Source of the DNA: Mesobacillus jeotgali
GTDB lineage: Bacteria > Bacillota > Bacilli > Bacillales > Cytobacillaceae
DNA length: 64,000 bases
Direction: 5' to 3'
Assembly (NCBI RefSeq): GCF_014856545.2
Contig: NZ_CP109811.1
Location: 1,110,001-1,174,000, forward strand
Part shown: positions 1-64,000 of the stretch, in pieces
How the letters are laid out: each line of letters starts with the position of its first letter
Position numbering within the stretch: the first letter of the stretch is position 1
Made by a program: the position numbers and the translations under genes
Notes under the pieces: model-generated
What the model was told of the DNA's origin: nothing
The model's input: the letters and a program-made list of their open reading frames with translations, nothing else
The model's database searches: none

Positions 1-209
1 ATTAATCGGAGGTCGAAGATGAAATGAGGACTGCCAATCACCGTAAAAGACATACAAAACAGGATTTGAATTCCGCCCAGTATAACGATGAGGATCTTAG
101 CGTGCTTCCGATATAAGTTTGGGAATCTGCTGACGATAATGTATTGGAACACAAATGTAGTAAACAGGATGAAGATCAGATTCAATACAAGAACTGTTAA
201 TTGGTCCAT
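1..209 (-). CDS. N-terminal fragment of an integral membrane protein (sensor-like)
   Basis: The reading frame starts at an ATG (complement of 207-209) and runs off the left window edge, so only about 69 residues are visible. They begin MDQLTVLVLNLIFILF and give two hydrophobic stretches (residues about 5-25 and 38-58) separated by a short basic loop (RFPNLYRKH). This looks like the first helices of the 5TM receptor module found ahead of histidine kinase or GGDEF outputs in Bacillaceae, but the output domain is outside the window, so the function is an inference. The upstream ribosome site is weak (GGAG about 7 bases before the ATG). Confidence 0.55.
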   Translation of the reverse strand, partial: MDQLTVLVLNLIFILFTTFVFQYIIVSRFPNLYRKHAKILIVILGGIQILFCMSFTVIGSPHFIFDLRL

Positions 210-558
210 AGTCTTAATCTCCAGTCGACAAGGAGCCACCTGCTCCATCAAAAGATAGTTCTATTAAAAAACAAATTATTCAAATATATTACTTTTACTT
301 TAACACATAATTGATCATAGTTGCTTTTTTTTTACCTGAAAGTGGATGTCCCCAATAGTTCACTGATTGCCAAACTTTTTTTCAGTTGTGAGGCGGTATA
401 ATCTATAGATAATTACATGAAAATTCAATGTGTATGTACAAAATAGTGTCAAGCATGAATAGTTTTTTCGCTAAAACAGACAGCTAAAAGCGGATTATTG
501 GATACGCTTCATAGCTTGGCGTTATACTAATTTTACAAAATACTACAGGAGGTAAAAA
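210..558. other. 349-bp intergenic region with possible promoters
   Basis: A non-coding stretch between the divergent membrane protein and the glutaredoxin gene. It is AT-rich and contains a TATAAT at about 398-403 and a TATACT at 523-528; the latter is well placed for the glutaredoxin gene at 559, with a poor -35 (TTGGAT, 19-bp spacing). No convincing small ORF or repeat was seen. Confidence 0.4.
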
Positions 559-840
559 ATGACCAAAAGCTCATTAACCCTTTTCACCCGGCCAATGTGA
601 ACAGATTGCCAGGAAGCGAAGGAGTTTCTTTCGCAGAATCATATACCGTATGAAGAAATCAATGTCCAGGGTGAGCCTGAACAGGAAAAAAAACTTAAAG
701 AGCAGACAGGTACAGCGATTGTACCAGCGTTTATTTTTACAAGCGCGAAGCTCTTTTTCATGAAAGACAAGAAGGTACTGATCGGATTCGAAAATAACCG
801 GAGCGAAATAGAAAAACTGGCCGAAAAATTGAAGCAGTAA
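559..840 (+). CDS. Glutaredoxin-like protein with in-frame UGA (candidate selenoprotein)
   Basis: The ATG at 559 follows a strong site (ACAGGAGGT). Codons 1-13 read MTKSSLTLFTRPM, codon 14 is TGA (598-600), and the same frame then continues uninterrupted for 79 codons to TAA at 840. The continuation begins TDCQEAKEFL. Reading TGA as selenocysteine gives a 93-residue thioredoxin-fold protein with active site U-T-D-C where glutaredoxins have C-x-x-C. The cis-Pro region (TGTAIVPAFIF, about residues 50-60) and a C-terminal helix follow, a normal length for the family. A 7-bp hairpin sits 22 nt after the TGA. A role as thiol-disulfide reductant is inferred from the family. The alternative is a pseudogene made by one Cys-to-TGA change. 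The gene ends in its own terminator and appears monocistronic. Confidence 0.7.
616..634 (+). promoter_or_regulatory. SECIS-like hairpin downstream of the in-frame UGA
   Basis: Bases 616-622 (GCGAAGG) pair with 628-634 (CTTTCGC), giving 7 pairs including one G-U and a 5-nt loop AGTTT. The loop begins 22 nt after the TGA and has G as its second base. This fits the known bacterial SECIS rules: a stem-loop within the coding region, loop about 16-37 nt from the UGA, and G in the first two loop positions. SelB binding is inferred; the sequence alone cannot show it. Confidence 0.55.
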
Positions 841-850
841 AAAGACAGGT

Positions 851-885
851 GAGGGTCCGAGTGATAAATTCGGAGCCTCTTTTTC
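851..885 (+). terminator. Rho-independent terminator of the glutaredoxin gene
   Basis: GAGGGTCCGA and TCGGAGCCTC form a 10-position stem with one mismatch around a 9-nt loop, followed by TTTTTC. Confidence 0.8.
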
Positions 886-975
886 TGTTGAGGCAAAATT
901 TTCTCTGACATGGAACCTTCTGGACCAACATAAATTATAATATATAATCTTATGAAGAAGGAGGATAACAACTTT

Positions 976-1013
976 AATTCCGAGTTGACTTATCAGAATA
1001 CATGTATTATATT
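976..1013 (+). promoter_or_regulatory. Sigma-A promoter of tcyP with a possible CymR half-site
   Basis: TTGACT at 985-990 and TATATT at 1008-1013 are separated by 17 bp. AATTCC just upstream (977-982) resembles part of the CymR operator known at B. subtilis cystine-uptake genes; that assignment is an inference from one half-site. Confidence 0.5.
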
Positions 1014-1045
1014 ATTCGAGAATGATAAATTAGGGGGGAAAGACA

Positions 1046-2434
1046 GTGACAACTGGACTTGTTATTTTAAATATTGCAGTTATGCTAGGCATCATTTTTG
1101 TTCTTTTTTATATGCAAAAGAAACATGTATCTTTTTCTAAACGAGTATTCATTGCACTTGGAATAGGGATTGTTTTCGGTTTTGCCTTGCAATTCATTTA
1201 TGGAGCGGGATCGGAAGTTATTATGAAGAGTGCTGACTGGTTCTCGATTGTGGGAAGCGGTTATGTAAAGTTCTTGCAAATGATCGTTATGCCGCTAGTA
1301 TTTATATCGATTTTGGCTGCTTTCACAAAGCTTAAGCTGACCAGTAACATCGGTAAAATCAGTACATTGATTCTTGGGCTGCTGGTGGGTACAACTGCTG
1401 TTGCCGCAGCGGTCGGGATTGCTACTGCGGTTGGTTTCGACCTTGAAGCGGTACAGATCACGCAGGGCGAGGCAGAACAAGCACGTGCTGAGAAGCTGGA
1501 GGAAACGTATGGAGGAATTGAAGGGCGCACAATGCCACAGCAAATTCTTGATCTCTTGCCAGCCAATCCATTTCTTGACTTCACTGGGGCACGACCAACA
1601 TCAACAATATCTGTCGTTATTTTCGCGGCATTCCTGGGAATTGCATACCTTGGAGTCAGGAGAAAGTCTCCTGACCAGGCAGAGCTTTTTGCCAAAATTG
1701 TCGATGCATTTTATGCGGTCATCATGAGGGTGGTCACGCTAATCCTGCGCCTGACTCCATATGGAGTTCTTGCAATCATGACAAAGACCGTTGCCTTAAG
1801 TGATTTCGACGCAATCTTAAAACTAGGTAAATTCGTAGCAGCTTCATATGTTGCGCTTGCAATCATGTTCATCATCCATTTACTGTTACTTACGATTGCT
1901 GGTTTGAATCCAGTCACATATGTTAAAAAAGCATTTCCGGTTCTCGCGTTCGCCTTCACATCAAGAACGAGTGCCGGGGCATTGCCGTTGAATATCAAAA
2001 CTCAACGCTCTCTGGGAGTACCTGAAGGGATTGCAAACTTTGCCGGTTCATTCGGCTTATCGATCGGGCAAAACGGCTGTGCCGGGATTTATCCTGCGAT
2101 GCTGGCAGTTATGATTGCACCGTCGGTTGGTGTTGACCCATTGACACCATCATTCATCGCAACCGTGATCGCGATCGTAGCTATCAGCTCATTCGGAGTT
2201 GCAGGAGTCGGTGGTGGTGCGACATTTGCGGCGTTATTAGTACTTTCAGCGTTGAACCTGCCGGTTGCCCTTGCTGGGTTGCTGATTTCCATCGAACCAT
2301 TGATTGATATGGGGCGTACCGCTGTAAATGTGAGCGGCTCGATGACTTCGGGTATCCTCACAAGCAGAATCACAAAAGAAATCGATTCATCCACCTATAC
2401 AGATATGAATCAAAAAATTGAAGCAGAAGCTTAA
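1046..2434 (+). CDS. tcyP: L-cystine:sodium/proton symporter TcyP
   Basis: A 462-residue membrane protein of the dicarboxylate/amino-acid:cation symporter family. It starts at GTG after AGGGGGGAAAG. The N-terminal helix is followed by YMQKKHVSFSKRVFIALG, and the C-terminal half carries the family re-entrant loop features (FAFTSRTSAGALPLNIKTQ, about 303-321; SIGQNGCAGIYPAM, about 342-355) and the substrate-site helix DMGRTAVNVSGS (about 425-436). These segments and the length match B. subtilis TcyP, which imports L-cystine for sulfur supply. The gene is monocistronic, with a good sigma-A promoter and possible CymR site upstream and a dispersed repeat plus bidirectional terminator downstream. 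Confidence 0.88.
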   Translation: MTTGLVILNIAVMLGIIFVLFYMQKKHVSFSKRVFIALGIGIVFGFALQFIYGAGSEVIMKSADWFSIVGSGYVKFLQMIVMPLVFISILAAFTKLKLTSNIGKISTLILGLLVGTTAVAAAVGIATAVGFDLEAVQITQGEAEQARAEKLEETYGGIEGRTMPQQILDLLPANPFLDFTGARPTSTISVVIFAAFLGIAYLGVRRKSPDQAELFAKIVDAFYAVIMRVVTLILRLTPYGVLAIMTKTVALSDFDAILKLGKFVAASYVALAIMFIIHLLLLTIAGLNPVTYVKKAFPVLAFAFTSRTSAGALPLNIKTQRSLGVPEGIANFAGSFGLSIGQNGCAGIYPAMLAVMIAPSVGVDPLTPSFIATVIAIVAISSFGVAGVGGGATFAALLVLSALNLPVALAGLLISIEPLIDMGRTAVNVSGSMTSGILTSRITKEIDSSTYTDMNQKIEAEA

Positions 2435-2437
2435 TTA

Positions 2438-2677
2438 GAAAAGCGCAAGCGCCTCGTTCAGCCCCGACAAGCGCTGGAGGGCCGACCAGTGAAGTCGCTC
2501 TTTGACTTCATTGGGCGGACTGAAATCGAAAAGTATAGCCGACTGCACAGAAACGCAGAAACTGGAGACTCCGACAAAGAAGCGCTTTTTGCTTCTGCCG
2601 GCGGAGTTGAAGTTTCGGAGTTTCTAGGAGGCGAAACTAGACAAACGTCTCGAGGGGCTAGGCGCTGGAGCTAGACA
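2438..2677. repeat. Structured 240-bp intergenic repeat element (Bacillaceae-type)
   Basis: The element begins AAGCGCAAGCGCCTCG and ends CGAGGGGCTAGGCGCTGGAG. Its ends are complementary: AGCGCC and AGCCCC on the left pair with GGGGCT and GGCGCT on the right. Internal hairpins include TGAAGTC/GACTTCA (about 2490-2510) and GAAGC/GCTTC. The 62-codon ORF inside has no protein-like features. I recall similar end sequences as multicopy intergenic repeats in Bacillus-related genomes, but only one copy is visible here. Confidence 0.6.
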
Positions 2678-2717
2678 GTAATATTAGTACACCAGTTGAT
2701 CTAAATAACGAAATAGT

Positions 2718-2750
2718 GAAAGCCAGCCAAGAAACTTTGGCTGGCTTTCT
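2718..2750. terminator. Bidirectional terminator between tcyP and the yitT-family gene
   Basis: GAAAGCCAGCCAA pairs with TTGGCTGGCTTTC around a 5-6 nt loop, with T/A-rich flanks on both sides. Confidence 0.75.
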
Positions 2751-2770
2751 GCTTTCTATTTTCTGGAAAA

Positions 2771-3346
2771 TCAATGAACGATATCCCGTTTAATCACACA
2801 CAATGAGGTCATTAATCCCACGCAGGTAATCGTAAGCAGCGAAAAGATGAATTTTTCCATTCCAATTATCTTCAACCCTGACAAAACTACTATTCCATCT
2901 ATTAAGAAAATCAAGATCCCGACGTTTACAGGGAAAAATTTATGAACCAACTGGGCTAATAAGTCCGTCCCGCCGGTACTCGTTTCATAGCGGAGCATCA
3001 AGCCAATTCCGCAGCCAACCAAGATTCCTCCCAGGATTGCGCTGGGGAGGATGCCCAGGTGAATTCCTTTTTCAACAGGTGCGAATAAATCGATGAAAAA
3101 GCTTGATACCAATAAGCCATTCAAGCTATGAAAAAAGTATTTCCTTTCCAATATCCAGGCCAATACGTATAGAGGGATACTCAGGAGGATCATCGTAAGG
3201 CCAGTAGGAAATCCATGAAAATAGTGAATGATCAACCCAATGCCAATCATGCCGCCGTCCAGGAGATGGTGTGGGACGAGAAAGCCATTCACACCTACTC
3301 CCAGCAATATGCTTCCTACAAGTACAGCAAGAACTTTTCCTGTCAT
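2771..3346 (-). CDS. YitT family membrane protein without DUF2179 domain
   Basis: A 191-residue polytopic membrane protein with about five or six hydrophobic segments. The family signature LRYETSTGGTDLLAQLVHK lies at about residues 118-136, and the N-terminus carries GVGVNGFLVPHHLLDGGMIG, both typical of YitT membrane domains. Full-length YitT proteins add a cytoplasmic DUF2179 domain; here the protein stops soon after the last helix (CVIKRDIVH), so it belongs to the short branch. Its transport role, if any, is unknown. It is transcribed alone toward the terminator shared with tcyP. Confidence 0.75.
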   Translation of the reverse strand: MTGKVLAVLVGSILLGVGVNGFLVPHHLLDGGMIGIGLIIHYFHGFPTGLTMILLSIPLYVLAWILERKYFFHSLNGLLVSSFFIDLFAPVEKGIHLGILPSAILGGILVGCGIGLMLRYETSTGGTDLLAQLVHKFFPVNVGILIFLIDGIVVLSGLKIIGMEKFIFSLLTITCVGLMTSLCVIKRDIVH

Positions 3347-3472
3347 TCGAAATCACCAGCCTTGTCCTTCTCCCATTATTTCTATGTAAAAAGACAAGCA
3401 TTAGAACTCAGAAATAAACTGTAATATTCCGCTTTGAGATGGAACTGCCCAACAATAAATCAATCGTTAAGA

Positions 3473-3500
3473 TAAAAAAAGAACCCGCATCGGCAGGTTC
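3473..3500 (-). terminator. Terminator of the NCS2 permease gene
   Basis: On the minus strand GAACCTGC and GCGGGTTC form an 8-bp stem (one G-U) with a 4-nt loop, followed by seven T residues. Confidence 0.8.
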
Positions 3501-3517
3501 GGTAGTGTATCAAAATC

Positions 3518-4819
3518 TTAGTGTGGCAGGAATGCCAACTGGTAAAAGAACAGCACTGCAAAAACGTAAAGCAGCGGGTGGACATCACGCCATTGTCCTT
3601 TTACAACTTTGAGTAAAGGATAGGAAATGAATCCAAGCGCGATTCCAGTTGCAATGCTTGATGTTAACGGCATGCTTAGGATGATTAGGAATGCAGGGAA
3701 GGCTTCATCAAGTTCGTCCCAGCTGATTTGAGAGATGCTTCCCATCATCAGGCTGCCGACAATGATCAGTGCTGGAGCAGTAATAGCTGACAAACCGGAA
3801 ACTGCGCTTACAAGCGGTCCAAAGAAAGCAGCAGCGATGAACAAACCAGCAACCGTCAGCGAAGTAAGTCCGGTACGTCCTCCCGCAGCAACACCTGAGG
3901 ATGATTCAATGTAAGCCGTCGTCGGGCTTGTTCCGAACATAGCACCAGCTGCAGTCGCGATCGAGTCAGACAGCAATGCTTCTCTTGCGCGAGGCATAGA
4001 ATTTCCTTTCATCAATCCTGCCTGGTGGGCTACACCGATCATTGTGCCGGTAGTATCAAAAATCGTCACCAGGATAAAAGAGAAGACGACAGCGTATAAG
4101 CTGTTCTGTATAACATCCATCAACGCTGTCCACGGATTCAGGACAATCATACCTTCAGGCAGAGATGGCATCGACATAAAACCTTCCTTGAAATCCAGTT
4201 GGCCTGTGAAGAAGGCGATCAATGCAGTAACGACCATTCCCAGGAACAAAGCTCCATTCACTTTTAGCACCATTAAGATGAGTGTAACAGCAAGTCCAAT
4301 TAATGCCAGAAGTGCAGATGGGGAATGCAAATCCCCAAGGCCGACCAGGTTTGACGGATGATCGGTAATGATTCCTGTAAGACGCAAACCGATAAAAGCA
4401 ATGAAAAGGCCAATACCTGCCGTTATACCATGCTTTAAGTTGGCTGGAATTGCTTCGATCAATTTTTCGCGGAAAGGTGTCAGGGATAAGATCACAAATA
4501 TTAAGCCCGCGATAAAAACAGCAGCGAACGCAGTCTCATATGTTATGTTCTGGTTATTGCCGACAACAGAATAGGCAAAGTAAGCATTCAGCCCCATACC
4601 CGGAGCGATTGCGATTGGATAATTAGCAAATAAGGCCATCCAAAGCGTTCCAATCACCGCAGCGATGATTGTCGCAGTAAACACTTGTTCAAAGGGAACA
4701 CCGGCATCAGCGAGAATAATAGGGTTGACCACGACGATATAAACCATTGTGAAAAAAGTCGTTAAGCCGGCCATCATTTCTGTTTTTATATTCGTGTTGT
4801 TCTCTTTTAATTTAAACAT
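3518..4819 (-). CDS. NCS2 family purine permease (hypoxanthine/guanine/adenine type)
   Basis: A 433-residue transporter. I place the start at the ATG whose complement is 4817-4819 because GGAGGAACTC lies directly upstream; a longer frame adds 12 residues with no ribosome site. NCS2/AzgA-type motifs are visible: GLTTFFTMVYIVVVNP near the N-terminus, APGMGLNAYFAY (about 72-83), FDTTGTMIGVAHQAGL (about 252-267) and TSPTTAYIESSSGVAAGGRTG (about 300-320). This matches the PbuG/PbuO group, which imports purine bases by proton symport. Upstream is a long spacer holding a 52-bp repeat array; no purine riboswitch consensus was found, though an AACGAATATT sequence at about 4868-4877 could be a degenerate PurR box. 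Confidence 0.85.
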   Translation of the reverse strand: MFKLKENNTNIKTEMMAGLTTFFTMVYIVVVNPIILADAGVPFEQVFTATIIAAVIGTLWMALFANYPIAIAPGMGLNAYFAYSVVGNNQNITYETAFAAVFIAGLIFVILSLTPFREKLIEAIPANLKHGITAGIGLFIAFIGLRLTGIITDHPSNLVGLGDLHSPSALLALIGLAVTLILMVLKVNGALFLGMVVTALIAFFTGQLDFKEGFMSMPSLPEGMIVLNPWTALMDVIQNSLYAVVFSFILVTIFDTTGTMIGVAHQAGLMKGNSMPRAREALLSDSIATAAGAMFGTSPTTAYIESSSGVAAGGRTGLTSLTVAGLFIAAAFFGPLVSAVSGLSAITAPALIIVGSLMMGSISQISWDELDEAFPAFLIILSMPLTSSIATGIALGFISYPLLKVVKGQWRDVHPLLYVFAVLFFYQLAFLPH

Positions 4820-4937
4820 GAGTTCCTCCAAAATACGAACGATTTTTAAACACAATAAATATAATATTCGTTTTTAAGTAGATTTACAAGGGGGAATTTA
4901 AAGAAAATCAATTATTTGCAGTCAGGGAGGTTGTAAC

Positions 4938-5250
4938 CCTTATGCATGTATTAGATTCCCCTAAAAGGGAGAATTGATTAAATAGATATCCTTATGCAAG
5001 GCATCGGGCTGCTATAAGGTAACAATCAAGAGGTAAACGTACCCTTATGCGAGGGATCGGGCTGCTATAAGGTAACATTTAAGAGGCAAACGTGCCTTAG
5101 GCAAGACATCGGGCTGCTATAAGGTAACAATCAAGAGGTAAACGTGCCCTTATTAGACGATTTCCCTCTACGTAAGTGTACTGTTCGACCATACCGATCG
5201 CCTTAGGCACCGATATTTTTCCCCATAAGGATACCGATCAAAGCGAGAAG
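4938..5250. repeat. Tandem array 1: six units with 52-53 bp period
   Basis: CCTTA begins each unit at 4938, 4990, 5043, 5095, 5148 and 5201 (spacings 52, 53, 52, 53, 53). Units 2-4 are nearly identical: CCTTAT, an 18-nt segment containing ATCGGGCTGCT, ATAAGG, then a spacer ending AAGAGGNAAACG. CCTTAT and ATAAGG are inverted repeats, so each unit can form a hairpin. Outer units are degenerate but keep the phase; the last keeps CCTTA and ATAAGG. No ORF spans the array. Confidence 0.85.
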
Positions 5251-5304
5251 TTATATAATGCTGTTTCCATAATAGAGAGAGAACATTCGAAACGTAATGC
5301 GCGT

Positions 5305-5354
5305 AAAAAAAAGACTGCAGATATAAGCCTTTTCCAGCGTTCGTCTGCAGTCTT
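5305..5354 (-). terminator. Terminator of the DHODH-like fusion gene
   Basis: On the minus strand AAGACTGCAGA and TCTGCAGTCTT form a perfect 11-bp stem with a 22-nt loop, followed by TTTTTTT. Confidence 0.8.
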
Positions 5355-5359
5355 AAATG

Positions 5360-7186
5360 TCATATCTGTTTAAAGTAATCTTTCGTCAGCACCAAGCCTC
5401 CAATATACAACGCTAGTGCAAAATAAGCAGGCAGCAGGTGGATAAAATCAATATAACCGATATAGAAATGTGTGAAAATTCCTGCCGCAAACGCTGGAAT
5501 CCCACCAATCATGAAGGTTCTCCATACCCAGGCAGAACCTTCGTGGAATCCCCAAAGTGAGAGCGTTAGAACCAGCAGGCCAACACTGAAGAGTGCACTG
5601 CCAAAGCCTGCGCGGTCATGGGCAATGACGGGAATCAGTTTTTCATTCAGTGCGTTCAATTGCTCGGGAGTCATGCAAATATATTTCAGGTCGGTATCGA
5701 CAAAGACAGATGTTACGCCAATTGTTGATATCACAACCCCACCGAGCACAAACGAGAACCCAAGGATGACAAACAGAAGCTGTCCATACACTGCTTTTTT
5801 CCAGGAAGGTGTGTTTTCGCGATTTTTGGAAGCGGGCGACTGATTTGCTTTGCGTGTCTTTACGAACCCGGTGATGTAAAAAGGAAGCAGAATGAGCCAA
5901 AACAATCCGTGCAGCCAGTCAAAATAACCAAATCCCAGGAATAGCAAAATCCCAAGGAATCCGGTAATCGCCCCGATATTAAAGGCTCTTCTTGCCCAGT
6001 GCAGTCCGTAGCGAATTCCGTGCCGGGCCAGCTGCATATAAATGTACCCGCCTGATATCATCGTTCCGGCCAGCGTCATCCGGTCATGTGACATGAATTT
6101 ATAAAGATTTGGGTTATAGGCCATCAATTCAAGCCTGGTCATTTGCATGAATGCTTCATCATAAAAGAGAATTACCTTCGTGAAACTGAAGAATAAGACC
6201 GCCGATCCTCCAAGCAGGATAAACAGCCCGAACAGCCAGTACCAGATCCAGCCTGGAAGTATTTTTTGCCCGGCTCCCTGTTCGTCCATGAGCGCCTCGT
6301 TGATTCTTTTTGGCAAACCAGGTCCTGATGCGACATAGCCTCCGGACAGGAAGACCAGCCCCGCGCCGGCTTCAAACAGAGCGAGCGCATCAGCAGGCTG
6401 GGCAACTCCTCCGGAAGTGATGACAGGTATATCAATTTCGTTTTTTATTAAGTTTAAAGCATGAACCATACCGTCTGACTGTTGGAGTGGCAAGACCTGT
6501 TTGCCGCCCCTTAAAATACGGTCTTCTTCAATCATGAATCCGTCCGCAAATTGGCTTGCTGATTTGAGCTTTAAAAGATTGTCAGCTACCATCGAATGCC
6601 TGATTGCTAAAAGGACGGGCTTGCTTTCAAGAACCGTTTTTATATATGTTAGGTCATCGATGCTTTCGATTGAATCAATTTCAATTATGAAGACATCGCC
6701 AGCATCCTTTAAATGCTCAGCAATGATTAGCGGTTCCTCGAGCCGAACCAGGATAGGCACTGTCCTTGAACTTGAATTTGTTAATTTTTTTTTAGCTGCA
6801 ATAAGACCTATCGTTTCGGCACGTTCAGGCAGGACCAAGGCATCCTGTTTTTTTGGAAGACATGCTGCTGAGTCTGGGTCTCTCGAAAATTTGGTGATTG
6901 GACCAACTTCAATGGCACCAAAGCCAAGATTCGGGAAAGCTTTGATCCCTGATAATCTCGGGTCAATCTTCCCGCTTAACCCAACCGGACTATCGAAATG
7001 AAGCCCAAAAAGGTTTCGTGACAATTTTTCCGACGGAGACATATGCCCAAGAAATTCTATGAATGGCCTGCCACCGGGTAGCTGTGAAAGGAGGGACATC
7101 CCGCGATGAATGAATTCCCGTCCTGCGTTCCCGGGCAAAATAGACAGCCATGGTTTAAATAATGGATGATAAGACCAATCCGGCAT
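5360..7186 (-). CDS. DHODH-like TIM-barrel domain fused to a multi-pass membrane domain
   Basis: 608 residues; the ATG is preceded by GGAGGTTACT. Residues 1-300 resemble class 2 dihydroorotate dehydrogenase: FGLHFDSPVGLSGKIDP, the GFGAIEVGPIT strand, and a C-terminal FMN-phosphate region (PVITSGGVAQPADALALFEAGAGLVFLSGG). The usual Asn-x-Ser-Ser-Pro-Asn catalytic segment is absent (FIIEIDSIESIDD is in its place), as is the usual Lys in the following strand. Residues about 310-608 contain roughly seven to eight hydrophobic helices (starting WIWYWLFGLFILLGG) with a periplasmic-type loop. Dihydroorotate oxidation is therefore doubtful; an FMN-binding redox or sensory membrane protein is a better guess. 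Monocistronic on the minus strand. Confidence 0.6.
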   Translation of the reverse strand: MPDWSYHPLFKPWLSILPGNAGREFIHRGMSLLSQLPGGRPFIEFLGHMSPSEKLSRNLFGLHFDSPVGLSGKIDPRLSGIKAFPNLGFGAIEVGPITKFSRDPDSAACLPKKQDALVLPERAETIGLIAAKKKLTNSSSRTVPILVRLEEPLIIAEHLKDAGDVFIIEIDSIESIDDLTYIKTVLESKPVLLAIRHSMVADNLLKLKSASQFADGFMIEEDRILRGGKQVLPLQQSDGMVHALNLIKNEIDIPVITSGGVAQPADALALFEAGAGLVFLSGGYVASGPGLPKRINEALMDEQGAGQKILPGWIWYWLFGLFILLGGSAVLFFSFTKVILFYDEAFMQMTRLELMAYNPNLYKFMSHDRMTLAGTMISGGYIYMQLARHGIRYGLHWARRAFNIGAITGFLGILLFLGFGYFDWLHGLFWLILLPFYITGFVKTRKANQSPASKNRENTPSWKKAVYGQLLFVILGFSFVLGGVVISTIGVTSVFVDTDLKYICMTPEQLNALNEKLIPVIAHDRAGFGSALFSVGLLVLTLSLWGFHEGSAWVWRTFMIGGIPAFAAGIFTHFYIGYIDFIHLLPAYFALALYIGGLVLTKDYFKQI

Positions 7187-7333
7187 AGTAACCTCCAGAA
7201 TTTATGGCATTACTCTTATTCTATCGTACCTTATCCATTCTGTGGCAAGTAGCCTTTATAATTTTTAAGTACGAATAAAAAGAAAAGCTTCAAGCTAAAA
7301 TAGGGGAGAAAAAATGATTGCGGAGGTAACAAT

Positions 7334-7516
7334 ATGGATTTGAATCGTATAAAACAAATACTGTCATCGTCTGCGGAAATAGATGTCACATACAACGGTG
7401 CATCTGTGTGGATTGACCATTTAAATGAAGATGGACGTACGGCCACTGTCCACCTGCGCGGCCCGCTGGAAGAAAGGACAACCGTCGAAATTACTGAGCT
7501 GCAAGAAAGATCTTAA
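7334..7516 (+). CDS. sspH: Small acid-soluble spore protein H type (SspH family)
   Basis: A 60-residue protein beginning MDLNRIKQILSSSAEIDV after GCGGAGGTAACAAT. It matches the H-type SASP family in length and in its core (VTYNGASVWIDHLNED, RTATVHLRG). These minor spore proteins accumulate in the forespore core. The upstream 100 bases contain a GAATA but no clear -10 for a forespore sigma factor. A terminator follows directly, so the gene is monocistronic. It shares no similarity with the alpha/beta SASP near 56.2 kb. Confidence 0.85.
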   Translation: MDLNRIKQILSSSAEIDVTYNGASVWIDHLNEDGRTATVHLRGPLEERTTVEITELQERS

Positions 7517-7549
7517 GCATTTTCCCATTATAAAGACTATATGACCGTA

Positions 7550-7586
7550 GACCGCCGGAATGCAAAATAGTGTACGGCGGTTTTTC
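7550..7586 (+). terminator. Terminator of sspH
   Basis: ACCGCCG and CGGCGGT form a 7-bp stem around an 18-nt loop, followed by TTTTCTC. Confidence 0.75.
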
Positions 7587-7671
7587 TCTATGGCACAATA
7601 TTTATAATACCTATAGTGGTTTATCTGCTGTAAAAGAGAGGTATTTTTTAAAATCGAAAGGAGAGATGAAA

Positions 7672-8055
7672 ATGTTCCATCATACAATCGAAGTGGACAA
7701 GTCAATGAATGAAGCAGTATCTGCACTTGAGGCAAGCTTGAAAGAGGAGAAATTTGGTGTCCTTTGGTCCCTTAATATGAAGGAGACACTGGCGGGAAAA
7801 GGTGTGGAACTTGACGGTGACTATATCATCCTTGAAGTATGCAATCCGCATGAAGCGAAAAGAGTACTTGAAAAGAATCCTATCGTAAGCTATTTTCTCC
7901 CTTGTAAAATTGTGGTTTATAAAGAGAACGGAACGACCAAGGTCGGTCTTCCAAAGCCAACTGAATTGATTAAATTTGTAGAAAATGATGACCTGCAAGC
8001 TATTGCGGCAGACATTGAAAAAAGGTTAATCGGAGCAATTAACAATATAAAGTAA
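7672..8055 (+). CDS. DUF302 domain-containing protein
   Basis: A 127-residue soluble protein. The start ATG at 7672 is 8 nt after GGAG; the frame extends upstream without a ribosome site. The sequence has the DUF302 pattern: an N-terminal strand (FHHTIEVDKSMNEAVSALEAS), FGVLWSLNMKETLAGKG, ILEVCNPHEAKRVLEKNP, and a C-terminal part ending in a helix (IEKRLIGAINNIK). DUF302 proteins are small alpha/beta proteins of unsettled function, sometimes linked to redox or heme chemistry. Monocistronic with a strong terminator 15 bp after the stop. Confidence 0.8.
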   Translation: MFHHTIEVDKSMNEAVSALEASLKEEKFGVLWSLNMKETLAGKGVELDGDYIILEVCNPHEAKRVLEKNPIVSYFLPCKIVVYKENGTTKVGLPKPTELIKFVENDDLQAIAADIEKRLIGAINNIK

Positions 8056-8067
8056 TTTTAAACGACT

Positions 8068-8097
8068 GAAGTCCGGGAAGTCTTTCCCGGGCTTTTT
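8068..8097 (+). terminator. Terminator of the DUF302 gene
   Basis: AGTCCGGGAA and TTCCCGGGCT form a 10-bp stem (one G-U) with a 4-nt loop followed by TTTTT. Confidence 0.85.
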
Positions 8098-8229
8098 ATG
8101 CGTCCTGAAAAAGGAGATAAGCCCATTTTAAAAAAAGGTATTGTCCGGCTGTTTAGGACAAATTTTTGCCGGGAACTAAAAAACTAATTCAAAAAAATTT
8201 CGGCCGTTGAGCCGTTTATATAGATTTAG

Positions 8230-8254
8230 CGGCTGTCAGGATGGCAGCCGTTTT
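8230..8254 (+). terminator. Orphan terminator-like hairpin
   Basis: CGGCTG and CAGCCG form a 6-bp stem followed by TTTT. It lies between two complete genes and upstream of the aldo/keto reductase; it could be a second terminator or a leader hairpin. Confidence 0.4.
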
Positions 8255-8307
8255 GATTTGTCTTAATCTTTGCCGAGGGATAAAATGGACTAAAAAGGAG
8301 GCGGATC

Positions 8308-9135
8308 ATGGTGAGCATTTTTGATATGCATACATTACATAACGGTGTGAAAATACCGGCTTTTGGCCTCGGTGTCTATAAGGTGGAGGAAGGAGAACAA
8401 ATCGAGGAAACAATCCAGACAGCGCTTGATCTCGGATATCGGCTGATAGATACAGCTTCTTTTTACCAGAATGAAGAGGGTGTAGGAAGAGGGATCCGTA
8501 ACAGCAGTATACCGAGGGAAGAATTATTTATCACAACGAAGGTCTGGAATTCTGAACAGGGGTATGATAATACGCTTAAAGCCTTTAATGAAAGCATGGA
8601 AAGGTTAGGGCTGGATTATTTGGATTTATATCTCGTCCACTGGCCAGTAAAAGGCAAATATCTGGACACATGGCGTGCTCTTGAGCAGCTGTACATGGAA
8701 GGCAGGGTGAAGGCAATTGGTGTCAGCAATTTTAAAATACACCACTTGCAGGACCTCCTAAGCCATTGCATAGAAAAGCCAGTAATCAATCAAGTGGAAC
8801 TTCATCCACTGCTTTCGCAGGCCGAACTGCGAAAATTTTGTCAGGAAAATGACATCAAAGTAGAGGCTTGGTCTCCATTGTCCAGAGGAAGATTCCTTGA
8901 TGATCCTGTGCTGGGGAAGATTGCGGAAAAGCACGCCAAGACTCCTGCTCAGGTTATTTTAAAATGGCATGTGCAAAATCAAATTATCCCAATTCCTAAA
9001 TCAGTCACACCGTCAAGGCTAAAAGAAAATGCAGATATATTTGATTTTCAGCTGGATCAAAAAGAACTGGAAGAGATCAATGGGCTCAATAAGGACCAGC
9101 GTTTTGGCGCCGATCCAGACCATATTGATTTTTAA
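8308..9135 (+). CDS. Aldo/keto reductase (AKR5-like)
   Basis: A 275-residue NADPH-dependent oxidoreductase of the 2,5-diketo-gluconate/methylglyoxal reductase type (compare B. subtilis YtbE and YvgN). The ATG follows AAGGAGGCGGATC. The full catalytic tetrad is visible: Asp48 (LIDTA), Tyr53 (SFYQNE), Lys78 (TTKVW) and His111 (LVHWP). The family cofactor region near the C-terminus is also present (IPIPKSVTPSRLKENADIF). It likely reduces small aldehydes or ketones in the cytoplasm; the substrate cannot be read from sequence. Monocistronic with a strong terminator. Confidence 0.88.
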   Translation: MVSIFDMHTLHNGVKIPAFGLGVYKVEEGEQIEETIQTALDLGYRLIDTASFYQNEEGVGRGIRNSSIPREELFITTKVWNSEQGYDNTLKAFNESMERLGLDYLDLYLVHWPVKGKYLDTWRALEQLYMEGRVKAIGVSNFKIHHLQDLLSHCIEKPVINQVELHPLLSQAELRKFCQENDIKVEAWSPLSRGRFLDDPVLGKIAEKHAKTPAQVILKWHVQNQIIPIPKSVTPSRLKENADIFDFQLDQKELEEINGLNKDQRFGADPDHIDF

Positions 9136-9188
9136 AGGAGCTAAATAAGCAGACACAAGCGAATCCTGTGAAATGAATATTCTTGGAA

Positions 9189-9222
9189 AAAACGGACTGA
9201 ATTCCACTCAGTCCGTTTTTTA
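9189..9222 (+). terminator. Terminator of the aldo/keto reductase gene
   Basis: AACGGACTGA and TCAGTCCGTT form a perfect 10-bp stem with a 7-nt loop followed by TTTT. Confidence 0.88.
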
Positions 9223-9585
9223 TTTGTGAAAATGGATACATTAAAAGGAAAGAGAAAACTGCGTGCTGAAAGGTGTTGGAAGGTTATTTAAATCCCGGTA
9301 GGTTTTAAAATAATCTATGGGTGGTAATGTAGGTGTACAAGCAGAAAACAACACGATTCAACATCTTAGATCACTGCTTGTCCGACTGCAGAACAGCCTG
9401 GTTTAACATCACGGTAATTGAGGTAAGATAACATTAGAGCAAGCTGGTTAGCTCCCGGGAAGCAACTAAGATCAGCAAAGACTAATTTTACTTCGCTGCA
9501 GTTTGAACTCTTTAAAAGGGTGTAAAACCCCTTAGCACTATTACTACTTGTAAAATACATCTACTTTTTAAGGAGGAATAACATT
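9223..9585. other. 363-bp intergenic leader with a possible sigma-B promoter
   Basis: No gene is seen. GTTTGA at 9501-9506 and GGGTGT at 9518-9523 resemble a sigma-B promoter (GTTT/GGGTAT) with a slightly short 11-bp spacer. This fits the downstream GlsB/YeaQ-type gene, since B. subtilis relatives such as ywzA and ydaS belong to the general stress regulon. The rest is unremarkable. Confidence 0.35.
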
Positions 9586-9843
9586 ATGATGAGTTTTCTT
9601 TGGGCATTAATTATTGGTGGTATTATTGGGTGGTTAGCAGGATTAATCTTGGGAAGAGATATTCCTGGCGGCATCATTGGTAACATCATCGCTGGTTTCG
9701 TAGGTGCTTGGATTGGACAAGCAATCTTAGGAAACTGGGGACCTGTAGTTGCTGACTTTGCGATTGTCCCGGCATTGATCGGTGCGATTGCATTGGTATT
9801 CATCGTCAGCCTTGTCATGAAAAGCATGCGTAAAGCTGACTAA
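9586..9843 (+). CDS. GlsB/YeaQ/YmgE family stress-response membrane protein
   Basis: An 85-residue, very hydrophobic protein with three transmembrane segments rich in Gly. The N-terminus (FLWALIIGGIIGWLAGLILG) and the GGIIGNIIAGFVGAWIGQ repeat are diagnostic of the transglycosylase-associated/GlsB family. An ATGATG pair offers two starts; the first is 9 nt from GGAGG. Members are small stress-induced membrane proteins without a defined biochemical role. Monocistronic. Confidence 0.88.
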   Translation: MMSFLWALIIGGIIGWLAGLILGRDIPGGIIGNIIAGFVGAWIGQAILGNWGPVVADFAIVPALIGAIALVFIVSLVMKSMRKAD

Positions 9844-9853
9844 TAGCATTATG

Positions 9854-9887
9854 AAAAAATCCTTCCGATTTGGAAGGATTTTTTTTG
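9854..9887. terminator. Bidirectional terminator between glsB-type gene and yhcT
   Basis: AAAATCCTTCC and GGAAGGATTTT form an 11-bp stem; T-runs lie on both sides. Confidence 0.85.
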
Positions 9888-9903
9888 TGAATTTATACAA
9901 ATT

Positions 9904-10824
9904 TTAAATCTCATTAGGATCAATGTTAAAAAATATCGGCGGTTGGTCGATAAAAGGTGCGTGACATATTATTCTTTCTTGTGTGAACGGGTGGGTGAAT
10001 TCCATTTTTACTGCATGCAGCGCTTGCCTGTGAAATGTATCGCTTCCGCTGTACAGGGTGTCCCCGGCAAGCGGGTGCCCAATTGAGCTGAAATGCACCC
10101 GGATCTGATGGGTCCTGCCGGTATCAAGTGAGCATTGAACCAGAGTAAGATTTTTATGTTTTATTTTATCTAATACTTTGAAGTGAGTGATGGCCTGCTG
10201 CCCTGTCTCAGATACTCTTCTTCTTGTTGGGTGATGCCGGTCCCGGCCGATTGGTTTATTAATTGTTCCTTTTTTCTGACTGATGATGCCGTCAGCCAAA
10301 GCCAAATAGGTTCTTTTAATTGCGCGCTCCTCCAGCATTTTATCTAGAATGGCTGTTATGAGCGGGTTTTTAGCGAAAAGCACGGCACCTGTTGTCTCGC
10401 GGTCAAGTCTGTGGATATGACGCGGCCGGGTAACTTCTCCATTTGACTCCGTATGGAAAGCAGCTGCATTCGCCAAAGTACCGCCTTGGCCGCTCACGTT
10501 TGGATGGGTATCCATTCCTGACGGTTTATTGAATATAATCAGGTGGTCGTCCTCATACAGGACATCAACATCCAAGTATTCAGGATGGACAGTCTGCTCT
10601 TCTTCAGTAAAAAGTTTCAAGCTTAAGCGGTCATTTTTTTTAAGGGGAGTTGTCCAATCGGGAACATGTCCGTTAATCAGGACGTTTTTTTCCATCCTTA
10701 AAAGATGGACCAATTTTTTTGGAGCTTTCCAAAAATCCTTGAAAAGTGTTTCAAGAGTGTGCTTTTCCCATTCAGCGGGAATGACAAGTTCACACCATTC
10801 GCCTTTTTTAGTTGTATGTATCAT
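9904..10824 (-). CDS. yhcT: RluA family pseudouridine synthase (YhcT-like)
   Basis: 306 residues. The catalytic motif HRLDRETTGAVLFAKN (about 136-151) contains the nucleophilic Asp, and the DTGRTHQIRVHFSSIGHPLAGD block (about 240) is typical of RluA/RluD enzymes that isomerise uridine in rRNA or tRNA. The first 80 residues form an S4-like RNA-binding segment (LLRMEKNVLINGHVPD). The symbol comes from its placement divergent from yhcU, as in the B. subtilis yhcT-yhcU neighbourhood; substrate specificity is not readable. Confidence 0.82.
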   Translation of the reverse strand: MIHTTKKGEWCELVIPAEWEKHTLETLFKDFWKAPKKLVHLLRMEKNVLINGHVPDWTTPLKKNDRLSLKLFTEEEQTVHPEYLDVDVLYEDDHLIIFNKPSGMDTHPNVSGQGGTLANAAAFHTESNGEVTRPRHIHRLDRETTGAVLFAKNPLITAILDKMLEERAIKRTYLALADGIISQKKGTINKPIGRDRHHPTRRRVSETGQQAITHFKVLDKIKHKNLTLVQCSLDTGRTHQIRVHFSSIGHPLAGDTLYSGSDTFHRQALHAVKMEFTHPFTQERIICHAPFIDQPPIFFNIDPNEI

Positions 10825-11013
10825 ATTGATCTCCTGACTTCATTAATTTTTACTGAGTTGACGGTAAAAAACTTGTTTGCATTGAAGAAGGATCTGTCAA
10901 CTTTTACCGCATGCATGGGCATAATTACCACCCAGTTAATTGGAATGAATATGTTATTCTAGGTATATATATTACGAATAGATTACAAAGGGTATAAAAA
11001 GGTGGGTCGATCA

Positions 11014-11412
11014 TTGAAAATTGTATTTGCGTCTACACCCGGACAAGAAGAAAAAGTGCTAGAACTGGCAAGATATTTTTACACTGATATTTTTCCATTG
11101 TACTTTACGGATGAAGACATTCATGAATTCGAAAGGCTTGAAGTACTACATACGAGACCCGAACAGTTCGAGAGATTCAGTACACTTGGCGATGCATTCC
11201 AGGTGATCACAAGCATGCAGACATTGATCTCTATTTTGGAGTCTGGCCACATTCCTGAAAAATATCAGTCGATGTTCCGTAAAAATGTCCAGACATTGAC
11301 AGACTACGGAATCTGTTTCCCGTTTAATTACAGTCAATTTTGTGATTCCAAGCATGTTCATCTAGATTATATCAGTACTTATACGAAAGCCGCCAACAAA
11401 CTTTTGCTGTAA
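11014..11412 (+). CDS. yhcU: YhcU-like protein (DUF5365)
   Basis: 132 residues. The GTG at 11002 lies inside the ribosome site (AAAGGTGG), so the TTG at 11014, 6-7 nt downstream, is the better start and gives (M)KIVFASTPGQEEKVLELA as in B. subtilis YhcU. The protein is soluble with mixed alpha/beta content and one Cys pair (YGICFPF, SQFCDSK). Function is unknown. It is divergent from the pseudouridine synthase gene and ends in a terminator shared with the thioredoxin gene. Confidence 0.75.
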   Translation: MKIVFASTPGQEEKVLELARYFYTDIFPLYFTDEDIHEFERLEVLHTRPEQFERFSTLGDAFQVITSMQTLISILESGHIPEKYQSMFRKNVQTLTDYGICFPFNYSQFCDSKHVHLDYISTYTKAANKLLL

Positions 11413-11436
11413 ATTGATCAAAAAATAATGCAAATG

Positions 11437-11464
11437 AAAACGCCTGCGAATGCAGGCGTTTTCC
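11437..11464. terminator. Bidirectional terminator between yhcU and the thioredoxin gene
   Basis: AAAACGCCTGC and GCAGGCGTTTT form an 11-bp stem with a GAAT loop and A/T flanks on both sides. Confidence 0.85.
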
Positions 11465-11466
11465 AT

Positions 11467-11937
11467 TTATTTTAAAGTGTTTTCATTGAACCAAGCTTCG
11501 AAAGTCGCTTCTTCCTGATAGCCAACGATTCGGTTAACTTCTTTTCCATTCTTGTATTGGACGATTGTTGGCGTGGATTCGATGCCGTAATCATTCCAGC
11601 CTTGTTCAAACTCCAAGAGGTTGTATTGAACCAGGTCAACTTTCATATCCTCTGCCAGAGGTGCAACAACCGGAGTGGTGCGAACGCAGTGAGGGCATGT
11701 CGGACTGTGGAAATAGACGGTGACATCCTCGCCGTTTTCAATTTTTTTCTCCAGTTCTTCAGGCAGGATGATATTTTGATAGTTGGGATCATTCAGTTGT
11801 TTGACGGTTTCTGGATGCAGTGTGTCCTTCCCGTAAGGATTTCCTTCAGCTTTTTCCTCATTTTGCGCCTTATTCAGGAAAAATAATGCTGCGAATAATG
11901 CAATGATAATTAATAGAAAAACAATGACCTTCTTCAA
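11467..11937 (-). CDS. Membrane-anchored thioredoxin-like thiol-disulfide oxidoreductase
   Basis: 156 residues: an N-terminal membrane anchor (VIVFLLIIIALFAALFFL, about 4-21) and an extracytoplasmic thioredoxin domain with the redox motif CPHC (SPTCPHCVRTTP, about 80) and cis-Pro (STPTIVQYKNGKEV). The CPHC pair is typical of disulfide-forming enzymes. The gene lies 1 bp downstream of a BdbC gene in the same operon, so the two probably act as a DsbA/DsbB-like oxidase pair for exported proteins. It is smaller than BdbD (about 220 residues) and lacks the DsbA helical insertion, so a BdbA-like role is also possible. Confidence 0.82.
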   Translation of the reverse strand: MKKVIVFLLIIIALFAALFFLNKAQNEEKAEGNPYGKDTLHPETVKQLNDPNYQNIILPEELEKKIENGEDVTVYFHSPTCPHCVRTTPVVAPLAEDMKVDLVQYNLLEFEQGWNDYGIESTPTIVQYKNGKEVNRIVGYQEEATFEAWFNENTLK

Positions 11938-11938
11938 T

Positions 11939-12376
11939 TTACGCTTCCTCCTTCGATTTCTTCCAGACCAGCAGGCTTAATGAGAAAATAATGATGAATG
12001 CAGTTAGTGCCAGGAATGGGATGGTTATAAAACCAAGCCAGTTGATATATTGGCCTGTACAAGGAACCCTTCCGCAAGTAACAGCATTGTCAGCCATGAA
12101 TGGCACCTTTTGCAATGAATAGTGGTACAGCGATATCAATCCGCCGACAGCTGACATAATCATCGTATAAAAGGTAATCTTATAATCTTTTTTAACGACT
12201 GCAATCCCGAGTATCAACGCAAAAGGATACATCAGGATTCGCTGATACCAGCACAGGAGACAAGGCTCATACTGCCGGATTTCTGAGAAATACAGACTGC
12301 CGAACATGGCAACGATCGACGCAGCCCAGGCCGCAAATAAATACGACTCCCTTGAATCTTTTTTCGTCTCTTTCAA
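11939..12376 (-). CDS. bdbC: Disulfide bond formation protein BdbC (DsbB family)
   Basis: 145 residues with four transmembrane helices. Both DsbB cysteine pairs are present: CLLC in the first external loop (YEPCLLCWYQRILMYPF, about 36-52) and CGRVPC in the second (about 101-106). DsbB proteins reoxidise the partner thioredoxin-fold oxidase and pass electrons to quinone. The partner is encoded directly downstream. The start ATG follows GGGGAGATTAGCTTGAA. Confidence 0.85.
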   Translation of the reverse strand: MKETKKDSRESYLFAAWAASIVAMFGSLYFSEIRQYEPCLLCWYQRILMYPFALILGIAVVKKDYKITFYTMIMSAVGGLISLYHYSLQKVPFMADNAVTCGRVPCTGQYINWLGFITIPFLALTAFIIIFSLSLLVWKKSKEEA

Positions 12377-12655
12377 GCTAATCTCCCCTAAGCTAGATAA
12401 TCTCTATTTAAACATTCTATATAAAAGAAACACTTATCTCTCATTACATCTTAAGGAATGTAATAAAATATTTCAATTAACATTATGTGAAATTATTTTT
12501 CCCAATACAAAGGGAGAAGCTAAATAAAGAGTTATAACCGATTAATTTAGGGTATAGGAATATGATGATGGTTTTGAGTCTTGTTTGTTTTTTACATACA
12601 TAGTAAGCAAATGCTAATATAACGGTTTTTTATGACAGAAAGGATGCAGGATTAT

Positions 12656-14194
12656 ATGAGTGAATTGGATTTGTCCAAATTTGAAAAAAGAATGATCATC
12701 CGCAACACGAAGCAAGAGGATATTGATGAAATCATCAAGATGCAGAACAGCTGCTTTCCGGGAATGGACCCGTGGAAGCGGGACCAGCTTGAGAGCCATC
12801 TTGAAATTTTTCCTGAAGGCCAATTTGTCGCTGAATATGATGGGAAAGTAGTTGGCTCCTGTTCGAGCCTAATCATAAATTTTGATGAATACGATGATCG
12901 CCATAGCTGGGATGATGTCACAGATGAAGGCTATATTACGAACCATAACCCGGATGGATATAACCTATATGGAATAGAAGTCATGACCCATCCTGAATTC
13001 AGGAGGATGAAAGTTGGCTACCGTTTGTATGAGGCAAGGAAAGATCTCGCAAGGCAGATGAACTTGAAAAGTATCATTATTGGCGGTAGAATCCCAAATT
13101 ACCACCTGCACGCGGAAGAAATGTCACCAAGAGAATATGTCCGGCAGGTTGCTTCACATAAAATCTATGATCCGGTTCTCTCATTCCAGCTGCGGAACGA
13201 CTTCACTCTGATGAGGATCAATCCGAACTATTTGCCGGATGATCTCCAGTCGAATAAATACGCGACATTGATGGAGTGGAATAATGTCGACTATCAGCCA
13301 AAATCGAAAAGATTCTATAAGACCAGCAATCCTGTGCGGATATGCGTTGTCCAGTATATGATGAGACAAATCAAGTCATTTGAAGATTTGGCTCACCAGG
13401 TTGAATACTTTACGGATGTTGCATCAGATGCCGGTTCGGATTTTGCCGTGTTCCCGGAAATTTTCACGACACAGCTTATGTCATTCATGGATGAAAAATC
13501 ACCCTCGCTCGCGGTGCGCAGGGTGACGGAATATACAGAACAGTACATCGAGCTGTTCACCGACCTGGCTGTCCGCTACAATGTCAACATCATCGGCGGC
13601 TCGCATTTGGTAAAAGAAGAAGATGATGAGATCTATAATATTTCTTATCTGTTCCGTCGCGATGGAACAATTGATAAGCAATACAAGCTGCATATCACGC
13701 CAAATGAGCGCAGATGGTGGGGCATCAGCCGGGGCGATGAATTGAAGGTGTTCGATACAGACTGCGGAAAAATCGCAATTCAAATTTGTTATGATATCGA
13801 ATTTCCTGAACTTGCGAGGATCGCCACTGATATGGGAGCCAAAATCATTTTCACACCGTTTTGTACCGAAGATCGCCAAGGCTACCTGCGGGTTCGTTAC
13901 TGTGCCCAGGCGAGAGCGGTCGAGAACCAAGTGTACACGGTCATTTCGGGTACGGTTGGCAACCTGCCGCAAACAGAAAACATGGATATCCAATATGCCC
14001 AGTCAGGGATATTTGCTCCATCTGATTTTGAATTCGCCAGGGATGGGATCGTCGGCGAAACGAACCCGAACATCGAAATGGTCATGATCGGTGATGTCGA
14101 CCTGGAAATTCTCCGCCGCCAGCGCCAGGACGGCACAGTCCGTCAGTTGAAGGACCGGAGACACGACATTTACCGCATTCAGTACAAGAAGTAG
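12656..14194 (+). CDS. yhcX: GNAT acetyltransferase / carbon-nitrogen hydrolase fusion (YhcX)
   Basis: A two-domain protein of 512 residues (ATG at 12656; ATGs at 12632 and 12644 would add 8 or 4 residues). Residues about 10-200 form a GNAT fold (EVMTHPEFRRMKVGYRLYEA contains the acetyl-CoA loop). Residues about 220-500 form a nitrilase domain with the full Glu-Lys-Cys triad: Glu268 (FPEIF), Lys344 (YKLHITPNE) and Cys378 (QICYDIEFPE). This is the architecture of B. subtilis YhcX. The hydrolase probably cleaves a small amide; the substrate and the link to the acetyltransferase are unknown. Monocistronic. Confidence 0.85.
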   Translation: MSELDLSKFEKRMIIRNTKQEDIDEIIKMQNSCFPGMDPWKRDQLESHLEIFPEGQFVAEYDGKVVGSCSSLIINFDEYDDRHSWDDVTDEGYITNHNPDGYNLYGIEVMTHPEFRRMKVGYRLYEARKDLARQMNLKSIIIGGRIPNYHLHAEEMSPREYVRQVASHKIYDPVLSFQLRNDFTLMRINPNYLPDDLQSNKYATLMEWNNVDYQPKSKRFYKTSNPVRICVVQYMMRQIKSFEDLAHQVEYFTDVASDAGSDFAVFPEIFTTQLMSFMDEKSPSLAVRRVTEYTEQYIELFTDLAVRYNVNIIGGSHLVKEEDDEIYNISYLFRRDGTIDKQYKLHITPNERRWWGISRGDELKVFDTDCGKIAIQICYDIEFPELARIATDMGAKIIFTPFCTEDRQGYLRVRYCAQARAVENQVYTVISGTVGNLPQTENMDIQYAQSGIFAPSDFEFARDGIVGETNPNIEMVMIGDVDLEILRRQRQDGTVRQLKDRRHDIYRIQYKK

Positions 14195-14203
14195 GAAAAA
14201 GTG

Positions 14204-14250
14204 AAGCACCTGAGGAAAATCACTGAGTCCCAGGTGTTTTTTCTTTGCGG
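14204..14250 (+). terminator. Terminator of yhcX
   Basis: AGCACCTGAGGA pairs with TCCCAGGTGTTT (11 pairs, one bulge), followed by a T-run. Confidence 0.65.
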
Positions 14251-14253
14251 AAA

Positions 14254-14800
14254 GAGGCAAACAATAGAGCCTATTGGTGCCCTAAAAATCCAAAAACGAG
14301 AAAAAGAGGTCACCAACACTGCCTATTGATGTCCTAAAAATCCAAAATCCAGAAAAAGAGGTCACCAACACTGCCTATTGGTGCCCTAAAAATCCAAAAA
14401 CCAGAAAAAGAGGTCACCAATAAAGCCTATTGGTGCCATAAAAATCCCAAAACCGGAAAAAGAGGTCACCAATAAAGCCCATTGGTGCCCTAAAAATCCA
14501 AAAACCAGAAAAAGAGGTCACCAATACGGGCCATTGGTGCCCTAAAAATCCAAAATCCAGAAAAGAGGTCACCAATACGGGCCATTGGTGCCCAAAAATC
14601 CAAAATCCAGAAAAAGAGGTCACCAATAGCGGCCATTGGTGCCCAAAAAATCCAAAATCCAGAAAAAGAGGTCACCAATACGGGCCATTGGTGCCCAAAA
14701 AATTCAAAATCCAGAAAAAGAGGTCACCAATAAAGCCCATTGGTGCCCTAAAAATCTCAAAACCATAAAAACGGGGCACCAATAGGACTCTAAAAATGAG
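14254..14800. repeat. Tandem array 2: about 11 units with 52-bp period
   Basis: GAGG starts recur at 14254, 14306, 14358, 14410, 14462, 14514, 14565, 14616, 14668, 14720 and 14772 (spacings 52, with two of 51). Each unit is GAGGTCACCAAT, 5-7 variable bases, ATTGGTGCCC, then three A-tracts separated by CC or CCAG. CACCAAT and ATTGGTG are inverted repeats. The first unit is degenerate and the last is partial. ORFs on the minus strand (repeated GFWIF-type peptides) are artefacts of the repeat. Confidence 0.92.
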
Positions 14801-14915
14801 TTTCAACACTGTTTCATGCTCCATCAAATAAATAAACAAAAATTATCAATAAAGCCCTATCTTGTTTTATAATTAGCTGTAAGATTCAAATCTTATTTTT
14901 TCGGGAGGTCATTCA

Positions 14916-16661
14916 ATGGATTGGAAGAAGAAAGCCGACAAGTGGCTTGGTTTTACTGGATTGGATCCGGAACTGAAAGCCGAACTTGATTCATTAAAGG
15001 ATAATGAGAAGCAATTAGAGGAAGTATTTTATAAAGATCTGGAATTCGGAACTGGCGGAATGCGCGGTGAAATCGGCGCGGGTACCAACCGAATGAACTT
15101 ATATACTGTCCGCAAGGCATCTGCAGGCCTGGCAGCATACATAGAAAAGCAGGGAAATGAAGCGAAGCAGCGTGGCGTGGCAATTGCCTACGATTCCCGC
15201 CATAAGTCACCTGAATTCGCAATGGAAGCTGCAAAGACTTTGGCAACTCGCGGCATCCAGACATATGTTTTTGAAGAATTAAGACCAACACCGGAGCTTT
15301 CATTCGCAGTACGGCACTTGCATGCATACGCAGGAATCGTCATTACTGCGAGCCATAACCCGCCTGAGTATAATGGCTATAAAGTGTATGGCCCTGATGG
15401 CGGCCAGCTGCCTCCAGATAGTGCTGATGAAGTGATCACAAAGGTAAATGAGATTGAAAATGAACTTTCCATCGAGGTCATGGACGAGCATGAACTGAAG
15501 GAAAAAGGCTTGATCAAGATGATTGGGTCCGAAGTGGATCGCGCGTATCTTGAGAAGCTGATGTCAATTTCCGAAAATCCGACACTCTCGGATGAAGCCG
15601 ATGTGAAAGTGGTTTTCACACCATTGCATGGCACTGCCAATATGCCTGTGCGCAATATCCTGACGAACCTGAAATACCAGAACGTCACGGTCGTGAAAGA
15701 GCAGGAGCTCCCGGATCCTGAGTTTTCAACAGTTAAGAGCCCGAATCCTGAAGAGCCTGCCGCATTTGAGCTTGCAATCCGTGAAGGGAAGAAAATCGAT
15801 GCTGATGTACTCATTGCAACAGACCCTGATGCAGACAGGCTCGGTATCGCTGTAAAAGACCCGGATGGGGAATATGTTGTGCTGACAGGAAACCAGACAG
15901 GAGCCCTGCTGTTGCATTATATCCTGACGCAAAAACAGGAAAAGGTAACACTCCCAGCCAATGGAGCAGTGTTCAAGACAATCGTAACGTCCGAACTTGG
16001 GCGTAAAATCGCCTCTTCTTTCGGAGTCGAGACAATCGATGTCCTGACTGGCTTCAAGTTCATTGCTGAAAAGATCAAGCAATATGAAGACTCAGGGGAG
16101 TATAAGTTCCTGTTTGGCTATGAAGAAAGCTATGGATATTTAATCGGAGACTTTGCCCGTGATAAAGACGCAGTCCAGGCGGCGATGCTTGCTGTCGAGG
16201 TTTGCGCATACTATAAAAAGAAGGGCATGTCCTTGTACGAAGCTCTCCTCAGTGTTTATGAAGAATACGGTTATTATCAGGAAGGTCTGCGTTCCCTGAC
16301 GCTAAAAGGAAAAGAGGGCGCAGAATTAATCCAGAAAACGCTCGGAGTATTCCGACAGGAACCTCTAAAACAGCTTGGTGAATTGAAAGTAACCACTGTG
16401 GAAGATTATTTAACAGGTGTAAGACTGAATGAAAACAACGAGGAAGAAAAAATCCAGCTTCCATCTTCTAATGTTATCAAATACTATCTTGAGGATGGTA
16501 CATGGATGTGCCTTCGCCCGTCTGGAACGGAACCAAAGATCAAATTTTATTTTGGTGTGAACGACAACAGCCTGGCAGAAAGCAAGCAGAAACTCCAAAA
16601 AATCGAACAGGATTTCATGGAGGAAGTTGAAAAGAAAATGGAAGTTGCAAAAAACCAGTAA
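14916..16661 (+). CDS. pgcA: Phosphoglucomutase PgcA
   Basis: 581 residues. The phosphoserine loop [16 protein letters not shown] carries the catalytic Ser146. The metal loop is DPDADR (about 303-308), the sugar loop [10 protein letters not shown] (about 403), and the phosphate-binding loop [13 protein letters not shown] is near residue 535. It interconverts glucose-6-phosphate and glucose-1-phosphate for UDP-glucose, teichoic acid and glycolipid synthesis. Start: ATG after CGGGAGGTCATTCA. An SDR gene follows after 36 bp and may be co-transcribed. The upstream spacer is occupied by repeat array 2. Confidence 0.88.
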
Positions 16662-16697
16662 TCACCTTAGAACTTCAGCAAGAAAGGAAGTAATCAA

Positions 16698-17420
16698 ATG
16701 TTAAAAGAACAAGTCGCAATCGTCACGGGTGCATCAAGAGGAATTGGCAAGGAAATCGCCTTGAAATTGGCTGAGCAGGGAGTGAAGCTTGCAATCGCAG
16801 GCAGCTCAGAAGAAATCAATCAGACAGCAGATGAAATGAAACAGAAGGGTTTTTCAGATGTCATTGCCGTCCAGACCGATGTAAGCGATGAGCAGCAGGT
16901 GAAGAACCTTGTTGAAAAAACGGTGGAAGCTTTCGGCCAGGTTGACGTACTTGTCAATAATGCCGGAATCGGATTTTTCAAACTGGCAGAAGAAGTCACG
17001 GTTGATGAATGGAAAAAATTATTTGAAGTAAATGTACAAGGTGTATTCCTTGGCGCCAAAGCCGTACTTCCACATATGAAGGAACGTAAATCAGGCACCA
17101 TCATCACAATTTCCTCTGATGTAGGCAGATACACGATTCCTAATGGAAGTGCTTATACAGCCTCAAAGTATGCAGTCCAGGGCTTCAGCGGGGCACTTGC
17201 CCAGGAAGTGAGGGAATATGGAATTCGTGTTGGAACCATCAATCCTGGGATGGTTGATACTTATTTTGCTGATTCAAAACAAGGACTTCCTGAAAAGCAT
17301 GATTGGTTAAAGGTGGAGGACATTGCGAACGCAGTTGTCTACATGGCGTCAGCGCCTAAACATATGCTGATTGATGAAATCGTCATCCATCCGCTTGTAC
17401 AGAATTACCCGATTGCCTGA
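16698..17420 (+). CDS. Short-chain dehydrogenase/reductase
   Basis: 240 residues of the classical SDR fold: cofactor motif TGASRGIG (about 10-17), NNAG (about 87-90), catalytic Ser in ISSDVG (about 138) and YTASK (about 152-156). The NNAG and active-site spacing resembles 3-oxoacyl-ACP reductase or sepiapterin-reductase-like SDRs. The substrate is unknown. It follows pgcA by 36 bp with its own AGAAAGGAAG site and ends in a terminator. Confidence 0.85.
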   Translation: MLKEQVAIVTGASRGIGKEIALKLAEQGVKLAIAGSSEEINQTADEMKQKGFSDVIAVQTDVSDEQQVKNLVEKTVEAFGQVDVLVNNAGIGFFKLAEEVTVDEWKKLFEVNVQGVFLGAKAVLPHMKERKSGTIITISSDVGRYTIPNGSAYTASKYAVQGFSGALAQEVREYGIRVGTINPGMVDTYFADSKQGLPEKHDWLKVEDIANAVVYMASAPKHMLIDEIVIHPLVQNYPIA

Positions 17421-17481
17421 TCTAGCGGCGATTTAACACAGACCAAATAATTACCAGTAAAAATCAGCATAAAAAATAACA

Positions 17482-17520
17482 AACACGGCACCTTAATATA
17501 GGTGGCCGTGTTATTTTTTT
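17482..17520 (+). terminator. Terminator of the SDR gene
   Basis: AACACGGCACCT pairs with AGGTGGCCGTGTT (one bulge), followed by ATTTTTTT. Confidence 0.8.
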
Positions 17521-17535
17521 GGTGGAATTCTCTTG

Positions 17536-17790
17536 TTAAATCGAGCCGGTTACAGCGGTTTCCAGGTAGTCATCGCCGGCGGCTTCATTTGCGTGGTCGA
17601 TATATCTGAGCAGGGAATACAGGCGCTTTTCAATGACAGCATAATCTTTTTCAAAGTTGTAAGCGTGGAGAAAATGTTCGATCTTTTTTGCCAGGAACTG
17701 GTCCTCTGTCCTGACCATAAGGATAAGCAGGTTATCCCATTGGGATCGGTGCGTGTAATATAGAGCCCGATCGTAATCCGTTTTATTCAT
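17536..17790 (-). CDS. yhdB: YhdB-like protein
   Basis: 84 residues starting at the ATG (complement of 17788-17790), 6-7 nt after AAGGAGGA; a TTG two codons upstream is less well placed. The sequence (TDYDRALYYTHRSQWDNLLILM, KKIEHFLHAYNFEKDY) matches my recollection of the YhdB family in Bacillus. Function unknown. Divergent from yhdC, as expected for this neighbourhood. Confidence 0.65.
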   Translation of the reverse strand: MNKTDYDRALYYTHRSQWDNLLILMVRTEDQFLAKKIEHFLHAYNFEKDYAVIEKRLYSLLRYIDHANEAAGDDYLETAVTGSI

Positions 17791-17980
17791 ATCCAATCCT
17801 CCTTATGAGGAGTTGATAATATTATATGGAATTGGCGCCGTATCTTCCTCAGAAAATGTTGGACGACCCTGTTTACTGGGGTTTTCAAGTTTTACCTGTA
17901 TATTAGTGCGTAAAAATGATCGGGTTTGACTACAATTCGATGTGGGAATCACAAAGCTGGTATGCAAAAAGGAGTGTACG

Positions 17981-18304
17981 ATGAAAAAGTATGTTTTTTC
18001 AATGGCTGTATTGTTGATTTTGTTACTGGGAATTCAAAGAGTTGATATACATGCACAAAGACCGGATTATGAAAAATATGGCCGGATTGCAACTGCTGTA
18101 ATCAAAGAGGAATATCCAGGAGAAGCTGTTCAGGGTTACAATTATAAGGGCAGAAAACAAATTGATGATCGCCAGGTACTCGACTCATTTCAATACAAGG
18201 TCAGGGTGGACGGAAAACCTGTTATTATGACGGTACAAGTCGCCCATGATTTAAAAAATGAAAGGTTGCTGAGTCTTACAGTTACTGAGCAGCACCAGCA
18301 GTAA
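17981..18304 (+). CDS. yhdC: Secreted DUF3889 protein (YhdC-like)
   Basis: 107 residues. The ATG at 17981 follows AAAAAGGAGTGTACG. A signal peptide is clear (KKYVFSMAVLLILLLGIQ, cleavage near HAQ), followed by a small domain with EKYGRIATAVIKEEYPGEAV and FQYKVRVDGKPVIMTVQV typical of DUF3889. Likely exported; function unknown. It lies between yhdB and spoVR, as in related genomes. Confidence 0.72.
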   Translation: MKKYVFSMAVLLILLLGIQRVDIHAQRPDYEKYGRIATAVIKEEYPGEAVQGYNYKGRKQIDDRQVLDSFQYKVRVDGKPVIMTVQVAHDLKNERLLSLTVTEQHQQ

Positions 18305-18372
18305 AGTTTCTAACCTGTTCATCATTCTCCTTTTTTTCTCATACATTGTTGTAAGAGGTGAAAGGGGGAGAG

Positions 18373-19782
18373 ATGGTGTCGGAAGATCAAAAGTCATTGG
18401 AATATGCTATTTCTGAAATTACCGAAATCGCTAAAGGGTTTGGGTTGGACTTTTATCCGATGAGGTATGAAATATGTCCTGCAGAAATCATCTATACATT
18501 TGGTGCCTATGGAATGCCAACAAGATTTTCCCATTGGAGCTTTGGGAAGCAGTTTCATAAAATGAAGCTTCATTATGATTTAGGCCTTTCAAAAATTTAT
18601 GAGCTGGTTATCAATTCTAATCCATGTTATGCCTTTTTGTTAGATTCTAATTCGCTGATTCAGAACAAGTTAATCGTTGCCCACGTCCTTGCTCACTGTG
18701 ATTTCTTCAAGAACAATGTCCGCTTTCAGAATACAAAGCGGGATATGGTTGAAAGTATGGCAGCAACAGCGGAGAGAATCCGTAAATATGAAATCGAGCA
18801 TGGGAAACATGCGGTGGAGTCTTTCCTAGATGCGGTGCTAGCGATCGAAGAGCATATTGATCCATCGTTGATGAGGCCGAAGCTCGCGTGGTCGGTAGAA
18901 GATGATTTTGAGGACGAACCAACGACAATAGCGACTCCGTATGATGATCTTTGGGATCTTGAATCTAAAAAGACAGAATCAACAGACAAGGTTAAGAAGA
19001 AGAAATTCCCGCCGCGCCCAGAAAAGGATCTGTTATTATTCATTGAAAGCTATAGCCGCGAGCTGGAGGATTGGCAGCGGGATATCCTGACAATGATGCG
19101 TGAGGAAATGCTCTATTTTTGGCCACAGCTTGAAACGAAAATCATGAATGAAGGCTGGGCTTCTTACTGGCATCAACGGATTCTCAGGGAAATGGACCTG
19201 ACAAGCGGCGAAGCAATCGAGTTTGCAAAATTGAATGCCGGAGTCGTGCAGCCATCAAAGACGGGCATCAATCCCTATTATTTAGGGATCAAAATTTTTG
19301 AAGATATCGAGGAGCGCTACAATAATCCTACTGAGGAAATGAAACGGCGAGGAGTAAAGCCGGGTTCAGGCCGTGAAAAAATGTTCGAAGTCCGCGAAAT
19401 CGAATCGGATATTTCATTTTTACGCAATTACTTGACGAAGGATCTGGTCATGCGTGAAGATATGTACCTTTTCCAAAAACAAGGACGTGAATATAAAGTC
19501 GTCGATAAAGCGTGGGAACAGGTTCGCGACCAGCTTGTCAGCATGAGAGTCAATGGAGGATTTCCGTATTTGACTGTAACAGACGGCGATTATCTGAAGA
19601 ATGGAGAGCTGTATATCACGCACAGCTTTGAGGGAATTGAGCTCGACATTAAATATCTTGAAAAAGTACTCCCATATATCCATCAGCTGTGGGGCCGGAA
19701 ATGCCATATTGAAACTATGGTCGAAAGCAGGGCAATGCTATACACCTATGATGGAAAAGGGATTCATCGCAAATATTTATAA
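18373..19782 (+). CDS. spoVR: Stage V sporulation protein R
   Basis: 469 residues of the SpoVR family (YcgB in enterobacteria). Conserved stretches include [34 protein letters not shown] and [18 protein letters not shown], whose His/Glu pattern suggests a metal-dependent enzyme. SpoVR is needed for proper spore cortex formation in B. subtilis. ATG at 18373 and GTG at 18376 are both possible; the latter has better spacing to GGGGGAG. A terminator follows. Confidence 0.92.
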
Positions 19783-19784
19783 TA

Positions 19785-19818
19785 AGAAAACCGCTGATTT
19801 CCAGCGGTTTTTAATTTT
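19785..19818 (+). terminator. Terminator of spoVR
   Basis: AAAACCGCTG and CAGCGGTTTT form a 10-bp stem with a short loop, followed by a T-rich tail. Confidence 0.85.
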
Positions 19819-19901
19819 TTTTGTGTAAAAACTATAATAATAAGGTATTTAAAATAGACAAGCTTTTTGTTGAACCATTTTCACAAGTGAGTCATAATTA
19901 T

Positions 19902-19925
19902 ATATATGAGCATATATTCATATAT
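19902..19925 (+). promoter_or_regulatory. ArsR/CzrA-type operator upstream of czcD
   Basis: ATATATGA and TCATATAT form a perfect inverted repeat separated by GCATATAT. This matches the AT-rich ArsR/SmtB operator pattern of CzrA/CadC-type metal repressors. The site lies 18 bp before the czcD start, and an ArsR gene is immediately downstream of czcD. Confidence 0.75.
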
Positions 19926-19943
19926 AGAAAAGGAGGTTCACAT

Positions 19944-20867
19944 ATGGGACATAATCATTCGCATGGCCACAGCCACAGTCACGGTCACGGTCATACAAAC
20001 AATAAAAAGGCTTTATTCTGGGCTTTTCTCCTAATCGCGACTTTCATGGTTGTTGAGGTGGTTGGCGGAGTAATCACAAACAGCCTTGCTTTGCTTTCAG
20101 ACGCGGGCCATATGCTGAGCGATGCAGCAGCACTTGGTTTGAGCTTGTTTGCGATGAAGCTTGGCGAAAGAAAGGCCACACAATCCAAGACGTATGGCTA
20201 TAAAAGATTCGAGATCATCGCAGCAGCTTTAAACGGTCTTACCTTAATTATCATTTCAATTTATATATTTGTTGAAGCATATCATCGTTTTACAGATCCT
20301 CCGCAAGTTCAAAGCATGGGAATGCTGGCGATTTCCGTTATTGGGCTGATTGTCAATATCATTGCAGCGTGGATTTTGATGAGTGGAGATAAAGATGAAA
20401 ACTTGAATGTAAGAAGCGCTTTCCTTCACGTGTTGGGAGACATGCTTGGCTCGGTTGGGGCAATCACAGCAGCATTGCTGATATACTTCTTTGATTGGGG
20501 ACTTGCAGATCCCATCGCGAGCGTGGCAGTTGCCATTCTTATCATCATAAGCGGCTGGAGAGTGACGAAGGAGAGCTTTCATGTATTGATGGAAGGCACA
20601 CCTGAGCAGATTGAAGTGAAGGAAGTGAAAGATGAAATAATGAAGATTCCTGAAGTGAAGGATGTGCACGATGTCCACATCTGGTCGATTACTTCAGGCG
20701 TCCTGATGCTTAGCGGACATATTGCCGTCAAAGGGGAAGGAGCGCATGACAGAGTGCTTCACAAAGCCCAGAAGCTGTTGCATGACCGCTTTGGGATTGA
20801 TCACAGTACACTTCAGGTAGAAGGGGAGGAACACGGATGCCCATGCGCCCATGGACCTTGCAATTGA
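19944..20867 (+). CDS. czcD: Cation diffusion facilitator CzcD (zinc/cobalt/cadmium efflux)
   Basis: 307 residues, starting at the ATG after AAGGAGGTTCACAT; the longer frame has no ribosome site. The N-terminus is His-rich (GHNHSHGHSHSHGHGH). Metal-site motifs of the Zn-CDF group are present: LLSDAGHMLSDAAAL in TM2 and HVLGDMLGS in TM5. A cytoplasmic ferredoxin-like domain follows, and the C-terminus ends CPCAHGPCN. It exports divalent cations against proton or potassium gradients. An operator upstream and the convergent ArsR regulator gene indicate metal-inducible expression. Confidence 0.9.
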   Translation: MGHNHSHGHSHSHGHGHTNNKKALFWAFLLIATFMVVEVVGGVITNSLALLSDAGHMLSDAAALGLSLFAMKLGERKATQSKTYGYKRFEIIAAALNGLTLIIISIYIFVEAYHRFTDPPQVQSMGMLAISVIGLIVNIIAAWILMSGDKDENLNVRSAFLHVLGDMLGSVGAITAALLIYFFDWGLADPIASVAVAILIIISGWRVTKESFHVLMEGTPEQIEVKEVKDEIMKIPEVKDVHDVHIWSITSGVLMLSGHIAVKGEGAHDRVLHKAQKLLHDRFGIDHSTLQVEGEEHGCPCAHGPCN

Positions 20868-20891
20868 TATACAGTATCGGGACATAAATCT

Positions 20892-20949
20892 AAAAAACAT
20901 GCCAGCCAATCTATTGATGGTCATCCCATCAATGATGGCTGGCATGTTC
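20892..20949 (-). terminator. Terminator of czrA, overlapping its 3' end
   Basis: AACATGCCAGCCA and TGGCTGGCATGTT form a 13-bp stem; the enclosed TTGATGG/CCATCAA can form a second hairpin. On the minus strand it is followed by TTTTTTAG. It includes the last codons of czrA. Confidence 0.75.
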
Positions 20950-21249
20950 TATGCTTTGCTTTAACAGGTCGATGACATGTTCGTCATCATGCGTGTAATA
21001 GAGTGAAGTACCCTCTCTCCTGAATTTGACAAGTCGGAGGTTCTTTAAAAAGCGCAGCTGATGTGAAACGGTGGATTGCAACAAGTTGAGCTTTTCAGCT
21101 ATTTCATTAACCGAATGTTCCCCCTGCAACAGCAGATGAAGGATCCTGAGCCGCGTCGGATCTGAAAGGGCCTTGAAGGTCTGGGAAACCATAAATAATG
21201 TTTCCTCATCCAAATCCATTTCAGGCGTGTTCTTTTTGTTTTCTTCCAA
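20929..21249 (-). CDS. czrA: ArsR/SmtB family metal-sensing repressor (CzrA-like)
   Basis: 106 residues with the winged-helix core [28 protein letters not shown] and recognition helix [20 protein letters not shown]. The C-terminal helix has the alpha-5 metal-site pattern D-x-H...H-x-x-H ([17 protein letters not shown]), as in CzrA/SmtB zinc and cobalt sensors. It probably represses czcD through the palindrome at 19902-19925. It is convergent with czcD, which is less common than an operon arrangement. Confidence 0.82.
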
Positions 21250-21481
21250 GTTAATCAGCCTCCTCCTTCTATTATACCTTATGAAAGAAAAATCACGGGT
21301 GTATAGAGTCCATCAGCGTCTGAACGAGAATTCCAACCTCTAAACATTAAGATGATTACTATTCCTGTTGAGGTGGAAATATAAAACATGCAAAAAGTGA
21401 TGGTGGATGAGCAAATGAAAAGGAATCCATCAGACCAGGATGAAAAAATACAGTTAATAGAGACAGGGAGCAGGTGAAGAG

Positions 21482-21850
21482 GTGGACGAGAACAATACAC
21501 ATGAATCAAAATATATCCAGCAGCACCTTGCAAATGAGCGTACATACCTTGCCTGGGTCCGGACTTCGATCGCCATAATCGGGATTGGTTTTTTGGCATC
21601 AAGTTTGCATTTTAATAATATCAGGTCTGTAAGCCAGGCTGCAGACACGATTGCTGTTTTTGTTAGCATTTTTTCTTTGTTGATTGGTTTGATCATTCTG
21701 TTCTTTGCGACCACACATTATTTCTCGGTAAGAAAAAATATCAACAAGCAAACATTTGAATCAGCCAGTAACCTGATAAAAATTTCTACAGGGATCATTT
21801 TTTTGATCTTTCTGTTACTCGGCATTTATTTAATCAGCATTTTATTTTAA
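21482..21850 (+). CDS. DUF202/YidH family membrane protein
   Basis: 122 residues with three transmembrane helices. The DUF202 signature HLANERTYLAWVRTSIAIIG lies at about residues 15-34. The start is GTG at 21482, preceded by a GGAG and AGGTGAAGAG. DUF202 proteins are small membrane proteins of unknown function. A 29-codon frame (MQKVMVDEQMKRN..., 21390-21479) ends 2 bp upstream and has a GAGGTGG site; it may be a coupled leader ORF but has no other support. Confidence 0.75.
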   Translation: MDENNTHESKYIQQHLANERTYLAWVRTSIAIIGIGFLASSLHFNNIRSVSQAADTIAVFVSIFSLLIGLIILFFATTHYFSVRKNINKQTFESASNLIKISTGIIFLIFLLLGIYLISILF

Positions 21851-21999
21851 ATAGCTTTATTGCCATTTTGACTTGGTCCCTCGTGGACCGTATCCTCCTT
21901 ATGAGGTGCTTGCGAACTAGGGGAATCTTTAAGATCATCAGCGGAAAACCAGGCAGGGCATCGATACCCTCAATTGCCGATGCTGTTTTGCTCTGGTTT

Positions 22000-22617
22000 T
22001 TAATGTGTTATGAGACCATCGTAATTGGTGATATATAGCTCAATCTCCGGCTGAGTATCGAGGCAGTGGGCATTCAACAGCTGATAATAGTTCACTCTGT
22101 GCAGCGGGTCATATGGAAGCATAGGGTATTCCTTGTGCTCTTTAACATAAAGATCTACTGCCTTTTGGACTTTATCAATCGTTGTTGCTAGATCCTTTTC
22201 ATCCTCAGTGAAAATATCGTATGTTTCCTTGGACATATAAAAGTTTCGTGATGGAATTCCTTTCAGGATGGGGACAAGTTGTTCTATATCGATCCGGTTA
22301 TCCTCCTTGACGAGAATGGTTCGGTAAACGCCTTTAGGCAGATGCTCTGAATACGTGCGTACTGCTTTTTTTATCTCGTCAACGCTTGCTTCAATGATTG
22401 GCCATGTGGTTTCCTCAGACTTTTTTTCCACCGTGGCATACAAAGTAATAAATTGGACCAATCCTGCAGCAGAACCCAAAATAGTTACATACGGAAATAA
22501 ATTGAATATGACGTCCAACAGGCTACCGATGATTGGCCAGACGAATGCAGATGCAACCTTAATGGCTGTTTCAGAAAATAAGCGGTTGCTACTGCCCCTT
22601 TCTTTCTCTCTTTGCAT
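22000..22617 (-). CDS. Conserved hypothetical membrane-associated protein
   Basis: 205 residues. Two hydrophobic segments lie near the N-terminus (VASAFVWPIIGSLLDVIFNL and YVTILGSAAGLVQFITLYAT). A soluble domain follows with YPMLPYDPLHRVNYYQLL and IELYITNYDGLITH near the C-terminus, a block I associate with small Bacillus proteins of the DUF3939 type; that name is a guess. Function unknown. ATG follows AAAGGAGGGATTAAG. Confidence 0.6.
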   Translation of the reverse strand: MQREKERGSSNRLFSETAIKVASAFVWPIIGSLLDVIFNLFPYVTILGSAAGLVQFITLYATVEKKSEETTWPIIEASVDEIKKAVRTYSEHLPKGVYRTILVKEDNRIDIEQLVPILKGIPSRNFYMSKETYDIFTEDEKDLATTIDKVQKAVDLYVKEHKEYPMLPYDPLHRVNYYQLLNAHCLDTQPEIELYITNYDGLITH

Positions 22618-23055
22618 CTTAATCCCTCCTTTCCAAGGCAGAAAATGCCATTATTGCACAATAACCCCTTAACCAGTCGCCATATATGTGTCAAGTCTTA
22701 TAAACAGACTGGACTTAAGATAATGTTGGTTTTGCCGATATAAAAGTAAGAGTCTGTGCTTTTGTGCTATGTGGGGAAGAGTTCAACCAGGTGCAAGGAT
22801 TGGGATGGGATAAAAAAGCGGATCACTTTCTACTTATATTATATTAAATTCTCTTCATGATTGGTATTGGTTGGTTTTGAATATTATGAAAATAACCTTC
22901 GAAACCAGTCAATTATATTGTTGGATATTGTATAATATTTAGAAAGCTTCCATCTTTTCTTCGAAAATTGGCATTCGAACTCACTGGCAAGTATTATCTA
23001 TACCAGAACCGCTAGTCCATGAAAGCAAATAAACCAGACAGAAACGAGGGGCAGG
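22618..23055. other. 438-bp intergenic region
   Basis: Separates two divergent genes. AT-rich, with a TATAAT at 22931-22936 suitably placed for the downstream GGDEF-EAL gene but without a clear -35. No repeat, RNA motif or credible small ORF seen. Confidence 0.4.
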
Positions 23056-25410
23056 ATGGATATTCCCCATATGTACATATTTGACTTGAATAATATAGCA
23101 TTGACCGTCGTTTTTTTAATCATTTCTTCCATAATGGCAGTTGAATTCAGCAGGCAGATCAAAAAGACGGTTGAGAGAAAAAGACGAAAAATGGTCCTGT
23201 ATTCACTTCTTTTGGCTCTCACATTCTTGCTGACACATATATTTGTGATTATTTCTGCAGGCGTTCCATTTTCGACCAGCAATTTTTATTTGTTTTTCCT
23301 CATTTTTTATGGCATTTGCGGTATTGGATCATACTCAGCTTTGAGTCTGGCGCAAAGGGATATTGCGAATACTGCTCAGTACGTATTCACTAGTCTATTA
23401 ATCGCTGTCAGCATCATGGCGGCTGAATATACGGCATTTTATATAATCTTCAGGGAAGCAATCAAGATACATCCAATTTTATCCGTTTTGTCATTTTTGA
23501 TGATATTGGTCACTTCATTTTCGCTCATCAGGTTTTTGATGCAGATTACGAACGAGGATATTTATGAGTTTGTAAAAAAGTATAAGTATACAGGCAGTGT
23601 CCTTGGAGGTATGGCAATGGGAGGTATCCCATATATCGTCCTGACTTCGATGATGGACGTTACAGATGGAAGCGGCATACATTCTTACCTGGCGCCGTTC
23701 GCTTATATGGCCATGGCAAATTTATTATTCATGCTCGTACCGGATCTTTTTGGCGAAAAATTGATCATGAAGAACGTCCAGTCTCATTTATCCTTGTTCA
23801 CCCATAACCCTGACTCTGTATTCAGGGTCGACTTGCAAGGTTATATTTTAAATGTCAATAAAGAGGCAGTTGAGCTGACAGGCTATATGGCTAATGAATT
23901 AGCTGGCCTCCATTTCATCGATTTGATCGGGGGCAGCGAGGAAGAAAAGAAAATAAGGAAATATTTCATGAAAGTGCTCAGCGGTGAGACGAAATTGATT
24001 GAAACCACTCTGAAAAGAGCGGATTCAACTTATGCCGACGTGAGAATCACAGCGGTAAGAATCATCGTTAAAAATACAACAGTTGGTGTCTTCGGAATAG
24101 TCAGGGACATAACAGAACAGAAAAAGGCAGACAAAATGATTGAGTATCTGGCCTATCATGACGAACTGACTAATTTGCCTAACAGACGGAATTTAGAGAA
24201 AGTCATGGCAGCGCTTATTAAGGATGAAGGGTTTTCCTTGATCTATCTAGATTTTGACCGTTTTAAAAGAATCAATGATACATTTGGGCATTCATTTGGT
24301 GATAAGATTTTGGTAGAGATCGGCAGGAAGCTTTCAGAAGTTGTCCCGGAGGAATGCCTTGTAGCAAGAATAGGCGGTGATGAATTCGCGATTCTTGTAA
24401 CTGGAGGTAATAAGCCAGACGGGGTTGCCACTAAGATTGTGCAGGCATTCCAGAGTCCGCTTTTTGCGGAGGGAATGGAATTCCTGATCACGGCTAGTAT
24501 TGGGATCTCAAGGTATCCAGAAGATACGGATAGTCTTGAATTATTGCTGAAGTTTGCTGATATGGCGATGTATAAAGCAAAAGAAAACGGTGCGAACCAC
24601 TTTCAGTTTTTTGACCAAAGCATGGTGGACCATAACCTGAATAAGTTTGAACTTGAGAATGAATTACGGAGCGCGATAAATAGTGATTCTCTCACGGTTT
24701 TTTACCAGCCTAAGTACAATGCAGCAACAAATGAAATTACAGGGGCTGAAGCACTGGCAAGGTGGAAGCATGCACGCCATGGAATGATTCCTCCAGGTGT
24801 GTTCATCCCGATTGCTGAGGAAGCGAATTTGATCGTCCCTCTCGAGAGATTGATCATCAGAAAAGTATTCAGCCAGCTTGTGCAATGGAAGGGACAGGGT
24901 TATGAGGTTCCCCGCACTTCGATTAATATCTCGATCATCCATTTTTACCAGGAGGATTTCGTGAAATTCATGAGGCACACACTTAAAGAATATGGGCTTT
25001 ATGGTGAATTGATCGAAATCGAAGTAACGGAAAGTATCATGATTAAGAAGGAAGACAGCATCAACGCACAGCTCCAGGCTTTAAGGGAAATTGGTATTGA
25101 GGTCAGCATTGATGATTTCGGCACGGGATACAGTTCATTGAGTTATTTAAGCAAGCTTTCGGTCGATCGTTTGAAAATTGACCAGAGCTTCATTTCACAC
25201 TCCCAGGAAAACCGCGAAATCATTTCAACAATCGTCTCTATGGCAACGAATCTAAAGTTAAAGGTAATTGCCGAGGGAGTAGAAACGGAGTCACAGATTG
25301 ACCTGCTAAAATCATTAGGCTGCCAGGAAGTACAGGGATACTTCTACTCACCGCCATTGCCATCCAATGAATATGAAGTGATGATGAACAGGGAGCTTCA
25401 GGAAACCTGA
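23056..25410 (+). CDS. Membrane PAS-GGDEF-EAL cyclic-di-GMP protein
   Basis: 784 residues. The first about 240 contain seven hydrophobic helices without the MHYT motif. A PAS domain follows (about 250-355; FRVDLQGYILNVNKEAVELTG), then GGDEF (ARIGGDEFAIL, motif at 440-444) and EAL (EAL at 565-567, then INIS, EVTES, DDFGTGYSSLSYL, LKIDQSFI, EGVET). Both catalytic sites look intact: diguanylate cyclase needs GGDEF, and the EAL metal and base residues are present, so the protein may make and degrade c-di-GMP. Start: ATG after GAGGGGCAGG. No terminator was evident; a guanidine riboswitch follows. Confidence 0.9.
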   Translation: MDIPHMYIFDLNNIALTVVFLIISSIMAVEFSRQIKKTVERKRRKMVLYSLLLALTFLLTHIFVIISAGVPFSTSNFYLFFLIFYGICGIGSYSALSLAQRDIANTAQYVFTSLLIAVSIMAAEYTAFYIIFREAIKIHPILSVLSFLMILVTSFSLIRFLMQITNEDIYEFVKKYKYTGSVLGGMAMGGIPYIVLTSMMDVTDGSGIHSYLAPFAYMAMANLLFMLVPDLFGEKLIMKNVQSHLSLFTHNPDSVFRVDLQGYILNVNKEAVELTGYMANELAGLHFIDLIGGSEEEKKIRKYFMKVLSGETKLIETTLKRADSTYADVRITAVRIIVKNTTVGVFGIVRDITEQKKADKMIEYLAYHDELTNLPNRRNLEKVMAALIKDEGFSLIYLDFDRFKRINDTFGHSFGDKILVEIGRKLSEVVPEECLVARIGGDEFAILVTGGNKPDGVATKIVQAFQSPLFAEGMEFLITASIGISRYPEDTDSLELLLKFADMAMYKAKENGANHFQFFDQSMVDHNLNKFELENELRSAINSDSLTVFYQPKYNAATNEITGAEALARWKHARHGMIPPGVFIPIAEEANLIVPLERLIIRKVFSQLVQWKGQGYEVPRTSINISIIHFYQEDFVKFMRHTLKEYGLYGELIEIEVTESIMIKKEDSINAQLQALREIGIEVSIDDFGTGYSSLSYLSKLSVDRLKIDQSFISHSQENREIISTIVSMATNLKLKVIAEGVETESQIDLLKSLGCQEVQGYFYSPPLPSNEYEVMMNRELQET

Positions 25411-25461
25411 CGGGTGTTTTGACTGGCTACGTTGATTATGTTATTATTCATTTATGAAAAG

Positions 25462-25552
25462 TCCTCTAGGGTTCCGCAGCTTTGCTGGACTGGTCCGAGA
25501 GAGGGCGCACAGGAAATGCCTGTGTACACGGAGGGATAAAAACCCGGGAGAT
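25462..25552 (+). ncRNA. Guanidine-I riboswitch (ykkC RNA)
   Basis: The conserved ykkC elements are all present in order: CTAGGGTTCCG, CTGGTCCGAGAG, ACACGGAGGGA and AAAACCCGGGAGA. It lies directly upstream of an SMR-type exporter. Binding of guanidinium to this class disrupts the following terminator and turns on efflux genes (known for the class). Confidence 0.93.
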
Positions 25553-25578
25553 ATCCATTGATATCTTCCGGGTTTTTT
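25541..25578 (+). terminator. Riboswitch-controlled terminator
   Basis: AACCCGGGAGATAT pairs with ATATCTTCCGGGTT, followed by TTTTT. The 5' arm overlaps the conserved 3' part of the guanidine-I aptamer, giving mutually exclusive folds. Confidence 0.88.
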
Positions 25579-25626
25579 TATTCCAGCCCAGCGCTTGCGC
25601 TAATAATGAAAGGAGAGTTAACACAT

Positions 25627-25950
25627 ATGGCTTGGTTATATTTAGTTATTGCCGGTATATTTGAAATTGTTTGGGCGATTGGCCTGAAGTATACAGAAGG
25701 TTTCACCAAAGCAGTCCCATCAGTGATTACACTTGCAGGAATGGCCATAAGCTTTTATTTCTTGTCCATGGCAATTAAAACATTGCCAATTGGTACTGCA
25801 TATGCCATCTGGACTGGAATTGGAGCTGCAGGGGCAGTTATACTCGGGATTGTCCTGTTTGGAGAGCCGCGCAACTTCATGAGACTAATGTTCGTTGCCT
25901 TCATTCTGGTTGGTATCATCGGCCTGAAAGCAACATCCGGAAGCAATTAA
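25627..25950 (+). CDS. gdx: Guanidinium exporter Gdx (SMR family)
   Basis: 107 residues, four transmembrane helices. The start is the ATG at 25627; the longer frame runs through the riboswitch terminator. Glu13 is the essential proton/substrate residue, and WAIGLKYTEGF after it is the SugE/Gdx signature that separates this subtype from EmrE. Gdx proteins are dual-topology antiporters that expel guanidinium. The riboswitch directly upstream confirms the substrate. Only one SMR gene is present, so a homodimer is expected. Confidence 0.93.
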   Translation: MAWLYLVIAGIFEIVWAIGLKYTEGFTKAVPSVITLAGMAISFYFLSMAIKTLPIGTAYAIWTGIGAAGAVILGIVLFGEPRNFMRLMFVAFILVGIIGLKATSGSN

Positions 25951-25961
25951 TTATATTCAGG

Positions 25962-25997
25962 AAGCAGACTGGCAGAAAAGTGCAGTCTGCTTTTTTG
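25962..25997 (+). terminator. Terminator of gdx
   Basis: AGCAGACTG and CAGTCTGCT form a 9-bp stem followed by TTTTT. Confidence 0.85.
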
Positions 25998-26039
25998 AAA
26001 TTTAATTTGAAATTTCCACCAATATATATTATGATGCCG

Positions 26040-26068
26040 ATAGGTACCTTTTATTACTAGGTAGGTGA
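26040..26068 (+). promoter_or_regulatory. Probable PadR operator at the padR promoter
   Basis: TACCT, nine bases and AGGTA form an inverted repeat (about 26045-26063) directly before the padR start. The same TACCT-N9-AGGT arrangement recurs before the DUF4173 gene near 27114. Assignment to the PadR protein is inferred. Confidence 0.5.
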
Positions 26069-26072
26069 TAGG

Positions 26073-26420
26073 ATGTTTAATCGCGAACTTTTAAAAGGGA
26101 GCACATCACTTGTGCTGCTCCAGTTGTTGAATGAACGGGATATGTATGGTTACGAGCTAGTGAAAGAATTGGATAAGCGCAGTGACCACAGTCTGCAGGT
26201 AAAAGAAGGCACCCTTTATCCAGCATTGCATAAACTCGAAAAGCAGGAATACATTGAATTTTACTGGCAGGAGCAGGAAAAAGGCCCGGCAAGGAAGTAT
26301 TACCGGATTACTGATGAAGGCAAAGAGGTTCTTATTGAGAAAACGGAAGAGTGGCAGCAGTTCGTCAATGTCATGAACAAAGTGATCAGGAGACCGAAAA
26401 ATGATCCAGTTAAAGACTGA
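26073..26420 (+). CDS. PadR family transcriptional regulator
   Basis: 115 residues. The PadR winged-helix is clear: [51 protein letters not shown], and the wing [17 protein letters not shown]. The last 20 nt overlap the next gene, a HAAS-domain membrane protein, a very common PadR pairing in Firmicutes. It probably represses its own operon through the palindrome at about 26045-26063. Confidence 0.88.
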
Positions 26421-27042
26421 ATTTCTCGACGAGCTTGGCAGGCATTTAGGGAAGCATACGGACAAAGAACAGATTTTAGCTGAATATGACATCCATATCA
26501 CAGAAATGCTTGAAGAGTTTAACGGCAATGAAAGAGGAGAGTCGGATATTAAATCTGAAATTTATTCTAGATTGGGGACTCCAGGAGAAATTGCAGAAAG
26601 CTGGAAAGAAGAACTGTCAACGACCCCAGTGAAAACTCAATGGGTTTTTATATTGGCAAACCTGATATTCTTCGTTGGCGGCACGATTCTGACCCTGGTA
26701 CATAATCTATTTGATTTCCCTCTTATTGACATGGCCTGGAAAAGTCTGACATCGATATCAGCTGTGATCATTTTGCTTTACCTCTTCTTTTGGGCACTGC
26801 TTGGGTATGAAATTGGCAAGGGTTTTGGCCATAAGGGACGAAGATTGATGAAAAAAACGTTTATCCTGTCCATCCTGCCGAATATTATCCTTATGAACCT
26901 GACGTTGTTCAAGCTGATCCCGCATGACTGGTTCCAGCCGCTGCTGAGCCCGGCATTCATTTTTATTTGTATTCTTTTCACAGCGCTATTGTATCCAATA
27001 TGTTGGGTTGGATATAGATGGGGGAAAAAAGCTTCCATCTAA
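26401..27042 (+). CDS. HAAS/DUF1700-domain membrane protein
   Basis: 213 residues. The N-terminal about 75 form a HAAS-type helical domain ([40 protein letters not shown]), typically linked to PadR regulators; four transmembrane helices follow. The start lies within the 3' end of padR, indicating translational coupling. These proteins are thought to sense or relay a membrane signal to PadR, but this is not established for most. Confidence 0.8.
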
Positions 27043-27109
27043 TTTTTTTAGTAAAGTACATAGAAATTCTATGTATATAGAATTAAAGGGTAATATTTTT
27101 TTGAATATA

Positions 27110-27131
27110 TACCTAGTTATTCTAGGTGAAG
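27110..27131 (+). promoter_or_regulatory. Second TACCT-N9-AGGT operator-like palindrome
   Basis: TACCTAG, TTATT, CTAGGTG (about 27111-27130) forms a 7-bp inverted repeat just before the DUF4173 gene and resembles the site before padR. Confidence 0.5.
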
Positions 27132-27144
27132 GGAGAGAGTGAAA

Positions 27145-28608
27145 GTGGAAAATAAACTAAAAAAAGGTGACTGGAAGTTTTTCCTTATATGTCTTGCTCT
27201 TGGAATCCTGGCTGAAAGGTCTTTCTTACATGGGAAAATTGGCTTGTCCTATCCTGTATTTATAACTGTATTTTATGGTGTATTTTTCTGGAGATACCGG
27301 TCCTACTCTTTTACAAATAAAAAGCTTGGACTTTTAATAATTGCTTCAATATGGCTCCTATCAGCCAGCTTTTTTCTCCATTCAAATATGATTTTATATG
27401 TATTGAACATCCTGGTGATACCAGTCATGATTCTCATACAACTTGTACTTGTTACTTATCCGCTTGCTAATCAATGGCACAGGTGGCCGTTTCTCAAAAA
27501 GCTCGTTTTGACAGTAGGAGCTGCCATTGCCTATGTGTATAGATTTTTGATCCATGGCATTAAGTTTTCTGTGAGAGGGCTTGAAGAGAGCAAGAGTGCA
27601 ACAATCCGAAAAGTATTGATTGGCGTGGCTATTTCCTTGCCGTTACTGTTTGTGATTGTCAACCTGCTCGTCTCTGCCGACCAACAGTTTGGCAACCTTA
27701 TAGGCGCATTCCCACGCTGGCTTCTCGGGCTGAAGATAGAGGAGGAGGTGTTGCGGACAATCGCAATCTCCATTTACACACTGGGTATTTTTGGATTATT
27801 GCAGGTGTTAAGGGCTAAGCAGCAGCTGCCTGCTGAAATTCCGAAGCAGAAAGACAAGATGGCCTGGGATATTGTGATCAGCCTGACAGTGCTCACTTTA
27901 TTGAATATCGTTTACTTTCTTTTCGTAGTTGTACAATTCCAGTATTTTTTCAGTGAAACCTTGAAAGAAGGCTATACGTATGCCGAATTTGCGCGCAGAG
28001 GATTCTTTGAGCTTCTTTTTGTGACTATGTTGAATTTGTTGATCATTTCTACTATTGTTTCGTACGTTGATAAAGCTTCCAGGTTTATGACGCTGGCTAT
28101 TCGTGCACTTCTTTCCTTGCTCGTTATATTCAGCGGAGTGATGCTGTATTCAGCTTTTATACGCCTGTTCATGTATGAAGAGGCTTATGGGTTTACCTTT
28201 GCCAGGGTTCTGGCTCATTCTTTCATGATCTTCCTGCTAGTGGTGTTATGCTATTCCTTCATGAGAATATGGATGGATCGGCTCTCGCTTGTACGCTTTT
28301 ATATCTTATCCGCCATCATTTTTTACACATTGGTCAATACGGTCCAGCTTGACACTTTCGTCGTTGAGCGCAATATCGAGCGTTATTCAGAAACCGGAAA
28401 AATAGATATTTACTATCTAAACTCACTGTCTTATGAAGGAGTGGAGGGATTGGTGGAGCTATATAAGCTTAATCCAGACCACCCGGGTCTGTCAGACTTG
28501 TTGCTGCAGAGGAGGCAGGAATTCCTAGATTCAGAAGAAAGCTGGAATACGATAAATATGTCCAGAAGAAGCGCTGAAAAAGCGTTAATGGATCTGGAGA
28601 TGCAGTAA
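27145..28608 (+). CDS. DUF4173 membrane protein
   Basis: 487 residues with about eleven to twelve transmembrane helices. The segment FQYFFSETLKEGYTYAEFARRGFFEL (about 270-295) is the DUF4173 hallmark, given here only to mark its position; key residues are the Tyr/Glu/Arg pattern of YAEFARRG. A soluble C-terminal tail of about 90 residues follows (TGKIDIYYLNSLS). GTG at 27145 is 9 nt from GGAG; GTG at 27139 is too close. Function unknown. The shared operator suggests control by the upstream PadR protein. Confidence 0.72.
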   Translation: MENKLKKGDWKFFLICLALGILAERSFLHGKIGLSYPVFITVFYGVFFWRYRSYSFTNKKLGLLIIASIWLLSASFFLHSNMILYVLNILVIPVMILIQLVLVTYPLANQWHRWPFLKKLVLTVGAAIAYVYRFLIHGIKFSVRGLEESKSATIRKVLIGVAISLPLLFVIVNLLVSADQQFGNLIGAFPRWLLGLKIEEEVLRTIAISIYTLGIFGLLQVLRAKQQLPAEIPKQKDKMAWDIVISLTVLTLLNIVYFLFVVVQFQYFFSETLKEGYTYAEFARRGFFELLFVTMLNLLIISTIVSYVDKASRFMTLAIRALLSLLVIFSGVMLYSAFIRLFMYEEAYGFTFARVLAHSFMIFLLVVLCYSFMRIWMDRLSLVRFYILSAIIFYTLVNTVQLDTFVVERNIERYSETGKIDIYYLNSLSYEGVEGLVELYKLNPDHPGLSDLLLQRRQEFLDSEESWNTINMSRRSAEKALMDLEMQ

Positions 28609-28726
28609 CAATGAAAATATGGCGAAAATGAAAACAAAGACCGGCTTTGTTACCAGTTTTGTAACATATCGAAGTGAATAATGATGATAAAATAACCTTA
28701 AGCCAAATAAAGGGGAGCCATGTGAA

Positions 28727-29080
28727 ATGGAAGGGATATCTGAAATCATTAATCTCTTAAAAGGTATTGAGAGCTCGATTGACTCATTGAATAAAAGGAC
28801 CGAAAACATTGAAAAAAGACTCGACCGGCTCGAAAAAGTCGATAGCATTGAACATCGTGTTACATCAAACCAGATCGATATAACAGATATTAAAGACGCA
28901 CTTGAAAGAATGGAAGAAGCACAAAGTGCCAAAATCGAAAATATGTTAAAAGAATTGCTAAGCAAAGCAGAAATAAAAAACAATACAGAATTCAGCACAA
29001 TCCACAAACGCCTTGATTCCCATTTGTTAAAATTGGGAAGGGTCGAGGAAGAAATCCTGATGGTGCAGCAGGAAAAATAG
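28727..29080 (+). CDS. Coiled-coil hypothetical protein
   Basis: 117 residues, almost entirely charged heptads (IESSIDSLNKRTENIEKRLD, HRVTSNQIDITDIKDALERM), so a long coiled coil with no enzymatic motif. It has a good ribosome site (AAGGGGAGCC) and its own terminator. No membrane segment. A structural or partner-binding role is possible; I do not recognise a family. Confidence 0.75.
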   Translation: MEGISEIINLLKGIESSIDSLNKRTENIEKRLDRLEKVDSIEHRVTSNQIDITDIKDALERMEEAQSAKIENMLKELLSKAEIKNNTEFSTIHKRLDSHLLKLGRVEEEILMVQQEK

Positions 29081-29087
29081 TAGACAG

Positions 29088-29118
29088 GGAGATTGCGATA
29101 TCGCAGTCTCTTTTTTTA
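29088..29118 (+). terminator. Terminator of the coiled-coil gene
   Basis: GAGATTGCGA and TCGCAGTCTC form a 10-bp stem followed by TTTTTTT. Confidence 0.82.
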
Positions 29119-29327
29119 TAAAATGTATCCACAAAACTTTCATAAACTCGCAATTCCTTTATTTATCAGGGTCTGGCGGCTTTTTTAACTCATTATGTTC
29201 AGTCGTTCACAAAAAGTTGCACTTTGCGGGACTGAGACAAAGTATTCGGGAGTTATGATTAATGTGTAATCATACATTGCCTTTATTAGGCAGATTAATA
29301 GTATATATTTTACTTGAGGTGATTCTT

Positions 29328-31124
29328 TTGAAATACGATTTAGTCCTTCTCCATGCTCCCAGTGTTTATGATTTCAGGAAAAATGCGCTGCTGGCAGGGC
29401 CCATCAGTGACGTCGTTCCGTCCTCTCCGGTGTTTGAAATGTATCCTATTGGCCTGACGAGCATTGCGGAATATTTAGAACGCCAAGGTCTGCGCGTGAA
29501 AATCATCAACATCGCCAATCGAATGCTGATGGATGAAAATTTTGATGTCGAAAAGAAATTAAAAAAGATTAGGACACGGGCTTTTGGGATTGACCTTCAC
29601 TGGCTGCCGCATGCTCATGGAAGTATTGAACTGGCGAAAATTGTGAAAAATCTTCATCCCGAAACTCCTTTGATCTTTGGCGGTTTATCTGCAACCTATT
29701 ACCATAAAGAATTAATAGAGTATCCATTCATTGACTTTGTCATGCGGGGCGATTCAACTGAAAAATTAATGCTCCTTTTGATCAACCATTTGAAAAATGG
29801 AACCCATCATCTGGGCGGGATTCCAAACCTTACTTGGAAGGATGGAGACACTCCAGTATACAACCCGTTAAGCCATGTTCCTGACAGCCTGGATGAATTT
29901 GATATTCCGGGATATCGATATACTATCAAGTCTGTCTTCAAGTATAAAAATTTCCTGGATCCACTCCCCTATAATGGATGGCTTCAATACCCTAATACGG
30001 CGATCCTCACGGCAAAAGGCTGCACCCAGGGCTGCTTAATTTGCGGGGGCTCAAAGCAATCATACAAGGATAATTGCAATCGTAAAATACTGGCAAAACG
30101 CTCACCTGCAAAGCTAATAGAGGACATTCTTTTTATTCAGCGCTTCAGCAGGGCCCCGATTTTCATCCTTCATGATATCCGCCAGGCGGGTAAGGAATAT
30201 GTAGATGAGTTTTTTGAGAGGCTCAGCAAGATCAACTTGAAAAATGAACTGGTATTTGAATTATTCCAATATGCGAACGAGGAATTCTTTGAAAAAATTG
30301 AGAAGGCTGTACCAAAGTACAGCATTGAATTGACATTGGAAACACATGATGAGAAAATCCGCCGTTACAACGGCAAATTTAATTGCACAAATGCAAAAGT
30401 GATTGAAACGCTGCAATCTGCATTGAAGCATAGCTGCAAGAAGATTGATATCTTTTTCATGGTTGGCATCCCGCATCAGGATTATCAAAGCGTCCTTGAT
30501 AATGTCGATTTTTGTGAGGAAATTCACAATGCATGTGGCGGGAATAAACGTCTATCATACTTTGTCGCTCCGCTGGCACCATTCCTTGACCCGGCAAGCC
30601 CGGCATTTGAAAATCCTGAAAAATATGGCTATAAGAAGTTTTGCCATACATTTGAAGACCATAGAAAAGCAATCACTCAGCCATCATGGAAATACATGCT
30701 CAGCTTTGAAACAGATTATATGACCAGGGATGAAATTGTGAGATCAACCTATGAATCTGCCAGAAGCCTTAATGCTTTTAAACTGAAGTACAACCTTATA
30801 GACAAAAAGACACATGATGAGGTGAATGAGAAAATCACCAGGTCGCTTGAATATATAGAAAAAATCGATGAAATCATTGCTCTCCCGGAACAGGAAAAAA
30901 ATCAGCAGTTAGCACTTCTTAGCAAGGAAATGGAAGAAGTGAACAAATACAGTATTTGCGGGAAGCATGAATTGAAATGGGAAGTGAAAAAGCATTATGC
31001 TGATATCTTCTCGCTGACTGCAATCGGAATCGAGCTTTTGGCAGAGGACATATGGATCAACGCAAAACAGAAATGGATTGCCTATAATAAAAGAGTTGGA
31101 GAAGCCTCTAAAAGCAGGACGTAA
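29328..31124 (+). CDS. B12-binding-domain radical SAM protein
   Basis: 598 residues. The start is TTG at 29328 after GAGGTGATTCT, giving (M)KYDLVLLHAPSVYDF; the longer frame lacks a ribosome site. Residues about 1-170 form a cobalamin-binding Rossmann-like domain (GIDLHWLPHAHGSIELA, PLIFGGLSATYYHKELI). The radical SAM cluster motif C-x3-C-x2-C follows in AKGCTQGCLICGGSKQ (about 228-243). The C-terminal about 200 residues are helical. It resembles the TIGR04190-type radical SAM group. The reaction is unknown; such enzymes often methylate unreactive carbons or phosphonates. It is a single-gene unit with no obvious substrate gene nearby. Confidence 0.82.
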   Translation: MKYDLVLLHAPSVYDFRKNALLAGPISDVVPSSPVFEMYPIGLTSIAEYLERQGLRVKIINIANRMLMDENFDVEKKLKKIRTRAFGIDLHWLPHAHGSIELAKIVKNLHPETPLIFGGLSATYYHKELIEYPFIDFVMRGDSTEKLMLLLINHLKNGTHHLGGIPNLTWKDGDTPVYNPLSHVPDSLDEFDIPGYRYTIKSVFKYKNFLDPLPYNGWLQYPNTAILTAKGCTQGCLICGGSKQSYKDNCNRKILAKRSPAKLIEDILFIQRFSRAPIFILHDIRQAGKEYVDEFFERLSKINLKNELVFELFQYANEEFFEKIEKAVPKYSIELTLETHDEKIRRYNGKFNCTNAKVIETLQSALKHSCKKIDIFFMVGIPHQDYQSVLDNVDFCEEIHNACGGNKRLSYFVAPLAPFLDPASPAFENPEKYGYKKFCHTFEDHRKAITQPSWKYMLSFETDYMTRDEIVRSTYESARSLNAFKLKYNLIDKKTHDEVNEKITRSLEYIEKIDEIIALPEQEKNQQLALLSKEMEEVNKYSICGKHELKWEVKKHYADIFSLTAIGIELLAEDIWINAKQKWIAYNKRVGEASKSRT

Positions 31125-31130
31125 ATTTTA

Positions 31131-31169
31131 GAAAGAGCCCCTCAGGACATTATTCTGAGGGGCTCTTTG
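31131..31169 (+). terminator. Terminator of the radical SAM gene
   Basis: AAAGAGCCCCTCAG and CTGAGGGGCTCTTT form a perfect 14-bp stem. Confidence 0.85.
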
Positions 31170-31281
31170 GCATATTAATTACATAAGTGGTTCATGAAGA
31201 TTAATCTTAAAAATGTTTAAACTGGAAGCAAACGTGAAAAGGTAAAGGAAAATATATTTAACTAGTAAAGCGGGTGGAGAA

Positions 31282-32238
31282 ATGTCATCAATGATTGAAT
31301 TTTTTAAAAGAGGAAATAAATCTTCCGGAATTGCTGCGCTTGGGAATACCTTCCTGGCAATCATCAAAGGGGTTGCAGCTGGAATTAGCGGAAGTGGTAC
31401 GATGCTCGCGACGACACTACATTCGGTTGCGGATGCATTGAATCAATTCTTTGTTTTCATCGGCAGTGCAATCTCGGAAAAAGAAGCGACAAAGCGATTT
31501 CCGACCGGGTTCGGCAGGGTCGTAAACCTGTTCGTTCTCGTGGCAGTCATCATCATTTCGATCATGGCATATGAAACAGTCATCAAAGGATGGGAGTTAA
31601 TTCAGCATCCGAAGGCTTCTTCCAATTTGTGGCTTAATGTCATGATCATGACAATTGCGGTACTTGTTGATGGATTAATCCTGATTAAAGCGATGAAGGA
31701 AATTGCCCACGAGACAAGAAGTGAAGCAAAGGGATTTGGAATTGTTGGAAACGCGTTTAAGAATGTCAGCCTGGCAGCACCGCCGACAAGACTGGTGTTC
31801 TATGAGGATTTGATTGCAACATTTGGTGCGCTGTTAGCACTGTTTTCGATTGTCATGGCGCATGTTACAGGGTTTTATTTGCTTGACGGAATTGGAACAT
31901 TGCTGATTGGCATCCTGCTAATCGGGATTGCTTTGAAGATTGGCTATGAGAACACCGTAGGCCTAATTGGAGTTTCTGCACCTAAGGTGGTTGAGGACCG
32001 TATAGCCAATCTTATCCTGTCAGATCCAGATGTCATTGACATCAATACATTAAGGATTGTCCAGGAGGGCAGACAGTACCATGTCGAGAGCTATCTGGAG
32101 CTGCGCAAAGGGCTGACACTGGCTGACGCAGATGATATCAAGTTCAGGGTCAGGGATAGCGTCCTTAAGGATCCGGACGTAGATGATGTTATTATGGGAA
32201 TCATCGAAGCAGATGACGTCCAAACCTGGAAAGTGTAA
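31282..32238 (+). CDS. Cation diffusion facilitator (YdbO-like)
   Basis: 318 residues. TM2 carries LATTLHSVADALNQ with H-x3-D; the TM5 equivalent is FYEDLIATFGALLA with E-D-x3 in place of the usual His/Asp pair, as in the YdbO/FieF-like subgroup that may prefer manganese, iron or magnesium. A C-terminal ferredoxin-like domain (DVIDINTLRIVQEGRQYHVE) is present, and there is no His-rich region. The paralogue at 19.9 kb is Zn-type, so the two pumps likely have different metals. The exact substrate is uncertain. Confidence 0.8.
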   Translation: MSSMIEFFKRGNKSSGIAALGNTFLAIIKGVAAGISGSGTMLATTLHSVADALNQFFVFIGSAISEKEATKRFPTGFGRVVNLFVLVAVIIISIMAYETVIKGWELIQHPKASSNLWLNVMIMTIAVLVDGLILIKAMKEIAHETRSEAKGFGIVGNAFKNVSLAAPPTRLVFYEDLIATFGALLALFSIVMAHVTGFYLLDGIGTLLIGILLIGIALKIGYENTVGLIGVSAPKVVEDRIANLILSDPDVIDINTLRIVQEGRQYHVESYLELRKGLTLADADDIKFRVRDSVLKDPDVDDVIMGIIEADDVQTWKV

Positions 32239-32250
32239 AATAAGGTCACA

Positions 32251-32286
32251 AAAAACCCAGGCAGGGAGGACCTGCCTGGGTTTTGG
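32251..32286. terminator. Bidirectional terminator between the CDF and CNNM genes
   Basis: ACCCAGGCAGG and CCTGCCTGGGT form an 11-bp stem with a short loop, flanked by A- and T-runs. Confidence 0.85.
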
Positions 32287-32310
32287 CTATTGAAAGTAAC
32301 TGCTTGATCG

Positions 32311-33660
32311 TTATGAAACAACTTCGGTTTTATTCATAAAAAAACCTTCAGCTGGCTTTTCGATTTCGGGTTGTTTCGTTACTTCAATATATTTAATGTG
32401 GTGCTCTTCCATTTCAGTGATTTTGAAAAAGTATGAACCAAAGCTGACAACGTCGCCCTGCTTGACTTCATAATTTTCGGTGAGCATCCAGCCGCCGATT
32501 GTATCGACATCTTCATCGTTGATATCAAGCGCGAGCAGTTCATTTACATCGCTGACAAGTAGTTTGGCATCGATGATATAATGACTTTCTTTGACTTTGC
32601 GAATCATTGGCACTTCATCCATATCGAACTCATCGCGAATTTCTCCGACAATTTCTTCAAGGATATCTTCTACTGTTACGAGCCCGGAAGTTCCTCCATA
32701 TTCATCCATCAAAATCGCCATGTGTATACGCTCTTTTTGCATCTTGACGAGCAGGTCGTGAATCGGGATGCTGTCAATGACCCGGATGATAGGCCGAATA
32801 TATGAATCTATTTCTTTTTTGCCCCGGCCCTGGTCATGGATCAGATCAGTCATGACTTCCTTGATATTGACGAGACCGACAATATGGTCCTTGTCTCCGT
32901 CGATGACAGGATAACGGGTGAATTTCTCTTCTTTCACAATCTGGAGAAAGTTCTCCAAAGTATCCTCGATTGACAACGAAATGATTTCCGTCCGGGGCAC
33001 CATGATTTCCTTGGCGATCCGATTGTCAAATTCAAAGATTTTATTTACATACTTAAACTCTGACTGGTTGATTTCACCACTTTTAAAGCTTTCAGAAAGT
33101 ATAATGCGAAGTTCTTCCTCAGAATGAGCCAAATCATTTTCAGAGGCAGGCTTAAGACCGACAAGGCCAACAGCAAGACGGGCGGATCCGTTCAATAACC
33201 AGATGAATGGGTACATGATCTTGTAGAATAAGATCAGCGGGCCGGCTGTATTAAGCGAAACCCATTCTGCTTTTTGAATAGCTAATGTCTTAGGGGCCAG
33301 TTCCCCGACTACGACATGCAGGAATGTGATGGTCGCAAATGCAATCCCCACCGAAAAGACATGTCCGACGGATTCAGAAATAGCCAGGCTGGTGAATAAC
33401 GGTTTTAGCAAATCGGCTATTGCCGGCTCTCCAAGCCAGCCGATTCCCAGAGCAGTGATCGTTATGCCCAGCTGGCAGGCAGAAAGATACTCATCCAGGT
33501 TGGAAATGACTTTTTTTGCGAGCACAGCTTTTCTGCTGCCTTCCTCTATTAGTTGGTCGATTCTGGAACTTCTCACTTTAACAATCGCAAATTCTGATAC
33601 GACAAAAAATGCCGTTAAAGCAATTAAAATGGCTATCCAAACCAAGTTAAATATGTCCAA
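32311..33660 (-). CDS. mpfA: CNNM/CorC-type membrane transporter (MpfA/YhdP-like)
   Basis: 449 residues. An N-terminal DUF21/CNNM membrane domain (about 1-190; ACQLGITITALGIGWLGEPA and HVVVGELAPKTLAIQKAE are hallmarks) is followed by a CBS pair (MVPRTEIISLSIEDTLENFL; MAILMDEYGGTSGLVTVEDI) and a C-terminal CorC domain (NELLALDINDEDVDTIGGWM). In B. subtilis the homologue exports magnesium. The start is TTG at the complement of 33660 with AAGGGA upstream. The 240-nt leader is highly structured, and a hairpin sequesters the ribosome site, so translation is probably regulated. Confidence 0.82.
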   Translation of the reverse strand: MDIFNLVWIAILIALTAFFVVSEFAIVKVRSSRIDQLIEEGSRKAVLAKKVISNLDEYLSACQLGITITALGIGWLGEPAIADLLKPLFTSLAISESVGHVFSVGIAFATITFLHVVVGELAPKTLAIQKAEWVSLNTAGPLILFYKIMYPFIWLLNGSARLAVGLVGLKPASENDLAHSEEELRIILSESFKSGEINQSEFKYVNKIFEFDNRIAKEIMVPRTEIISLSIEDTLENFLQIVKEEKFTRYPVIDGDKDHIVGLVNIKEVMTDLIHDQGRGKKEIDSYIRPIIRVIDSIPIHDLLVKMQKERIHMAILMDEYGGTSGLVTVEDILEEIVGEIRDEFDMDEVPMIRKVKESHYIIDAKLLVSDVNELLALDINDEDVDTIGGWMLTENYEVKQGDVVSFGSYFFKITEMEEHHIKYIEVTKQPEIEKPAEGFFMNKTEVVS

Positions 33661-33668
33661 ATAAGTTC

Positions 33669-33695
33669 CCTTAGCCCGCGGGTCTGCGGGTAAGG
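33669..33695 (-). promoter_or_regulatory. Hairpin sequestering the mpfA ribosome site
   Basis: On the minus strand CCTTA-CCCGC pairs with GCGGG-C-TAAGG (10 bp, one bulged C, 6-nt loop). The 3' arm includes the first bases of the AAGGGA ribosome site 8-10 nt before the TTG start. It could act as the expression platform for the RNA just upstream. Confidence 0.6.
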
Positions 33696-33744
33696 AGTCA
33701 CCTCCCAGTAAACTGAAAATTAAACCTGAATCTTGCAGGCTTCA

Positions 33745-33866
33745 TATAAATTTAAATCATCAAGAAAAATTTTAACGGCCCGTTCCGTGCGGCTGGTTCA
33801 GCCAGGGCCAACATCCTGTTATGCTGTTCCTTCCGCGTTTACAGCTGTTAAATTCTTGATACGATA
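33745..33866 (-). ncRNA. Cloverleaf-like four-way-junction leader RNA upstream of mpfA
   Basis: On the minus strand, a 14-bp closing stem (847-860 with 759-776, one 4-nt bulge; coordinates +33000) encloses three arms. These are 823-827/841-845 (GCTGT/ACAGC), 810-813/817-820 (AACA/TGTT), and 777-781/805-809 (GGCCC/GGGCC) extended by 791-795/799-803 (GGCTG/CAGCC). Linkers at the junction are only 0-2 nt. A strong -10 (TATAAT, complement of 33908-33913) lies just upstream. It does not match the M-box, yybP-ykoY or NiCo consensus as I know them. Confidence 0.55.
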
Positions 33867-33880
33867 GATTGCCCCATCAT
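33848..33880 (-). CDS. Possible 10-residue leader peptide of mpfA
   Basis: ATGATG after GCTGAGGTGGT starts a frame reading MMGQSIVSRI then TAA. Its stop codon overlaps the 5' arm of the closing stem of the leader RNA, so translating ribosomes would disturb that stem. Small size makes this tentative, but the ribosome site and position are good. Confidence 0.35.
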   Translation of the reverse strand: MMGQSIVSRI

Positions 33881-34158
33881 ACCACCTCAGCTTTATCATT
33901 TAAATTTTATTATACCATATCGAGAATAATTAAGGGGAACATTAATACGGTTTGATATCAATGTATGAAACGGACACATAAAGTATGAAGTTTATGTTCA
34001 ATTATATTAGAAAATTCAGTTTTTAACAAATTAGTGATTTTTATGGTTGTCAGAAAAATTTCCCAATGTAAATATTTTCCCTTTTATGTGTGATTTAACA
34101 GTTAGAAATTGAAATAAATTTAAATATTCAGTAAAATTTTATGAAAGGGAGGCTGACT

Positions 34159-35226
34159 ATGAGTATTCTTTTATCCAGTTTGGAAAAGAAGTTACATAAA
34201 GTCGAAAAGACAGAGGGGAAAATTTGGATAGAGCCGGCAATGGATTTTATTTGTAAAAGAACTCCGGATGGTCTGATTAAATATGTTTCTCCATCTGTTT
34301 ATCACATGCTAGGTTATGAGCAATCTGAATTACTTGGAAAATTGTACACTTTATTTGTCCATGCAGAAGATTATAAAAGAATCTTGAATGCTGACATGCC
34401 TGAAGTTGAGGAAGTATGCAGTTTGACTTACCGTATTAAGCGTAAAGACGGAGTATATATCTGGGTGAATTCACAAATCACGGTTGTACGGCATCCCGAA
34501 ACAAATGAACCATTAGAACTGCTTTCAGTGACATGTGATGTTTCTGCAAAAATCAAAACAGAGCACTTCATCCTTGAGTATGAGAAATTGAATGTTGTTG
34601 GACAGCTTGCAGCAGGTATTGCACATGAAATCAAGAACCCTTTGACAAGCCTGAAGGGTTTCATCCAGCTCATGAAGGCTGGACAAGAATTGAACCACAA
34701 CTATTTAGCGATTATGGAAGAGGAAATAAAGCGGATGGAGGCTGTTTCAAAAGAACTGATGCTTATGGCAAAGCCGCATAAATCTGACTTTAAGTCCTTT
34801 GATATGAACGAATTGGTTGACCATGCTATTACGCTTCTAATGGCTGAAGCAGCAAAGAAGTGCGTTGAAATAACCAAGCAGTCTACACTTGAAGATGGAG
34901 TGCTTTTTTGTGATGGGAATAAAATCAAGCAGGTTCTGATTAATTTGCTGATGAACGCGATTGATGCAATGGAGCTGCCAGGCGAGATCACGATTGCGGT
35001 TTCTAGATCAGAAGAGGAATTGACCATTTCCATCACTGATACTGGTAAAGGAATCCCTGCAGAGGATCTGGACAAGATCGGCAAGCCTTTTTTTACGACA
35101 AAGGCGAATGGGAACGGACTGGGATTAATGATCTGCTATAAAATCATCGAAGAACATCATGGCAAAATCAATGTAGAGTCAAGCTGTAACGGAACAACAT
35201 TCACCATCAAGCTGCCGATCCACTGA
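34159..35226 (+). CDS. PAS-domain sensor histidine kinase (sporulation-kinase type)
   Basis: 355 residues, starting at the ATG after AAAGGGAGGCTGACT. A single PAS domain (about 25-135; KRTPDGLIKYVSPSVYHMLGYE) precedes the HisKA dimer with the phosphorylated His in GIAHEIKNPLTSLKGF (about 155-170) and an HATPase domain with N box (LLMNAIDAM), G1 (DTGKGIP) and G2 (GNGLGL). No membrane segment. The arrangement resembles Bacillus KinA/KinE-type cytosolic kinases that feed the Spo0 phosphorelay. No response regulator is adjacent, so it is an orphan kinase. Confidence 0.85.
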   Translation: MSILLSSLEKKLHKVEKTEGKIWIEPAMDFICKRTPDGLIKYVSPSVYHMLGYEQSELLGKLYTLFVHAEDYKRILNADMPEVEEVCSLTYRIKRKDGVYIWVNSQITVVRHPETNEPLELLSVTCDVSAKIKTEHFILEYEKLNVVGQLAAGIAHEIKNPLTSLKGFIQLMKAGQELNHNYLAIMEEEIKRMEAVSKELMLMAKPHKSDFKSFDMNELVDHAITLLMAEAAKKCVEITKQSTLEDGVLFCDGNKIKQVLINLLMNAIDAMELPGEITIAVSRSEEELTISITDTGKGIPAEDLDKIGKPFFTTKANGNGLGLMICYKIIEEHHGKINVESSCNGTTFTIKLPIH

Positions 35227-35244
35227 CTTTCTTAAAAGTGATAT

Positions 35245-35805
35245 TCAAGTATGAATAGTATGTCTTCTATGCCACTCTCTTGAAAGGAGGCCGTAAACAA
35301 CCAAATCATGAAAGCTTCCATTTAAATATTCTCCATCACGTATGACACCCTCCTCGATAAAGCCAAGCTTACTGGGAATTGCCTTGCTTGCATGATTGTC
35401 CTTTCCGCACCGGATCTCAATGCGGTTAAGTCCAAGCTCATAAAAAGCATGGTTTATTACTGCTTTCACCGATCTGACCGTAATGCCTCTTCCTTGCAGT
35501 TTCTCAGAAAGGTAATAGCCGATGCTGGCCTGCGAGTTAATCCAGTCAATACCATGCAGACTGATACTGCCTGCAAGGACTCCTCTGTATCGGATGCCAA
35601 AATGAGTGCTGCTTCCTTCCTGATGGTTTTTCTGCCACAATTGTATGACTGAAAAAAATTGCCCTGGTGATTGAATGCCGTCAATCCAGGGAAGCCATTT
35701 CCGCAAAAAACGGCGGTTAGAATCCACAAGCCAGAACAACTCTCCAGCTTCACGCGGGTCAAATAAACGAAGCTCAAGTTCAGAATCCACTTTTAAAACT
35801 GACAT
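35245..35805 (-). CDS. GNAT acetyltransferase (RimJ/RimL-like)
   Basis: 186 residues; the start is the ATG after GGAGGATTTT. The RimJ/RimL hallmarks are present: LELRLFDPREAGELFWLVD, LRKWLPWID, a GSISLHGIDWINSQASIGYYL core, and the acetyl-CoA loop LSEKLQGRGITVRSVKAVI. Such enzymes acetylate protein N-termini, ribosomal proteins or small amines. The specific substrate is not readable. Monocistronic. Confidence 0.82.
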   Translation of the reverse strand: MSVLKVDSELELRLFDPREAGELFWLVDSNRRFLRKWLPWIDGIQSPGQFFSVIQLWQKNHQEGSSTHFGIRYRGVLAGSISLHGIDWINSQASIGYYLSEKLQGRGITVRSVKAVINHAFYELGLNRIEIRCGKDNHASKAIPSKLGFIEEGVIRDGEYLNGSFHDLVVYGLLSREWHRRHTIHT

Positions 35806-35929
35806 AAAATCCTCCTGAAACTTTATTCTGATGGCATTATTGTCCAATCAACCCGCCATGGTTTAATTCGGCCAAAAGAGGGAATAAAGCTTTACATTGT
35901 TTTTTTATATTTTTTTTGGGAGGAAGACT

Positions 35930-37204
35930 ATGAAGTTAACCACTAAGATTTTGATTGGCCTTGGACTTGGAGCGATGACCGGGCTGATCCTCAACATTTT
36001 TTCACCCGAATTATTCACTGTTTTAGATAAATTCTTGTTCACGCCTCTTGGCAAGATATTCATCAACTTAATTAGTATGCTTGTTGTACCGATTGTCCTG
36101 TTTTCGATTATTCTCGGAACATCGGGGTTAGGTGATCCGAAAAAGCTTGGAAGGATTGGCATAAAGACTGTGGGCTTCTTTTTAGGAACCACGGCGATTG
36201 CGATATCTATAGGCCTTGCTCTAGCCTTCCTTATAAAACCAGGATTGATGGGCGAATTTGACACGAGTGGAGCTGAATTCAAGGCTGAAGAAGCTCCGCC
36301 AGTAAGTGAAACCTTTTTAAATCTTATTCCGGCAAATCCATTTGAAGCACTGACAACCGGAAATATGCTTCAGGTAATTATTTTGGCGATTTTCATCGGT
36401 ATTGCGTTAACGGCACTTGGTGACAAAACAAAAGGTATTCTGAATCTGGTACAACAGGGAAATGAGATCATGATGTATCTGGTCGGCCTTGTCATGAAGT
36501 TTGCTCCGTACGGAACTTTTGGGTTGATCGCAACCGCTATCGGAAGCCAGGGAATCGATGCCATCAAGGCCATGGGAGTATACATGCTAGTCGTTGTTCT
36601 GGCTCTAGTTGTCCATGCGTTCATCACTTATGGTTCTGGTGTATATTTTCTCGGAAAGAAAAACCCATTTTGGTTCTTCAAGCAATTCTCTCCTGCTATG
36701 GGAGTAGCCTTCAGTACATCGAGCAGTAATGCCACACTGCCGGTATCAATGGAAACAGCTCAGAAGAACCTGCGTGTCCCTGAATCTGTCAGCAGCTTCG
36801 TTCAGCCTCTCGGAGCGACGATCAACATGGACGGTACCGCGATCATGCAGGGTGTAGCTACCGTATTCATCGCACAGGTATACGGTGCCGACCTTACAAT
36901 GGCAGAGCTTTTGACTGTCGTCTTGACTGCCGTGCTTGCAAGTATAGGGACGGCAGGTGTTCCAGGTGTTGGTTTGATCATGCTGGCCATGGTCCTCCAA
37001 TCTGTAGGTCTGCCTGTTGAAGGAATCGGCCTCATTCTCGGGATTGACCGTTTGCTTGATATGGCTCGCACCGCTGTCAACATTACAGGAGATGCAGCTT
37101 GTGCGGTCATCGTCTCTGAAACTGAGAAAAAGCATCAAGTAAGACCGGAGAAAAGCAAAGTTAAAAATATGGCAGACAACCGCTCTCTTGAATATTTAGA
37201 TTAA
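35930..37204 (+). CDS. Dicarboxylate/amino-acid:cation symporter (DAACS)
   Basis: 424 residues, ATG after GGGAGGAAGACT. Glutamate-transporter family motifs are intact: the serine-rich hairpin FSTSSSNATLPVSMETAQ (about 261-278), the NMDGTAIMQGVATVFIAQ unwound helix (about 297-314) and the substrate helix DMARTAVNITGDAACAVIV (about 378-396). It imports glutamate, aspartate or C4-dicarboxylates with sodium or protons. It is related to tcyP at the start of the window but lacks the cystine-branch features. Terminator directly downstream. Confidence 0.85.
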   Translation: MKLTTKILIGLGLGAMTGLILNIFSPELFTVLDKFLFTPLGKIFINLISMLVVPIVLFSIILGTSGLGDPKKLGRIGIKTVGFFLGTTAIAISIGLALAFLIKPGLMGEFDTSGAEFKAEEAPPVSETFLNLIPANPFEALTTGNMLQVIILAIFIGIALTALGDKTKGILNLVQQGNEIMMYLVGLVMKFAPYGTFGLIATAIGSQGIDAIKAMGVYMLVVVLALVVHAFITYGSGVYFLGKKNPFWFFKQFSPAMGVAFSTSSSNATLPVSMETAQKNLRVPESVSSFVQPLGATINMDGTAIMQGVATVFIAQVYGADLTMAELLTVVLTAVLASIGTAGVPGVGLIMLAMVLQSVGLPVEGIGLILGIDRLLDMARTAVNITGDAACAVIVSETEKKHQVRPEKSKVKNMADNRSLEYLD

Positions 37205-37208
37205 AGTA

Positions 37209-37242
37209 GAAGAGACCCCGCCTTTGCCGGCGGGGTCTTCTT
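37209..37242 (+). terminator. Terminator of the DAACS gene
   Basis: GACCCCGCC and GGCGGGGTC form a 9-bp stem followed by TTCTTG. Confidence 0.8.
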
Positions 37243-37256
37243 GTTCAGGTTATATG

Positions 37257-38387
37257 TCAGATTTCGATTCTTGTCAAAGGCAGCAGCATAATGAAAGACG
37301 TCTTGTCAGGTTCTGATGAACAGGCAAGTATGCCTTTATGCTTTTCGATTATTTCCCTGCAGACGAACAACCCAAGTCCGGTTCCAAGTGTTTTGGTCGT
37401 GACGAATGGCTCAAAGATGGTTTTTAGCAAATGGTCGGGTATGATTGGCCCATTATTCGAAATTTCTATTTTGATATGGGTATCATTCACGAAAAATCCT
37501 TTGATTTCAATCTGTGGGTCATCACGGTATTGGCTCAATACGTCAATGGCATTAAAGATGATGTTGATGAGGACCTGCCTGATTTCATCAGCATAGCCGT
37601 ACAAATCCATATCCTCTGCTACCTCTTTGATCACGCGGACATTCGTGTCAAGGATGCTGGGATATAGGAAATTTAAAACCTCATCAATCATTTTATTTAA
37701 AGAGAAATGTGTCTTTTCTTTTCCAATCAGCTCTTTTTTTGACAGCAGCAAGAATTGTGAAATTCGGAAATTCAGCTGCTCAAGCTCGCTTGAGATGATA
37801 TCGAGATACTTCATATCTTGGTGTTCAGATCTCAAGAGCTGGATGAAGCCCTGAATAGAAGTCAACGGATTGCGGAATTCATGGATGAAGCTAGACGTCA
37901 TTTGCCCAAGCAATGTCAGCCTGTCTTTATGCGTTGAATCGATGAACTGGTTCTTTTCCTCGATAATCTTGTTTTTCTGTTCATTATAATAGGATACAGC
38001 GTAATATAAAAAGGTATCGAAACAGTAATTGATCGAGTTGATGGCCTCTTGCATTTCTGTCCATTCCATATTCATTTTATGAAGATGTTTATATAAAACG
38101 GAGCGTCCGGAATTGACATTATAGACAAAATCGCCAATGTTAATGTCAGCACGAACCCGTTCTTCTCCGACCATGAAAGCAAGCTCCTGAATATGTTCTT
38201 CCAATTCTTCGCTTGTCCTAGAAAACACCGAGAGAATGACTGCATACATTCTCTCAGCGTTCTTGCTTATTTTCTCTTTATATGGATCATCTTCTGAGAC
38301 GATTATTTTTTCCGTCCAGTCAGCTATCAGGTTTTCTTTTTCACTAGTCAGGAAGCTAAGCAATCGGTTATCCGTAATTGGCAGCAT
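37257..38387 (-). CDS. Sensor histidine kinase with RsbRD-like N-terminal domain
   Basis: 376 residues, no membrane segment. The N-terminal about 140 form an all-helical globin-like domain (WTEKIIVSEDDPYKEKISKN, ADINIGDFVYNVNSGRSVL) like the sensory domain of RsbR-type stressosome proteins. HisKA follows with FIHEFRNPLTSIQGFIQLL (His near 168), then HATPase with NIIFNAIDVL and GTGLGLFVC. It is an orphan kinase, a possible second input to the Spo0 phosphorelay or a stationary-phase sensor. The N-terminal assignment is less certain than the kinase core. Confidence 0.8.
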   Translation of the reverse strand: MLPITDNRLLSFLTSEKENLIADWTEKIIVSEDDPYKEKISKNAERMYAVILSVFSRTSEELEEHIQELAFMVGEERVRADINIGDFVYNVNSGRSVLYKHLHKMNMEWTEMQEAINSINYCFDTFLYYAVSYYNEQKNKIIEEKNQFIDSTHKDRLTLLGQMTSSFIHEFRNPLTSIQGFIQLLRSEHQDMKYLDIISSELEQLNFRISQFLLLSKKELIGKEKTHFSLNKMIDEVLNFLYPSILDTNVRVIKEVAEDMDLYGYADEIRQVLINIIFNAIDVLSQYRDDPQIEIKGFFVNDTHIKIEISNNGPIIPDHLLKTIFEPFVTTKTLGTGLGLFVCREIIEKHKGILACSSEPDKTSFIMLLPLTRIEI

Positions 38388-38597
38388 TTCATTAAGTCCC
38401 CCAGTTTTTCATTTCGGTATTAAAGATTCGAGGAAAAACCCGAAATCCCTTTGTCGAATATTAAGAACATGCGCTGAATCACGTCGAATAGCTAAAATCG
38501 TGACAAAAGACCGACTTTTTTAGCAACAATGAAAGAGTTTTGTCTATTGTTCCATCGACATTAATTGGGAAGTGCAGAGTCTGCTGACAGGTTCTAC

Positions 38598-38626
38598 TTG
38601 TTATTGAATGGCAGAAGTAGTATATT
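38598..38626 (+). promoter_or_regulatory. Sigma-A promoter of the TPP riboswitch-thiT unit
   Basis: TTGTTA at 38598-38603 and TATATT at 38621-38626 with a 17-bp spacer, about 25 bp before the riboswitch. Confidence 0.65.
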
Positions 38627-38651
38627 CATAGTGTAGAAACTAAATAATAAC

Positions 38652-38742
38652 CACAAGGGGAGCTGCGTAAAGTAGCTGAGAGTGAGCGGCCGAGTTCTTA
38701 CCCTTTGAACCTGTTAGTTAATGCTAGCGAAGGAATGTGGAT
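38652..38742 (+). ncRNA. TPP riboswitch (THI element)
   Basis: The conserved THI-box features appear in order: AAGGGGAGCTGCG, GTAGCTGAGAGTGAG, ACCCTTTGAACCTG, and TAATGCTAGCGAAGGAATG. Thiamine pyrophosphate binding represses downstream thiamine genes; here a terminator hairpin follows and thiT is the only gene. Confidence 0.95.
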
Positions 38743-38750
38743 GCGATAGG

Positions 38751-38798
38751 AAAGCAATCTTGGGAATCCTATATCGATCCCCACGATTGCTTTTTTTG
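38751..38798 (+). terminator. Riboswitch-controlled terminator before thiT
   Basis: AAAGCAATCTTGGG pairs with CCCCACGATTGCTTT (one internal mismatch), followed by TTTTT. Confidence 0.85.
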
Positions 38799-38861
38799 TT
38801 TCTGAAGCAGAAAAGGCGTGGTAGAAACGGACCTCATTCTGAAAAGAAGGAGGAACATAAC

Positions 38862-39458
38862 ATGAAACAAAAACAAACTCTCTTTTTAGTGGAAATAGCC
38901 GTATTTTCCGCACTGGCTTATTTGCTTGATTTATTTTCCGGATTTTTATTTTCAAGAATCTGGCCCCAGGGAGGATCAGTGTCGATTGCGATGGTGCCTG
39001 TATTCCTGATGGCGTTCCGCTGGGGAATAAAAGGCGGCGCAATAACCGGGCTGCTGCTCGGACTTTTGCAATTCATCCTTGGCTTCTCGCAAATATACCA
39101 CCCTGTACAGGGATTCATTGATTATGTGGTTGCATTTACTGTACTGGGAGCTGCCGGTATTTTTGCGAGGCAGATCAAGGAAAATATCCAGAATGGAAAT
39201 AAGACAAAGTGGATTGGTTTGATCATCGCCGGTACCTTTATTGGAAGCTTGCTTCGCTTTATCGCTCATTTCTTTTCGGGCTGGATCTTTTTTGGAGTCT
39301 GGGCGCCAGAAGGACAGCCAGCGTGGCTTTATTCAATAATCTATAACGGTACCTATATGATTCCGAGCATGATCTTAAGTGCCATTATCATTATTCTGGT
39401 CATCGGCTACGCACCATCGAGAATGGTTAAGTCGACACCTGTAAGCAATAAAATGTAG
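38862..39458 (+). CDS. thiT: Thiamine ECF transporter S component ThiT
   Basis: 198 residues with six transmembrane helices. The start is the ATG after AAGGAGGAACATAAC; the longer frame runs through the riboswitch terminator. ThiT motifs are visible: IWPQGGSVSIAMVPVFLMAF and GFSQIYHPVQGFIDYVVAFT and FFGVWAPEGQPAWLYSIIYN contain the thiamine-binding Trp, Tyr, Glu and His positions. It captures thiamine and docks onto a shared EcfAA'T module encoded elsewhere. TPP-repressed through the riboswitch. Confidence 0.92.
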   Translation: MKQKQTLFLVEIAVFSALAYLLDLFSGFLFSRIWPQGGSVSIAMVPVFLMAFRWGIKGGAITGLLLGLLQFILGFSQIYHPVQGFIDYVVAFTVLGAAGIFARQIKENIQNGNKTKWIGLIIAGTFIGSLLRFIAHFFSGWIFFGVWAPEGQPAWLYSIIYNGTYMIPSMILSAIIIILVIGYAPSRMVKSTPVSNKM

Positions 39459-39462
39459 CAGA

Positions 39463-39493
39463 TGGGGGAGCTGAAAAGCTCTCCTATTTTTTA
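39463..39493 (+). terminator. Terminator of thiT
   Basis: GGGGGAGCT pairs with AGCTCTCC (one G-U) over a short loop, followed by ATTTTTT. Confidence 0.8.
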
Positions 39494-39646
39494 TGCGCAC
39501 TTTATACCTATAAGGGTATATGATGAAAATGAAGTGATTGTGGGTGAAAATATTGTCAATTATATGGAGTTTGCAATAAATATACGTTGCAAGCGTAATC
39601 TTAGTGATTTATGTCACAGTGTATCTCGCCGTCAACTGGTTAAATA

Positions 39647-39664
39647 AAGATAATCATTCTCATT
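39647..39664 (+). promoter_or_regulatory. Fur box upstream of feoAB
   Basis: AGATAATCATTCTCATTT matches the Fur consensus GATAATGATAATCATTATC at most positions (7-1-7 core GATAATCATTCTC). It lies about 60 bp before feoA, consistent with iron repression. Confidence 0.65.
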
Positions 39665-39725
39665 TAGAAAAAAGAATCATCAAAGAGTTTTATCATAACT
39701 ATTAAACTAAAAAAAGGTGATGGCT

Positions 39726-39950
39726 ATGCTGGGAAAATTAAAGACTGGTGAAAAAGGCCGGATCATGAATATTGCAAGTGCTGACAAATTTGTCAGAAGA
39801 AGATTGCTTGATTTGGGAATAGCAGAAGGCTCTGAAGTGTGCGTAAAATGCATACTGCCTTTTGGCGGCCCAGTCATGGTTGAATCCTGCGGGCAATGCA
39901 TCGGTATCCGCCGCAAAGAAGCCCTAAGGATTGAAGTGGAGCGAGTATGA
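39726..39950 (+). CDS. feoA: Ferrous iron transport protein A
   Basis: 74 residues of SH3-like FeoA. I choose the ATG at 39726 because AAAGGTGA is 5-6 nt upstream; a GTG and an ATG upstream overlap that site. Features: LKTGEKGRIMNIASADKFVR, LLDLGIAEGSEVCVKC and the C-terminal EALRIEVERV. FeoA is a cytosolic partner of FeoB. Its stop overlaps the feoB start by 4 bp. Confidence 0.9.
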   Translation: MLGKLKTGEKGRIMNIASADKFVRRRLLDLGIAEGSEVCVKCILPFGGPVMVESCGQCIGIRRKEALRIEVERV

Positions 39951-41959
39951 TGAATATTGCGCTCATTGGCAATCCAAACACTGGAAAAACATCATTGTTT
40001 AATAACTTAACAGGTTCCTATGAATATGTCGGCAACTGGAGCGGGGTAACGGTCGAAAAGAAAGTTGGATTACTTAAAAATGGCAGGGACCAGCTTATTG
40101 ACCTTCCCGGGGTGTATACCCTCAATCCACTTTCTAAAGATGAAGGTGTTGTAACGAATTTCTTCCTGAATGAACCATTCGAAAAACTTCTCAATATCCT
40201 GGACGCTTCTCAGTTAAGGCGCAATCTCCACCTTACTATGCAGCTGTTGGAATACGGTGCACCTGTCATTATTGGCTTAAACATGCTGGATGTGGCTAAA
40301 AACCGTGGTATTGACATTGATATTGCTAAACTGTCTCAATCATTGGGCGTGGCAGTAGCACCTGTTGTTGCCAGGTCAGGAAAAGGGTGTAATGAACTTG
40401 CAGAGCTGGTGACTGGCGGAGTTATTGGTATCGGGAAGTCGAATCTCATTTATTATGGAAAAGCGATTGAAGCGGGCATCCTGGAGCTTGAGAACAAACT
40501 GGCCGGAAAGACGCAACACCCGGTTCGATGGCTTGCACTTCAGCTGTTTGAAGGCAATCCCTATGTGAAAAGCTATTTAGAAACTATTTTGCCATCGGGT
40601 GAGATTGACACCTTGGTTAACCATGTTTCTATTTCTGAACAGCAAAACTTGGGCAGCAAACAAGCGCTTGACCAGATCATCCATCGAAAACGCAGTGAAG
40701 CGATTGATAAAATAGTAACAGAGGCAGCCACCTCAACGGAAAATAAAAAGATTCCATTGACAGAGAAGGTTGACATGCTCGTAACGAATAAATTCCTGGG
40801 AATCCCGATTTTTCTTGTACTGATGTACATGATGTTCATGCTTACCTTTGACTGGCTTGGCTTCCCGCTGTCAGACGCATTGGAATCTTTCCTGTCCGGA
40901 CCAGTAACATCGGGAATCACAGCAGCACTGTCTGCAGCCGGTGCTTCATCATTCATCCAGGACCTGGTTCTTGATGGAATTGTAGCCGGGGTAGGGGGAG
41001 TCCTCGTCTTCGTGCCGCAAATCTTCATTTTGTTCTTCTTCATATCCTTGCTGGAGGATTCAGGGTATATGGCCCGTGTCGCGCTGGTTATGGACCGATT
41101 GATGGAATCCGTCGGTTTGAACGGAAAGGCATTCATTCCGATGATGATTGGATTTGGCTGTAATGTACCTGGCATCATGGCAGCAAGGACCATTGAGACA
41201 CCGAAGGAAAGGCTGATGACCATACTGTTGACGCCGCTTATGTCATGCTCGGCGCGGCTGCCTGTTTACGCCTTGTTTGTCGGAGCGTTTTTTGTAGAAT
41301 ATAAAGCAACTGTTGTTCTGAGTTTGTATGTGTTGGGGGTAGTGCTCGCCCTTTTGCTGGCAAAGGTATTCTCGAAAACTCTATTGAAAGGTGAAACTTC
41401 AGTATTCGTCATTGAACTTCCGCCATACAGGCTGCCACAGGCGAGAGCACTTTGGAGAAGCACATGGGATAAAGGCAAGGGATTCGTTAAAAAGGCAGGA
41501 ACATTTATTTTTGCCGGGTCCGTCTTGATCTGGCTGCTTGCCTATGCTGGACCGGAAGGCGTAAATGTAAGCATGGATGATAGCTATTTAGCGGTTCTTG
41601 GAGGTATTTTTGCACCGTTATTTGCCCCTATAGGCTTTGGGACTTGGCAGGCCAGTGCATCACTTTTCACCGGTTTCCTGGCAAAAGAAGCTATTATTTC
41701 AACGATGAACATCATTTACTTTGTACCTGATGAAGCGAGTTTGCAAGGCTTGCTTGCTGCTCATTACACACCATTAGCTGCATATAGCTTCATGGCATTT
41801 ATCCTGTTATACGTTCCTTGCCTTGCAACTGTAGCAACCATTTATAAGGAAACTGCTTCCAAACGCTGGACAGCTTTTTCAATCACTTATGCTCTGGTTA
41901 TCGCATACGCATTGTCTCTGGTTATTTATCAAGGCGGTAAGTTGTTAGGACTAACCTAA
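39947..41959 (+). CDS. feoB: Ferrous iron transporter FeoB
   Basis: 670 residues. The N-terminal G protein domain has G1 GNPNTGKT (8-15), G3 DLPG (52-55) and G4 NMLD (about 112). It is followed by the FeoB guanine-nucleotide dissociation domain and a membrane domain with two Gate repeats and conserved cysteines (FGCNVPGI, PLMSCSARLPVY). The C-terminal about 300 residues carry eight to ten helices. It imports Fe(II). Translationally coupled to feoA, under a Fur box, and followed by a Cys-rich partner gene. Confidence 0.95.
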   Translation: MMNIALIGNPNTGKTSLFNNLTGSYEYVGNWSGVTVEKKVGLLKNGRDQLIDLPGVYTLNPLSKDEGVVTNFFLNEPFEKLLNILDASQLRRNLHLTMQLLEYGAPVIIGLNMLDVAKNRGIDIDIAKLSQSLGVAVAPVVARSGKGCNELAELVTGGVIGIGKSNLIYYGKAIEAGILELENKLAGKTQHPVRWLALQLFEGNPYVKSYLETILPSGEIDTLVNHVSISEQQNLGSKQALDQIIHRKRSEAIDKIVTEAATSTENKKIPLTEKVDMLVTNKFLGIPIFLVLMYMMFMLTFDWLGFPLSDALESFLSGPVTSGITAALSAAGASSFIQDLVLDGIVAGVGGVLVFVPQIFILFFFISLLEDSGYMARVALVMDRLMESVGLNGKAFIPMMIGFGCNVPGIMAARTIETPKERLMTILLTPLMSCSARLPVYALFVGAFFVEYKATVVLSLYVLGVVLALLLAKVFSKTLLKGETSVFVIELPPYRLPQARALWRSTWDKGKGFVKKAGTFIFAGSVLIWLLAYAGPEGVNVSMDDSYLAVLGGIFAPLFAPIGFGTWQASASLFTGFLAKEAIISTMNIIYFVPDEASLQGLLAAHYTPLAAYSFMAFILLYVPCLATVATIYKETASKRWTAFSITYALVIAYALSLVIYQGGKLLGLT

Positions 41960-41980
41960 ACCTTGAGGGAGGAAGGATCT

Positions 41981-42142
41981 ATGATCGCAAACATTTTAAT
42001 CGGCGGAGCCATATTCGGATATGCCGGCTGGGCCTTCTATCGATTCATCAAGAAATCAAAGGAAGGAAAATGTGCTGCCTGCTCCATCCAAAGCTCATGC
42101 TCAACCAACTGCAGTGTCATTAAGGAAGAACAAATAAAATAA
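41981..42142 (+). CDS. FeoB-associated Cys-rich membrane protein
   Basis: 53 residues starting at the ATG after GAGGGAGGAAGGATCT, 21 bp downstream of feoB. A single N-terminal transmembrane helix (ANILIGGAIFGYAGWAFY) is followed by a tail with four cysteines (CAACSIQSSCSTNC). This matches the small Cys-rich proteins frequently encoded last in feo operons, which may act in place of FeoC. It likely binds iron or helps assemble the FeoB pore; its role is not proven. Confidence 0.88.
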   Translation: MIANILIGGAIFGYAGWAFYRFIKKSKEGKCAACSIQSSCSTNCSVIKEEQIK

Positions 42143-42147
42143 TTCAA

Positions 42148-42177
42148 TCGGGATGCAGTCATCTGCATTCCTTTTTA
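42148..42177 (+). terminator. Terminator of the feo operon
   Basis: GGGATGCAG and CTGCATTCC form a 9-bp stem (one G-U) with a 4-nt loop followed by TTTTT. Confidence 0.8.
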
Positions 42178-42281
42178 AAAGGATTTTTTCAAAAACTGTA
42201 ATGCCTTAATTAACGAATGTAAAAATGAATTACCGCATCAATACTGTGGGTAAAATAAAAAGTATTTTTAATTCCAACTAA

Positions 42282-42303
42282 TTTGGTGTAAAATTACACC
42301 AAA
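42282..42303 (+). promoter_or_regulatory. 22-bp perfect palindrome, likely XRE autoregulatory operator
   Basis: TTTGGTGTAA and TTACACCAAA are perfect inverted repeats around AA, 24 bp before the start of an HTH gene. Confidence 0.65.
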
Positions 42304-42326
42304 AGCATTTCAAAGGAATGAAGCGG

Positions 42327-42791
42327 ATGACCAGGGATGAAATCATAAGCAGGGTATCGGAAAAAATAAGAGTACTGCGAGCAGAAGTTGGTTACACACA
42401 GGATAAAATGGCTGATATTATCGGAATCTCCAAAAAGACGCTTGTCCAGATTGAAAAGGGCAGGGCTCAAGCCGGCTGGTCGACAGTCGTGGCCATAGCA
42501 GCTCTTTTCAGGGAAACAGAGACTATCCAGTTTTTGTTCGGCAATGAACCACTAGAGGTACTTGAAACCATTGCCCATGAAGGTACAGATTATCGTAAAG
42601 AAAAAACATTAGGCGGCAAAGTCTGGTGGCGCGAAGTATCAAGGGTTGGCGGATTTGTCATGCAGCAGAACATCCTTAGCCAGCATTACAGGATTTTGGA
42701 TCAAGATGATTTCCGGATATTCAGCAGCTTTGAAGAAAAAGAGACAATGGAGCGGTTAGAAGAAATTGCAGCTGAAGCATTGAAGGGATAA
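42327..42791 (+). CDS. XRE-family helix-turn-helix regulator
   Basis: 154 residues; the ATG at 42327 is 9 nt after AAAGGA. The N-terminal HTH (IRVLRAEVGYTQDKMADIIG, SKKTLVQIEKGRAQAGWSTV) is a Cro/C1-like DNA-binding domain; the C-terminal about 80 residues have no recognised fold. The strong palindrome directly upstream suggests autoregulation. The target genes are unknown; feoAB lies upstream on the same strand and uspA is convergent. Confidence 0.78.
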   Translation: MTRDEIISRVSEKIRVLRAEVGYTQDKMADIIGISKKTLVQIEKGRAQAGWSTVVAIAALFRETETIQFLFGNEPLEVLETIAHEGTDYRKEKTLGGKVWWREVSRVGGFVMQQNILSQHYRILDQDDFRIFSSFEEKETMERLEEIAAEALKG

Positions 42792-42810
42792 AACAAGCGA
42801 ACTGATGAAA

Positions 42811-42852
42811 AAAGCAGCCGGGTAGTGGCTTTACACCCCGGCTGCTTTTGAT
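42811..42852. terminator. Bidirectional terminator between the XRE and uspA genes
   Basis: AAAAGCAGCCGGG and CCCGGCTGCTTTT form a 13-bp stem with A/T flanks on both sides. Confidence 0.85.
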
Positions 42853-42853
42853 T

Positions 42854-43372
42854 TTATTTAGCGATAAGTACATGGCAGTGAGCGTTATTGGCAACCTTTT
42901 GGCTTACTCCACCAAGAAGCTTGCGCTTGATGCCTTCTTTTCCGGACTGGCCAATGATGATCAAATCAGCCTCTACGTCCTTTGCGTACTCCACAATACT
43001 CTCGGATGGGCTTCCTTCCAGGATGGAGTATTCAGTGTCGATGTGAAGCGCATCAAGTTCAGCTTTTGCGTTATTGAAGGCTTGTTCAGAGCTGTGGGTT
43101 ATGATTGAATGCTCAGATTTATCAAGTGCACCTTGCTCCATAGCCAGTGGAGGGACCTGGATGCCATCTGCCGGAAAGTTGTTGATGGGCAGATGCTCAA
43201 TGGGACGCTCAGTCGTTTCAACCAGTTCACTCTTGACTTCCTCTTCATAAACATGCCCTACATATAATTTGACCCCATCTTTTTCAATAGTGAACTCCTT
43301 TGCCAGCTGAAGGGCTTTTTTGCTGCCTTCAGAATCGTCGTAAGCGAGAACCACTTTTTTTATTCCAGCCAT
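42854..43372 (-). CDS. Universal stress protein (UspA family)
   Basis: 172 residues. The ATG (complement of 43370-43372) is 9 nt after GGAGG. The UspA fold is clear: KKVVLAYDDSEGSKKALQLA at the N-terminus and the ATP-binding motif IGQSGKEGIKRKLLGGVSQKV at the C-terminus (G-x2-G-x9-G-S/T pattern). A 50-residue insertion (about 45-95; ERPIEHLPINNFPADG) makes it longer than single-domain Usp proteins. Convergent with the XRE gene, divergent from a small hypothetical gene. Confidence 0.85.
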   Translation of the reverse strand: MAGIKKVVLAYDDSEGSKKALQLAKEFTIEKDGVKLYVGHVYEEEVKSELVETTERPIEHLPINNFPADGIQVPPLAMEQGALDKSEHSIITHSSEQAFNNAKAELDALHIDTEYSILEGSPSESIVEYAKDVEADLIIIGQSGKEGIKRKLLGGVSQKVANNAHCHVLIAK

Positions 43373-43531
43373 ATAGATCAACCTCCAAGATTAGTTCTTC
43401 TTACAGTTCAATACCCATTTTTAAAATAGAACTAACCGACCAAATAATTTCCATATACCCTCAAAATTTCTCAAAACGTGGCGAACCTTGTTGTAAAGCT
43501 TTTCAAATTACAGGAGAAGGGAGTGGCTGGT

Positions 43532-43717
43532 GTGTTATCTCATTCTCAAAAGCCGATTCATCCGACAATACGGAAATGCATGCAGCACCTGGATGTCATT
43601 CAAGCAGATGATAAAACCAAGCAAATCGTCTATATGTATATGGAAACACTTCTCCGTGAAATTAATATGGCAGCTGTCAGCGAGCAGGAACCAGTAGAAT
43701 CACAGATTCATAATTAG
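43532..43717 (+). CDS. Small hypothetical protein
   Basis: 61 residues if started at the GTG at 43532, 8 nt after AAGGGAG; an upstream GTG at 43478 would give 79 residues but has no ribosome site. The sequence is soluble and helical (PIHPTIRKCMQHLDVIQADD, QIVYMYMETLLREINMA). No family recognised. It is divergent from uspA. Confidence 0.55.
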   Translation: MLSHSQKPIHPTIRKCMQHLDVIQADDKTKQIVYMYMETLLREINMAAVSEQEPVESQIHN

Positions 43718-43731
43718 TAAGAACAACTGAT

Positions 43732-43980
43732 GCTTATTTCAAAAAACTACCGCAGATTTCGGACAATCTTGGGGTTTTTTGTTGTTTTGTTTGAAGTGAA
43801 GTGGGGTTCGGGCAAAAAAGTCGTCTATGCGTTGCGGTTTTGTCTGAAGTCATGCCAGGTTCGGACAAAATCAGGGCTCAAGCAAGAAATTTTGTCTGAA
43901 GTGATACCGTGTTCGATTAAAACAACGTCAACTTCGAGGGTTTTTGTCCGAAGAAGGTCTGTGTTTGGTGATGAAGTTAC
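43732..43980. repeat. Tandem array 3: about four to five units with 52-54 bp period
   Basis: TTTTGT starts recur at 43784, 43838, 43890 and 43942 (spacings 54, 52, 52); a degenerate unit precedes them. Each core unit reads TTTTGTCTGAA, about 11 bases, TTCGGACAAAA, then a spacer. TTTTGTCnGAA and TTCnGACAAAA form an inverted repeat of about 11 bp. The array fills most of the 458-bp gap before the PBP gene; the remaining about 195 bp show no clear feature. Confidence 0.88.
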
Positions 43981-44175
43981 CCAACACCGACCTGTTCAGT
44001 GAGATTTTTGATGAGGAGTTTCCAAAACCAGCAGCCAAAAGTATATTTCTTGGCCCTGTTGCTTGCTTATATGTCTTTTTTCCTCATAATTAGCCAATTT
44101 GTGTTAATGCCTTTTAAAAATGGGTAAAAGAAAGTGTCATATTCATAAACTATTTTTAAAAGGTTGGGGTGCTCA

Positions 44176-46587
44176 GTGAGCAAAAATTCAATAGTAACAC
44201 GTTTTCTAAGAGGCTGGAAAAGGCTACATATGAACCAGGTCCTGGTATTATCGGTTTCAACAGCGGTACTGGCATTCTTAAGTTTTTTTCATGTGTATTC
44301 TGAGGGAGCTGATATTAGTGCATTGAATGATGACATGGCACAGTCAACTGTCATCTACGATGCTAATGGCGAAGTTGCCAGCAAGATTTCGGCTCTGAAA
44401 AATGAAGGGATCAAGATAGAAGATGTTCCGGACCATGTCAAGGATGCCGTCATTGCCATAGAGGACCATCGATTTTATGAACACGACGGGGTGGATCTGG
44501 TCGGCATTTCGCGGGCATTCGTCCAGAATGTCAAAGCTGGAAGCATTGTTGAGGGTGGAAGTACAATCACACAGCAACTGACAAAAAATGCTTTGCTTTC
44601 GAGCGAAAAGACTTATAAAAGAAAGCTCGAAGAATTTTTCATGGCGAGAGAAATCGAAAAGCAGTATTCCAAAGATGATATCATGCAAATGTACTTGAAC
44701 CGGATATATTTTGGAAATGGTTCATGGGGGATTAAAAGGGCAGCGATGGGTTACTTTGGAAAGGACGTTAAAGATCTTTCCATCAGCGAAGCAGCAATGC
44801 TCGCAGGTTTGATCAAGGCGCCGTCTGCACTTGATCCCAATAAAAATTTTGAAGAAGCGATTGAAAGAAGAAATCTTGTTCTTCAAATGATGAAAACTCA
44901 TGGCTTTATAAAAGAAAAGGAATATAAACAGGCAGTTGCCGAAAAGATTGTCCTTAATGAAAAAGGCGGAGACCCGCTGCGCGGCAAGTATCCATATTAT
45001 GTAGATCATGTCATTGATGAAGCAATCAAGAGATACGGCCTGACGCAGGAAGAGATTTTGACAGGTGGATTGCAAATTTATACAGAGCTTGATGCAACAA
45101 TGCAATCAGCTGTGGAAGCGACTTACGCGAAAGATAACCTTTTTCCAAAAGGCACTGATAAGCAAATCGTCCAAAGTGGCGCTGTTCTCGTCGACCCAAA
45201 AACAGGCGGCATTCGTGCACTTGTAGGCGGGCGCGGTGAGCATGTATTCCGTGGCTATAATCGTGCTACGCAATTAAAAGCACAGCCAGGCTCGACGATG
45301 AAGCCAATTGCCGCATTTGCACCAGCGCTTGAAGAAGGCTGGGGTGTTACGGACATGCTGACGGACGAAGAGATGGAGTTCAAAGATTATAAGCCTCAAA
45401 ACTACAATAATAAATATAAAGGCGAAGTCCCAATGTATGAAGCATTGAAAGATTCATTGAATGTGCCTGCTGTATGGCTGTTGGATGAAATAGGCATTGC
45501 CAAGGGAATGGAGTCTGTAAAGAACTTTGGCATTAATCTTGATCCAAAGAACGACCGTAATCTGGGACTGGCGCTGGGAGGCCTATCGACTGGGGTCTCA
45601 CCAGTTACAATGGCTGAAGCATATTCAGCATTCGCCAACAATGGCGAGCGTCATGAAACGCATGCTATCACTAAAATTATTGATAAAGAAGGCAAAACAA
45701 TAGTTGAATATAAAGGGAAGAAGAGCAAGGCTGTTTCAAAAGAGACAGCTGAAAAAATGACGACGATGCTTCTTGGTGTCGTCCAGGAAGGTACAGGAAA
45801 AGGAGCGCAAATTCCTGGAAGGGAGTTAGCGGGCAAGACCGGCTCAACACAGGTTCCGATTGAAGGCGTCAAAGGAACGAAGGACCAGTGGTTTGTAGGG
45901 TATACTCCACAGCTTGTTGGCGCTGTATGGGTTGGTTACGACAAGACAGATAAGGAACACTTCTTAACCACTACGAGCAGTGAAGGAGCCGCCCTGATCT
46001 TCAAGGACTTTATGACAGAAGCATTGGAAAATACAAAAGCACAATCCTTCAATGTTCCTCCCCTTTCTAAATATATCGAGGAACATAAGAGGCAGCAGCG
46101 TGCCAAGTCTGTAAAAGAGCTGGAGACAAGGATTAAAAAGGAATCAGAAAAGCTTAAGAGACAATGGGAAGAAGCAAAAAAGAAGCTGAAAGAGAAAAAA
46201 GAATCAACAGAAGAAGCAAAAAAGAAAAAGAAAAAAGAAACAGATACTGAATCTGCTGCAGCATCAACGAATTCTGACACCGGTGACACCGGTGAAAAAA
46301 ATGATACCGGAGATTCCAAGGATACTGGAGGAGAAGGAGGTTCCGGAGGAGAAGGAGATTCTGGAGGAGAAGGAGATTCCGGAGGAGAAGGAGACTCTGG
46401 TGGTGAAGGAGATTCCGGAGGAGAAGGAGATTCCGGAGGAGAAGGAGACTCTGGTGGCGAAGAAGATACCGGAGGAGAAGGAGATGCTGGTGGTGAAGGT
46501 GATACCGGCGATGAAGGAGACACCGGAGACACAGGAGATTCTGGAGATGAGTCTTCAGATGATAAAGAAAAAGAAAACAATAATTGA
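44176..46587 (+). CDS. Class A penicillin-binding protein with acidic repeat tail
   Basis: 803 residues. One N-terminal membrane anchor (VLVLSVSTAVLAFLSFF) is followed by a GT51 glycosyltransferase domain with IEDHRFYEHDG (Glu96) and GGSTITQQLTKN. The transpeptidase domain has STMK (Ser373), the S-x-N region DSLNVPAVWL, and KTG (554-556). Residues about 635-690 are Lys/Glu-rich, and the last about 110 are Gly/Glu/Asp repeats built on GGEGDS, coded by an 18-bp tandem repeat. It polymerises and crosslinks peptidoglycan outside the cell. GTG at 44176 is chosen over an upstream GTG. The tail is an unusual feature, probably unstructured in the wall. Confidence 0.9.
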   Translation: MSKNSIVTRFLRGWKRLHMNQVLVLSVSTAVLAFLSFFHVYSEGADISALNDDMAQSTVIYDANGEVASKISALKNEGIKIEDVPDHVKDAVIAIEDHRFYEHDGVDLVGISRAFVQNVKAGSIVEGGSTITQQLTKNALLSSEKTYKRKLEEFFMAREIEKQYSKDDIMQMYLNRIYFGNGSWGIKRAAMGYFGKDVKDLSISEAAMLAGLIKAPSALDPNKNFEEAIERRNLVLQMMKTHGFIKEKEYKQAVAEKIVLNEKGGDPLRGKYPYYVDHVIDEAIKRYGLTQEEILTGGLQIYTELDATMQSAVEATYAKDNLFPKGTDKQIVQSGAVLVDPKTGGIRALVGGRGEHVFRGYNRATQLKAQPGSTMKPIAAFAPALEEGWGVTDMLTDEEMEFKDYKPQNYNNKYKGEVPMYEALKDSLNVPAVWLLDEIGIAKGMESVKNFGINLDPKNDRNLGLALGGLSTGVSPVTMAEAYSAFANNGERHETHAITKIIDKEGKTIVEYKGKKSKAVSKETAEKMTTMLLGVVQEGTGKGAQIPGRELAGKTGSTQVPIEGVKGTKDQWFVGYTPQLVGAVWVGYDKTDKEHFLTTTSSEGAALIFKDFMTEALENTKAQSFNVPPLSKYIEEHKRQQRAKSVKELETRIKKESEKLKRQWEEAKKKLKEKKESTEEAKKKKKKETDTESAAASTNSDTGDTGEKNDTGDSKDTGGEGGSGGEGDSGGEGDSGGEGDSGGEGDSGGEGDSGGEGDSGGEEDTGGEGDAGGEGDTGDEGDTGDTGDSGDESSDDKEKENNN
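46320..46520 (+). repeat. 18-bp in-frame tandem repeat in the PBP tail
   Basis: Repeats of GGAGGAGAAGGAGATTCC encode Gly-Gly-Glu-Gly-Asp-Ser. About ten imperfect copies; the most likely place for length variation between strains. Confidence 0.85.
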
Positions 46588-46596
46588 TATTAAACT

Positions 46597-46630
46597 AGCA
46601 CAGGGGATACGCCTCCTGTGCTGTTTTTTT
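46597..46630 (+). terminator. Terminator of the PBP gene
   Basis: AGCACAGG and CCTGTGCT form an 8-bp stem followed by GTTTTTTT. Confidence 0.82.
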
Positions 46631-46727
46631 GGCAGGTACTTAATGAGAGCATTGACAGCTGGATTCATTCCGAGCAACTCCCATTCATCAACGGGTATAG
46701 TCAACAAATTTCCAAGAGTGAACATAA

Positions 46728-46757
46728 AAAAAGACCTGCTCGCAAGCAGGTCTTTAC
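46728..46757. terminator. Terminator of the 22-residue peptide gene
   Basis: AAAGACCTGCT and AGCAGGTCTTT form an 11-bp stem with a short loop; the minus-strand side is followed by TTTTTTT. It lies 11 bp beyond the stop of the small minus-strand ORF. Confidence 0.75.
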
Positions 46758-46767
46758 TGTACTCAAG

Positions 46768-46836
46768 TTAGATTAAGCTTAAAAGGAAACCGATTACGAC
46801 GACAGCGCCGATAATCATAAGAATGGTTCTTACCAT
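46768..46836 (-). CDS. 22-residue single-helix membrane peptide
   Basis: MVRTILMIIGAVVVIGFLL plus SLI: one hydrophobic helix after a short basic start. Start ATG is preceded by CTGAGGTGAAGTTTC, and a strong terminator follows the stop after 11 bp, so a dedicated transcript is plausible. Too short for standard gene finders. Function unknown. Confidence 0.5.
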   Translation of the reverse strand: MVRTILMIIGAVVVIGFLLSLI

Positions 46837-46893
46837 GAAACTTCACCTCAGATACTATTTTATCTATTACTGTGACTGTTACTGTTACTGTGA

Positions 46894-47217
46894 TTATATT
46901 TGGAATGATTCAGAAGACTCGATCAGTCGCTTGCGTTTTACGCGAAGGATAGAAGCTTCATTTGTAAGCAGCTTAGTCAGCTGGTTTAATTTCGGTTCTA
47001 CATTTGTACCTTCCATAATAATTTTTAAAGTTGTATTTGGCTCCACTGTCAACAAGAAGGAAACAAGCTTAGACAACGAAGTGGCCTCAACTGCCTTTTG
47101 GCGGCTGTACAAGTAAGTAGTACCATCCAATTTTTTAGCAGCCTGATAGATTTCAAGCATTTTTTTCATTGTGAATCTTTTCTGAACCATAACATTAGAT
47201 GACATAATCTCTTTCAT
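46894..47217 (-). CDS. HPr-like protein lacking the phosphorylatable histidine
   Basis: 107 residues. The middle (EIYQAAKKLDGTTYLYSRQK, TSLSKLVSFLLTVEPNTTLK, NVEPKLNQLTKLL) follows the HPr/Crh fold, but the segment that should hold the active His (GIHARPA in HPr) reads QKRFTMKK with no His. Phosphotransfer is therefore unlikely; a Crh-like regulatory role is possible if the Ser of TSLSK is the phosphorylation position. Family assignment by eye only. Confidence 0.5.
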   Translation of the reverse strand: MKEIMSSNVMVQKRFTMKKMLEIYQAAKKLDGTTYLYSRQKAVEATSLSKLVSFLLTVEPNTTLKIIMEGTNVEPKLNQLTKLLTNEASILRVKRKRLIESSESFQI

Positions 47218-47479
47218 TTATATAAACTCCTTTATTGAATCATTTTTATTAGGTTAGTAGAATATTACCCCGTTAAGTTGGTCCGAAAACCTATAGAGGT
47301 GAAATTGGGCGATGTTGGCAGGCTAACCAGCGTAAAGAGTATGTGTAGCCAGAGTAGTTCCGGGCCGCAGAAGCACTCGGTCTCAGGGTGGAGACAGAAA
47401 CAGTCAGGAGAAAGTATATTGTTGCCTGAGTTTCAAGCTAATATAAAGCTAATAAAAGAGATGCGAGGAGCAGATAGTT

Positions 47480-48760
47480 ATGAAAAAATTTGCGGAGATT
47501 TTCAGGAACAGGAGTTTCACGAAGTTATTTTTAGCAAACTTTACTTCCCAAATGGGCAGTACGATTGGATTGACAGCCTTCATGTTTTTCTTGCTGGATC
47601 GTTTCAGCTCCCAGCCTGCTTATGCGACGATAACCGAGCTGATGTATTCCTTGCCAATGCTTGCGGTATTTTTCCTGATTGGAGTGTTTGCTGACAGGAT
47701 GGACCGGCAAAAAATCGCCATTTATTGTGATTGGATTAGTGCGGGATTATCTCTTGCGTTGATTGCTGCTATTTATATTGGCTGGATGCCGATGATCTTT
47801 GCTGTCCTGTTTTTGAGAAGTGCGGTTCAAAAGTTCTTTTTCCCGGCCGAGCATGGGATGGTACAGGGGATTTTGAAAAAAGAGGACTACACAACTGCGG
47901 CTGGTTTGAACCAACTCGTGATGAGCCTGTTTATGCTGTTTGGCAATGGCCTCGGTGTTCTCGCTTACTGGTCGATTGGCATTTATGGAGCGATTTTAGT
48001 TGACACTCTGTCGTTTATCATAAGTGCACTTCTCATCCAGAAGACCGATGTTTCAAAGGAGGCGCGACTGCCAAATGGCTCACATACACTAAAGGATTTG
48101 AACGTCAAATTGGTCTTCAAGGATTTTAAATACGGTTTTATGTATGTCATGAGCAGCAAGCTGCTGTTTACTCTGATCATCGGTTTTTTCATCTTTGGAA
48201 TTGTAAATGGCGGCTTCTCCGTCATGCCAATTTTCATTCTGAAATATAAACTGGCTCCCGAAACGTATGAGCAATACTCGATTGTCATTGGATTTGTGTT
48301 TGGAATCGGCGTGTTGATTGGAAGTTTTATTGCGTCATTGCTTTCTCAAAAAGTGAAGCTCTACCACCTGATTTCGGTTGGTTTGATTATCTCAGGCAGC
48401 TTTACGGTTCTCGCATCACTGCCAACCAACATTTATCTGTTCCTGGGTATCCTGTTTATCTCTGCACTGGCTCTGCCGCTAATTAATATAGGGATTGGGG
48501 GATGGCTTCCGAGCATTATTGATCCTAAAATGATGGGCAGGGTTCAGGGACTAATCAGCCCTCTTAATATGCTGTCTCATTCATTGACTCTCGCATTCAT
48601 TGCATACAGCTTTCCGTCTCTGCTAACTATTGAAATGCTTTATTGGATTGTTGGCGGCTGCCTCGCCATCGTAGGAGTATTTTACATGATTGTTTTGCCT
48701 AAACTTGCACTAGAATGCGAGTCCGCTGTTAATGAGTCTGCTGTCGAGCAAGGAGTATAA
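47480..48760 (+). CDS. Major facilitator superfamily transporter
   Basis: 426 residues with about twelve helices. The loop 2-3 motif appears as GVFADRMDRQKIAIYCDW, typical of MFS_3/enterobactin-exporter-like permeases, and the second half has GVLIGSFIASLLSQKVKLYH. Start ATG after GAGGAGCAGATAGTT. Substrate unknown; relatives export drugs or siderophores. Monocistronic. Confidence 0.82.
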   Translation: MKKFAEIFRNRSFTKLFLANFTSQMGSTIGLTAFMFFLLDRFSSQPAYATITELMYSLPMLAVFFLIGVFADRMDRQKIAIYCDWISAGLSLALIAAIYIGWMPMIFAVLFLRSAVQKFFFPAEHGMVQGILKKEDYTTAAGLNQLVMSLFMLFGNGLGVLAYWSIGIYGAILVDTLSFIISALLIQKTDVSKEARLPNGSHTLKDLNVKLVFKDFKYGFMYVMSSKLLFTLIIGFFIFGIVNGGFSVMPIFILKYKLAPETYEQYSIVIGFVFGIGVLIGSFIASLLSQKVKLYHLISVGLIISGSFTVLASLPTNIYLFLGILFISALALPLINIGIGGWLPSIIDPKMMGRVQGLISPLNMLSHSLTLAFIAYSFPSLLTIEMLYWIVGGCLAIVGVFYMIVLPKLALECESAVNESAVEQGV

Positions 48761-48836
48761 TGGAAAGTCCTTTCGGGGCTTTCTTTTTTTGAGGATTTTT
48801 TGCAAACCGTAAAATTAAACTTTTTAAAAATTTTTT

Positions 48837-48861
48837 TGAACGAACCTTTACTTCATGCGTC
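48837..48861 (+). promoter_or_regulatory. SigY-type ECF promoter
   Basis: TGAACG at 48837-48842 and CGTC at 48858-48861 with a 15-bp spacer. This matches the B. subtilis sigma-Y promoter elements and lies about 65 bp before the sigY homologue, so it is probably autoregulatory. Confidence 0.65.
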
Positions 48862-48926
48862 TAATTAATAAATAATCGATATAGAGATCATTTTTATGGG
48901 TGGCGGGGAAAGAGAGGCTTGCTTTG

Positions 48927-49478
48927 ATGGATGAAAAAGATTTAATCAATAGCGCAAAAAAAGGCGACCACCGATCGTTTGCTGTGCTGTTCAGGAATCA
49001 TTATCCCCTGCTGGTAAAATACCTGATGAAAATAACGATGAATCCTGATATCGCAGAGGAAATTGCACAAGGAACGATGGCTAAGTGTGTGGAGAAAATT
49101 CATTTGTTCAATGGGAAATCTAAATTCTCGTCGTGGCTGATCAGCATAGCCACAAATATGTATATTGATCAGCACCGCAAGAAAAAGCGCGAGCGGGAAT
49201 GGAACGAAGGAGAAGCAGCATCACGAAAGCTGCAGTGGCATATGGAGTCGAAAAATGAGGAATGGACAGACGCGCTGGCTGCTTTATCCAGGCTGACAGA
49301 TGAAATGCGAATCCCTGTTATCCTTAAGCATTATTATGGGTATTCGTACGATGAGATTGGTGAAATTTTGAATATCGCCGCTGGTACGGCAAAGTCTAGA
49401 GTCCATCATGGACTTTTAGCTGTTAGAAGGGAGCTGAAAGTAGATGAAAAACCAAAAGGGAATCTCATCAAGCGATGA
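48927..49478 (+). CDS. sigY: ECF RNA polymerase sigma factor SigY
   Basis: 183 residues (ATG at 48927; the longer frame begins at a GTG at 48900). Sigma-2 (FRNHYPLLVKYLMKITMNPD, SWLISIATNMYIDQHRKKKR) and sigma-4 (ILKHYYGYSYDEIGEILNIA, GTAKSRVHHGL) regions are intact. The identity as SigY rests on the two downstream genes resembling YxlC and YxlD and on the TGAACG/CGTC promoter. The gene overlaps the next by 35 bp. Confidence 0.75.
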   Translation: MDEKDLINSAKKGDHRSFAVLFRNHYPLLVKYLMKITMNPDIAEEIAQGTMAKCVEKIHLFNGKSKFSSWLISIATNMYIDQHRKKKREREWNEGEAASRKLQWHMESKNEEWTDALAALSRLTDEMRIPVILKHYYGYSYDEIGEILNIAAGTAKSRVHHGLLAVRRELKVDEKPKGNLIKR

Positions 49479-49791
49479 TAAAATGGATAAGGAATTTTTT
49501 GATACCATCAGCGCCATCAATAATGGATTGGATAAGCTGGACTCCATGGATACTTATGTCCCGGATGATAAATGGTTCGAGCGAATGGTGCTGGATCAAC
49601 AGGTAATACAAAAGAAGAAATATCGCCGGGAATTAGCGTGGTTTATATTAAGTGCTGTTTTGATTTTAAGTGGAGTAATCTTCACTATGCTGGAACTCCC
49701 TATACTCTTCTTTGTGCTGCAGGCTGTGACAGTAGCGATTACAGCAATCTATAGTTATAAAGGAGTGCAAAAGCAGGTGGACAGCAGATGA
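49444..49791 (+). CDS. yxlC: YxlC-like putative anti-SigY factor
   Basis: 115 residues. A charged N-terminal half (about 1-60) with an anti-sigma-like helical segment and two C-terminal transmembrane helices (LAWFILSAVLILSGVIFTML, PILFFVLQAVTVAITAIYS). Position directly after sigY with overlapping start matches B. subtilis yxlC, whose product with YxlD and YxlE inhibits SigY. No conserved motif beyond the topology can be claimed. Confidence 0.65.
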   Translation: MKNQKGISSSDDKMDKEFFDTISAINNGLDKLDSMDTYVPDDKWFERMVLDQQVIQKKKYRRELAWFILSAVLILSGVIFTMLELPILFFVLQAVTVAITAIYSYKGVQKQVDSR

Positions 49792-49994
49792 ACGAGGAAC
49801 TGTCACCCGTTATGCTGGCCGTGGTCGTTTTGATTTTACTGGTGCAGAGCATTTTCCTTTTTATTAATGCGCGGAAGCATGGCCATAATTATTGGCTTTG
49901 GGGAATTCTTGGATTGATTCAGGCACCGATGCCGCTATTATTTTATCTGCTGTTTGTACGAAAAATTTGGCGGAGCAGGTCAGCTGAAAAGTAA
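49788..49994 (+). CDS. yxlD: YxlD-like small membrane protein
   Basis: 68 residues with two transmembrane helices (VMLAVVVLILLVQSIFLFI, LLFYLLFVRKIW), overlapping the yxlC stop by 4 bp. In B. subtilis YxlD is part of the anti-SigY complex. The yxlE, yxlF and yxlG genes that follow in B. subtilis are absent here; a bmrCD-type unit comes next instead. Confidence 0.65.
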   Translation: MNEELSPVMLAVVVLILLVQSIFLFINARKHGHNYWLWGILGLIQAPMPLLFYLLFVRKIWRSRSAEK

Positions 49995-50023
49995 AATGAT
50001 GAAAAATAGTGAAAAGTTAGAAT

Positions 50024-50054
50024 TGACATTATGGCTGTTAAGGTGATAACCTTA
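50024..50054 (+). promoter_or_regulatory. Promoter of the bmr leader
   Basis: Consensus -35 TTGACA at 50024-50029 with a -10-like GATAAC at about 50046-50051 (16-bp spacer). It would start transcription about 40 nt before the leader ORF. Confidence 0.55.
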
Positions 50055-50076
50055 CAAAGGAATGGAAAATATAACT

Positions 50077-50152
50077 AAAAGGAGGGTTACGGACATGAAC
50101 ATTGTTAAAAACGTAAAATACGCTCAACTAAATAAACGTAACCCATCCTTTT
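50077..50152 (+). promoter_or_regulatory. Leader stem: ribosome site of the leader ORF pairs with its own codons 15-19
   Basis: Bases 50077-50091 (AAAAGGAGGGTTACG) pair with 50137-50152 over 15 bp with one bulged A. The left arm contains the leader ribosome site; the right arm is codons 15-19 of the 22-codon ORF. The right arm (CCTTTT, 50147-50152) can alternatively pair with AAAAGG at 50192-50197, the 5' arm of the next terminator. These two pairings are mutually exclusive, as expected of an attenuator. Confidence 0.6.
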
Positions 50153-50163
50153 ATCATAGCTGA
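50095..50163 (+). CDS. Leader peptide (BmrB-like)
   Basis: 22 codons reading MNIVKNVKYAQLNKRNPSFYH then Ser and TGA, 8-9 nt after a perfect GGAGG. It is the first ORF of the bmr transcript and its sequence is woven into the attenuator stem. In B. subtilis the bmrB leader peptide mediates ribosome-dependent attenuation of bmrCD; this ORF has the same position but I cannot claim sequence homology. Confidence 0.6.
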   Translation: MNIVKNVKYAQLNKRNPSFYHS

Positions 50164-50191
50164 TTTTTTAAATCAAGTTGCTCTGTGACTG

Positions 50192-50234
50192 AAAAGGCAT
50201 GGGTTGCGCATCTGCGTGACGTATGCCTTTTTCT
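50192..50234 (+). terminator. Attenuator terminator T1 in the bmr leader
   Basis: AAAAGGCAT pairs with ATGCCTTTT around an inner GCGCA/TGCGT stem, followed by TCTG. Its 5' arm competes with the leader ORF codons. Confidence 0.65.
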
Positions 50235-50250
50235 GTCTTTATCGATTGAT

Positions 50251-50288
50251 TCAAGACATATCGCATGCCGCGGTATGTCTTTTTTCAT
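50251..50288 (+). terminator. Second terminator T2 in the bmr leader
   Basis: AGACATA pairs with TATGTCT around a GC-rich loop, followed by TTTTTT. Lies upstream of an 18-codon ORF. Confidence 0.65.
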
Positions 50289-50332
50289 GTTCAGAGAATA
50301 TCCATTCCAAAAAATATTGAGGAGGAATCGAA

Positions 50333-50389
50333 ATGAGCAAGTCAAATGTGAGGAAAATGGTAAAAAAGGAATATCTCGAAAGCGGCTAG
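50333..50389 (+). CDS. 18-residue ORF before bmrC
   Basis: MSKSNVRKMVKKEYLESG with a very strong GAGGAGG site 7-8 nt upstream. It ends 37 bp before bmrC and may be a second leader ORF or a true small basic peptide. Unrecognised. Confidence 0.45.
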   Translation: MSKSNVRKMVKKEYLESG

Positions 50390-50426
50390 TCAGATTTTTC
50401 ACACAGAGAGAGGAGAGTGATTGTAA

Positions 50427-52184
50427 ATGTTATCGGTTTTATCAAAGTTAAGCTGGTTTTTTAAAGAAAACTGGAAGAGATACAGTGTCGCGATTTCTTT
50501 GCTGATTTTTGTCGGCATACTTGATGTGCTGCCGCCCAAAATCGTAGGGATGGCAATCGACGCAATTCAGCTTGGTTCTATCAACCAGGCGTTAATCCTA
50601 AAGTATATTGGGGCACTCATGCTGATTACGGTGGTCTCATATTTCATCACTTATATTTGGATGTATCAGTTATTTGGCGGGGCATTCCTGATTGAACGGA
50701 AGCTCAGGACCCGGTTTATGAAGCATTTGCTGAAAATGACTCCAACGTTCTTCGAAAAGAACCGAACTGGTGACTTGATGGCAAGGGCGACGAATGACTT
50801 AAAGGCTATATCTATAACGGCAGGTTTCGGAGTACTGACACTTGTTGATTCAAGCATCTTCATGCTGACAATCCTGTTCACGATGGGATTTTTCATCAGC
50901 TGGGAACTGACGCTGGTTTCAGTTATCCCGTTGCCAATAATGGCGTACCTAATCAACATTTATGGCAAAAGGATACATTCCAAGTTCACGTCTGCCCAGG
51001 ATGCTTTCGGGGAGCTAAATGACCGTGTACTTGAATCAGTATCTGGAGTGAGGGTCATCCGCGCCTATGTACAGGAAAAAGCTGATGAATCGAAGTTTCA
51101 TGATTTGACTGAAGATGTCTATCGTAAAAATGTCGAAGTCGCAAAAATCGATTCTTTGTTTGAACCGACGATTAAAATCCTTGTTGGGTTGAGCTATCTG
51201 ATTGGATTAGGGTATGGTGCATATCTGGTCTTTCAGCAAAAGTTGACGCTTGGAGAGCTGGTCAGCTTTAATGTATATCTGGGAATGCTGATCTGGCCGA
51301 TGTTCGCAATCGGTGAATTGATCAATGTCATGCAGAGAGGGAATGCGTCTCTTGACCGCCTGAATGAAACCCTATCCTACAAGGAGGATGTTGCCGACCC
51401 GGCGAAACCGGTGGAAGGCAATGAACCGGAATATTTACAGATGTCAGAGTTCACATTCAAATATCCTTCTTCCAATGTAAATAATCTTGAACAGATTAAG
51501 CTGCATTTGAAAAGAGGAGAGACGCTGGGAATAGTCGGCAAGACAGGAAGCGGCAAGACAACTCTGATCAAACAGCTGTTAAGGGAATATCCTGAGGGCA
51601 CTGGGAACCTGCTTGTTTCAGGAGTGCCAATCCAGGAACACAGCCTGAGGCAGACCCGCGGCTGGATGGGCTATGTTCCACAGGAAAACATCCTTTTCTC
51701 CCGTTCGGTCAAGGAAAATATTTTGTTTGGAAACCCAATGGCTACTGAAAAAGATTTGCAGGATATCATCGACCTGGCTGCTTTCCGAAAGGATCTGGAG
51801 ATGCTTCCGGAAGGTCTGGAAACGCTTGTTGGTGAAAAAGGGGTTGCACTGTCCGGCGGGCAGAAGCAGCGTATTTCGATTGCAAGGGCATTGATCAAGG
51901 ATCCAGAAATCCTGATCCTTGATGATTCGCTATCAGCAGTCGATGCAAAAACAGAGAAGAAAATCATCGATAATATCCGCAGGGAGCGGAATGCAAAAAC
52001 AACAATCATCACAACACACAGAATGTCTGCGGTTGAGCATGCTGATCATATCGTCGTACTTGAAGATGGAAAAATTACAGAGGAAGGCACGCACGACCAA
52101 TTGATGGCTGCTCAAGGCTGGTATTATGAACAATATACCAAGCAGCAGGCAGCAGCAGTCGAAGAGGAGGTGCACTCCATATGA
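50427..52184 (+). CDS. bmrC: Heterodimeric multidrug ABC exporter, degenerate-site subunit (BmrC)
   Basis: 585 residues. Six transmembrane helices and an ABC domain: Walker A GKTGSGKT (about 371-378), signature LSGGQKQR, and Walker B ILILDDS, where the catalytic Glu is replaced by Asp500. This is exactly the degenerate site known for BmrC. It pairs with BmrD, whose coding region overlaps by 4 bp. BmrCD exports a range of drugs and dyes and is induced by ribosome-targeting antibiotics in B. subtilis. Likely controlled by the leader attenuator. Confidence 0.9.
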   Translation: MLSVLSKLSWFFKENWKRYSVAISLLIFVGILDVLPPKIVGMAIDAIQLGSINQALILKYIGALMLITVVSYFITYIWMYQLFGGAFLIERKLRTRFMKHLLKMTPTFFEKNRTGDLMARATNDLKAISITAGFGVLTLVDSSIFMLTILFTMGFFISWELTLVSVIPLPIMAYLINIYGKRIHSKFTSAQDAFGELNDRVLESVSGVRVIRAYVQEKADESKFHDLTEDVYRKNVEVAKIDSLFEPTIKILVGLSYLIGLGYGAYLVFQQKLTLGELVSFNVYLGMLIWPMFAIGELINVMQRGNASLDRLNETLSYKEDVADPAKPVEGNEPEYLQMSEFTFKYPSSNVNNLEQIKLHLKRGETLGIVGKTGSGKTTLIKQLLREYPEGTGNLLVSGVPIQEHSLRQTRGWMGYVPQENILFSRSVKENILFGNPMATEKDLQDIIDLAAFRKDLEMLPEGLETLVGEKGVALSGGQKQRISIARALIKDPEILILDDSLSAVDAKTEKKIIDNIRRERNAKTTIITTHRMSAVEHADHIVVLEDGKITEEGTHDQLMAAQGWYYEQYTKQQAAAVEEEVHSI

Positions 52185-54184
52185 GTACAGGAAAAAGACT
52201 GTTCAAATATGCGTTAAACTATAAGAAAATCATCCTGATTGCCCTGGCAATGCTGACGGTCGCTGTTGTCGCAGACCTTGCGGGACCGTTCATCGCCAAA
52301 CGGATGATTGATAATCATATTTTAGGAATTGAGTCAGTTTGGTACGAAACCGAGGCTGGGGATGGTGCCGTTGAATACAATGGGAGTTTTTATTCAAAAG
52401 ATAGCGGCACAGGCAGCACAGATTCTGCACGAATTTTTCAGGTCGGAAGGAATTTTGTCTTTGTGGATGGTGAAATTGAATTCGATGGAAGCAGAAGCTA
52501 CGAGGATGGGATGCTGACTATCAGTAAAGGTTCACAAGCAGCACAATATGAAGCAGAGATACTGTCGGGCGATGATTTAATGAGTTTTTACAAGCCGGAA
52601 ATCCCAAATATTATAAAGCTGCTATCGTTTTATTTCGGTTTGCTGGTCATTGCGTCCATCTTTCAATATGGACAGAGATTTTATCTGCAAAAGTCAGCCA
52701 ACAGGATCATCCAGAAGCTGAGGGAGGATGTCTTCAGGCAAATCCAGAGGCTTCCGATCCAGTATTTTGACAACCTTCCTGCAGGGAAGGTCGTTGCCAG
52801 GATCACGAATGATACAGAGGCAATCCGTGAATTGTATGTCACCGTCCTGTCAACGTTCTTTACAAGCTTCATTTATATTACCGGCATCTATATTGCCTTG
52901 TTCATCCTGAATGCGAAACTTGCAGCGATATGTTTGCTGCTATTGCCAATCTTGTTTGTATGGGCAAAGCTTTACCGTAAATACGCATCAAAATATAATC
53001 ATGTCATTCGCTCTAGAGTCAGTGACATCAACGGGATGATCAATGAATCAATCCAGGGCATGAGCATCATTCAGGCCTTCAGCCGCGAGAAAGAAACACA
53101 GCAGGACTTCGAGACACTTAATAAGGAGCACTTTACTTATCAGAATAAATTGTTGAGCTTGAATTCCTCTACCTCACATAATCTAGTGGGAGTGTTAAGA
53201 AACATCGTCTTTGTGGCGTTCATCTGGTATTTTGGCGGCGAAGCGCTTCAGCCATCTTCCGCCATTTCACTCGGGATGCTCTACGCGTTCGTAGATTATA
53301 TTAACCGGCTGTTCAATCCTGTCCAGGGAATCGTCAACCAGCTGGCTAATCTTGAGCAGGCGCTGGTTGCCGGAGAGCGGGTGTTCAAACTGATGGATGA
53401 GGAAGGAATCGATGTAAGTGAAGAAGAGATTCCCCGCTACAAAGGAAATGTCATCTTCGATCATGTTTCCTTCGGCTACAAAGAAGGAGAATATGTCCTG
53501 AAGGATCTTTGTTTTGAAGCAAATCAGGGTGAAACCGTAGCACTTGTTGGCCATACGGGATCAGGAAAAAGCTCGATCATGAACCTGTTATTCAGGTTTT
53601 ACGATCCCCAGGAAGGAAAGATCTTGATCGATGGCATGGATATTGCGGAAATGCCGAGACAGACATTACGAAAGCATATGGGAATCGTCCTCCAGGATCC
53701 TTTCCTTTTTACCGGTACAATCGCCTCCAACGTCAGCCTTGATCATCCTGACATCACAAGGGAAACGGTTGAGAAAGCGCTGGCCAGTGTTGGGGCAGAC
53801 CGCGTTCTGAAGAATCTTGAAAAAGGGTACGATGAACCGGTGATTGAAAAGGGCAGTACACTGTCAAGCGGGCAGAGACAGCTGGTTTCTTTTGCAAGGG
53901 CATTGGCCTTCGACCCGGCTATTCTGATTCTTGATGAAGCGACATCGAGCATTGATACCGAGACAGAAGCGATCATCCAGGAAGCAATGGATGTGCTTAA
54001 GGAAGGCAGGACGACCTTCATTATCGCCCACCGGCTGTCTACCATCCGCAATGCTGACCAGATCCTGGTACTGGACCGCGGGCGGATTGTTGAAAAAGGA
54101 AACCATGATCAGCTGATGGAGCTCAAAGGCAAGTACTATCAAATGTATCAGCTCCAGTTGGGCAATAAAGTTAAGGCAGGTTAG
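52181..54184 (+). CDS. bmrD: Heterodimeric multidrug ABC exporter, consensus-site subunit (BmrD)
   Basis: 667 residues. Between the first two transmembrane helices is an extracellular insertion of about 90 residues (from ESVWYETEAGDGAVEY), as in B. subtilis BmrD. The NBD has Walker A GHTGSGKSS, a signature with one change (LSSGQRQ) and a canonical Walker B with Glu586 (LDEATSS). Together with BmrC one active and one degenerate ATP site are formed. Start ATG overlaps the bmrC stop. Confidence 0.9.
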   Translation: MSTGKRLFKYALNYKKIILIALAMLTVAVVADLAGPFIAKRMIDNHILGIESVWYETEAGDGAVEYNGSFYSKDSGTGSTDSARIFQVGRNFVFVDGEIEFDGSRSYEDGMLTISKGSQAAQYEAEILSGDDLMSFYKPEIPNIIKLLSFYFGLLVIASIFQYGQRFYLQKSANRIIQKLREDVFRQIQRLPIQYFDNLPAGKVVARITNDTEAIRELYVTVLSTFFTSFIYITGIYIALFILNAKLAAICLLLLPILFVWAKLYRKYASKYNHVIRSRVSDINGMINESIQGMSIIQAFSREKETQQDFETLNKEHFTYQNKLLSLNSSTSHNLVGVLRNIVFVAFIWYFGGEALQPSSAISLGMLYAFVDYINRLFNPVQGIVNQLANLEQALVAGERVFKLMDEEGIDVSEEEIPRYKGNVIFDHVSFGYKEGEYVLKDLCFEANQGETVALVGHTGSGKSSIMNLLFRFYDPQEGKILIDGMDIAEMPRQTLRKHMGIVLQDPFLFTGTIASNVSLDHPDITRETVEKALASVGADRVLKNLEKGYDEPVIEKGSTLSSGQRQLVSFARALAFDPAILILDEATSSIDTETEAIIQEAMDVLKEGRTTFIIAHRLSTIRNADQILVLDRGRIVEKGNHDQLMELKGKYYQMYQLQLGNKVKAG

Positions 54185-54185
54185 A

Positions 54186-54222
54186 AAAATTCACACCCAT
54201 TATTGGGTGTGGATTTTCTTTT
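54186..54222 (+). terminator. Terminator of bmrCD
   Basis: AAAATTCACACCCA pairs with TGGGTGTGGATTTT, followed by CTTTTTG. Confidence 0.8.
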
Positions 54223-54369
54223 TGGATGATGTGTCATTGGGTTCTTTATATGAGAAACATCACTGCGAATTCTGGTTTTGTCACAGAATGTTACGAAACC
54301 CTCCCGTTGCCATCTGGCCTCCTGTGGTAATTTAATAATAAACACATATAAATTCAGGAGGTTGTCAAG

Positions 54370-54453
54370 ATGGCGGAGTTCGCAGTAACATTAAGCATCG
54401 CAAGCATCATGATCCTGGGCTATTATATAGGCTATGCAATTTATAAGGCATAA
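54370..54453 (+). CDS. 27-residue single-helix membrane peptide
   Basis: MAEFAVTLSIASIMILGYY then IGYAIYKA: one transmembrane helix with an acidic start and a Lys near the C-terminus. ATG follows AGGAGGTTGTCAAG and a terminator lies 25 bp downstream, so it has its own unit. Small respiratory-subunit-like peptides look similar, but no assignment is made. Confidence 0.6.
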   Translation: MAEFAVTLSIASIMILGYYIGYAIYKA

Positions 54454-54477
54454 TCGGGAGCAAAAATAGACATAATG

Positions 54478-54520
54478 AAAAGCGGAAACAGCATTCATGG
54501 CTGCTTCCGCTTTTTTCGTC
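54478..54520 (+). terminator. Terminator of the 27-residue peptide gene
   Basis: AAGCGGAAACAGC pairs with GCTGCTTCCGCTT (one mismatch), followed by TTTT. Confidence 0.8.
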
Positions 54521-54624
54521 CATTAAAATGCACTTTTCTGTAATTTATTCTTAATAACAGTTATCCTAGAGGCGAAAATGTTTTAAATGTTTTGATAAGT
54601 TAATAATTAGATTGAGGAGGGATC

Positions 54625-56007
54625 GTGTTGTCAGAATATCGAGTTGAAAGAGATACGATTGGTGAAATCAAGGTGCCATCAGATAAATACTGGGGTGCAC
54701 AAACACAGCGCAGCAAACAGAATTTCAAGATCGGGACAGAAAAAATGCCGATTGAAGTGATTTATGCTTTTGCCGAAGTCAAGAAAGCTGCAGCCAATGT
54801 GAATGCAGGTTCAGGAAAGCTGGCAGAAGTAAAAGCTAAGGCAATCGAGGCAGCCTGTGATGAAGTAATTTCCGGGAAATTCGATACCCATTTTCCGTTA
54901 GTCGTATGGCAGACGGGAAGCGGAACTCAATCCAATATGAACGTGAATGAAGTGGTCGCAAGAAGGGCGAATGAACTGCTCGCAGGTCAAGGGTCAGATG
55001 AAAAAATCCACCCGAACGATGATGTCAACATGTCACAAAGCTCGAACGATACATTCCCGACAGCGATGCATATTGCCGCGGTAAAAAAGGTGACAAGTGA
55101 AGTTCTGCCTTCACTGGAGCTCTTCAAAGAAACTTTAAAGAGAAAAGAACAGGAATTCAATGACATCATAAAAATCGGCAGGACACACCTCCAGGACGCG
55201 ACTCCATTGACACTGGGACAGGAAATCAGCGGCTGGAGAGCCATGCTTGAAAAGAATGAGCAGATGATTAAGGATGGACTGAAATACGTCCGGGATTTAG
55301 CGATTGGCGGGACGGCTGTAGGAACAGGGATCAATGCCGCGAAGGATTTTGGGGAACAGGTAGCGAAGCAGCTTACTGCACAAACAGATGAGACATTCCA
55401 TTCCGCTCCTAACAAATTCCATGCATTGACTTCACACGACGAAATCGTATTCCTTCATGGAGCATTAAAAGGGCTCGCAGCAGACTTAATGAAAATTGCT
55501 AATGATGTTCGCTGGCTGGCAAGCGGACCAAGAAGCGGGATTGGTGAACTTTCGATACCAGCAAATGAACCGGGCAGTTCGATTATGCCTGGTAAGGTCA
55601 ATCCCACCCAAAGCGAAGCGCTGACAATGGTGGCGACACAGGTTTTCGGCAATGATGCCACAATTGGTTTTGCCGCAAGCCAGGGGAATTTTGAACTGAA
55701 TGTATTTAAACCAGTTATTATTTATAACTTCCTGCAAAGCGCCAAGCTGTTGGCAGATGGAATGAGGTCGTTCAATGATAACTGTGCGGAAGGAATTGAG
55801 GCAAACCTGGATGTGATTGCTGGCCATGTTGAGCGGTCATTAATGCTTGTAACTGCTTTGAATCCTCACATTGGTTATGAAAAAGCAGCGGAAATCGCCA
55901 AGCTCGCCTTCAAAGAAAATACAACTTTGAAGGAAGCTGCGATAAAAACAGGTTATCTGACATCAGAGCAATATGATGAGTGGGTTAAGCCTGAAAAGAT
56001 GATTTAA
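54625..56007 (+). CDS. fumC: Fumarate hydratase class II
   Basis: 460 residues of the class II fumarase fold. The signature [15 protein letters not shown] lies at about residues 315-330, with catalytic-loop and substrate residues in [13 protein letters not shown] (about 97-109), [11 protein letters not shown] and [16 protein letters not shown]. It interconverts fumarate and malate in the TCA cycle, without an iron-sulfur cluster. GTG at 54625 or TTG at 54628 may be used; GGAGG is 4 and 7 nt upstream respectively. Monocistronic. Confidence 0.93.
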
Positions 56008-56091
56008 CACCTGATGGTAGAATATAAACGAGACTGCATAGGGGTATAAATGTTCATGGCTCCCATTTTCGTGGGCGGAAGCCTTCCAAAT

Positions 56092-56118
56092 TAAAAGGCC
56101 CCCTATTAAAGGGGGCCT
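56092..56118 (-). terminator. Terminator of the alpha/beta SASP gene
   Basis: AGGCCCCC and GGGGGCCT form an 8-bp GC stem with a 7-nt loop; on the minus strand it is followed by TTTTAATTT. Confidence 0.8.
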
Positions 56119-56151
56119 AAGCCATTCTATTTAATTATTGTTGATTACAAT

Positions 56152-56355
56152 TTAGCGTGCAGAACCACCAAGTTGTTGCTCAGCCATTTGAACTAGGCGC
56201 TTAGTGATTTCTCCACCAACAGATCCGTTAGCGCGAGAAGTAGTTTCTCCACCAAGTTGTACGCCAAATTCTGTAGCGATTTCGTACTTCATTTGATCAA
56301 GAGCTTGTTGAACACCAGGAACTAATAATTGATTAGAGTTGTTACTGCTAGCCAT
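56152..56355 (-). CDS. Alpha/beta-type small acid-soluble spore protein
   Basis: 67 residues starting [21 protein letters not shown] at the ATG after AAGGAGGAAATATTA; the longer frame runs through the tRNA-like region. The GPR cleavage site region (ATEFGVQLG, Glu-Phe-Gly) and the second helix ([20 protein letters not shown]) are diagnostic. These proteins coat spore DNA and protect it from UV damage. The only good promoter is a sigma-G site about 220 bp upstream, beyond two tRNA-like elements. Confidence 0.95.
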
Positions 56356-56391
56356 TAATATTTCCTCCTTTGTGTTTTTCAAAGTTGTATT

Positions 56392-56448
56392 TGGGTTAGT
56401 ATTGGATTCGAACCAATCATGACTTTTGCCATGCCTCCTGGTTAACCC
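56392..56448 (-). ncRNA. tRNA-like element TL2 in the SASP leader
   Basis: On the minus strand GGGTTA (from 56448) pairs with TAACCC (56398-56393). Inside is a perfect T-arm: ATTGG, loop TTCGAAT, CCAAT (56417-56401). A central hairpin CATGGC/GTCATG takes the place of an anticodon arm. There is no D-arm; about 57 nt in all, no CCA. Confidence 0.55.
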
Positions 56449-56460
56449 TCGATAGGTAAT

Positions 56461-56521
56461 TGGCTGGGCTAGCCGGAATTGCACCGGCGCGCGTAATAGC
56501 TGCCTTCTAAGGCTTAACCCA
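56461..56521 (-). ncRNA. tRNA-like element TL1 in the SASP leader, with encoded CCA
   Basis: On the minus strand a 7-bp acceptor-like stem TGGGTTA/TAGCCCA (one G-U) is followed by GCCA, i.e. a discriminator G and CCA. A T-arm GCCGG, TGCAATT, CCGGC lies next to it; its loop differs from the T-loop consensus only at position 55. A 4-bp GCCT/AGGC hairpin replaces the D/anticodon region. Total 61 nt. Confidence 0.55.
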
Positions 56522-56578
56522 ATGTTTTGTTGCGCTTGTTGCTGCTGCGTTGTTTTCTGTTGCTGTTTTATTAATAAC

Positions 56579-56607
56579 TAGTATGTTTTGTTTTGAGAAG
56601 TTTATGC
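56579..56607 (-). promoter_or_regulatory. Sigma-G promoter of the tRNA-like/SASP transcript
   Basis: On the minus strand GCATA (56607-56603), 17 bp, then CATACTA (56585-56579). This matches the forespore sigma-G consensus (GMATR, CATNHTA) very well. Predicted start near 56572 gives a 217-nt leader carrying both tRNA-like elements. Confidence 0.72.
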
Positions 56608-56709
56608 GCTAATGAATTAAGGTAATTAATTCCAAAATAACACTCCTACATAACCATTTCCAATCAACACAAACTATCTATAGCAGTTAAGCAGAAAGGA
56701 TTGAAGAGA

Positions 56710-56952
56710 ATGGGTATGTGCCCGATTTGCAATGGCTTCAAAAACATCACTCCATCGTGTCCAAACTGCAGCAGCAGTATGGAGAACAATGGACGCGAAG
56801 CGGATTTTTATGATGATTACAGCCCTTATATGCCAATCGATCAAATGAAGCTTGAAGATGGATATCCAACTGATTATGCTGAAGGGGAATGCCCGCATCT
56901 GTTCAAATGTCCAGATTGTGGGTCAAGTAAGGTGTTCTTGATTAAAGAATGA
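56710..56952 (+). CDS. Small zinc-ribbon protein
   Basis: 80 residues from the ATG at 56710 (9-10 nt after AAAGGA). Two pairs of CxxC at the N-terminus (MCPICNGF, PSCPNCSS) and one CxxC near the C-terminus (FKCPDCGSS) plus a Cys-His (GECPHLF) suggest two zinc ribbons separated by an acidic Asp/Tyr-rich linker (DFYDDYSPYMP). Function unknown; nucleic-acid or protein binding is usual for such folds. Ends in a terminator shared with msmX. Confidence 0.7.
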   Translation: MGMCPICNGFKNITPSCPNCSSSMENNGREADFYDDYSPYMPIDQMKLEDGYPTDYAEGECPHLFKCPDCGSSKVFLIKE

Positions 56953-56966
56953 GGCTTGGTTATATG

Positions 56967-57000
56967 AAAAAAAGCAACCGCAGGCTGCGGTTGCTTTTTA
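56967..57000. terminator. Bidirectional terminator between the zinc-ribbon gene and msmX
   Basis: AAAAAGCAACCGCAG and CTGCGGTTGCTTTTT form a 15-bp stem; A- and T-runs serve both directions. Confidence 0.88.
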
Positions 57001-57004
57001 AATA

Positions 57005-58105
57005 TTAAGGGCGGATTCTTCTTTCTGTTTCAGCGTCAAAGAAGTGGACCTTGTTCATATCAAATGCCAATTCGATGACTTGGCCTGGTGATACATCTGT
57101 ACGTGAATCAACACGAGCAACAAAATCCTGGCCTTCGAATTGAGAGTAAATCATTGTTTCAGCACCAGTTAATTCAGATACTTCAACAGTCGCCTTAATA
57201 GTAGCGCCCTGGGATGCATCGATGAATACTGGCTCGTCGTGAAGATCTTCCGGTCTAACACCAAGGATGATGTCCTTGCCAACATAGCCTTGGGCACGAA
57301 GAACTTTCATTTTTCCTTCTGGAATAGCAATTGAAGAGTTGTTGACTGTGAATTTGCCTTCTTCAAGCTTGCCAGTAAAGAAGTTCATGGAAGGTGATCC
57401 TATGAAACCGCCAACGAAGACGTTCTCTGGATTTTCGTAAACTTCCTTAGGAGCTCCAACCTGCTGGATAATACCATCTTTCATGACTACAAGGCGCGTT
57501 GCCATTGTCATCGCTTCTGTCTGGTCATGCGTTACGTAAATAGTCGTTGTATCAAGACGGCGGTGAAGCTTTGCAATTTCAGCACGCATTTGTACACGAA
57601 GCTTTGCGTCAAGGTTTGATAATGGCTCATCCATCAAGAATACCTTTGCGTCACGGACAATAGCACGTCCTAAAGCAACACGCTGACGCTGACCACCTGA
57701 AAGAGCTTTTGGCTTACGATCTAGATAAGGCTCAAGACCAAGGATCTTTGCAGCTTCTTTAACGCGGCGATCGATTTCGTCCTTAGGGAACTTGCGAAGC
57801 TTCAATCCGAATGCCATGTTATCGTAAACAGTCATATGCGGATATAGTGCATAGTTCTGGAAAACCATCGCAATGTCACGATCCTTAGGAGGAACGTCAT
57901 TCACGCGCTTGCCATCGATGTAGAAATCACCTTTTGAGATTTCTTCAAGACCCGCGATCATACGAAGTGTCGTCGATTTACCGCAGCCAGATGGGCCAAC
58001 GAATACGATGAATTCTTTATCCTGGATATGAAGGTTGAAATCCTCTACAGCTGTGACTTTGTTATCATAAATTTTATAAATATTGTCTAATTTTAACTCG
58101 GCCAT
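57005..58105 (-). CDS. msmX: Multi-sugar ABC transporter ATPase MsmX
   Basis: 366 residues. Walker A GPSGCGKST (37-45), Q-loop VFQNYALYPHM, signature LSGGQRQRV and Walker B VFLMDEPLSNLDAKLR are canonical. A C-terminal MalK-type regulatory domain follows (VGGFIGSPSMNFF, ILGVRPEDLHDEP). In B. subtilis MsmX energises several sugar importers encoded elsewhere, which fits its isolated position here. The ATG follows GGGAGGCTAAAAAA. Confidence 0.9.
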   Translation of the reverse strand: MAELKLDNIYKIYDNKVTAVEDFNLHIQDKEFIVFVGPSGCGKSTTLRMIAGLEEISKGDFYIDGKRVNDVPPKDRDIAMVFQNYALYPHMTVYDNMAFGLKLRKFPKDEIDRRVKEAAKILGLEPYLDRKPKALSGGQRQRVALGRAIVRDAKVFLMDEPLSNLDAKLRVQMRAEIAKLHRRLDTTTIYVTHDQTEAMTMATRLVVMKDGIIQQVGAPKEVYENPENVFVGGFIGSPSMNFFTGKLEEGKFTVNNSSIAIPEGKMKVLRAQGYVGKDIILGVRPEDLHDEPVFIDASQGATIKATVEVSELTGAETMIYSQFEGQDFVARVDSRTDVSPGQVIELAFDMNKVHFFDAETERRIRP

Positions 58106-58243
58106 TTTTTTTAGCCTCCCTGTATGTTTGTCTACAAAAACAGTTTAGCGGAAATGACCTGAAACAATCATCGGCAGGGTGCACAAAAATAATGTAAGCC
58201 CTTTTATGCAATTTGTTTAATACATTTGCACCAGTGTATTGAA

Positions 58244-59143
58244 TCAGCGCAACTCCTCATAAAGGCTTGCAAGGTAGACAACAACTGCCGCATCAAAATC
58301 CTTCAAGTTGACGCCGGTCTTTTCCATGAATTTGTCCAATCTATACTGAAGTGTATTTCGGTGGACATAAAGTTTTTTGGCCGAAAGAGAAGCGTTAGAA
58401 TTGCTTTCCAGAAAAGTTTTAATCGTAGCCATTAATTCTTTATCTTCTTCAAATGCCTCAAGGATTGAAAATTCAAGAATGTTTTTTAGATAATCAGGCA
58501 AATGTGTCGCTAACAGCATCGGAAACGCCTTTTCAAACGTGTTTACAACATCACGAGTAGTAAGACTGATTAATTCCTCGAACACCTGCTTTTCTCTATC
58601 GAAAAAGTGAGGGAGCTGCGCAGTAACTTTTTGAAATTTGCCGATATAAAAGGAGATTTTAACAAAAAAATCACTTTCAAATGTTGAGGCAATAGAATAA
58701 AGTTCTTCAGCGCTTTCCGACACTTCCTTTTTTTCTTCAATAATGATTCCAAATGTGCTGTGAATCCAGATGATGGTATGGTCAGGAAAAAATCCGTTTA
58801 AAGCTTCATGGATTCCCTCTGTTTCCATATCTTTTACCTGAAGCCGGAACTGAATGAAACGGACTTCATCGGCGTCTTCGGACGGCATTTCACCACCATG
58901 GAAGAGAAATTGGTTCCAGGAGTGGGCTGCCCCAGACAAATGTGTATTATTTTCCGGCTCGACAAAATGGAACAAATTTTTCATGAGATCTAGCTGGCTT
59001 TCCGAAACTTTATCCTTAGGAATTCCGATCCACATAGGCCTGGCATCGGCCTCTTTAAACCAATAGTAATCAGCAGAGGGATCTGCTGGTATATTTTCTT
59101 GCGTGACAGATTCAGGAAAATAAGATAATATTTTATTAATCAT
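58244..59143 (-). CDS. PucR/CdaR-type helix-turn-helix regulator
   Basis: 299 residues from the ATG after GAGGATACTTAT; the longer frame has no ribosome site. The C-terminal PucR HTH is diagnostic: TIKTFLESNSNASLSAKKLYVHRNTLQYRLDKFME, described here by its key VHRNTLQYRLDK block (about 265-276). The N-terminal 220 residues show no clear sensor fold (two Trp-rich segments, YYWFKEADARPMWIG). It may sense a metabolite; the target is unknown. Divergent from the CstR-like gene. Confidence 0.75.
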   Translation of the reverse strand: MINKILSYFPESVTQENIPADPSADYYWFKEADARPMWIGIPKDKVSESQLDLMKNLFHFVEPENNTHLSGAAHSWNQFLFHGGEMPSEDADEVRFIQFRLQVKDMETEGIHEALNGFFPDHTIIWIHSTFGIIIEEKKEVSESAEELYSIASTFESDFFVKISFYIGKFQKVTAQLPHFFDREKQVFEELISLTTRDVVNTFEKAFPMLLATHLPDYLKNILEFSILEAFEEDKELMATIKTFLESNSNASLSAKKLYVHRNTLQYRLDKFMEKTGVNLKDFDAAVVVYLASLYEELR

Positions 59144-59263
59144 ATAAGTATCCTCAGATTTAATTTGATAAAAGCTGACATATCTTTTATTATAACAGGT
59201 GAAGCTTTTAAATGTTAAATCATGCATAGAGCTGCCAACTGGTAGAAAAAAGGGAAAAATGTT

Positions 59264-59292
59264 GGTATAATAGATACAATACGGGGTACCGT
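59264..59292 (+). promoter_or_regulatory. Promoter and inverted repeat at the CstR-like gene
   Basis: TATAAT at about 59265-59270 is followed by TACGG, GGTA, CCGTA (59279-59292), a small inverted repeat at the transcription start. CsoR-family repressors often bind G/C-tract palindromes here, so autoregulation is plausible. Confidence 0.45.
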
Positions 59293-59310
59293 AAGAGAGA
59301 GGTGTAGGAA

Positions 59311-59571
59311 ATGGAATACACAACAGAAATGAAAAATCGTTTGAAGCGATTAGAGGGCCAGGTACGTGGAGTCATTCGCATGATGGAAGAAGAGAATCAC
59401 TGCAAGGATGTTGTTACTCAATTATCAGCTGTCCGTTCCGCAGTAGACCGCGCGATTGGTTTCATTGTCGCAAAAAACCTTGAATCTTGCATTACTGAAG
59501 CAGCACAGGAAGGCAAAGATGCCGACGAAGCGATCAAAGATGCAGTGAATATGATTGTAAAAAGCAGGTAA
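59311..59571 (+). CDS. CsoR-family persulfide-sensor-like repressor (CstR/YrkD type)
   Basis: 86 residues, all helical. LKRLEGQVRGVIRMMEE and CKDVVTQLSAVRSAVDRA define the CsoR family. The metal-site position that is His in copper CsoR is Asn (AKNLESC), leaving only two cysteines (Cys31, Cys60 region), as in CstR, the persulfide sensor. It is thus more likely to respond to reactive sulfur than copper. No sulfur-detoxification genes (cstA, cstB, sqr, tauE) are beside it, so the regulated genes lie elsewhere. Confidence 0.75.
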   Translation: MEYTTEMKNRLKRLEGQVRGVIRMMEEENHCKDVVTQLSAVRSAVDRAIGFIVAKNLESCITEAAQEGKDADEAIKDAVNMIVKSR

Positions 59572-59608
59572 GACACCAGCATCCTTTTTAGGATGTGGTG
59601 TCTTTTTT
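59571..59608 (+). terminator. Terminator of the CstR-like gene
   Basis: GACACCAGCATCC pairs with GGATGTGGTGTC (one mismatch), followed by TTTTTTT. Confidence 0.85.
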
Positions 59609-59793
59609 TATTTGTTTGGCGGGTCTTCAGGATAAAATTCATGGCTTTCCCCAATATTGGGTGTGCTGTCCAATCTATGTACAGTACCACCGGCCATGCC
59701 TTCGTTGATCATCCGGTCAACATCGACATAAACTTCATCCCGTCCCTCATATTTCAGGTCCTCAGCAAACTTCTTGCCGCGTTTGTGCTTCAT
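59608..59793 (-). CDS. Small hypothetical protein
   Basis: 61 residues; the ATG is preceded by GAAGGAGGATTCC. Basic N-terminus (MKHKRGKKFAEDLKYEGRDE), acidic middle (VYVDVDRMINEGMAGG) and Pro-rich end (EFYPEDPPNK). No hydrophobic segment. It resembles small spore-formation proteins in composition but I do not recognise a family. Confidence 0.65.
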   Translation of the reverse strand: MKHKRGKKFAEDLKYEGRDEVYVDVDRMINEGMAGGTVHRLDSTPNIGESHEFYPEDPPNK

Positions 59794-59851
59794 GGAATCC
59801 TCCTTCAATGTTTTTATGCTTAGAATTCCGGAAAAGGACTAGAAACATACA

Positions 59852-60064
59852 TCACTTGTCATATACATGGAAGAGCATCAGCTCGTGGATTTGCTCTTTC
59901 AGCTGATTCATATTCTCGTCAGAAGGCTGTTCAGAGGTCCACTGAATATCCCCATTCTGATGATAAATTCCCGTAAACTTTTGCTTTTTAAAATAAAATG
60001 AGAAATGCCAGCCTGGCATATCCTTATTCTCAAATAGTGATTTGAATTGGAAATGAGTAATCAA
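59852..60064 (-). CDS. yheE: YheE-like protein (DUF5342)
   Basis: 70 residues, TTG start after GGGGGATTCAGG. MITHFQFKSLFENKDMPGWH, FYFKKQKFTGIYHQNGDIQW match B. subtilis YheE by recollection. Position just downstream of the YheC/D genes supports this. Function unknown; soluble. Confidence 0.72.
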   Translation of the reverse strand: MITHFQFKSLFENKDMPGWHFSFYFKKQKFTGIYHQNGDIQWTSEQPSDENMNQLKEQIHELMLFHVYDK

Positions 60065-60233
60065 CCTGAATCCCCCTCTTATAGATGTCTTTTCATTATT
60101 ATATAGTATTCAAGCACGTAGAAGCGCAGATAATTACTTTGGAATAACAGTTGTTATTTTGAAGGCGATGATAAAGGCATTAAAAATGAGCCGCATTTTC
60201 CTGGGCGGCCCACAATTTTTAACTGTATCTCTA

Positions 60234-61418
60234 TCAAAATCCTGTTTTCCTGAAAAATAAATCGACAAGTGCAGAGAGCCTTTTTTTCTCAATCTTTGGT
60301 TCGTCGAATCTCATTGGTTTTGAATTGACTTCATAAATGACATAATTGCCTTTTTCAGTGATTCCGGCATCAAGGGAGAATTCCCCGAAGTAGCCTAATT
60401 CTTCAGTGAGCAGCTGGCCGATTTCCTTTACGGCCCAGTCGAAGAATTGGTCATGCCTGTCAGTCTTAACCTTAATATAAGGAAGTAGGATTCCTCCATT
60501 CGGCAAGTGGGTGGTCAGGTCCTGCTTCCGGGATTGCCGGATGCCGATTCCTGTCACCTCATATCCATTCCTCCCATCATGGGCATGTACTCGGAAGTCA
60601 AATCGTTTCCCGTCGATGGCTGTCGGCATGACTTCTTTCTGGGCAATGTACTCATATTTTAACAGCTGTCTGGATTTGACCTTCCAAAATTCTTTTATAC
60701 CAGGAAAAAGGTGGCGATGTGAATGGCTCTCGAACTCGATTTGTCCGTTCTTTTCCCGGAGGCGGAAGATTCCGATTCCCTTGGAAGATGAAGCAGGCTT
60801 CAGATAAATTCCTTCATGCTTATCAAGGAAAGCAGCCAACTTGATCATCGATTTCACTGAGATGCTCTCAGGCATTAGCTTTCTTAATTGAGGATGTCTG
60901 GAAAATAGGGTATACAGCTTGTTTTTATTGATAAAGCCAGGATTGAAAAAAGGGATTCCCAGTGCGGACAGGTAGTTTACGGCATCTATAAAAGCTGGCT
61001 GCTGCTCGGCTTTCCTGAAGGGAACACGATTAAAAACAAGATGAGGAAGAGGCGTTTTCACAGGTATCCATTTTTGCGCAGCTGGTAAAAATATGACGCC
61101 GGTTAGTCCATCCTTGACGATTGTTTCCGGGGGGAATACGACAATCAGTCCATTCCGCTTCAGGGTTTCCTCTTGAAGGGCCTGAAACAATGATCCATTG
61201 CCGGACAGGGACATATTCTTGCTCATTGAGGTCATGATTCCAACCAGGGGACCAATATTTCCCTGGTTGTTTTTCATCAAGAACTGATGGCTGTTTTCCG
61301 GAAGAGCGTCGGATGAAGCAGCAGCGATGCTGATTTTATTAAAGCCAAAGCTGAGTTTTTCGCCAGCTTTGGCTTCGTGCGTCCATGCCTTCGATTCAGT
61401 ATTATAGCGCAGGATCAT
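60234..61418 (-). CDS. YheC/YheD family ATP-grasp protein (copy 1)
   Basis: 394 residues. ATP-grasp features: GIYLKPASSSKGIGIFRLRE (lysine and glycine loop, about 203-222), KRFDFRVHAHDGRN (about 285), and the magnesium site YVIYEVNSKPMRFDEP (about 366). YheC and YheD are endospore-coat-associated proteins; related ATP-grasp enzymes ligate carboxylates to amines. Overlaps the next gene upstream by 4 bp, so co-translated. Confidence 0.85.
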   Translation of the reverse strand: MILRYNTESKAWTHEAKAGEKLSFGFNKISIAAASSDALPENSHQFLMKNNQGNIGPLVGIMTSMSKNMSLSGNGSLFQALQEETLKRNGLIVVFPPETIVKDGLTGVIFLPAAQKWIPVKTPLPHLVFNRVPFRKAEQQPAFIDAVNYLSALGIPFFNPGFINKNKLYTLFSRHPQLRKLMPESISVKSMIKLAAFLDKHEGIYLKPASSSKGIGIFRLREKNGQIEFESHSHRHLFPGIKEFWKVKSRQLLKYEYIAQKEVMPTAIDGKRFDFRVHAHDGRNGYEVTGIGIRQSRKQDLTTHLPNGGILLPYIKVKTDRHDQFFDWAVKEIGQLLTEELGYFGEFSLDAGITEKGNYVIYEVNSKPMRFDEPKIEKKRLSALVDLFFRKTGF

Positions 61419-62782
61419 CTGAAAATATCCTCAGGTGCCGTAATGGCTTTTTCCGCTAAAAAAATGCCGAAGGATAAAGATAGCTTTCTGGTGAGCAAAT
61501 CAAAATTCTTTAGCTTTGGATGCTTGAAAATCGAACGTCCGGGCTTTGAGTTGGCTTCAAAGAGCCATACTTTACCTGATTTATCGATTCCAAAGTCAAA
61601 ACCAAGCTCGCCTATGATTCCTTCCATGTTTTTTTCCAAAATGGAGCTAAGGACCAGTGCAGCTTCTGAAAGCTTCTTTTCACAAAGCTCCCGTTCGGTC
61701 TGGTCTTCAAATAGTTCATCAAGGGATTTTACGACTCCGCCGTTGTTCACATGGGTGGTCACGCTTCCCTGGCCGGCAATTTTTGCTGCAATCGCCGCTA
61801 CCTGCCACTGTCCGTATTCATCTTTATTTGTATGGACCCTGAAATCAATGAGCCTTTTCTCGGATCTGAGCAGGCTGATGCCCTGCTGGACAATCATCTG
61901 GGAAAGGTTCCGTTTGTAAAAAATTTTCTTCATCAACTTTTCCAGGCTTTCAAACCTCGTTAATTTATTAATGCCCTCCTGGTCTCGATAGCGGCAATAA
62001 TAATAGCCATTATGCTTATCAAACAGGATTTGGTGGATTCCCAGTCCTAGGCTTCCATTAGCCGGCTTGACATAGACATTACCATAGTTTGAAAGCATCC
62101 TTTCAATCACTGAAAAAGAAGAAAATTGATGTGTTTCAGGCAAGTACTCTGCCGCACGTTCATCCTGCTGCAGGCGCTCAAATACATCCAGTTTGCTGAA
62201 AAACCCCGGGTTATACCATGGAATCAGGTAATCGGTCTGCATTCTGGATTTTAGGCTGCGGAGCTCAGATTTTCTTTCGGTGCGCCTGTTTGGAAGACGG
62301 TCGTAAACAACATTGGGGAAGGGCACTTTTATTCTCATCCAGCCACCATCAACAAAGAAATAACCTTGTATCAATCCATGATCCCAGTCGATATGTTCCT
62401 CTCCAAAGACGAAGGGGAGGGCGCCGACAGATTTATTGACGGAAAGAAGCTTGGCAAAGAACATAGACCTCTCACCAATCGGTCTTAATGGGAAAGGTGT
62501 GAATCCAGATGTAAGGATGCCAATCAAGGGCCCGATAAATAATGTCTGCTGATCGATAAAAAGATGCAATGATGTCGATAAATCGGGCATTGAGAGCTCC
62601 TTCTGCACATCATCACTCAGTACAATCACGTTTCTTCCTTTAGGATGAAGAGCACATGTGACATCAACCACCTTGTTACCAAACGCGATTTTATTAATAT
62701 CCTTGCTAAGTGTCAGCTCGGCAGGGATAAAGACTAGCTGTTTGGAGTGGGTAATGATTTCAATTGGATACTTTTTTCTCAT
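61415..62782 (-). CDS. YheC/YheD family ATP-grasp protein (copy 2, with N-terminal extension)
   Basis: 455 residues, with about 60 extra N-terminal residues (KQLVFIPAELTLSKDINKIA, DVTCALHPKGRNVIVLSDDV) relative to copy 1, as in YheD. The ATP-grasp core is intact: NVYVKPANGSLGLGIHQILF, KRLIDFRVHTNKDEYG, VWLFEANSKPGRSIF. It overlaps copies 1 and 3 by 4 bp each, so the three genes form a tightly coupled operon. Probable spore-coat assembly or modification role. Confidence 0.85.
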   Translation of the reverse strand: MRKKYPIEIITHSKQLVFIPAELTLSKDINKIAFGNKVVDVTCALHPKGRNVIVLSDDVQKELSMPDLSTSLHLFIDQQTLFIGPLIGILTSGFTPFPLRPIGERSMFFAKLLSVNKSVGALPFVFGEEHIDWDHGLIQGYFFVDGGWMRIKVPFPNVVYDRLPNRRTERKSELRSLKSRMQTDYLIPWYNPGFFSKLDVFERLQQDERAAEYLPETHQFSSFSVIERMLSNYGNVYVKPANGSLGLGIHQILFDKHNGYYYCRYRDQEGINKLTRFESLEKLMKKIFYKRNLSQMIVQQGISLLRSEKRLIDFRVHTNKDEYGQWQVAAIAAKIAGQGSVTTHVNNGGVVKSLDELFEDQTERELCEKKLSEAALVLSSILEKNMEGIIGELGFDFGIDKSGKVWLFEANSKPGRSIFKHPKLKNFDLLTRKLSLSFGIFLAEKAITAPEDIFR

Positions 62783-63864
62783 AAGTGCTGTTCCTCTCTT
62801 TCTGGCAGAATTTCTGTTAGCATTCTGGCATATTCAAGTGGTGCTTTATATAGCACTTCTTTCAAATCTGGATTGGTTGAAGCGATAACTTTTCTGCCGG
62901 GCTTTGAATTCGTATCAAGCACCCATAGGGCATGGTCCTTAGAAACACCAATATCTACGCCCAGTTCGAAAAGCCGGGGGAATGAGCCTTCAAGAATGCC
63001 GGGCAGCGTTGATAGAATTTCCTCTAACTCATGTAAAATGAATCTTTTTGTACGGATATTCAGAGAATTAGCATACTCATCAAATGGTATTATTTCTCCG
63101 CCGGCACTTAAGTTCGAAAGGATTCCATCCTTCCTGCCGCGGCGGACTCCTTTGCCTCGCACAACCCACTTATCCTCATGATCCTTTTGAAGCAGAATTC
63201 TTATGTCAAAAGGGCAATTTTGCGAATCGGACAGCTCGAGGTAAGGCTGCATCATATACTCTTTTTTACTGAACAGGCGGTCGAGCCAAATCTCTGTCTC
63301 ACTAGTGGAACCGAAGTTTTCTGTTGACACCCTGCCGCCAAGGTCTGCTGAGATTATGAACTCTCCACCTGATTTTTCAATTTTATAGATCCCGTTACCG
63401 CCCGATCCGAAAATCGGTTTCAAGACTGCCTTATCCATCTTTTCCAGCTGGGCAACAACTTCCTTTCCGCTGGCGGCAAGCATCGTTCTGGGAATGTATG
63501 GAGACAGGGAAGACTTCGATAGAACCTGATAAATGGCCCATTTATTTGGCAATCCATTTCCCAGGAAGGATATATCCGCCTTTTTCTTAAGCCATTTTAC
63601 AATCGCCATGGCTTGCTTAGATGAGGGATCATTTGTATAAAAACAACGGTCATAAATGATCATCGGGAGCGGAAATTCGGCCTTTACCCAGCAATCTTCC
63701 TTGTGGTCGAATTTTTCTCCCGAAACTAATTGTGTGACTGGATGGATTTTAGCGGGTGAGAACCTGAAGCAGGTAAACATATTTGGGTTCGCCCGCCTGG
63801 CAATCTCGGTAAGATATGTTTGTTCACTTTTCATGGAAAGTGTCATCATTCCAAATGAAATCAT
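62779..63864 (-). CDS. YheC/YheD family ATP-grasp protein (copy 3)
   Basis: 361 residues from the ATG after AAAGGAGAAATGCAA. The core again shows KAVLKPIFGSGGNGIYKIEK, CPFDIRILLQKDHEDKW and LWVLDTNSKPGRKV, so residues for ATP and Mg binding are conserved. Short N-terminus like YheC. The stop of copy 4 lies 21 bp upstream of this start. Confidence 0.85.
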   Translation of the reverse strand: MISFGMMTLSMKSEQTYLTEIARRANPNMFTCFRFSPAKIHPVTQLVSGEKFDHKEDCWVKAEFPLPMIIYDRCFYTNDPSSKQAMAIVKWLKKKADISFLGNGLPNKWAIYQVLSKSSLSPYIPRTMLAASGKEVVAQLEKMDKAVLKPIFGSGGNGIYKIEKSGGEFIISADLGGRVSTENFGSTSETEIWLDRLFSKKEYMMQPYLELSDSQNCPFDIRILLQKDHEDKWVVRGKGVRRGRKDGILSNLSAGGEIIPFDEYANSLNIRTKRFILHELEEILSTLPGILEGSFPRLFELGVDIGVSKDHALWVLDTNSKPGRKVIASTNPDLKEVLYKAPLEYARMLTEILPEREEQHL

Positions 63865-63884
63865 TTGCATTTCTCCTTTTGTCC

Positions 63885-64000
63885 TTATGGCTGGCAAAGT
63901 CCATAGCAATGGTCAATGATGGCTTTTGTCGATGGCCTGATTTTCGTGCTTCTCTCTTCAAAGTTCTTGGAAGGCTTGGAATTGGCTTCAATCAACCACA
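63885..64000 (-). CDS. YheC/YheD family ATP-grasp protein (copy 4, C-terminal fragment)
   Basis: The frame enters at the right window edge and ends at TAA (complement of 63885-63887). The visible 37 residues begin WLIEANSKPSKNFEERSTK, the Mg-binding EANSKP block of this family. The N-terminal part is outside the window. This makes at least four tandem copies. Confidence 0.75.
   Translation of the reverse strand, partial: WLIEANSKPSKNFEERSTKIRPSTKAIIDHCYGLCQP

Follow-up and report, generated by a model that had tools for sequence, protein, structure and literature searches.

Glutaredoxins with a UxxC active site are an established selenoprotein family according to the passages that treat them in four sources (PMC9312934, PMC13188914, PMC1794560, PMC1088965). 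The hosts named in the relevant parts of these papers are clostridia and Geobacter (PMC1794560), together with Sargasso Sea contigs (PMC1088965), whereas the subfamily described here was found in Bacillales. Three selenoproteins had already been listed for this order in 2006 (PMC1794560, in the excerpt concerned), a glutaredoxin goes unnamed in the excerpted text of PMC5029168, and we found no title reporting the subfamily among the open-licence PMC papers retrieved for the gene or its setting. The gene that we analysed resembles the UxxC selenoproteins in its glutaredoxin domain (PF00462) and in the predicted selenocysteine (Sec) that opens its active-site motif. An enzyme paper on a UxxC selenoprotein glutaredoxin by Kim et al. 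(2011) is cited in PMC9312934 and PMC13188914.

The gene occupies positions 559..840 of the forward (+) strand of a 64 kb stretch of Mesobacillus jeotgali DNA, the whole of which was analysed and is hereafter called the window. As shown by comparison of sequences, its in-frame TGA has long been conserved in the lineage, a hairpin at 616-634 accompanies this TGA, and predicted bacterial Sec genes are encoded in the same genome. Although a stop codon seems to interrupt it, the gene is almost certainly whole, with this codon read as selenocysteine. We assign a probability of about 0.96 to the reading that it encodes a small glutaredoxin with Sec14 as the catalytic residue and Cys17 as the likely resolving one.

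A glutaredoxin frame with TGA at the active site

The frame starts with an ATG at 559, 6 nt behind the ribosome-binding site AGGAGG (547..552, +, read off the sequence), and continues through 13 codons, a TGA at 598-600 (+) and 79 sense codons up to a TAA at 838-840, which amounts to 93 codons plus the stop. The TGA is codon 14 and stands at the first position of the C-x-x-C motif, giving U-T-D-C, so that the encoded Sec would be the putative active-site nucleophile. With the TGA counted as one residue, the 93-residue product scored 47.1 bits against the Pfam profile PF00462 (gathering score 22.9). The first-pass annotation had described an excellent ribosome site, a TGA replacing the first Cys of C-x-x-C after 13 codons, and 79 further sense codons completing a glutaredoxin, all of which was borne out. 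A standard gene caller would stop this gene at 13 codons.

Positions 14, 17, V55 and P56 were invariant across 16 aligned rows (in 14 of which the TGA was rendered as C). Both the C/U-x-x-C active site and the V-P site, which we take to be the cis-Pro mark, are present in the window protein. Against solved structures, the glutaredoxin profile matched 1fov best (42.4 bits). A structure model computed from 11 close sequences was poor (mean pLDDT 54.6), with a predicted order of strands and helices that fits the thioredoxin fold.

An intrinsic-terminator-like hairpin followed by a T run lies 3' of the gene (856..884, +). The consensus scan that detected it retrieved 3 such sites in the region vs 0.4 expected, the other two being located inside the glutaredoxin gene itself. 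With its own ribosome site and this terminator-like hairpin, the gene may be transcribed alone. Its neighbour, which is outside the recoding, encodes a sodium:dicarboxylate symporter family transporter (PF00375, 321.7 bits; 1046..2434, +) that presumably resembles the cystine importer TcyP. This transporter was found downstream in the flank examined of all ten named relatives (about 2 kb away in one) and in the flank of 18 of the 19 genus genomes carrying the glutaredoxin gene. Elsewhere, the window contains two Rfam aptamers, a Guanidine-I riboswitch (25455-25552, +) and a TPP riboswitch (38646-38752, +).

The TGA could have arisen by mutation of a Cys codon, leaving a pseudogene that yields a peptide of 13 residues; TGA is a single change away from TGC or TGT, both of which are used at this site by Cys forms. 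Its distribution and the state of the frame behind it speak against this. Codon 14 was TGA, and not Cys, in 10/10 loci from named genomes (titled as five Mesobacillus, three Bacillus sp., one Cytobacillus and one Chryseobacterium) and, in a search of 193 genomes of the family, in 19 of the 21 genomes of the genus, our own included, among the matches listed; the two sets may overlap. No orthologue appeared in the other two genus genomes, G079 (66% complete) and G089 (99%), among the matches listed, which extend to E about 1.4e-7. Past the TGA, dN/dS was 0.03-0.12 in 15 of 17 comparisons within the genus, dS being saturated in the other two, and of the 51 TGA members checked just one had another stop in frame within 65 codons (the frameshifted G139; G060 is outside this count). 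We looked for relaxed constraint downstream and found none; the frame after the TGA is, judging from these substitution ratios, under purifying selection. Considering also the near-frozen synonymous sites and the paired changes of the hairpin presented below, we regard the chance that the gene is a pseudogene as negligible. As a side observation, the locus titled Chryseobacterium sp. (L025, JAGGQZ010000024.1) has the neighbours of the Mesobacillus loci and is perhaps misnamed.

The family search also retrieved more distant TGA copies in twenty further genomes, three of them with two each, and Cys copies in two genomes (G041 and G050), in both cases among the matches listed, beyond whose limit of E about 1.4e-7 weaker members may lie. 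In an order-wide sample, the subfamily was detected in 48 of 397 genomes (E up to 1e-12), 11 of which belong to the family. The remaining 37 comprised 10 with TGA, 21 with Cys, 4 without CxxC and 2 with partial matches, and Cys homologues accordingly exist at the same site within the order. A phylum-wide sample produced matches in 3 of 398 genomes (E up to 1e-14), two of the genus and G877, which has a TAG in frame; 13 candidates per genome were scored in both of these wider searches. We thereby examined 77 members with UxxC or CxxC, 52 with TGA and 25 with a Cys codon, leaving outside this set the relatives without CxxC (G399, the second copy of G442, G298, G228 and G421) and the partial matches (G288 and G255). 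A phylogenetic tree of 76 of these members, from which the frameshifted G139 was left out, required 4 switches from one residue to the other (Sec or Cys), of which at least 2 are backed by well-supported branches (28 of the 70 inner branches are well supported).

A hairpin conserved together with the TGA

The candidate SECIS element of the gene is the hairpin GCGAAGG-AGTTT-CTTTCGC (616..634, +), which consists of a 7-bp stem and an AGTTT loop (623-627) with G in second position, the first loop base being separated from the TGA by 22 nt. The bSECIS model, as given in the portion of PMC13188914 that defines it, calls for a loop of 3-9 nt, a stem of 4-16 bp, a G as one of the first two loop bases, a spacing of 16-37 nt and an energy of at most -7.5 kcal/mol. 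The window hairpin falls inside these limits, with a spacing of 22 nt, an AGUUU loop whose second base is G and an energy of -9.8 kcal/mol, in agreement with the first-pass description of it as lying within bacterial SECIS limits. The 28-nt stretch containing it folds at -9.8 kcal/mol (z -2.7, with 3/200 shuffles as good) and a 48-nt stretch folds more weakly (z -1.5, 14/200 shuffles as good). Since the z-score of the longer stretch is only -1.5, the fold of the single sequence is not decisive, and the comparison of relatives decides instead. The 15-base core of the hairpin has one exact occurrence in the 64 kb window; when up to 2 mismatches are allowed, 2 sites match, vs 1.26 expected by chance.

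Across the 52 TGA members (counts that include the frameshifted G139), 351 of 364 stem cells are paired, all seven pairs are formed in 41 and the G at loop position 2 is present in 51, having been lost in G060. In contrast, the 25 Cys members have 83 of 175 stem cells paired, the whole stem in none of them and the loop-position-2 G in 6. The distinct TGA sequences number 47; at pair 20-36, they have CG in 31, GC in 8, UA in 6 and no pairing in 2, and pair 19-37 is GC in 33, UA in 3, UG in 1 and unpaired in 10. These sequences contain 18 stem cells changed on both sides vs 3.8 in shuffles, and their stem covariation is 0.247 vs a maximum of 0.098 with slid partners, two measures that are inflated by related sequences as kinship was left uncontrolled. 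Neither the number of pairs with two-sided change (378/500 shuffles as high) nor the number of further pair types (245/500 as high) exceeded the shuffles in the same 47 sequences, and the two-sided changes are confined to the two outer pairs, 20-36 and 19-37. We interpret the stem changes as partly compensatory.

Synonymous diversity in the hairpin codons 20-25 was 0.037 vs 0.40 in 74 other codons across 18 distinct genus sequences, and 9 of 100,000 random draws were as low, in a test that treats codons as exchangeable and excludes codons 15-19 from the comparison set. This bears directly on whether the hairpin might be a mere by-product of the peptide that it encodes, A-K-E-F-L-S, which is indeed well conserved in the TGA forms. 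Conservation of the peptide would hardly bring synonymous diversity down to about a tenth of that elsewhere; moreover, Cys forms with a similar peptide (G219, A-K-E-Y-L-S) use other codons, the pairing in Cys forms reaches just 83/175 overall, and some sisters have G20-C36 for C20-G36 while Ala changes to Gly. We consequently give practically no credence to a by-product and retain the hairpin as an element that goes with the TGA.

Selenocysteine genes and sister loci

The first-pass annotation had named selA, selB, selC and selD as the genes to look for, and all four were found in the 4.84 Mb, single-contig genome to which the window belongs. selB scored 364.5 bits (cut-off 242), selC (tRNA-Sec) 67.1 bits (cut-off 47; called tRNA-SeC, tca, by ARAGORN), selA 564 bits and selD 393 bits. 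The last two genes are divergently oriented about 530 bases from each other, with selB and the tRNA-Sec gene located elsewhere. selD has an in-frame TGA of its own at K-A-G-U-G-C-K (L030 1480-2532, near C1:2599159-2600085). SelD is therefore probably also a selenoprotein, and the genome probably makes at least two.

The rarity of Sec use that had been supposed for Bacilli fails for this family, where the machinery is common: selA was above cut-off in 172/193 genomes and tRNA-Sec was detected in 171/193, a count that missed G050, positive with laxer filters. In genus g20 (13 genomes, G165-G177), neither selA nor tRNA-Sec was above cut-off. selB was sought in 43 family genomes and was above cut-off in 40, including 38 of the 39 genomes with the TGA form; the three below cut-off were G171, G041, which has the Cys form, and G079, for which the search detected no orthologue. 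selA was above cut-off in 48/49 genomes with the TGA form vs 11/23 with the Cys form (Fisher p 1e-6, a hand tally uncorrected for kinship). The Sec genes do not impose the use of TGA, given that selA also occurs in 11 genomes with the Cys form. In G050, selA, selB and tRNA-Sec are all present, yet its glutaredoxin has a Cys codon and keeps 5 of the 7 stem pairs; a switch to Cys through lack of tRNA-Sec was an explanation we rejected once its tRNA-Sec was found with the laxer filters. Several genomes have two tRNA-Sec genes, and G044 possesses a second selB beside a tRNA-Sec (G044:C16:63779-65898), its first selB being elsewhere; this pair is possibly a mobile Sec cassette.

One genome, G171, has the TGA form with 6 of the 7 stem pairs and no selA, selB or tRNA-Sec above cut-off. 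Its glutaredoxin lies on a 99.9-kb contig in the company of copA, a NIR_SIR protein and a Replic_Relax protein (L133 = G171:C10:80000-99000). The likeliest explanation is that a mobile copper element brought the gene in recently, a contaminating contig being also possible (contamination estimate 5%). If the copy is real, only a short peptide is expected there. The persistence of TGA in a genome lacking detected Sec genes, together with the comparative nature of the support for Sec, would be compatible with readthrough by another route, in which a near-cognate or suppressor tRNA inserts another residue without SelB. However, the hairpin that accompanies the TGA agrees with the bSECIS model (as excerpted from PMC13188914), the TGA sits precisely on the catalytic Cys, and 48 of 49 TGA genomes have selA. 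We consider such a route very improbable, if a shade less so than the two alternatives discussed above, and maintain selenocysteine as the predicted residue.

The sister loci provided some clues about function. A P-type-ATPase-like protein was recognized by eye upstream of the glutaredoxin in 15 of 24 of them. The three of these ATPases that were scanned all scored above the cut-off of TIGR01511 (copper-translocating ATPase), and the HAD part of the ATPase was seen in two loci. Other neighbours were seen in one locus each: in G130 a metal-sensing repressor (PF02583), in G092 a CDF exporter, and in G057 a CopC/CopD-like protein that is below its cut-offs. A short protein with the PF01077 nitrite/sulphite-reductase domain was also observed near sister glutaredoxins of copper loci (L062:752-1393, L133:12887-13528). 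The Cys form of G041, a genome where selA, selB and tRNA-Sec were all below cut-off, is arranged as the end of a P-type ATPase, a protein without assigned role, the glutaredoxin and a NIR_SIR protein, an order like that of TGA-form loci such as G158 and G048 (the TGA-form loci being judged by protein starts).

The presence of sister genes in copper-efflux loci suggests a role in repairing thiols when copper or oxidants cause stress; for the window gene, whose own neighbours differ, a copper/thiol-stress role is suggested less strongly. As a more general scenario, to which we give somewhat less than even odds, a Bacillales selenoglutaredoxin subfamily partly rides and moves with copper-resistance loci, uses Sec for defence against copper and thiol stress, and has exchanged Sec and Cys for one another on at least two and probably four occasions, its Cys forms being without SECIS. 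If true, such a subfamily would offer a naturally occurring test of why bacteria retain selenocysteine. Sec and Cys forms occur in related bacteria, once in a like copper-efflux order, and the benefit of Sec is therefore testable side by side.

Proposed decoding and comparison with known selenoproteins

According to the known pathway, SelD would make selenophosphate, SelA would make Sec-tRNA-Sec, and SelB would bind the 616-634 hairpin and deliver Sec-tRNA-Sec at the UGA. In the resulting protein, as its family and motif predict, the Sec14 selenolate would attack a disulfide or mixed disulfide and Cys17 would resolve the intermediate. The Sec genes, the TGA shared by relatives, the conserved hairpin and the dN/dS values all support the first-pass preference for recoding over a TGC/TGT-to-TGA mutation.

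The kind of protein is already known, a UxxC selenoprotein glutaredoxin, and the subfamily itself passes no NCBIfam cut-off. The best match of the window protein was to the YruB family (TIGR02196, 47.7 bits; cut-off 88.55) and the second best to the Uxx-star family NF041212 (43.5 bits, below the cut-off of 66). It was likewise below the cut-offs of NF041211, NF041114 and NF047338, and the four other subfamily members scanned, which included a Cys form, were above no NCBIfam cut-off. The Uxx-star proteins (NF041212, NF041211, NF041114, NF047338) are similar in being short glutaredoxin-like selenoproteins. They differ from the window subfamily in that the latter has a resolving Cys (UxxC), present in 47/47 distinct TGA sequences; the extraction pattern required it, but relatives lacking it would have been noted, as five were. 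On comparative grounds, the gene would thus add a well-supported selenoprotein subfamily in Bacillaceae to the UxxC glutaredoxins already described.
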